Virus record (IMG/VR): IMGVR_UViG_3300028025_000163
Coordinates: 1-20,018 of that record
Strand: one strand, 5' to 3'
Length of the DNA: 20,018 nt
Source: a virus
The notes below the pieces were generated by a model. The model searched no databases. It was given only the letters and a program-made list of their open reading frames with translations, and was not told the DNA's origin. The translations under genes were made by a program, and so were the position numbers. Shown here piece after piece: positions 1-20,018 of this stretch (its first letter is position 1; the number at the start of each line of letters is the position of its first letter).

Positions 1-224
1 CAATTATTGATGCTACAAATGTAGTAGAAGCAAACAAAGACCGATTTAATTCGTTTGATGAAAAGGCCAATTGGAAGGGTGATATGCACCATGTTGCATC
101 CATCCCGATGGCTTTGTTTTATCAGATGAAAGCCGAAGGTAAATTAGAAGACCAAGCTTACATGAAGCGTTGGCTGAATGACCCTGATAATCGTGCATTT
201 CGCACAAGACCTGGAGAAGTTTAA
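1..224 (+). CDS. Conserved small phage protein, 3' part only
   Basis: An open frame runs in from the left edge (first whole codon at 3) to TAA at 222-224 and gives 73 residues. The visible part is charged and ends in the sequence NDPDNRAFRTRPGEV. That ending resembles a small uncharacterised protein I recall from many marine and freshwater tailed phages, where it lies among head and portal genes. The stop overlaps the ATG of the next gene by one base (TAATG), so the two are probably translationally coupled. No enzymatic motif is visible and the function is unknown. The start lies outside the window, so the length cannot be judged. That this is a real gene is well supported by the coupling and the codon pattern; the family resemblance is from memory. 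Confidence 0.75.
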   Translation, partial: IIDATNVVEANKDRFNSFDEKANWKGDMHHVASIPMALFYQMKAEGKLEDQAYMKRWLNDPDNRAFRTRPGEV

Positions 225-889
225 TGGATAGTAAGACCATTGGGATATTAGTCCCAACACGGGACTTTGTTAATTCTGGATTTGCTTTTGACTTAGCGAG
301 GCTAGTTGGATTTACTGTAGGTACAACAAATCACAAAGTAGTGATCTACACTAGTTCTGGCACTTTGTTGTCAGCACAACGTCAGGATTTGGCTAGGGAT
401 GCTATTGAGGCTAAGTGTACCCATACCCTGTGGCTAGATAGCGATATGCGGTTTCCAAAAGATTCTATCATTCGCTTGTTAAAACACGATACAGGTATTG
501 TCTGTGGAAACTATGCAAAACGTAGATTTCCCACAGAACCGATTGCGGTGAAAAAAAATACTCCAGATATGGATGCAACATTTATAAATCGGGTATATAC
601 TGAGGACGATTCAACAGGACTTGTTGAAGTAGATTACTGCGGAATGGGTGTAATGCTCGTTAAATCCGAAGTCTACAAATCTATGGAATATCCTTGGTTT
701 GCTATCCCTTGGGTTCCCGCTGCGGAAGACTACATTGGTGAAGATGTATGGTTTTGCCGTAGAGCCGCACAAAATGGGCATAAAACTTATGTTGACCAGG
801 ATCTTTCTAAAGAGATCCACCATATTGGCACATTTGAATACAAACATGAACACACACTAATGTGTAGGGATGTAGAAAATGGCACTTGA
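224..889 (+). CDS. Glycosyltransferase-like protein (GT-A fold, DSD motif)
   Basis: A 221-residue protein. It opens with a strand-like stretch ending in VPTRD (residues 7-14), carries LWLDSDM with DSD at residues 72-74, and later has GEDVWFCRRA followed by a late His pair in KEIHHIGTF. In GT-A glycosyltransferases a DxD binds the metal and nucleotide-sugar, an E/D-D pair supplies the base, and a C-terminal His helps bind metal; the spacing here fits that plan. The substrate cannot be told. Such proteins are common in phage structural gene clusters and may modify virion or host surface sugars. The ATG overlaps the previous stop, and the 3' end overlaps the adaptor gene by 11 bases. The fold is fairly secure; actual enzyme activity is inferred. 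Confidence 0.75.
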   Translation: MDSKTIGILVPTRDFVNSGFAFDLARLVGFTVGTTNHKVVIYTSSGTLLSAQRQDLARDAIEAKCTHTLWLDSDMRFPKDSIIRLLKHDTGIVCGNYAKRRFPTEPIAVKKNTPDMDATFINRVYTEDDSTGLVEVDYCGMGVMLVKSEVYKSMEYPWFAIPWVPAAEDYIGEDVWFCRRAAQNGHKTYVDQDLSKEIHHIGTFEYKHEHTLMCRDVENGT

Positions 890-1499
890 TACTTTTGCAG
901 GGCTTAAAGCAACAATAGCGGATTATCTTAATCGGGATGATCTGACTTCTATTATTCCAAGCTTTATTACTATTGCAGAAGCTAAATTCAACCGCAAATT
1001 GCGTACACGCCAAATGATTAAACGTGCCAATGCACAGATTGAGACTGCATTCTTTGCGTATCCTGCTGATTGGCTACAAGCTAAAGAGTTCCAATTAAAC
1101 ACCAATCCCATTGTGAGACTACAGTTTGTTACTGAGGCTCAGGGTGATGAACTAAAAGCACAGAGATATGTTACTGTTGGACAGCCAGTTTATTACACAA
1201 TTACTGGTAGCCAATTAGAATTTATTCCTACTCCAGATACTACATATAGCGCAGAACTTACATATTATGCTAAGATTCCTGCGTTGAGTGATTCAAACAC
1301 AAGCAACTGGCTTTTAGCTTATGCCCCAGACTTGTACCTATATGGTGCGCTCATGGAGGCTGCACCATATTTGAAAGATGATGAACGTCTACCAGTATGG
1401 AGTCAGATGTATATCAACTCCTTGGGCGACATTGAGGTAGCAGATCAAAGGGCATCTGTTTCTTCAACTCCACTTGTTCGTGCCCGATCTTTGGGATAA
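879..1499 (+). CDS. Phage head-tail adaptor protein (SU10-adaptor-like)
   Basis: A 206-residue protein. The N terminus has the pattern LKATIADYLNRDDLTSIIPSF followed by ITIAEAKFNRKLRTRQM (about residues 8-47), which matches what I know of the phage SU10-type adaptor family: amphipathic helices, then a beta-rich middle, then a C-terminal helical part. Adaptors form a ring under the portal, connect capsid to tail and help close the head. Its place after head genes and before tail genes agrees. It starts inside the last codons of the glycosyltransferase-like gene and ends four bases before the next ATG. Identification rests on sequence pattern and position, with no search done. Confidence 0.75.
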   Translation: MALDTFAGLKATIADYLNRDDLTSIIPSFITIAEAKFNRKLRTRQMIKRANAQIETAFFAYPADWLQAKEFQLNTNPIVRLQFVTEAQGDELKAQRYVTVGQPVYYTITGSQLEFIPTPDTTYSAELTYYAKIPALSDSNTSNWLLAYAPDLYLYGALMEAAPYLKDDERLPVWSQMYINSLGDIEVADQRASVSSTPLVRARSLG

Positions 1500-1502
1500 A
1501 AA

Positions 1503-1898
1503 ATGTCATCTTTTACAGACTATACAGAAAATCTTGCACTAACGTACTTGTTTAATACAGGTTCTGTTACTCGCCCTACCGCTTGGTATGTAGGCTTGTT
1601 TACTGCTGCTCCTAGTGATACTGGTGGTGGCACAGAAGTAACTGGTAATGGTTATGCCCGTGTATCTGCTGGAACAATTTCTGGTAGTGGTACTGCAACA
1701 ACATTTACAAATGCGGCAGCAATTGAGTTTGGTGCGGCCTCTGGTGGTAATTGGGGAACAATTGGTTGGGCAGGTATTTTTACTGCTTCAACTGGTGGAA
1801 CTTTGCTTGCATGGGCTCCATTGACTACTGCAAAAGCAATTAATGATGGAGACATCTTCCGCATTCCTGCTTCTAGCTTGACAATTACATTGAGCTAA
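1503..1898 (+). CDS. Gp80-like virion/tail protein
   Basis: A 131-residue Gly/Thr/Ser/Ala-rich protein. It begins MSSFTDYTENLALTYLF and continues with a YVGLFTAAPSDTGGGTEV segment and a C-terminal DGDIFRIPASSLTITL. This order (a helix ending in a short loop, then LFTAAP, then a GG-rich beta part, then an I-P-A strand) is typical of a widespread family of small phage structural proteins, often labelled tail fibre or Gp80-like. The protein probably decorates the tail or forms a small fibre-associated trimer; this is inferred. It is packed between the adaptor gene and another small beta-rich gene with almost no spacer. No catalytic residues are evident. Confidence 0.6.
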   Translation: MSSFTDYTENLALTYLFNTGSVTRPTAWYVGLFTAAPSDTGGGTEVTGNGYARVSAGTISGSGTATTFTNAAAIEFGAASGGNWGTIGWAGIFTASTGGTLLAWAPLTTAKAINDGDIFRIPASSLTITLS

Positions 1899-1899
1899 T

Positions 1900-2304
1900 A
1901 TGGCTGCTTACGGGCGTGGCGATTACAGTGGAGGAGCATACTCCTTTGGAGCGTACTTAGGTGCGCTTGCAATTGCCTCTGCTTCTACTGTAGTTGTTGC
2001 TGGCGATAAGATAAAAGATGCTCAGTTTGAGATAAGCTCAACTAGCACATTAGTTGTAGATTCGATAAAGATTTCTGGCGGTGCGCTTAATATTGTTGAT
2101 ACTTCTGTAATGACAGTAGCAGGTGGAATAGATGCTGTTGGCAATGTTGACATCATTGCAACAAGTATTTTGGATATTCAGTACAACCGCAAGCGTAATT
2201 GTGAAGCGATAATTATTGATACTTCTAGCGTTGTGATTAATGCTAGAAAGAAATGGGAAACAGAAGCAGATGTGTCCGAAATCTGGACAACAGTTTCTGT
2301 ATAA
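1900..2304 (+). CDS. Small beta-rich structural protein, unknown family
   Basis: A 134-residue protein that begins MAAYGRGDYSGGAYSFGAY, a Gly/Tyr-rich N terminus. Alternating hydrophobic and polar residues rich in Thr, Ser, Val and Ile follow (about residues 25-105), suggesting stacked beta strands. The tail is more charged (RKKWETEADVSEIWTTVSV). It starts one base after the previous stop and lies inside the run of tail-adhesion genes, so a virion role is likely. I do not recognise the family and see no enzyme motif. Confidence 0.6.
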   Translation: MAAYGRGDYSGGAYSFGAYLGALAIASASTVVVAGDKIKDAQFEISSTSTLVVDSIKISGGALNIVDTSVMTVAGGIDAVGNVDIIATSILDIQYNRKRNCEAIIIDTSSVVINARKKWETEADVSEIWTTVSV

Positions 2305-2328
2305 AGTTTAGACTATTAGGGGCAAAAC

Positions 2329-3144
2329 ATGGCAGATACAACCACCACAAATCTAGGCTTAACTAAGCCAGAAGTTGGCGCTTCAACAGACTCATGGGGT
2401 ACAAAGATCAATACTGATCTGGACTCTATTGACGCATTGTTTGATGCTGGCCCACTACTTAAAGTAACTAAAGGTGGTACTGGTGTAGGTACAAGCACAG
2501 GCTCTGGCAATAATGTATTGTCTACAAGCCCCACACTTGTTACGCCAATTTTAGGTACTCCGACATCTGTAACATTAACCAATGCAACAGGTTTGCCAAT
2601 TTCAACTGGTGTATCGGGACTAGGTTCAAATGTAGCTACATTTTTAGCAACCCCAAGCTCATCTAATCTTGCTTCAGTTTTAACCGATGAAACTGGATCT
2701 GGTTCAGCAGTATTTGCTACTTCACCTACACTTGTAACTCCTGTACTTGGCACACCAACAAGTGGAACATTAACTAATTGCACAGTAGATGGCACAGACT
2801 CTGTTGGATTTAAAAACATTCCACAAAATGCACAATCTGGCAGTTACACAATGGTACTGGCAGATTCTGGCAAACATATTTATCATGCTTCTGGTGATGG
2901 AGCCGCAACATACACAATCCCTGCGGCTTCTTCTGTTGCATACCCACTAGGCACAGCTATTACTTTTGTAAACCTATCTTCAACATCTATCAGCATTGCT
3001 ATTACAACTGACACAATGTTCTTAGCAAAAGATGGCACAACTGGCACTCGCACTTTAGCGCAGTATGGTTCTGCAACAGCAATTAAGGTTTCTGGTGTTT
3101 CTTCTTCTGGTATTTGGCTTATTTCTGGGAGTTCCTTGACATGA
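2329..3144 (+). CDS. Tail fibre-type repeat protein
   Basis: A 271-residue protein. It starts with [18 protein letters not shown], then [13 protein letters not shown] (residues 7-38), an N-terminal module I recall from many phage fibre and structural proteins. A Ser/Thr/Gly-rich region holds two copies of a 20-residue unit of the form [18 protein letters not shown] (residues 66-85 and 121-140), with [21 protein letters not shown] between them. The C-terminal half (about 150-271) alternates hydrophobic and polar residues and probably forms a beta-rich distal domain. The likely role is a tail fibre or fibre base involved in host attachment. It ends in an ATGA overlap with the next fibre gene. 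Start support: ATG 25 bases after the previous stop, with a purine-rich GGGGCAAAAC just upstream. Confidence 0.7.
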
Positions 3145-4073
3145 GTGGATCACTTATTTCAGTTTTTGCAAACCAGAGGCAGTTTGCAACTGTCCCTGGT
3201 GCGCCTACTATTGGAACTGCTACTGCAACAGGATCAACTACTGCAACTGTCACATACACAGCTCCTGCAAGTAATGGTGGATCAACAATTACCCTCTACA
3301 CAGCAACCTCCTCTCCTAGTGGCATAACAGGCACATTGTCAACCTCTGGATCAGGCACGATTACTGTTTCGGGTTTAGCACCAGCGACTACTTACACATT
3401 TACTGTTAGTGCAACAAATGCAATTGGACAAGGCCCTGCTAGTTCCTCAAGTAACAGCGTAACTCCATTACCCGTTGGATGGCCAGGTGTTATTGGATCA
3501 GCTTATCAAGGAGGTTTTTTTGCAGGTCAAATAAATGTTTCTAGTAGTATTTATAACCTTGTAATTGCACCAAAGTCTACAGGTCAAGCCACACGTTATT
3601 GGAAATACGACAGAACAGCAACATCGGGTACATCTTCAGTAATTGATGGGCCTACAAATTCATCAAATATGAATAATGCAAATCATCCTGCGGCACAGTT
3701 TTGTGAAGGGTTATCAATTGGTGGTTATACAGATTGGTATATGCCAGCTAAAAATGAACTAGAAGTTCTTTATTATTATTTAAAGCCATCAACAAATAAC
3801 AATAATACCAGTAGCGGGTCAAATGCAAATGCAGTATCGCCAGAGCCAATAAGCACAAACTATACAACTGGATCTCCTACACAAACAACTGCCTCTGACT
3901 TTCAAGCTGGTGGAACTGAGGCATTCCCCACTAGTGGCCCAATAACATTTTGGTCTAGTACAGAAAATGGCGACGAAAAAGCATTTAGACAAGACACTAA
4001 TGCGGGATTACAAGGTTCAGATTTTAAAGATAACGACCTTCTTGTTCGAGCTATCCGCAGAGTAGCTGCTTAG
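3141..4073 (+). CDS. FN3 plus DUF1566/Lcl_C-like tail fibre tip
   Basis: A 310-residue protein when started at the ATG in the ATGA overlap at 3141; an in-frame ATG at 3114 is less likely because it lies deep in the previous gene. Residues 19-108 look like a fibronectin type III domain ([13 protein letters not shown] opening, later a [19 protein letters not shown] strand pair). Residues about 115-310 resemble the DUF1566 / Lcl C-terminal domain, with [15 protein letters not shown] near 194-207, FWSSTE at 270-275 and LVRAIRRV at 301-308. Domains of this type adopt C-type-lectin-like folds in several known adhesins. The role is therefore probably receptor binding at the fibre end. The A-rich stretch after FWSSTE is the part most likely to vary between relatives; that is inference. 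Confidence 0.75.
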
Positions 4074-4083
4074 AAAGCAAAAT

Positions 4084-4494
4084 ATGAAATACATTTGCAT
4101 TACCGAAGTTGACGCAGTAACTAAGAAAGTCTGCACATCAGAACCACAACGCACAGGCCCATCAATGCCTACTATTAATGGTTGGCGTCATTTATGGCAC
4201 GACAGTTCAACGTGGCCCGTAGAAGTGGCGTCTGATGGAACATATCTTAGAGCGCCTAAATACTATGGCATTTGCGATGATGATGCAGACACTACTATTG
4301 AGGGTGTCTTACAAGTGTTGACCGAAGCAGAATATTTTAGCGCTAGAACTGCTGAATATCAATTTCGTAAACCTTTTCCTAGTTGGATTGGTAATGAAGA
4401 AGCAATGACATGGGAAGCCCCAACTCCCTACCCACAAGATAGTAAAAATTATTATTGGAATGAAGAGCAACTAGCTTGGGTTGAAATAACATGA
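4084..4494 (+). CDS. Small Trp/Tyr-rich tail-associated protein
   Basis: A 136-residue acidic protein with a high aromatic content. The C terminus reads YPQDSKNYYWNEEQLAWVEI, a pattern I recall from proteins encoded next to phage fibres in cyanophages and freshwater phages. It follows the lectin-like fibre tip by ten bases and ends in an ATGA overlap with the next gene. It could be a fibre-associated structural protein or a fibre assembly helper; the sequence does not decide. No catalytic motif, signal peptide or membrane segment is seen. Confidence 0.6.
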   Translation: MKYICITEVDAVTKKVCTSEPQRTGPSMPTINGWRHLWHDSSTWPVEVASDGTYLRAPKYYGICDDDADTTIEGVLQVLTEAEYFSARTAEYQFRKPFPSWIGNEEAMTWEAPTPYPQDSKNYYWNEEQLAWVEIT

Positions 4495-4718
4495 GTAATG
4501 AAGTCACTCACGCCCAAATCTACGAAAGACTGCTTGCAGTTGAGAATAAAGTAGATTCTATAGACAAGAACACAAGTGGTCTTGTAGATGCTTTAAAGGC
4601 TCTTGATGGGGCTTTTAAAGTGCTAGGTTGGATAGCCTCTGCTGCCAAGCCTATTCTATGGGTGGGTGCTTTGATTATGGCTGCTGGTGCTGTTTGGCAG
4701 ACATGGCTTAAAAAGTAA
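4491..4718 (+). CDS. One-helix membrane protein, hemolysin XhlA/holin-like
   Basis: A 75-residue protein. Residues 1-44 are charged with a heptad-like pattern (IYERLLAVENKVDSIDKNT), and residues about 45-71 form one hydrophobic segment rich in Ala, Gly, Ile and Trp (LGWIASAAKPILWVGALIMAA), followed by a short Lys-ended tail. This coiled-coil-plus-single-helix plan resembles XhlA/hemolysin-like phage membrane proteins, which assist lysis in some phages. Its position among tail fibre genes, 8 kb from the endolysin, is odd for a holin. A structural or superinfection role is equally possible. It overlaps the gene before by four bases and the gene after by one (TAATG). Confidence 0.6.
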   Translation: MSNEVTHAQIYERLLAVENKVDSIDKNTSGLVDALKALDGAFKVLGWIASAAKPILWVGALIMAAGAVWQTWLKK

Positions 4719-5374
4719 TGGCTGATGTAAAGCAACAATTAGATATTCCTGCGATACCCTCTTTAGGTACATCAGGAATTGTCTATTCTCAAAGTGTCCA
4801 GAACCAAAATAATGGCATTTTAAGGTTGTTTTTTACTAAGTTGCTTAACGCAATACAGTCTGTTATTGGCCCAAGGGGTGGTAAGTACCTGAATAACCCT
4901 TATGGTGCTTTCCAAGATGGCACAGATCAGATTGCTGCCAATACAACTACTGCTTACCCTATAACTTTTGACACAACTGATTTCGCAAATGGAGTAACTT
5001 TATCAAATAGTTCAAGACTTAATGTTACAGACTCAGGAATTTATAACATTCAGTTTTCTCTCCAATTAGTAAATACAACAAACGCTTCTCAAGATATAGA
5101 TGTTTGGTTTAGAAAAAATGGTACAAATATAGATAAATCTAACAGTAGATATGGGTTAGCTCCAAGAAAAGGAGTAGGAGATCCATTTCATATTATTTGT
5201 GCTGTAAATTTCTTTGTTGATTTAAATGCAAATGATTATGTTGAAATCGTTTGGAGAACAAGTGATGTTGGGGCGTATATTGAACATTACGTTGCTAGTT
5301 CAACACCAACTAGGCCATCAATTCCATCTGTAATTGCTACAATTAGCTTTGTCTCCAACCTACCTAGGGAATAG
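4718..5374 (+). CDS. C1q/TNF-like jelly-roll virion protein
   Basis: A 218-residue protein. The N-terminal 60 residues are helical and include a hydrophobic LRLFFTKLLNAIQSVIGP stretch. From about residue 65 there is a beta pattern typical of phage jelly-roll domains: AFQDGTDQIAANTTTAYPI, then SRLNVTDSGIYNIQFSLQL, then DIDVWFRKNGTNI, then FFVDLNANDYVEIVW. The order and spacing match a C1q/TNF-like fold that I recall from many cyanophage and pelagiphage structural proteins. These form trimers and often act at the virion surface. It starts on the stop of the membrane protein gene and is followed ten bases later by the nozzle-like gene. Confidence 0.65.
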   Translation: MADVKQQLDIPAIPSLGTSGIVYSQSVQNQNNGILRLFFTKLLNAIQSVIGPRGGKYLNNPYGAFQDGTDQIAANTTTAYPITFDTTDFANGVTLSNSSRLNVTDSGIYNIQFSLQLVNTTNASQDIDVWFRKNGTNIDKSNSRYGLAPRKGVGDPFHIICAVNFFVDLNANDYVEIVWRTSDVGAYIEHYVASSTPTRPSIPSVIATISFVSNLPRE

Positions 5375-5383
5375 AATACAGAT

Positions 5384-6859
5384 ATGGCTTACATTCCACT
5401 ACAAATTCCTCCAGGCGTATACAAAAACGGGACTGAATATCAGTCTAAAGGTCGTTGGAATAGCGCAAATTTAGTGCGTTGGTATGAAAACACTATCCGT
5501 CCAGTAGGTGGTTGGAGGAAGCGTTCTGCCAATCAAATGACAGGTTTAGCCCGTGGTTTGATTAACTGGCGTGATAACTCAAACAACAGACGTATCGGAA
5601 TTGGTACACATTCAAAGCTTTATATAATGAATGAAGCTGGTACTTTGTTTGACATTACACCAACATCATTTACTGTTGGTGATGCAGATGCAGTACTTAA
5701 AATTGGTTATGGCTATGGAACGTATGGAACGGCAGCTTATGGTGTTGCTAGACCAGATTTAGGTTCATACACCCCCGCTACTACTTGGAGCTTAGATACG
5801 TTTGGTGAGTATCTGGTTGCCTGTTCATCTAAAGATGGTAAGTTGCTTGAGTGGCAGTTAAATACTTCTAATGATGCGGTTGCTATTACTAACGCACCAA
5901 CTAGCTGTACAGGTCTTATTGTTACTCAAGAACGATTCTTGTTTGCATTGGGTGCAGGTGGTAATCCTCGTAAAGTTCAATGGTGTGACCAAGAAAACAA
6001 TACTATTTGGACTCCTGCCGCCACCAATCAAGCTGGTGACTTTGAGTTAACCACTATTGGCTCTTTGATGTGCGCTAAACGCATCCGTGGAGCGACTATT
6101 CTGTTTACTGATGTGGATGTACATACTGCCACATACATTGGCCCTCCGTTTATTTATAGCTTTGAGCGCATTGGATCTGGTTGTGGTGTTATCTCTAAGC
6201 AAGCAGTAGCCGCTACTGATAATGCTTGTATTTGGATGTCTGGATCAGGATTCTGGATGTACGATGGCTTTGTCAAACCATTAAATTCTGATGTTTCTGA
6301 CTATGTGTTTAGCAACATGAACACAACTCAGCAATCTAAGGTTTATTGCGTACACAACTCAACTTATGGTGAGATTTGGTGGTTTTACCCAAGTTCAGCC
6401 TCTAACGAAGTAGATTCTTACGTTTCCTACAACTATCGTGAGAACCATTGGGCTATTGGTACGTTAGCACGTACGTGTGGGACAGATCGTGGCATCTTTA
6501 CTTATCCAATTATGGTATCTACAGACGGGTACGTCTATGAGCATGAGGTTGGATTTGCTTATGATGGTCAGACATTGTTTGCTGAGTCAGGACCAGTAGA
6601 GCTAGGTAATGGAGATAGGACTATGAGTCTGACAGGATTGGTTCCTGATGAAAAGACTTCTGGTGATGTACAGGTGCGGTTTAGCACTAAGTTCTATCCA
6701 AACTCCACAGAATACAACTATGGCCCATATTCAATGGCTAATCCTACTTCAGTACGTTTAAGCGGAAGACAAGTAGCTGCAAAGATTGAGGGCGTTAGAT
6801 TAACTGATTGGCGTGTTGGCGTTATTAGATTTGATGGGAAGCCTGGTAGTTTGAGATGA
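5384..6859 (+). CDS. Tail nozzle-like / tail hub structural protein
   Basis: A 491-residue protein. It opens MAYIPLQIPPGVYKNGTEYQ followed by GRWNSANLVRWYENTIRPVGGWRKR, an N terminus conserved in a large family of phage structural proteins. Repeated short hydrophobic strands with Trp-containing turns (for example TIWTPAA, CIWMSGSGFWMYDG, EIWWFYPSS) across the middle suggest a beta-propeller-like architecture, as in nozzle proteins such as T7 gp12 or P22 gp10. Whether it is a true homologue of either cannot be settled here. It lies after the fibre genes and before the ejection proteins. The stop overlaps the next ATG by four bases (ATGA). Confidence 0.65.
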   Translation: MAYIPLQIPPGVYKNGTEYQSKGRWNSANLVRWYENTIRPVGGWRKRSANQMTGLARGLINWRDNSNNRRIGIGTHSKLYIMNEAGTLFDITPTSFTVGDADAVLKIGYGYGTYGTAAYGVARPDLGSYTPATTWSLDTFGEYLVACSSKDGKLLEWQLNTSNDAVAITNAPTSCTGLIVTQERFLFALGAGGNPRKVQWCDQENNTIWTPAATNQAGDFELTTIGSLMCAKRIRGATILFTDVDVHTATYIGPPFIYSFERIGSGCGVISKQAVAATDNACIWMSGSGFWMYDGFVKPLNSDVSDYVFSNMNTTQQSKVYCVHNSTYGEIWWFYPSSASNEVDSYVSYNYRENHWAIGTLARTCGTDRGIFTYPIMVSTDGYVYEHEVGFAYDGQTLFAESGPVELGNGDRTMSLTGLVPDEKTSGDVQVRFSTKFYPNSTEYNYGPYSMANPTSVRLSGRQVAAKIEGVRLTDWRVGVIRFDGKPGSLR

Positions 6860-7260
6860 TTAACTACGAAAAGTACAAGATTAATGGTGAACTACCATTA
6901 TGGGCTGTATCTTTTCAAAAAGTAGAAGAAATCTTACAACCTGCTTTAGAATACGACAATACATATAATATGCAGGACGTAGCCGACTGTATTGACAGTT
7001 GTACGATGCAATTATGGCCTAGTGATAATAGCGCAGTTATTACTCAGGTACAAAACTTTCCAAGGATGAAGGTTTTGCACATATTTTTGGCAGGTGGTAA
7101 TCTAGAAGAACTAGAGACACTTACCCCCCATATTCAGAAGTTCGCTGAAGACATGGGATGCCGCAAGATCACCTTAACAGGACGTAGAGGCTGGTCAAGA
7201 ACTTTTGTATCCAAATTTAACATGAAGCCAACACATTATTGGCTATCAACGGAGGTGTAA
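6856..7260 (+). CDS. GNAT-like acetyltransferase-fold phage protein
   Basis: A 134-residue protein. A central strand-turn-helix part (KVLHIFLAGGNLEELE, about residues 76-91) leads to GCRKITLTGRRGWSRTF (about 100-116), where GRRGW sits at the place of the last core strand of small GNAT-like folds. I recall similar proteins in many short-tailed phages, encoded between tail and internal virion genes and labelled acetyltransferase-like. The classical acetyl-CoA loop (Q/RxxGxG/A) is not evident, so catalysis is uncertain. The gene overlaps the nozzle-like gene by four bases. The GGAGGT just before its stop serves as ribosome binding site for the next gene. Confidence 0.6.
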   Translation: MINYEKYKINGELPLWAVSFQKVEEILQPALEYDNTYNMQDVADCIDSCTMQLWPSDNSAVITQVQNFPRMKVLHIFLAGGNLEELETLTPHIQKFAEDMGCRKITLTGRRGWSRTFVSKFNMKPTHYWLSTEV

Positions 7261-7262
7261 TT

Positions 7263-9242
7263 ATGTCTGGTGGTTCAAGTCAACAATCACAGCAGCTTGA
7301 TCCTGCTTTTCGTGATGCTTTTTTGCAAAATGTACAAAGCTCACAAGCTACTGCCGCAGGTTTAGCTCCTAGACAGTTTGCAGGATTTAATGCTGACCAA
7401 ACAGCAGGCGCTAATTTATATCGTCAATTCGCTGATCCTAATAGCGAAGTGTTTACTGGTATGCGTACAGCATTTGATACTGCTGGTCGTGTTGCAAATT
7501 ACAACCCACAGAACGTAACTGCACAAAGTTATGCGGGGGCTACTGTAGATCCCGCATCTTTGGCTGCTCAACAAGGTTATAACGCTACTACTGGTCAATT
7601 TGCATCTGCTGGTCCTGCCGCTACATTTGGTGGCGCACAAGCATCTCCTGCATCTTTAGCCCAAGCTACTGGTTACACGGCAGAGAGATTTGGTGGTACT
7701 GCTGCTGGTAATGCACAAATGGCTCAAGCGGCTCAATTAAGCCGTTCAGCAGTTCGTGATGTTGAAGCAGAGCGTATTGCCGCAGAGCGTATCGCTGCTG
7801 CACAAGCGGCTCGTAGTGGTGCTAGGGACGTATCTGCTACTGGTGTCACAGGCGCACAAGTTACTTCTGAGGCTTTGGGACAGATTGCTCCTCAAGCTCG
7901 TCAAAATGTCCGTGATATTGAGGCGGCTTCATTCTTAAATCAGAATATTCAGCAGTATATGAATCCATATACACAAGCTGTTACTAATCAAAGCTTGCAA
8001 GACTTAGAGCGTTCACGCCAACTGCAACAACAACAGACTGCGGCTCAAGCTACTGCTGCAAGAGCTTTTGGTGGATCTCGTCAGGGTGTTGCTGAAGCAG
8101 AAACAAATCGTGCATTTGGAGAGAATGCGGCTCGATTGGTTGCCCAACAGAATGCTGCTGCTTATCAGGCCGCACAACAAGCTTCTGAAGCTGATCTTGC
8201 TCGTACTATGCAAGCACAGCAACTTAACCAAGCTCAAGATGCCGCCACCACACAACAAGCCTTGCAATTGGCAGGTCAGTTTGGTTTGGCTAATCAAGAT
8301 GCTAACTTGCGTGCGGCTTTGGCTAACCAAGGTGTTGATGTTCAGTATGGCTTATCGAATGCTCAACTTGAACAACAAGCAAGGTTGGCAAATCAATCTA
8401 CTGGATTGACTGCTTCTCAAGCTAATCAGGCTACTGGTTTGCAAGCTGGTATTGCTAATCAAGGCATGGATTTTAATGTTGGTCAGATGAACACGATGAA
8501 CCAACAAGCTGCTAACTTGGCAAACCAGGCGGCTGCTAATCAGATGGCTCAGTTCAATGCAGGTAACTTGCAACAGGCGGGTTTAGCATCACAAGCTGCT
8601 GTTAACCAAGCTTCACAGTTTGGTGCTGGTGCGCAGAACACAATGGCCTCACAGAATGCTGCTGCACAAAATGCTTTGGCTCAATATAACGCAAGCAACT
8701 TGCAACAAGCAGGTCTTTCTAATGTTGCGGCTCAGAATCAAATGGGTCAGTTCAATGCGGCTAATCAACAAGCAATGGCCTTGGCAAACATGGGCGCTCA
8801 AAACCAAGCGTCACAGTTTGGCGCTTCTGCATTTAACCAAGCAGGTTTAGCTAATCAAGCGGCTCTAAATGCTCGTGCTGCCCAACAAGCAGGATTGACT
8901 CAGCAAGCAGGTTTGACCAATGCTCAGAACTTCTTGCAAGCTAATTTAGCTAACCAACAAGCAGGATTGACTCAAAATCAACAGCGTTTGGGAGCCGCAG
9001 GTCAGATGGCTAATATTGCACAAGGTGGTCAACAGATGGGTTTTGCTGGCGCACAGAACTTGGCAAACATTGGTTCCGTTCAGCAACAGTTCTCACAGCA
9101 ACAGTTGGATGCCATCCGCAATCTCCCATTGGAGCAACAACAGATCATCAACCAAGCATTGGGACTCAATGTTGGTGGTGGTTCTGGTGCTACGTCTACA
9201 TCTACTTCACGCCAAGGCTTGCTTGGTTTGTTGGGTATCTAA
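7263..9242 (+). CDS. Ala/Gln/Asn-rich internal virion protein with 22-residue repeats
   Basis: A 659-residue protein when started at ATG 7263, which has GGAGGT at 7251-7256 with a six-base spacer. An ATG at 7239 in the same frame lacks such a site and lies within the previous gene. Composition is extreme, dominated by Ala, Gln and Asn. Motifs of the form VRDVEA recur three times around residues 160-225 (VRDVEA, ARDVSA, VRDIEA). Residues 408-539 are six contiguous 22-residue repeats beginning Q(F/Y/M)(N/G). A Gly/Ser/Thr linker and a hydrophobic GLLGLLGI end follow. Proteins of this composition are typical of the internal ejection proteins of short-tailed phages, which form helical conduits for DNA delivery. 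That role is inferred from composition, from position and from the transglycosylase protein two genes downstream. Confidence 0.65.
   Translation: MSGGSSQQSQQLDPAFRDAFLQNVQSSQATAAGLAPRQFAGFNADQTAGANLYRQFADPNSEVFTGMRTAFDTAGRVANYNPQNVTAQSYAGATVDPASLAAQQGYNATTGQFASAGPAATFGGAQASPASLAQATGYTAERFGGTAAGNAQMAQAAQLSRSAVRDVEAERIAAERIAAAQAARSGARDVSATGVTGAQVTSEALGQIAPQARQNVRDIEAASFLNQNIQQYMNPYTQAVTNQSLQDLERSRQLQQQQTAAQATAARAFGGSRQGVAEAETNRAFGENAARLVAQQNAAAYQAAQQASEADLARTMQAQQLNQAQDAATTQQALQLAGQFGLANQDANLRAALANQGVDVQYGLSNAQLEQQARLANQSTGLTASQANQATGLQAGIANQGMDFNVGQMNTMNQQAANLANQAAANQMAQFNAGNLQQAGLASQAAVNQASQFGAGAQNTMASQNAAAQNALAQYNASNLQQAGLSNVAAQNQMGQFNAANQQAMALANMGAQNQASQFGASAFNQAGLANQAALNARAAQQAGLTQQAGLTNAQNFLQANLANQQAGLTQNQQRLGAAGQMANIAQGGQQMGFAGAQNLANIGSVQQQFSQQQLDAIRNLPLEQQQIINQALGLNVGGGSGATSTSTSRQGLLGLLGI
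8484..8879 (+). repeat. Six tandem 66-bp (22-residue) coding repeats
   Basis: Six units of exactly 66 bp follow each other without gaps, beginning at 8484, 8550, 8616, 8682, 8748 and 8814. Each starts with a Gln codon (CAG, or CAA at 8682). Four units begin QFNA, QYNA or QFGA, and conserved positions include A/G at 4-5, a central Q-A-G/A-L core and AxNQ near residues 17-20. The units are diverged at DNA level but keep the period exactly. Twenty-two residues is two hendecads, which suits a long, slightly right-handed helix bundle; that structural reading is inference. Confidence 0.85.
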
Positions 9243-9251
9243 GGAGTCTAT

Positions 9252-10796
9252 ATGTTTAATCTTGGTTTGTTGTCTGATGCGGCACTTACTGGTCTAAGTG
9301 ATGATGAAAAGAGTAACCTGCAAAAGCAAGCTACTCAACAATTCTTACTTGGCTCTTTGTTAAGCAATGATCCTGCAATGGGGTTGAGATCTGCTCTATC
9401 TGTACCAGATCAATATCTGAGTGGTCAACGTGCTATTACTGAGATGCAACAAAAGGCTGCTGATCGTGCTTCTGTTGCAAACTTCCAAGGCAGATATATG
9501 CCTACGCAATTTAATGAAGCTAATCCACAGTACATGGGTCCTGTGATGCCAGCTCAAGCACAACAACAAGAAGAATTAAAAGCCGCTAGAGCGCAAGGTT
9601 TGCCATTTAATATTCAGAATGCTTTACAAGATGTAATTAATTTACCTACTGCTGCGCAAGGACCAATGCGAGAGACTATTTCTGCATTGCAACCTAAAGT
9701 GCAGGGTGATTTATTGTTAAACCCAAATATGCAAATATTGCGTGGTTTGCCAACACAAAAAGAAGGCATTACATCTCAGTTTAATCCTTTAACTGGAGGC
9801 TACTCTGCGGCTCCTGTGCAGAACTATATGCAAGCTAGGATTCAATCTACTCCTCCAGAAGTATCTGCGAATACGATGCTTGTTCCAATGCAGGGCGGTG
9901 GTTTTACTCAACAAGCTATTCCAGGTGCTACTACTGCAATTGGAGCTATTAAATCCGCTGAAGCTGTTGGACAAGCGGCAGGTCAAGTTGAACAAGTTAT
10001 TGGTGCAGATGGTAAGACATACTATGTTCCTAGATCTTCTCTTCTTACTCAGCCTCCTCGTGCTGGCGGTGCGGGAACTACTCCACCAACTGGAGGAGTT
10101 GCAGGAGGAGTAGCTAAGATTTCTCCTGCTCAAGAAGCAGTAAATCTGGCAACATCAAATCGATACAACGAATTTACAAAGACTGCTCTTGATGCCGCAT
10201 TGACTGTTGGTGATCGTAAAACTTCTGCTGAATATTTATATAACGCTGCAGAACAATTAGACCCAAATAAATTGACAGAATTTTTTGCTACAGGTGGTGC
10301 TTATATTAGGGCTATACCTGGTGTTGGCGATAAATTTGATTCGTTGGTAGGCAATGTCAATTTGTTAAACAAGACACGCTCTGAAGGTGTTTTAAAGGGT
10401 TTGAGCAACATTAAAGGCAATGCCAATGCGTTTGAGGGCGGTATTGTTGATAAAGCCACTACTGGCGTAACTGATCCTAAGTTTGTTACCAAGTATGTGT
10501 CTGCTCTAGAGATTGCTGCCGCAGATAAAGATGATGCTCGTCAGAGATTTATTGATGCTTATACAGGTGATCCTAAAGCTGTTTACACTGCATGGGCTAA
10601 CTCACCTGATAACCCACGTTTGTACAACCATCCAAAGGTCAACCAGTTCCTTAATGAGCAAATTACTTCTTGGCAAAATGGTGGATCACAAGGTACTCCT
10701 GTAATGCCATCTGGTTTTACAGTAGGCCGTAGCAAATCTACTGGTGCAATCCTGATTAAGAAGCCTGATGGCTCTACATATACAGTAGGTCAATAA
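9252..10796 (+). CDS. Internal virion / DNA ejection protein, Gly-linker type
   Basis: A 514-residue protein starting ATG 9252, with AAGGAG at 9241-9246 and a five-base spacer. The N terminus (residues 1-60) has hydrophobic segments and LSDDEKSNLQKQATQQFLLG. The middle is Gln/Ala-rich. A Pro/Gly/Thr linker (GAGTTPPTGGVAGGVA, about 275-290) separates a C-terminal helical domain (about 295-470) from a final basic strand segment ending KKPDGSTYTVGQ. It shares its stop with the start of the transglycosylase gene (TAATG). The position between two other large virion proteins argues for a role in the internal core or ejection apparatus. I do not recognise a named family. Confidence 0.6.
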   Translation: MFNLGLLSDAALTGLSDDEKSNLQKQATQQFLLGSLLSNDPAMGLRSALSVPDQYLSGQRAITEMQQKAADRASVANFQGRYMPTQFNEANPQYMGPVMPAQAQQQEELKAARAQGLPFNIQNALQDVINLPTAAQGPMRETISALQPKVQGDLLLNPNMQILRGLPTQKEGITSQFNPLTGGYSAAPVQNYMQARIQSTPPEVSANTMLVPMQGGGFTQQAIPGATTAIGAIKSAEAVGQAAGQVEQVIGADGKTYYVPRSSLLTQPPRAGGAGTTPPTGGVAGGVAKISPAQEAVNLATSNRYNEFTKTALDAALTVGDRKTSAEYLYNAAEQLDPNKLTEFFATGGAYIRAIPGVGDKFDSLVGNVNLLNKTRSEGVLKGLSNIKGNANAFEGGIVDKATTGVTDPKFVTKYVSALEIAAADKDDARQRFIDAYTGDPKAVYTAWANSPDNPRLYNHPKVNQFLNEQITSWQNGGSQGTPVMPSGFTVGRSKSTGAILIKKPDGSTYTVGQ

Positions 10797-12988
10797 TGGC
10801 AACTAAAGACGAAATCTTTGCTTTTGCTGCTCAAGAGGCAGAGCGCCAAGGTGTTCCTCTTTCGTTAGTACAGGGCGTAGTTGATACAGAGTCTAAAGGT
10901 ATTTTTAATGCCATTGGACCTAAAACCAAAACTGGTGATCGTGCCTATGGACCTATGCAGTTGATGAGTGCTACTGCAAAAGATCTTGGTGTTAATCGTA
11001 TGGATTGGAAAGATAACATCCGTGGCGGTGTTAAATACTTAAGCCAATTGTCAGAGCAATTTCAAGATCCTAGTTTGGTCATGGCGGCTTATAACGCTGG
11101 CCCAGGTAATGTACAAAAGTATGGTGGTATTCCTCCATTTAAAGAGACTCAAAATTATGTTCAAAAGGTTCAAAACTTTATGGCTAAATCTACAACTGAT
11201 GACGATTTCGTTCCTTTCGGACAAGAAACAAAAGCTAAAGCAACTCCTCAAGTTGTAGGAGCTGACGATTTTGTTCCTTTATCTGGTACTCAACAACAAG
11301 CACCTAAGACTCAAGTAGCGCCAACTACTTCTGCTGACTTCATGCAGAGTGTTCGCCAACAGGCATTTCAGCCAAGGACTCAGTTCCAACAAGATGTTGC
11401 TGCAAGCTTTAACCCATTAGATGTGTTGCGTGGCAAGACTACTACTGGACAATTAATCTTTGGCACTGCTGACCTAATGGCTCAAGGCATTAAAAAAGGT
11501 TTGAGTGCTGCGGGATTGTCAGATGAATACCTTGGCATTGATCGCAACAAACCACAACCAACTCCTGTCCCAACTCAGTCTATTAGCGATATTCTAAAAG
11601 GCACTTACAAGGTGGCTACAGAGCGTCCTGGTCTATTAGTTGGTGGGCTTGGTACTGGTTTGCTAGATCCTACTAATTTGTTGTTGCCTGGTGCTTTACA
11701 GAAATCTATTGTTGCTGCCACACCTAATGTGCTTACACAAATGGCTCCTAGAACTGTTGCATTAGCTCAGAATATTGGTACTGGCGCTACTACTGCCGCA
11801 CTTACTTCTGCTGCAGCACAACAAGCAAACACAGGAACTATTAACCCTGCTCAAGTATTTAATGAAGCGGCTGCGGGAGGTATTTTGACTGCTCCTACTG
11901 CTACTGTTAGTGCATTGACTACGCCAAGAGCGCCAGCTAATTTAACTCAGTCTCAGTTGGTTGCTGAACGTGCTATTGCTCAAGGCGCTACATTGCCACC
12001 TACTCAAGTTAATCCTTCAATGTTGAATCGATTGCTTGAAGGGTTCTCTGGCAAACAACAAACTGGTCAAGTTGCTTCTATTAAAAATCAAGAAGTAATT
12101 AATGCCCAAGCTCGTAAGACTTTGAACTTGCCAGAAGATACAGTAATAACACCACAAGTCTTGCAAGACTATCGCAATGTTAAGGGTCAAGCTTACGATG
12201 CTTTAAAATCCAACAACACCTATTATGCTGATAAACAGTTTTTTACTGACATTAACAAGCGTACAGCAGAACTGCAAAAGTTAGCTAACACAACAGATGT
12301 GACTGCTGAACTTAGAGTTCTTAATGGCTTAAAGCAGATGAACTTTGATGGAGTTGGTCTTGTTGAGCAAATGAAGCGTCTGCGATACGATGGTGAAGGT
12401 AATTTGGCATCAATGGCTCCAAAAGACAGAAGTCTTGGTCAGGCACAGAAGTTTGCTGCTAGACAATTAGAAGATCTTGCAGAACGTAATCTAAAGAACT
12501 TCAATCAGCCAGATGTAATGTCAAACTTTAAGCAAGCCCGTCAGGATATTGCAAAGAGTTACACAATTGAAAAATCATTGAATGCTGTAACTGGTGATGT
12601 ATCTGGTGCTAAGTTAGGCCAACGTGCTGCACAAGGAAAGATTGTTCCTAGTGAACTACAGGCTTTAGCAGATGCCGCTGCCGCATATCCAACTGCCTTC
12701 CAAAATACTGCTCGTATCGGTAGTGTTCCTGGCATTAGTCCATTGGATGTAGGAGCCGCAGGTGTTGCCGCCGCTTCAGCAGGAAATCCTAGTTTACTTG
12801 GTGCAGTTATTGGTAGGCCAGCAGTTAGAGCAGGTATTACTAGTCCAGTATTCCAACGTAATATGTTGCCTAGCTCACAGCCACAAATGCCTAGTCTTGC
12901 AAACAGGATCACTTCTAATCCTATGACAAACTATGGATTGGGACAGTTGCCTGAGTATGGTACTGAGCGTTTCTTGCTCCCAAGATAA
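10796..12988 (+). CDS. Internal virion protein with N-terminal lytic transglycosylase (SLT) domain
   Basis: A 730-residue protein. Residues 1-130 form an SLT-type lysozyme-like domain: catalytic Glu32 in VVDTESKG, AYGPMQLM at 50-57 and MAAYNAGPG at 96-104, all in the standard order of family 1 transglycosylases. This domain would cleave peptidoglycan locally as the phage genome enters, acting in the periplasm. After it, a linker contains DDFVPFG and, some 25 residues on, DDFVPLSG, a repeated short motif. A Gly/Leu-rich hydrophobic stretch around residues 278-305 and Ala-rich helices follow, consistent with membrane passage or a virion core. Comparable fusions are known in T7 gp16-like ejection proteins. 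The ATG overlaps the previous stop. Confidence 0.85.
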   Translation: MATKDEIFAFAAQEAERQGVPLSLVQGVVDTESKGIFNAIGPKTKTGDRAYGPMQLMSATAKDLGVNRMDWKDNIRGGVKYLSQLSEQFQDPSLVMAAYNAGPGNVQKYGGIPPFKETQNYVQKVQNFMAKSTTDDDFVPFGQETKAKATPQVVGADDFVPLSGTQQQAPKTQVAPTTSADFMQSVRQQAFQPRTQFQQDVAASFNPLDVLRGKTTTGQLIFGTADLMAQGIKKGLSAAGLSDEYLGIDRNKPQPTPVPTQSISDILKGTYKVATERPGLLVGGLGTGLLDPTNLLLPGALQKSIVAATPNVLTQMAPRTVALAQNIGTGATTAALTSAAAQQANTGTINPAQVFNEAAAGGILTAPTATVSALTTPRAPANLTQSQLVAERAIAQGATLPPTQVNPSMLNRLLEGFSGKQQTGQVASIKNQEVINAQARKTLNLPEDTVITPQVLQDYRNVKGQAYDALKSNNTYYADKQFFTDINKRTAELQKLANTTDVTAELRVLNGLKQMNFDGVGLVEQMKRLRYDGEGNLASMAPKDRSLGQAQKFAARQLEDLAERNLKNFNQPDVMSNFKQARQDIAKSYTIEKSLNAVTGDVSGAKLGQRAAQGKIVPSELQALADAAAAYPTAFQNTARIGSVPGISPLDVGAAGVAAASAGNPSLLGAVIGRPAVRAGITSPVFQRNMLPSSQPQMPSLANRITSNPMTNYGLGQLPEYGTERFLLPR

Positions 12989-12989
12989 A

Positions 12990-13082
12990 ATGAAAGATTG
13001 GCTGTTTGCGATCATTGCAGCAGTCAGTATTACTGTCTTTGTGGCCTTTTGTAGCTACATAATAATTTGGGCGTATCCGTGA
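12990..13082 (+). CDS. Tiny 30-residue membrane protein
   Basis: ATG at 12990, one base after the TAA of the transglycosylase gene, runs to TGA at 13080-13082. The product has a charged start (MKDW), one continuous hydrophobic helix (about residues 5-28) with one Cys, and ends WAYP. It overlaps the next gene by four bases (GTGA), so it sits in an unbroken chain of coupled genes, which is the main reason to accept so short a frame. It could be a small holin-like or lysis-modulating peptide; function is unknown. The ribosome binding site is weak, so reinitiation from the upstream gene is likely. Confidence 0.6.
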   Translation: MKDWLFAIIAAVSITVFVAFCSYIIIWAYP

Positions 13083-13231
13083 AATGGATGCTAATGCTTT
13101 CAATGTTGTTTACATTGGTGGCATCAAGTAAAGATAAAACTGAATATAGATGTGTCAGGTGGGCTTGGACAGGTGATGTTTACAACCGAAAGGTAGTATG
13201 CCTTGAGTGGCAAAAGGTTGAGAAAAAATGA
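13079..13231 (+). CDS. Secreted 50-residue protein with paired Cys and Trp motif
   Basis: A GTG start at 13079 lies in a GTGA overlap with the previous stop, and the frame ends in an ATGA overlap with the next gene. Residues 1-17 form a signal-like segment (MKWMLMLSMLFTLVASS). The mature part holds YRCVRWAWTGDVYNRK then VVCLEWQKVEKK, with two Cys 16 residues apart that could make a disulfide in the periplasm. I recall this compact Cys-Trp pattern from short phage proteins encoded near lysis genes, but know no function. The frame is easily missed because of its length and GTG start. Coupling on both sides and the coherent signal-plus-mature layout support it. Confidence 0.7.
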   Translation: MKWMLMLSMLFTLVASSKDKTEYRCVRWAWTGDVYNRKVVCLEWQKVEKK

Positions 13232-13725
13232 TTGATCCCATAACAGCTCTAGCTGGCATACAGTCAGCAATCAGCATGGTCAAGAAGGCAGCTAATGTTG
13301 CCAATGATCTAGGCTCACTTGCGCCCATGATTGGTAAGCTATTTGACGCTAAGTCTGTAGCTACAAAAGCCATGCTCCAAGCCAAGCAGTCTGGCAAAGG
13401 CTCGAACATGGGTACGGCTTTGCAGATTGAGATGGCACTAGAACAAGCTAGGGCGTTTGAGGAAGAGTTAAAGATGCTATTTATGCAGACAGGCAAGATT
13501 GATGTCTGGCAAAAGATTAAAGCCCGTCAAGCAGAGATGGATTTAGCAGATGCCAAAGAGATAAGTGCATTAAAGAAGGCAGAAAAAGAAGCTAAACAGA
13601 AAGAGCAAGAACAACTAGAGATTGGTCTGGCAATAGGTGGAGTCTGTTTTGTTTTGTTTCTAGTCTTTATTGGTGTGAATGAGCTAATGACATTCTGTGA
13701 AGCAACCAGAAGGTGCGGTAGGTGA
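13228..13725 (+). CDS. Coiled-coil protein with C-terminal membrane helix
   Basis: A 165-residue protein. Residues 1-70 are Ala/Lys-rich helices (DPITALAGIQSAISMVKKA). Residues 70-130 contain FEEELKMLFMQTGKIDVWQKI and then a strongly charged coiled-coil stretch with LKKAEKEAKQKEQEQ. One hydrophobic segment spans about 131-157. The pattern of an MIDPITA start and an FxxELKxLFMxTG-x-x-xWQKI segment resembles an uncharacterised family common in phages of aquatic bacteria. It lies in the coupled chain of small membrane proteins ahead of the spanin and endolysin genes, so a role in lysis or envelope remodelling is plausible but not shown. Confidence 0.65.
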   Translation: MIDPITALAGIQSAISMVKKAANVANDLGSLAPMIGKLFDAKSVATKAMLQAKQSGKGSNMGTALQIEMALEQARAFEEELKMLFMQTGKIDVWQKIKARQAEMDLADAKEISALKKAEKEAKQKEQEQLEIGLAIGGVCFVLFLVFIGVNELMTFCEATRRCGR

Positions 13726-13877
13726 ATGAGTATCAAAAGACCTTTGACTTATGCTTAAAAATTTTTGTCTACGGGCTTGTGGCTTTGTATTTCTTGGGTT
13801 TTCTAAAGTTCTTGCCCGATGATCTGTCAGACAGAATTGTTAATCTTCTACTTGGAAAGATTGGACTTGGTAAATGA
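13722..13877 (+). CDS. 51-residue single-helix membrane protein, GTG start
   Basis: GTG at 13722 overlaps the previous TGA (GTGA), and the frame ends at TGA 13875-13877 in an ATGA overlap with the lipoprotein gene. The product starts MNEYQKTFDLCLKIF, has a hydrophobic stretch at about residues 12-31 (CLKIFVYGLVALYFLGFLKF), then an amphipathic tail LPDDLSDRIVNLLLGKIG. One membrane helix plus an amphipathic segment would fit a holin, antiholin or pinholin-like accessory, but the sequence alone does not decide. The exact four-base overlaps at both ends make the frame credible despite its size. Confidence 0.65.
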   Translation: MNEYQKTFDLCLKIFVYGLVALYFLGFLKFLPDDLSDRIVNLLLGKIGLGK

Positions 13878-14083
13878 AGTACTTACTTGTATTTGTAGCT
13901 TTTATGCTACATGGCTGTGATGAGAAATATCGCTATTTTTGCCAAAACCCAGACAACTTCCATGCTGAACCATGTCAAAAACCTAGATGCCAGTTCACTC
14001 AGACTTGTCCTGAATACTTGGTTGCCCCTATCTTGGAGAAAAAAATCAATGATGTCCAACCCGAAACAAAAGTTAACAACTGA
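13874..14083 (+). CDS. Cys-rich small lipoprotein
   Basis: A 69-residue protein. Residues 1-14 are a short hydrophobic signal ending in a lipobox-like LHGC (Cys15), which signal peptidase II could process to a lipid-anchored outer or inner membrane protein. The mature part has four further Cys in FCQNPDNFHAEPCQKPRCQF and QTCPEYL, enough for two disulfides. I recall this small C-N-P ... C-x-P-x-C ... C-P arrangement from proteins in several phages of aquatic bacteria, of unknown role. It overlaps the previous gene by four bases and the following holin candidate by 35 bases. It may act at the envelope during lysis or in blocking superinfection; both are inference. Confidence 0.7.
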   Translation: MKYLLVFVAFMLHGCDEKYRYFCQNPDNFHAEPCQKPRCQFTQTCPEYLVAPILEKKINDVQPETKVNN

Positions 14084-14567
14084 AGAGCTTGAGGTAAGAA
14101 TTTGGGCGTTTGTTGTGATTGCAGTCACACTTATCCTCACATTTATCGTGATCTCACTGCTCTACTCTGTGACTTTTGTCACTCAGCCAATCAAAAGTAT
14201 GGCTCCGATTGACCAAGCCTATACCAAGATGCTGAACGACATTGTTCTTTTGATCGTGGGTGGTATCGGTGGAGTTATTGGTAAACGGGCTATGTCTAGT
14301 GCCGCTAGAGCGTTTAATCCTCCAACGCAACCAATGTGTCAACCAATGGGTTTTGGAGGCTCACAGGGCGGTTTTAACTCGTCCTATGCCCCTCCGCAAT
14401 CTGCGTATGGTTTGCCTAGTCAACCATTCGGTGCAATGCCTGTTTGGAAGAACCCAGAGTTAGATGAATCATGGACACCTGGACCACCTCCGACTACTCC
14501 TCCAGATCACTTGGAAGATTTTGAAGAGCGTGAACACATGGCAATGGCAAGAAAAGAGGCTGAATAA
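14049..14567 (+). CDS. Two-helix membrane protein, holin candidate
   Basis: The preferred start is ATG 14049 (or 14052), because GGAG at 14034-14037 lies a workable distance upstream; an in-frame ATG at 13911 would add residues that simply shadow the lipoprotein gene. The 172-residue product has a charged N terminus (KQKLTTEELEVR), a first hydrophobic helix at about 18-44, a second at about 63-78 (LNDIVLLIVGGIGGVIG), then a long Pro/Gly/Gln-rich soluble tail ending in acidic residues. Two helices with short loops and a position directly before the spanins and endolysin make it the best holin candidate in the window. The 90-residue tail is unusually long for a holin. It ends in a TAATG overlap. 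Confidence 0.6.
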   Translation: MMSNPKQKLTTEELEVRIWAFVVIAVTLILTFIVISLLYSVTFVTQPIKSMAPIDQAYTKMLNDIVLLIVGGIGGVIGKRAMSSAARAFNPPTQPMCQPMGFGGSQGGFNSSYAPPQSAYGLPSQPFGAMPVWKNPELDESWTPGPPPTTPPDHLEDFEEREHMAMARKEAE

Positions 14568-15064
14568 TGTTCCCGATCCCTTTACCTTGGTTAATAGTGG
14601 GTGCTTTGGTATCTCTCTTTGGCACATACCAAGTTGGACACCACTATGGATGGCTAGAGCGTGATAACGACATGAAGATAGCCATTGCCAAAAAAAATGA
14701 TGAAGCTCGTTTAATAGAGCAAAACATGACTGAAAAACTTAATCAACAATCTGCAAAATTACAGGAAGCCAATGATGCTATCAACAAAAAAACTACTGCT
14801 CTTGCTATTGCCAATCGTGCTGGCAAGTTGCGCCTCTGCCCCCCAAGTTACGTACAAACCACCACAAGTACCTCCGTTGCCAGCGCAGATCCAAAAGCAA
14901 CCAGCCAACCTGACAGACAGACTAATGAACCTTCTGATGCCGAAAGAGCAACCATCGATGCCATCGCAGAAATAGTCGCCCAAGGGGATAAGAATACTGT
15001 TGCTTTGAATGCTTGCGTAGACTCGTATAACCAAATGAGAGATTTGCTAAATGGTAACAAGTGA
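14567..15064 (+). CDS. Rz: Inner-membrane spanin subunit (Rz-like)
   Basis: A 165-residue protein. The N terminus (about residues 5-24, LPWLIVGALVSLFGTYQVG) is a single signal-anchor helix. Residues 30-90 are a charged helix with coiled-coil character, followed by a LRLCPPSYV segment and a C-terminal helix containing ALNACVDSYNQMRDLL. This is the layout of i-spanins of the Rz / DUF2514-like type, which span the periplasm with the Rz1 lipoprotein and fuse inner and outer membranes after cell wall degradation. The Rz1 frame lies entirely inside this gene in the +1 frame, which strengthens the call greatly. It overlaps the endolysin gene by 14 bases. Confidence 0.85.
   Translation: MFPIPLPWLIVGALVSLFGTYQVGHHYGWLERDNDMKIAIAKKNDEARLIEQNMTEKLNQQSAKLQEANDAINKKTTALAIANRAGKLRLCPPSYVQTTTSTSVASADPKATSQPDRQTNEPSDAERATIDAIAEIVAQGDKNTVALNACVDSYNQMRDLLNGNK
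14772..14975 (+). CDS. Rz1: Outer-membrane spanin lipoprotein (Rz1-like), nested in Rz
   Basis: A 67-residue product in the +1 frame relative to Rz and wholly contained in it. Residues 4-19 are STKK followed by a run of six Leu and PIVLAS, leading to a clear lipobox LASC (Cys20). The mature part is short and Pro-rich (YKPPQVPPLPAQIQKQP), as in known Rz1 proteins. AGGA at 14763-14766 sits 5 bases from ATG 14772 and 8 from the second ATG at 14775, so either could be used. It is expected to be lipid-anchored in the outer membrane and to bind the Rz periplasmic helix. The nested arrangement is the classical lambda-type one, so this frame is real and not a shadow. Confidence 0.88.
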   Translation: MMLSTKKLLLLLLPIVLASCASAPQVTYKPPQVPPLPAQIQKQPANLTDRLMNLLMPKEQPSMPSQK

Positions 15065-15647
15065 ACAATTAGCTAGATTACATATTGGTAATCAATGGGT
15101 AGATGCTCTGAACGCTACTTTTGATCGTTTTAACATTGATACACCAGTTCGCCAAGCGGCATTTATTGGTCAATGTGGACATGAATGTGGCAACTTTAGG
15201 ATTCTTGAAGAGAACCTAAATTACAGGGCAGAGGCTTTACAGAAGTTATGGCCTAAACGCTTTGATGCTACCAAGGCACAAGCTTGCGCTCGTAATCCAA
15301 AGCTCATTGCCAATACTGTATATAGCTCACGTATGGGCAACAGGGATGAGGCTTCAGGGGATGGGTATCGTTTCAGAGGCCGAGGATGTATCCAGTTGAC
15401 AGGCTCTGCAAATTACCACCATGCAGGTCAGGCACTAGGTGTTGACTTCATTATGGAGCCTGATCTTGTAGCTACACCTCAGTACGCTGCCCTTACAGCA
15501 GGATGGTTTTGGGACACCCATAAACTGAACCAATTTGCTGATGTGCGTGACTTTAAAACCATGACTAAGAAGATAAATGGCGGTTTTATTGGCCTAGAAG
15601 ACCGCATCAAACATATAAATCATGCACTTGAAGTTTTAACAACTTAA
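15051..15647 (+). CDS. GH19 chitinase-like endolysin
   Basis: A 198-residue protein with the glycoside hydrolase family 19 layout found in phage endolysins. FIGQCGHECGNF at about 38-49 holds the probable acid Glu45, LEENLNY at 52-58 holds the second acidic residue Glu54, and YRFRGRGCIQLTGSANY near 106-122 is the conserved substrate-cleft motif. It would cleave the glycan backbone of peptidoglycan to release progeny. No signal peptide or membrane anchor is visible, so export probably depends on a holin. No separate cell wall binding domain is present and the length is normal for the single-domain type. Unusually, it follows Rz/Rz1 instead of preceding them. Confidence 0.9.
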   Translation: MVTSEQLARLHIGNQWVDALNATFDRFNIDTPVRQAAFIGQCGHECGNFRILEENLNYRAEALQKLWPKRFDATKAQACARNPKLIANTVYSSRMGNRDEASGDGYRFRGRGCIQLTGSANYHHAGQALGVDFIMEPDLVATPQYAALTAGWFWDTHKLNQFADVRDFKTMTKKINGGFIGLEDRIKHINHALEVLTT

Positions 15648-15654
15648 ATATAAT
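15628..15654 (+). promoter_or_regulatory. Weak promoter-like pair ahead of the HExxH gene
   Basis: A perfect TATAAT lies at 15649-15654, with TTGAAG at 15628-15633 (four of six matches to TTGACA) and a short 15-base spacer. It spans the end of the endolysin gene and the 35-base gap before ATG 15683, one of the longer gaps on the plus strand. The sequence here is A+T-rich, so a chance match is quite possible. Confidence 0.25.
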
Positions 15655-15682
15655 TGTCATAAATACTGTATAAGGTGTTGAA

Positions 15683-16057
15683 ATGCCTAACATTCCTACA
15701 CCAGAACACGCTGAACTATTTGCACAAAGTGTCAAAAAGTGGCAACAAGTGCTGAGTTTGGGTGATTGGAGAATAGAGAAGGGCATGAAGCCAGCTAAAT
15801 CGGCAATGGCTTCTGTTGAGTTTACTCCTGCTGCAAGACTTGCTGTTTATCGTTTGGGTGATTTTGGTGCTGAGAAAGTTACCCCAGAATCTCTGGATCA
15901 GACTGCTTTGCATGAGTTACTTCATGTGTTCCTACATGATTTAATGACTGTGGCACAAGACCCTAAATCATCTCAAGATGAGATTGAAATGCAAGAGCAT
16001 AGGGTTATCAATCTGCTAGAAAAGCTATTGTTTAAGGATTCCAATGGGCGCTCATAA
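15683..16057 (+). CDS. Putative zinc metallopeptidase-like phage protein (HExxH)
   Basis: A 124-residue protein. Residues 77-81 read HELLH, followed by VFLHDL with His85, and 20 residues later QEHRVINLLEKLL with Glu105/His106. HExxH is the zinc site of many metalloproteases, with a third ligand downstream that could be His85 or a residue in the EH motif. The N-terminal half begins with a helix (HAELFAQSVKKWQQVL) and a WRIEKG strand, reminiscent of short SprT-like or ImmA-like folds seen in phages. The target is unknown. It is the first gene after the endolysin, with a 35-base gap, and overlaps the next gene by 14 bases. Confidence 0.6.
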   Translation: MPNIPTPEHAELFAQSVKKWQQVLSLGDWRIEKGMKPAKSAMASVEFTPAARLAVYRLGDFGAEKVTPESLDQTALHELLHVFLHDLMTVAQDPKSSQDEIEMQEHRVINLLEKLLFKDSNGRS

Positions 16058-17030
16058 TGAAACGTGTACAGATACTGAGTTCATTCAGTTATGGGGTCAA
16101 CTTCAATCTGCTACAAGATTATCTGAGCATCTTGGGATAAGCATTAGGGCCGTTCATCTCCGCAGAAGAAATATTGAAAAACAATACAAAATGTCACTTA
16201 ATTCAAGTGACCATAGAGGTGTTTATTACGATAAGAATAGACCTAAATCATTCTCTCCTCTAAAACAAGTAGAACTTGGAATATTAGACGGAACTGTAAT
16301 TATTTTTTCAGACGCTCACTTCATACCTGGTCAACGCTCAACAGCATTCAAAGCTCTTTTATGGGCTATACAAGAGTTCAAACCTAAAGCGGTGATATGT
16401 AACGGAGATGCTTTTGATGGAGCGTCTATATCACGCCATGATGTAACTGACCAACCTGCAACTACTGTTATTCAAGAATTAAAAGCCTGTCAGGGTGCAT
16501 TAGGGGAGATAGAAGAAGCTGCTAAAGCTGTCAGACACAATGTAAAGCTATTGTGGACATGGGGTAATCACGATATTAGATTTGGCAACAGGTTAGCTCA
16601 ACACGCACCACAGTTTAAAGATGTGATTGGCTTTAAGCTGACAGACCACTTTTTAGATTGGGAGTTTTGTTGGGCAGTGTGGCCTACCGAGCAAGTCATT
16701 GTTAAACACCGATACAAAGGTGGTGTTCATGCCACTCACAATAATACAGTTAACGCTGGTGTATCAATTGTTACTGGACACTTGCACTCTTTGAAAGTAA
16801 CTCCATTCTCTGATTACAATGGATGTAGATACGGAGTAGATACGGGGACTTTGGCTGAACCAGACGGACCACAATTTACTTATGCTGAACTTAACCCAAG
16901 TAACCACAGATCGGGTTTTGCTGTGCTTAATTTCTTCAATGGACAATTATTGCTGCCAGAGTTGGTCCAGAAGTTTGATGAAGATCAGGTTCAATTCCGT
17001 GGTGATGTAGTTGATGTAGGTGCATTTTGA
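16044..17030 (+). CDS. HTH plus calcineurin-like metallophosphoesterase
   Basis: A 328-residue protein of two parts. Residues about 8-47 look like a helix-turn-helix (ATRLSEHLGISIRAVHLRRR). Residues 84-260 hold a calcineurin-like phosphoesterase with motifs in order: FSDAHF (Asp90, His92), CNGDAFDG (Asp122), WGNHDIR (Asn175, His176), GVHATH (His229) and TGHLHS (His246, His248). These residues would bind two metals and hydrolyse phosphoesters in the cytoplasm; the substrate may be nucleic acid or a nucleotide. The HTH suggests DNA binding. Its location after the lysis genes, at the end of the plus-strand operon, agrees with genes often found near packaging functions. Start ATG 16044 overlaps the previous gene by 14 bases. 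Confidence 0.85.
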   Translation: MGAHNETCTDTEFIQLWGQLQSATRLSEHLGISIRAVHLRRRNIEKQYKMSLNSSDHRGVYYDKNRPKSFSPLKQVELGILDGTVIIFSDAHFIPGQRSTAFKALLWAIQEFKPKAVICNGDAFDGASISRHDVTDQPATTVIQELKACQGALGEIEEAAKAVRHNVKLLWTWGNHDIRFGNRLAQHAPQFKDVIGFKLTDHFLDWEFCWAVWPTEQVIVKHRYKGGVHATHNNTVNAGVSIVTGHLHSLKVTPFSDYNGCRYGVDTGTLAEPDGPQFTYAELNPSNHRSGFAVLNFFNGQLLLPELVQKFDEDQVQFRGDVVDVGAF

Positions 17031-17170
17031 GTGCTTGGCTAATCATTCTTACAGGGGCTATCTACGCCTATATTGCTGGTGAACAGCTTTGGAAAGATAA
17101 CCCACACATGGCTATCGTGTACGCAGGGTACGCCTTTAGCAATGTGGGGCTTTATCTGTTGGCAAAGTAG
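17027..17170 (+). CDS. 47-residue membrane protein with TTG start
   Basis: The frame opens at TTG 17027 in a TTGA overlap with the phosphoesterase stop and closes at TAG 17168-17170. AGGTG at 17018-17022 is well placed as its ribosome binding site. The product begins (M)SAWLIILTGAIYAYIAG, has a short polar turn (EQLWKDNPHM), and ends AIVYAGYAFSNVGLYLLAK: two hydrophobic segments forming a small hairpin. I recall this sequence pattern (LTGxIYAY ... YAGYAFSNVGL) from many short proteins near phage packaging genes, of unknown function. The strong pattern and overlap support a rare TTG start. It is the last plus-strand gene before the convergence point. Confidence 0.75.
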   Translation: MSAWLIILTGAIYAYIAGEQLWKDNPHMAIVYAGYAFSNVGLYLLAK

Positions 17171-17176
17171 CCAACA
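17157..17176. terminator. Perfect 7-bp hairpin at the convergence of the two operons
   Basis: TGTTGGC at 17157-17163 and GCCAACA at 17170-17176 are exact complements around a six-base loop. The plus-strand stop codon TAG (17168-17170) lies in the loop and stem, and the minus-strand gene ends three bases further on at 17179. A hairpin between convergent genes suits a shared transcription barrier or mRNA 3' end protector. There is no T-tract on either side, so it is not a textbook intrinsic terminator. Confidence 0.45.
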
Positions 17177-17178
17177 AG

Positions 17179-17403
17179 CTACAAAGGTTCGTGAGCGTTC
17201 AAAGCAAAGTCTAGGGCTGCTTCTTCTTCTTCAGTTTCTTCAAACTCATCCTCAAGTTCGTCAATAGCTTCATATTCAACTTCCCACCCATTCTCCTCTT
17301 GGAACTGGATAAATTCTTGAATGACTTTAATCTTATCGAAGTCGAAGGTTTCAACAACAATTTTCTCACTACCTGTCCAACCAAATTCCATTTCAAATTT
17401 CAT
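17179..17403 (-). CDS. Small acidic protein, unknown
   Basis: A 74-residue product from ATG 17403 (read leftwards), chosen over a start at 17421 because AGGAG (minus strand, 17414-17410) is well spaced from it. The first half alternates hydrophobic and charged residues (MKFEMEFGWTGSEKIVVETF). The second half is very acidic, with ELEDEFEETEEEEAALDF. A highly acidic small phage protein could be a DNA mimic or an inhibitor of a host factor, but nothing in the sequence proves this. It is the last gene of the minus-strand operon, 58 bases after the MazG-like gene, with a hairpin just ahead of its ribosome binding site (17418-17432). Confidence 0.65.
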   Translation of the reverse strand: MKFEMEFGWTGSEKIVVETFDFDKIKVIQEFIQFQEENGWEVEYEAIDELEDEFEETEEEEAALDFALNAHEPL

Positions 17404-17417
17404 GATGTTCTCCTGAC

Positions 17418-17432
17418 GCAACCCATTGTTGC
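17418..17432 (-). repeat. Short inverted repeat ahead of the acidic-protein ribosome binding site
   Basis: GCAAC (17418-17422) and GTTGC (17428-17432) pair around a five-base loop, three bases upstream of the AGGAG of the acidic gene on the minus strand. Stability would be low. It might influence translation start; a chance occurrence cannot be excluded. Confidence 0.35.
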
Positions 17433-17456
17433 AAGTACATAGTAAATTTGATTTAT

Positions 17457-17470
17457 GACACTCAAGTGTC
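17457..17470. repeat. Inverted repeat over the MazG-like stop codon
   Basis: GACACT (17457-17462) and AGTGTC (17465-17470) flank a two-base centre. The MazG-like gene stop (TGA on the minus strand) lies at 17464-17462, inside the repeat. As DNA it could be a small operator-like dyad; as RNA the two-base loop is too tight unless a base pair opens. No T-tract follows. Confidence 0.4.
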
Positions 17471-17767
17471 CTTCTGGAAGACTCCGTTTGGCAAAAGAGT
17501 ACCCCTACGATTCTTGATCTGATCGTATGCTATTTCCATACAGTCTACCAGATGTATGTCCTGAAGAGCGCAGTAGTTAATAAGACAGACCATGACATCA
17601 CCAACAGAATCAACAATACCCTCTTTGTCATTTTTAATGGTCGCATCAGCCAATTCTCCCATCTCCGACATTGCTTTTAGAAGCTGAACTTCTGCTGTAC
17701 TGTTTGGGATAATCTTACGGGCTTCTGACCATTGGATTATCTTCATCTCAATTGCTGCGTAACTCAT
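17462..17767 (-). CDS. MazG-like nucleotide pyrophosphohydrolase
   Basis: A 101-residue all-helical protein. SEMGELAD (Glu35, Glu38) and DSVGDVMVCL (Asp53, Asp57) sit about 20 residues apart, the usual metal-binding E-x-x-E ... D/E-x-x-(x)-D arrangement of MazG-like enzymes, which hydrolyse nucleoside triphosphates to monophosphates and pyrophosphate. Phages often carry such enzymes to adjust nucleotide pools or alarmone levels; the substrate here is unknown. AAGGAG lies six bases before its ATG on the minus strand, and the start overlaps the previous stop by four bases (ATGA). Confidence 0.8.
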   Translation of the reverse strand: MSYAAIEMKIIQWSEARKIIPNSTAEVQLLKAMSEMGELADATIKNDKEGIVDSVGDVMVCLINYCALQDIHLVDCMEIAYDQIKNRRGTLLPNGVFQKDT

Positions 17768-17946
17768 CTCACTCTCCTTAAAGGTTCTTGATATTTCTCA
17801 GGTGGTGGTGGAAGCATTTTCTCTGAAGGTGGAGTCCATCCATGTTTTCTCCAAATAGCCTGGACATCCGAACCTGATTCCCATTTGAAATCTTTGTTTG
17901 GCATAGATGGATAACTGATCTTTGAATACGGGGGTTTTTCTATCAT
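17764..17946 (-). CDS. Small conserved phage protein
   Basis: A 60-residue protein with many Pro and Lys residues. The middle reads WESGSDVQAIWRKHGWTPPSE, a pattern I recall from short phage proteins encoded near replication genes, without a known function. It overlaps both neighbours by four bases (ATGA at each end), so it is part of a coupled minus-strand chain between the winged-helix protein and the MazG-like enzyme. No Cys, membrane segment or catalytic motif is seen. Confidence 0.65.
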   Translation of the reverse strand: MIEKPPYSKISYPSMPNKDFKWESGSDVQAIWRKHGWTPPSEKMLPPPPEKYQEPLRRVR

Positions 17947-18284
17947 TTAATTGCTTTCAAAACACGTTGAGAATGGCCTGTAGAAGCCTTGCGTCTTTCG
18001 CCTGTGTCTTCTATAAGACCCTTGCGAAGTAGCGGTGCAAATCGTGGACTAATTGTTTGTACTCCATGATTGGGGAAGTGAGACATAACTTCCTCTGCAA
18101 TACACCCGTCAGGATGCTTGGCTATAACTTCATAGACCTGTTGCTCAAGTGTTGTTGAGTCAACCTTCTCAGCAGCATCCATGCTTGTATCTGGATCTGT
18201 GGTCCTGACCATCATCTTTGGCTCTGAACCAAAGAGTCTGTTAAAGGTATCTTTAAAATACACGCTCGTTAGTAAACTCATCAT
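17943..18284 (-). CDS. Winged-helix DNA-binding-like phage protein
   Basis: A 112- or 113-residue protein. AGGAG on the minus strand is spaced six bases from the ATG at 18281 and three from the one at 18284, so the second ATG is likelier. From residue about 26 the sequence reads VRTTDPDTSMDAAEKVDS, then LEQQVYEVIAKHPDGCIAEEV, then ISPRFAPLLRKGLIEDTGERR: a linker, recognition-type helices and a wing, as in a common phage family with a MarR- or PadR-like winged helix. It could regulate phage or host transcription, or act in replication. A structured spacer precedes it (see 18300-18355). Confidence 0.75.
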   Translation of the reverse strand: MMSLLTSVYFKDTFNRLFGSEPKMMVRTTDPDTSMDAAEKVDSTTLEQQVYEVIAKHPDGCIAEEVMSHFPNHGVQTISPRFAPLLRKGLIEDTGERRKASTGHSQRVLKAIK

Positions 18285-18299
18285 TAACTCCTATTAGGT

Positions 18300-18355
18300 G
18301 AGGGGAAAACTGCTCGTCTGCAAGCTAGGAAAATCCTTTGCACAGCTCTCCCCTC
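18300..18355 (-). other. Structured intergenic element with nested stems
   Basis: The 85-base gap between the SSB-like and winged-helix genes holds two nested inverted repeats. The outer stem pairs GAGGGGA (18300-18306) with TCCCCTC (18349-18355). The inner stem pairs TGCAA (18319-18323) with TTGCA (18338-18342), and inside it AGGA (18327-18330) with TCCT (18334-18337) around an AAA loop, leaving a three-base bulge. On the minus strand the structure lies about 14 bases after the SSB-like stop and nine bases before the AGGAG of the winged-helix gene. It could be an attenuator, processing site or small RNA. No T-tract follows, so simple termination is doubtful. Confidence 0.5.
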
Positions 18356-18369
18356 GGGTTTATATTAAC

Positions 18370-18609
18370 TTAAAAAGGCAGGTCCATGTCATCAAACCCC
18401 GAACTTTTTGGACTTGATTTTTGAGGAGCTTGTTGCTCTTTGGGTGAGAGGGCTAGTCCCATGAACTTGCCGCCCTTACCTTCTTTAATCCATGCAGATA
18501 GCCAGAAATCCTGACCATTTACTGTGATGTTCCCCTTGTAATCAGGGTGTTTTTCTGATTCTTTTTTATCGTTTTTAAATAAAACACCTGAGTTATCACG
18601 CTTTTCCAT
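18370..18609 (-). CDS. Small ssDNA-binding-like protein with acidic tip
   Basis: A 79-residue protein from ATG 18609 (minus strand); AAAGG lies five bases upstream, whereas the ATG at 18624 lies inside the previous gene without a site. The sequence has a compact beta pattern: [29 protein letters not shown], then [14 protein letters not shown] flexible Gln/Ser/Lys linker leads to the C-terminal tip DDMDLPF. Single-strand DNA-binding proteins use such an acidic tip ending in Phe to recruit partner enzymes, so an SSB-like role in replication or recombination is likely, though the domain is shorter than a standard OB fold. It starts one base after the ERF stop. Confidence 0.6.
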
Positions 18610-18610
18610 A

Positions 18611-19228
18611 TTAACCTTTCGCATTCTTTAATGCACTTCTTACTTTACTAGGAAGCAAAGTCCATAGAGCGACTTTTTGTTCGCTATCTAGGTTCTCTGA
18701 TTCCAACTTTACCCAAGCTGTCTTAGGTTCTTCCTTCTCACAGATAGCAATTAATTCCATTGCTAACTCTCTGAGATAATTCTGCTCATCTTCTGGGATG
18801 CTATCCATTGCACCTTGTGTTGGCGTAATCACAGGGGCTTGCTTCTCTTCTCTTACTGGAGGAGAGGAATCTAGCGCATCATGCTCAACAATTTCCATTG
18901 CTGAAACCCAAAGATACCGCCTGGTATACGTTTCTACCGCACCAAGGTTTTGGATTGGATGCGCTCCTTTAAGGTTTGCCTCCACCATTGGGCTAGTAAT
19001 TGTTATTTGTGAGTTGTCTTCAATATCAACAATCGTCAATGTTGCAATTGTTGGATCAAAAGAAATGTACCCACATAATCCAACTTGATGAAAAATCTCT
19101 TGTACTTGAGGAAGAAAATCACCAAGTTCAAAATAGTAATAGCCAGCAAATTTATTGTGACCAGTTTTCTTTAACTCTGTATTCTGCAAACGGATACGAG
19201 CATTCATTAACTTACTGTGGACTGACAT
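18611..19228 (-). CDS. erf: ERF-family single-strand annealing recombinase
   Basis: A 205-residue protein. Residues 25-40 ([16 protein letters not shown]), 84-96 ([14 protein letters not shown]) and 97-107 ([11 protein letters not shown]), followed by EIVEHDALD, follow the order of the ERF superfamily, whose members anneal complementary single strands in phage recombination. The part after residue 120 is a linker rich in Pro, Glu and Lys and then a small helical domain (about 145-205). The next gene encodes an SSB-like protein, a common partnership. The start ATG 19228 overlaps the homing endonuclease gene by 17 bases, and a GAAAGG about ten bases upstream on the minus strand may serve as ribosome binding site. 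Confidence 0.85.
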
Positions 19229-19706
19229 AAATTATCGCCTTTCTTTCATTTAAATACGCCTGTTGAGCATCTTCTATATTTTCAAACAAACCGAGATACT
19301 TTCTCTGTTTGTAGATGCAAATATGGGCTTGCCATTTCTTTGCTTTTTTGTGCCAACTCACTCCAAGCATTTGAGTCTTGCTTCTTGAGTGTGCTGACAA
19401 CTTGTTTTGTGCATTAGATATTTGCGTTACATCTCTTAAATTATCAATTCTGTTGTCTTGTTTGTTTCCATTGATATGGTCAATCTCACCTTTTGGGAAG
19501 ACTTTATGGCAATAAAGCCAAGCAAGACGATGTGCATAGAATGATTTACCAAGAACTGTTATCCGCAAATAACCAAAGCCATTATCAGTACCTAGATTTA
19601 CACCTGTTTTAATTCCTCTGCGTTTTTTCTTCCATTGAAAATGACCAGTTTCCTTGTCGTAATCAAGAAGCGTAACTACATCATCATGTGTTAACAAAGT
19701 GTCCAT
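19212..19706 (-). CDS. HNH homing endonuclease with AP2 DNA-binding domain
   Basis: A 164-residue protein from ATG 19706 (minus strand), chosen because GAGG lies five bases upstream; an ATG at 19742 would add 12 residues that read through a hairpin. Residues 20-63 form a beta region ending AHRLAW (His59). DHINGN at 76-81 with NRIDNLR following is the HNH metal finger. Residues 114-157 (LGVSWHKKAKKWQAHI, then YLGLFENIEDAQQAYL) form an AP2 domain. Such HNH-AP2 proteins are free-standing mobile endonucleases of phages that nick or cut DNA and spread their own gene. It lies inside the recombination operon between a Cys-rich gene and erf, which fits an insertion. Confidence 0.88.
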   Translation of the reverse strand: MDTLLTHDDVVTLLDYDKETGHFQWKKKRRGIKTGVNLGTDNGFGYLRITVLGKSFYAHRLAWLYCHKVFPKGEIDHINGNKQDNRIDNLRDVTQISNAQNKLSAHSRSKTQMLGVSWHKKAKKWQAHICIYKQRKYLGLFENIEDAQQAYLNERKAIIYVSPQ

Positions 19707-19715
19707 CTTATCCTC

Positions 19716-19735
19716 ATAGGTTGCTGACAACCTAT
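19716..19735 (-). promoter_or_regulatory. Hairpin abutting the homing endonuclease ribosome binding site
   Basis: ATAGGTTG (19716-19723) and CAACCTAT (19728-19735) form a perfect 8-bp stem with a four-base loop. On the minus strand the GAGGA of the endonuclease gene begins directly after the 3' arm (19715-19711). A TATAAT on the minus strand (19739-19734) overlaps the 5' arm by two bases; the best -35 for it is poor. The layout could reduce translation from long transcripts and allow it from a local one. Confidence 0.5.
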
Positions 19736-19742
19736 TATACAC

Positions 19743-19925
19743 TTAAAAATTATCGTCTAATTCAGAATCAATTATAAATTTTTGATCCTCAATATCTAAG
19801 TCTTTAAACTCGATAAAGTGGTTTTCTTGGCAGCAATGCCATTTGTCGCCCTGTGGCTCCAAGCAATAACAGCAGTACGGAATGTCTGCAAATTGCTCTC
19901 TGTACTGTTCAAACAATGTCTTCAT
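19743..19925 (-). CDS. Small Cys-rich protein, possibly zinc-binding
   Basis: A 60-residue protein from ATG 19925 (minus strand); AGGAG at 19935-19931 is five bases upstream, while a GTG at 19931 overlaps that site and is unlikely. The centre reads IPYCCYCLEPQGDKWHCCQENHFIEF, with five Cys and two His that could hold one zinc ion. The C terminus is acidic. I recall this CCYC ... WHCCxENHF pattern from short proteins in phage early regions, of unknown role. It follows the upstream partial gene by two bases and is followed by 36 bases holding the hairpin before the endonuclease gene. Confidence 0.65.
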   Translation of the reverse strand: MKTLFEQYREQFADIPYCCYCLEPQGDKWHCCQENHFIEFKDLDIEDQKFIIDSELDDNF

Positions 19926-19927
19926 AT

Positions 19928-20018
19928 TCACTCCTTTAAGTTTATTAAAATTGTCCGTTTTTGCAATTCGTCCCTGCTTTGCGCTAGATGCAATCTATCG
20001 TGTTGAGCGCAAGTTTCG
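19928..20018 (-). CDS. 3' end of an unknown minus-strand gene
   Basis: One minus-strand frame stays open from the right edge to TGA at 19930-19928, giving 29 residues of hydrophilic, helix-like sequence (HLAQSRDELQKRTILINLKE at the end). The other two minus frames stop within this stretch. The stop lies two bases before the ATG of the Cys-rich gene and includes the coding GGAG used as its ribosome binding site, as is typical for coupled phage genes. Too little is present to suggest a family. Confidence 0.5.
   Translation of the reverse strand, partial: ETCAQHDRLHLAQSRDELQKRTILINLKE

Follow-up and report, generated by a model that had tools for sequence, protein, structure and literature searches.

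REP/BIME elements, other intercistronic stabilizing hairpins, and T7 RNase III sites lie on the sense strand just past a stop codon within an operon, and such hairpins and sites can give neighboring genes different mRNA levels. In phage T4, the autoregulatory leader of gene 32 is a 5′ pseudoknot that is read by gp32. By analogy, the phage RNA element described here may be set beside both. It likewise lies on the sense strand just past a stop codon in an operon, where the mRNA levels of its neighbors could differ, and with the gene 32 leader it would share RNA-level control linked to a phage single-stranded-DNA-binding protein (SSB). However, unlike REP/BIME and T7 RNase III sites, it belongs to a phage-borne family with a conserved bulged-G core and a closing stem (P1) that is mostly 4 to 5 bp, and it sits 3′ of the genes of several unrelated SSBs instead of in a 5′ leader. 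The closest published analogies appear to be the STAXI motif and the L17 downstream element (Weinberg 2010, PMC2864571). STAXI, a candidate structured element, is found near genes for SSB and other DNA-handling proteins, but it is formed of tandem pseudoknots with UUCG loops (PMC2864571); the element described here forms one bulged stem. The L17 downstream element is a conserved RNA that follows a gene, in a 3′ UTR position; however, that gene encodes a ribosomal protein and is found in Lactobacillales and Listeria (PMC2864571), and the present element has no Rfam match.

Intercistronic and UTR RNA elements are already known as a kind. The family itself is apparently undescribed, and no description of it was found in the open-licence literature. 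When we compared the element with Rfam 15, which includes STAXI, nothing matched at the gathering threshold, and the sole hit, sau-5971, was at chance level (E = 2); a canonical copy of the family had no match even at relaxed thresholds. A search of five loci with Rfam returned only int-alpA, located elsewhere than the element. This int-alpA RNA (RF02996) occurs in element-bearing phages above its gathering score at L012:383-449 (minus strand) and below it at L022:3784-3859 and L037:3776-3849 (both minus strand). The conserved pieces of the element seem to come in a different order from those of hammerhead, hairpin, twister, and pistol ribozymes and of the glutamine riboswitch, which are thus unlikely matches.

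The window, meaning the whole stretch of DNA that was analyzed, is a virus record of 20,018 bases. The first-pass annotation had drawn attention to a nested-stem element on its minus strand, ahead of a putative winged-helix gene. The features of this site, in minus-strand order, are as follows.

18611..19228, minus strand: gene for an ERF-family ssDNA annealing protein in the same operon (PF04404, phrog_155)
18370..18612, minus strand: upstream gene, SSB-like, 80 amino acids, C-terminal end FDDMDLPF (phrog_18154 single strand DNA binding protein, E = 3e-15)
18300..18355, minus strand: RNA element, with a bulged stem inside an outer helix (from its fold and a near-identical interior in loop-E-bearing relatives)
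18350..18355, minus strand: P1 5′ arm, GAGGGG (sequence; relative to the window, A-U becomes G-C and G-C becomes G·U in L001/L004)
18347..18349, minus strand: AGA, which stands where the bulged-G motif would have GAA(A), on its 5′ side (GAAA in relatives; AGA/UUU becomes AGG/CUU in L087, L093, and L149)
18343..18346, minus strand: P2 5′ arm, GCUG (100% paired; both-side changes in three of four pairs)
18327..18341, minus strand: apical hairpin, GCAA AGGA UUU UCCU, with UUGC at 18320-18323 pairing with GCAA (fold; partial covariation)
18314..18319, minus strand: conserved 3′ bulge AGACGA, equivalent to the family GACG(A/C)A motif (comparison with family copies)
18309..18312, minus strand: P2 3′ arm, CAGU (17-sequence subgroup alignment)
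18306..18308, minus strand: UUU, which stands where the bulged-G motif would have AGUA, on its 3′ side (comparison of relatives)
18300..18305, minus strand: P1 3′ arm, CCCCUC (sequence; covariation)
18288..18292, minus strand: AGGAG, Shine-Dalgarno-like, for the downstream gene and outside the stem (sequence)
17943..18284, minus strand: downstream gene, phrog_1123 protein (E = 6e-10), putatively winged helix according to the first-pass annotation

The G+C-rich 7-bp stem around a second bulged stem that had been noted within 18298-18356 is real, and its outer helix is longer than claimed. The hairpin occupies 18300-18355, and its outer helix comprises 14 bp (18355-18342 with 18300-18313): seven G+C-rich pairs at the base (18355-18349 with 18300-18306), from which the helix runs on through G·U, A-U, G·U, C-G, U-A, G-C, and U·G. 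Inside it lie the 3′ bulge AGACGA (18319-18314) and an inner stem, GCAA/UUGC (18341-18338 with 18320-18323), followed by an AGC bulge and AGGA/UCCU closing a UUU loop. Folded alone, 18300-18355 reached -29.2 kcal/mol versus -16.4 ± 2.6 for shuffled sequences (z = -4.92), and none of 200 shuffles was as good; with 48 nt more context, z was -2.41, with 4 of 200 shuffles as good. As described, the element is on the minus strand, in the 85 nt that separate the stop codon of the SSB-like gene (18370) from the start of the putative winged-helix gene (18284), 14 nt from the former and 15 nt from the latter, and precedes the AGGAG at 18292-18288. That it is not an intrinsic terminator also held: no T run lies 3′ of the stem, where the next letters are ACCTAATAGGAG, and the hairpin is absent from the list produced by a terminator scan of the window. 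Promoter-like matches at the site were at chance level, and no terminator-like alternative fold was found in the window. The claim that this is the longest noncoding gap in the window fared less well, as the plus-strand stretch 12989-13227, which holds only ORFs of <60 amino acids, may be longer. An HNH endonuclease gene (PF13392, weak AP2; 19212-19742, minus strand) lies directly upstream of the ERF gene, and in several relatives HNH-type genes are also near the SSB and phrog_1123 genes.

Comparison with other phages indicates that the window hairpin is a divergent member of a large RNA family found in phages. This family first came to light as pieces that recur ahead of the phrog_1123 gene in relatives; scanning viral contigs for exact patterns gave at least 120, 49, and at least 120 stretches. 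Its layout is a closing stem P1, GAA(A) opposite AGUA, a short P2, a core that is often GCGGAUGC...GACGCAGC, and a variable apical cassette, so written in the usual copy as P1 - GAAA - GC GGAUGC - cassette - GACGCA GC G - AGUA - P1′; most members have a P1 of only 4 to 5 bp. GAA against AGUA between two stems reads as the signature of the bulged-G (sarcin-ricin, loop E) module, which is present in most members, is absent from the window copy, and is a building block, not a function. A scanner that asked for P1 pairing, GAAA, AGUA, and two pairs of P2 gave 322 matches in the loci versus 8 in reversed sequences, a ratio that speaks to specificity and not to abundance because many of the loci were fetched with such patterns.

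It is nearly certain that this is a genuine structured RNA family. In 128 distinct exact-core copies among the matches listed, the four inner P1 positions were paired in 93 to 99% versus 51 to 80% after shuffling and used GC, CG, AU, UA, and GU pairs. Covariation was found in P1, P2, and P3: in a 32-sequence alignment, 10 of 11 pairs had changes on both sides, none of 500 shuffles matched this, and sliding the alignment destroyed the signal. Across a nonredundant set of 39 copies whose interior was left free, pairs 2 and 4 of P2 exceeded all 1,000 shuffles, pair 1 was weaker (17 of 1,000 shuffles as high), and pair 3 was G·A in most copies. Additionally, G·U outnumbered A·C by 40 to 9 in the variable stems and by 13 to 0 in P2, and this excess means that selection acts on the sense-strand RNA.

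The window copy departs from this layout in one respect. Its clade has AGA/UUU instead of GAAA/AGUA, that is, a continuous helix in place of loop E inside P1, and its interior is near-identical to that of relatives with the bulged-G motif. Because these orthologs keep GAAA/AGUA around near-identical interiors, the window copy is best read as a derived homologue and not as a canonical member. It retains P1 as the 14-bp helix, both arms of which change in orthologs, P2 as GCUG/CAGU, and the GACG(A/C)A bulge as AGACGA. The best window match of the R1 covariance model was 18300-18356, at 10.9 bits and an E value of 0.32 that is not significant alone. The first-pass annotation had proposed covariation analysis in related phages as a check, with arms that change without compensation as the result that would speak against the element. 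We looked for such changes, and the arm changes present in relatives were compensating ones: within the window clade, both the AGA/UUU-to-AGG/CUU exchange and the A-U-to-G-C changes in P1 are compensatory, and the P2 pairing listed above holds across a 17-sequence alignment of the window subgroup.

The place of the element relative to genes is also conserved. A same-strand ORF ended no more than 60 nt upstream in 204 of the 225 pattern-derived copies listed; among these copies, the stop codon was mostly 5 to 8 nt before P1, the next start codon mostly 10 to 25 nt after the element, and the upstream genes fell into 44 clusters. The 239 downstream genes listed formed 82 clusters. Upstream families recognized by HMM were phrog_18154, phrog_112/PF10991, phrog_44, DUF669/phrog_6015, RecT, and a Gam-like family, so that ssDNA-binding proteins of at least four unrelated families are represented besides RecT and the Gam-like family. 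An SSB-type acidic C-terminal tail was present in 66 of the 204 upstream proteins listed versus 41 of 5,250 background frames, where the 66 are not independent events because the copies share ancestry. Two unrelated SSB genes occur in one contig, each with a copy after it. The tie to SSB genes is not absolute, and many upstream genes encode no known SSB. In five relatives (L011, L034, L100, L110, and L141) a gene or extra sequence separates the SSB gene from the element, which keeps its place beside the downstream gene; only L143 has the reverse arrangement. Predicted folds of two uncharacterized upstream families gave no PDB match at E < 0.001; the 327-amino-acid one of the two gave only weak matches, to the phiC31 recombination directionality factor and to OB-fold proteins. 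Among the commonest upstream neighbors are L162:1131-2111 (minus strand) and its homologues of about 320 amino acids (phrog_27714, function unknown), for which a low-confidence model weakly resembles the same phiC31 factor.

The family is common in environmental phages. When 40 virus records were searched from end to end, the model matched 38 of them, mostly with one copy each; a few phages have two, with tandem pairs in L131, L389, and L391. A BLAST search of deposited phages gave two convincing copies, both in assembled Manatee Spring phage records, besides other, weak hits. Among about 85,000 genomes of bacteria and archaea, only 3 contained the exact core pattern, and the model matched 2 of 399 genomes of one order; on these counts, an origin as a host gene was rejected.

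Phages also provide natural replacements of the element. In five close relatives (L118, L133, L139, L146, and L147), the whole element is swapped for a plain hairpin, GGGGGCUUAGUCCCCC, with a GGGGG/CCCCC stem, and the flanks are near-identical to those of element-bearing relatives. In these phages the plain hairpin GGGGGCTTAGTCCCCC directly follows the SSB stop codon, and the contigs of the four tested (L118, L133, L146, and L139) contained no other model match. Together with the helix that replaces loop E in the window clade, these swaps suggest that a stable structure at the site matters more than the exact fold. The apical cassette can likewise be reduced, to a bare GAAA tetraloop in L124 and L138.

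Transcription of the element, any effect on mRNA decay, processing, or translation, and a factor that would read it are inferred from these comparisons; the element probably affects the cutting, protection, or translation of its message. The first-pass annotation had listed an attenuator, an RNase processing site, an autoregulatory protein-binding site, and a small RNA as options. A usually single copy per phage, an intergenic place on the sense strand, near-absence from bacterial genomes, and the replaceability of both loop E and, in five contigs, the whole element favor processing, stability, or insulation over an attenuator or a specific protein operator. The reading that we prefer, and hold tentatively, is thus a mainly structural intercistronic role, in which the element would bear on the stability or processing of the mRNA or insulate ssb from the gene that follows. 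The element would be transcribed within the replication/recombination operon and would fold between the upstream stop codon, most often that of an ssDNA-binding protein gene, and the next ribosome-binding site. There it would form a compact, cis-acting structural block that most likely shields or sets the 3′ end of the upstream part of the mRNA or keeps the decay or translation of the two genes separate. The level of SSB, a protein that phages require in bulk, could thereby differ from that of the product of the gene behind it. However, a deeply conserved core with a bulged-G motif exceeds the needs of a mere barrier and suggests a specific partner, five relatives with an insertion after the SSB gene keep the element beside the downstream gene, many upstream genes are not known SSBs, and the phages with the plain hairpin could represent a single lineage in which a deletion left a scar.

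In the main rival, possible if somewhat doubtful, a protein- or ligand-bound 5′ leader would control translation of the downstream gene, with the bulged-G module and the GACGAA bulge binding a conserved host or phage factor. Conservation of non-Watson-Crick motifs and not just of stems, a position 10 to 25 nt before the start codon, and retention beside the downstream gene despite gene insertions would fit such a leader, but the downstream genes are diverse, close relatives lose the module or have a plain helix or hairpin in its place, and the Shine-Dalgarno site is outside the stem. An autoregulatory operator read by the upstream SSB itself, as gp32 does in T4, would account for the strong association with SSB genes and for the contig with a copy after each of two; we consider it quite improbable, as other genes precede some of the copies, the T4 operator lies 5′ of its gene and this element 3′, and SSBs of at least four unrelated families are unlikely to read one RNA fold. 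The cassette, which varies within the same flanks and recurs between phages, and the tandem pairs in a few phages led us to consider a released small RNA or decoy whose cassette reads a host target, an unlikely explanation given that no terminator was seen at the site, that promoter-like matches there did not exceed chance, and that a bare tetraloop can stand in for the cassette. HK022 put is an RNA that acts in antitermination. A comparable action on RNA polymerase, or attenuation, would suit a usually single compact RNA inside a replication operon; it is very unlikely, however, with no terminator-like alternative in the window and the element inside the operon, not near its start. Location in the replication module would also agree with a DNA feature such as a hairpin for replication or recombination, but G·U far above A·C on the sense strand and the location of copies on the strand that encodes their flanking genes render this highly implausible. 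Stimulation of stop-codon readthrough was considered and rejected, as the open-frame extension past the stop (median, 22 codons) was about that expected by chance.

The family combines strong covariation, a fixed intergenic place, and association with SSB genes of several unrelated families. It would allow a clear test of the way in which phages set the amount of SSB, and the natural swap-outs (helix, plain hairpin, and tetraloop) already suggest which parts matter. In a broader proposal that we regard as doubtful, it would be a new class of phage RNA in which a conserved core (P1, bulged-G, P2, and the GACGAA bulge) with exchangeable cassettes docks on a single conserved host factor, to which expression of the ssDNA-binding-protein operon would be tied, hence its being common to unrelated phages. 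The apical cassette is not constant even where phages have the same flanks, and some cassettes are found again in other phages. The conserved cassette CAGCCAAGTGATTTAGTTCAT recurs within the element of L129, L034, and L427, and CTTCACATA and GTCAAGGATAGA recur too, as if cassettes had been exchanged. In L325 and L393, a variant-looking hairpin, AGGGGGAAAGCGGATTTTACTGTTCGGCATATGCCCCCAC, stands right after an ORF ending in DEEIPF, and a canonical copy is present elsewhere in the locus.
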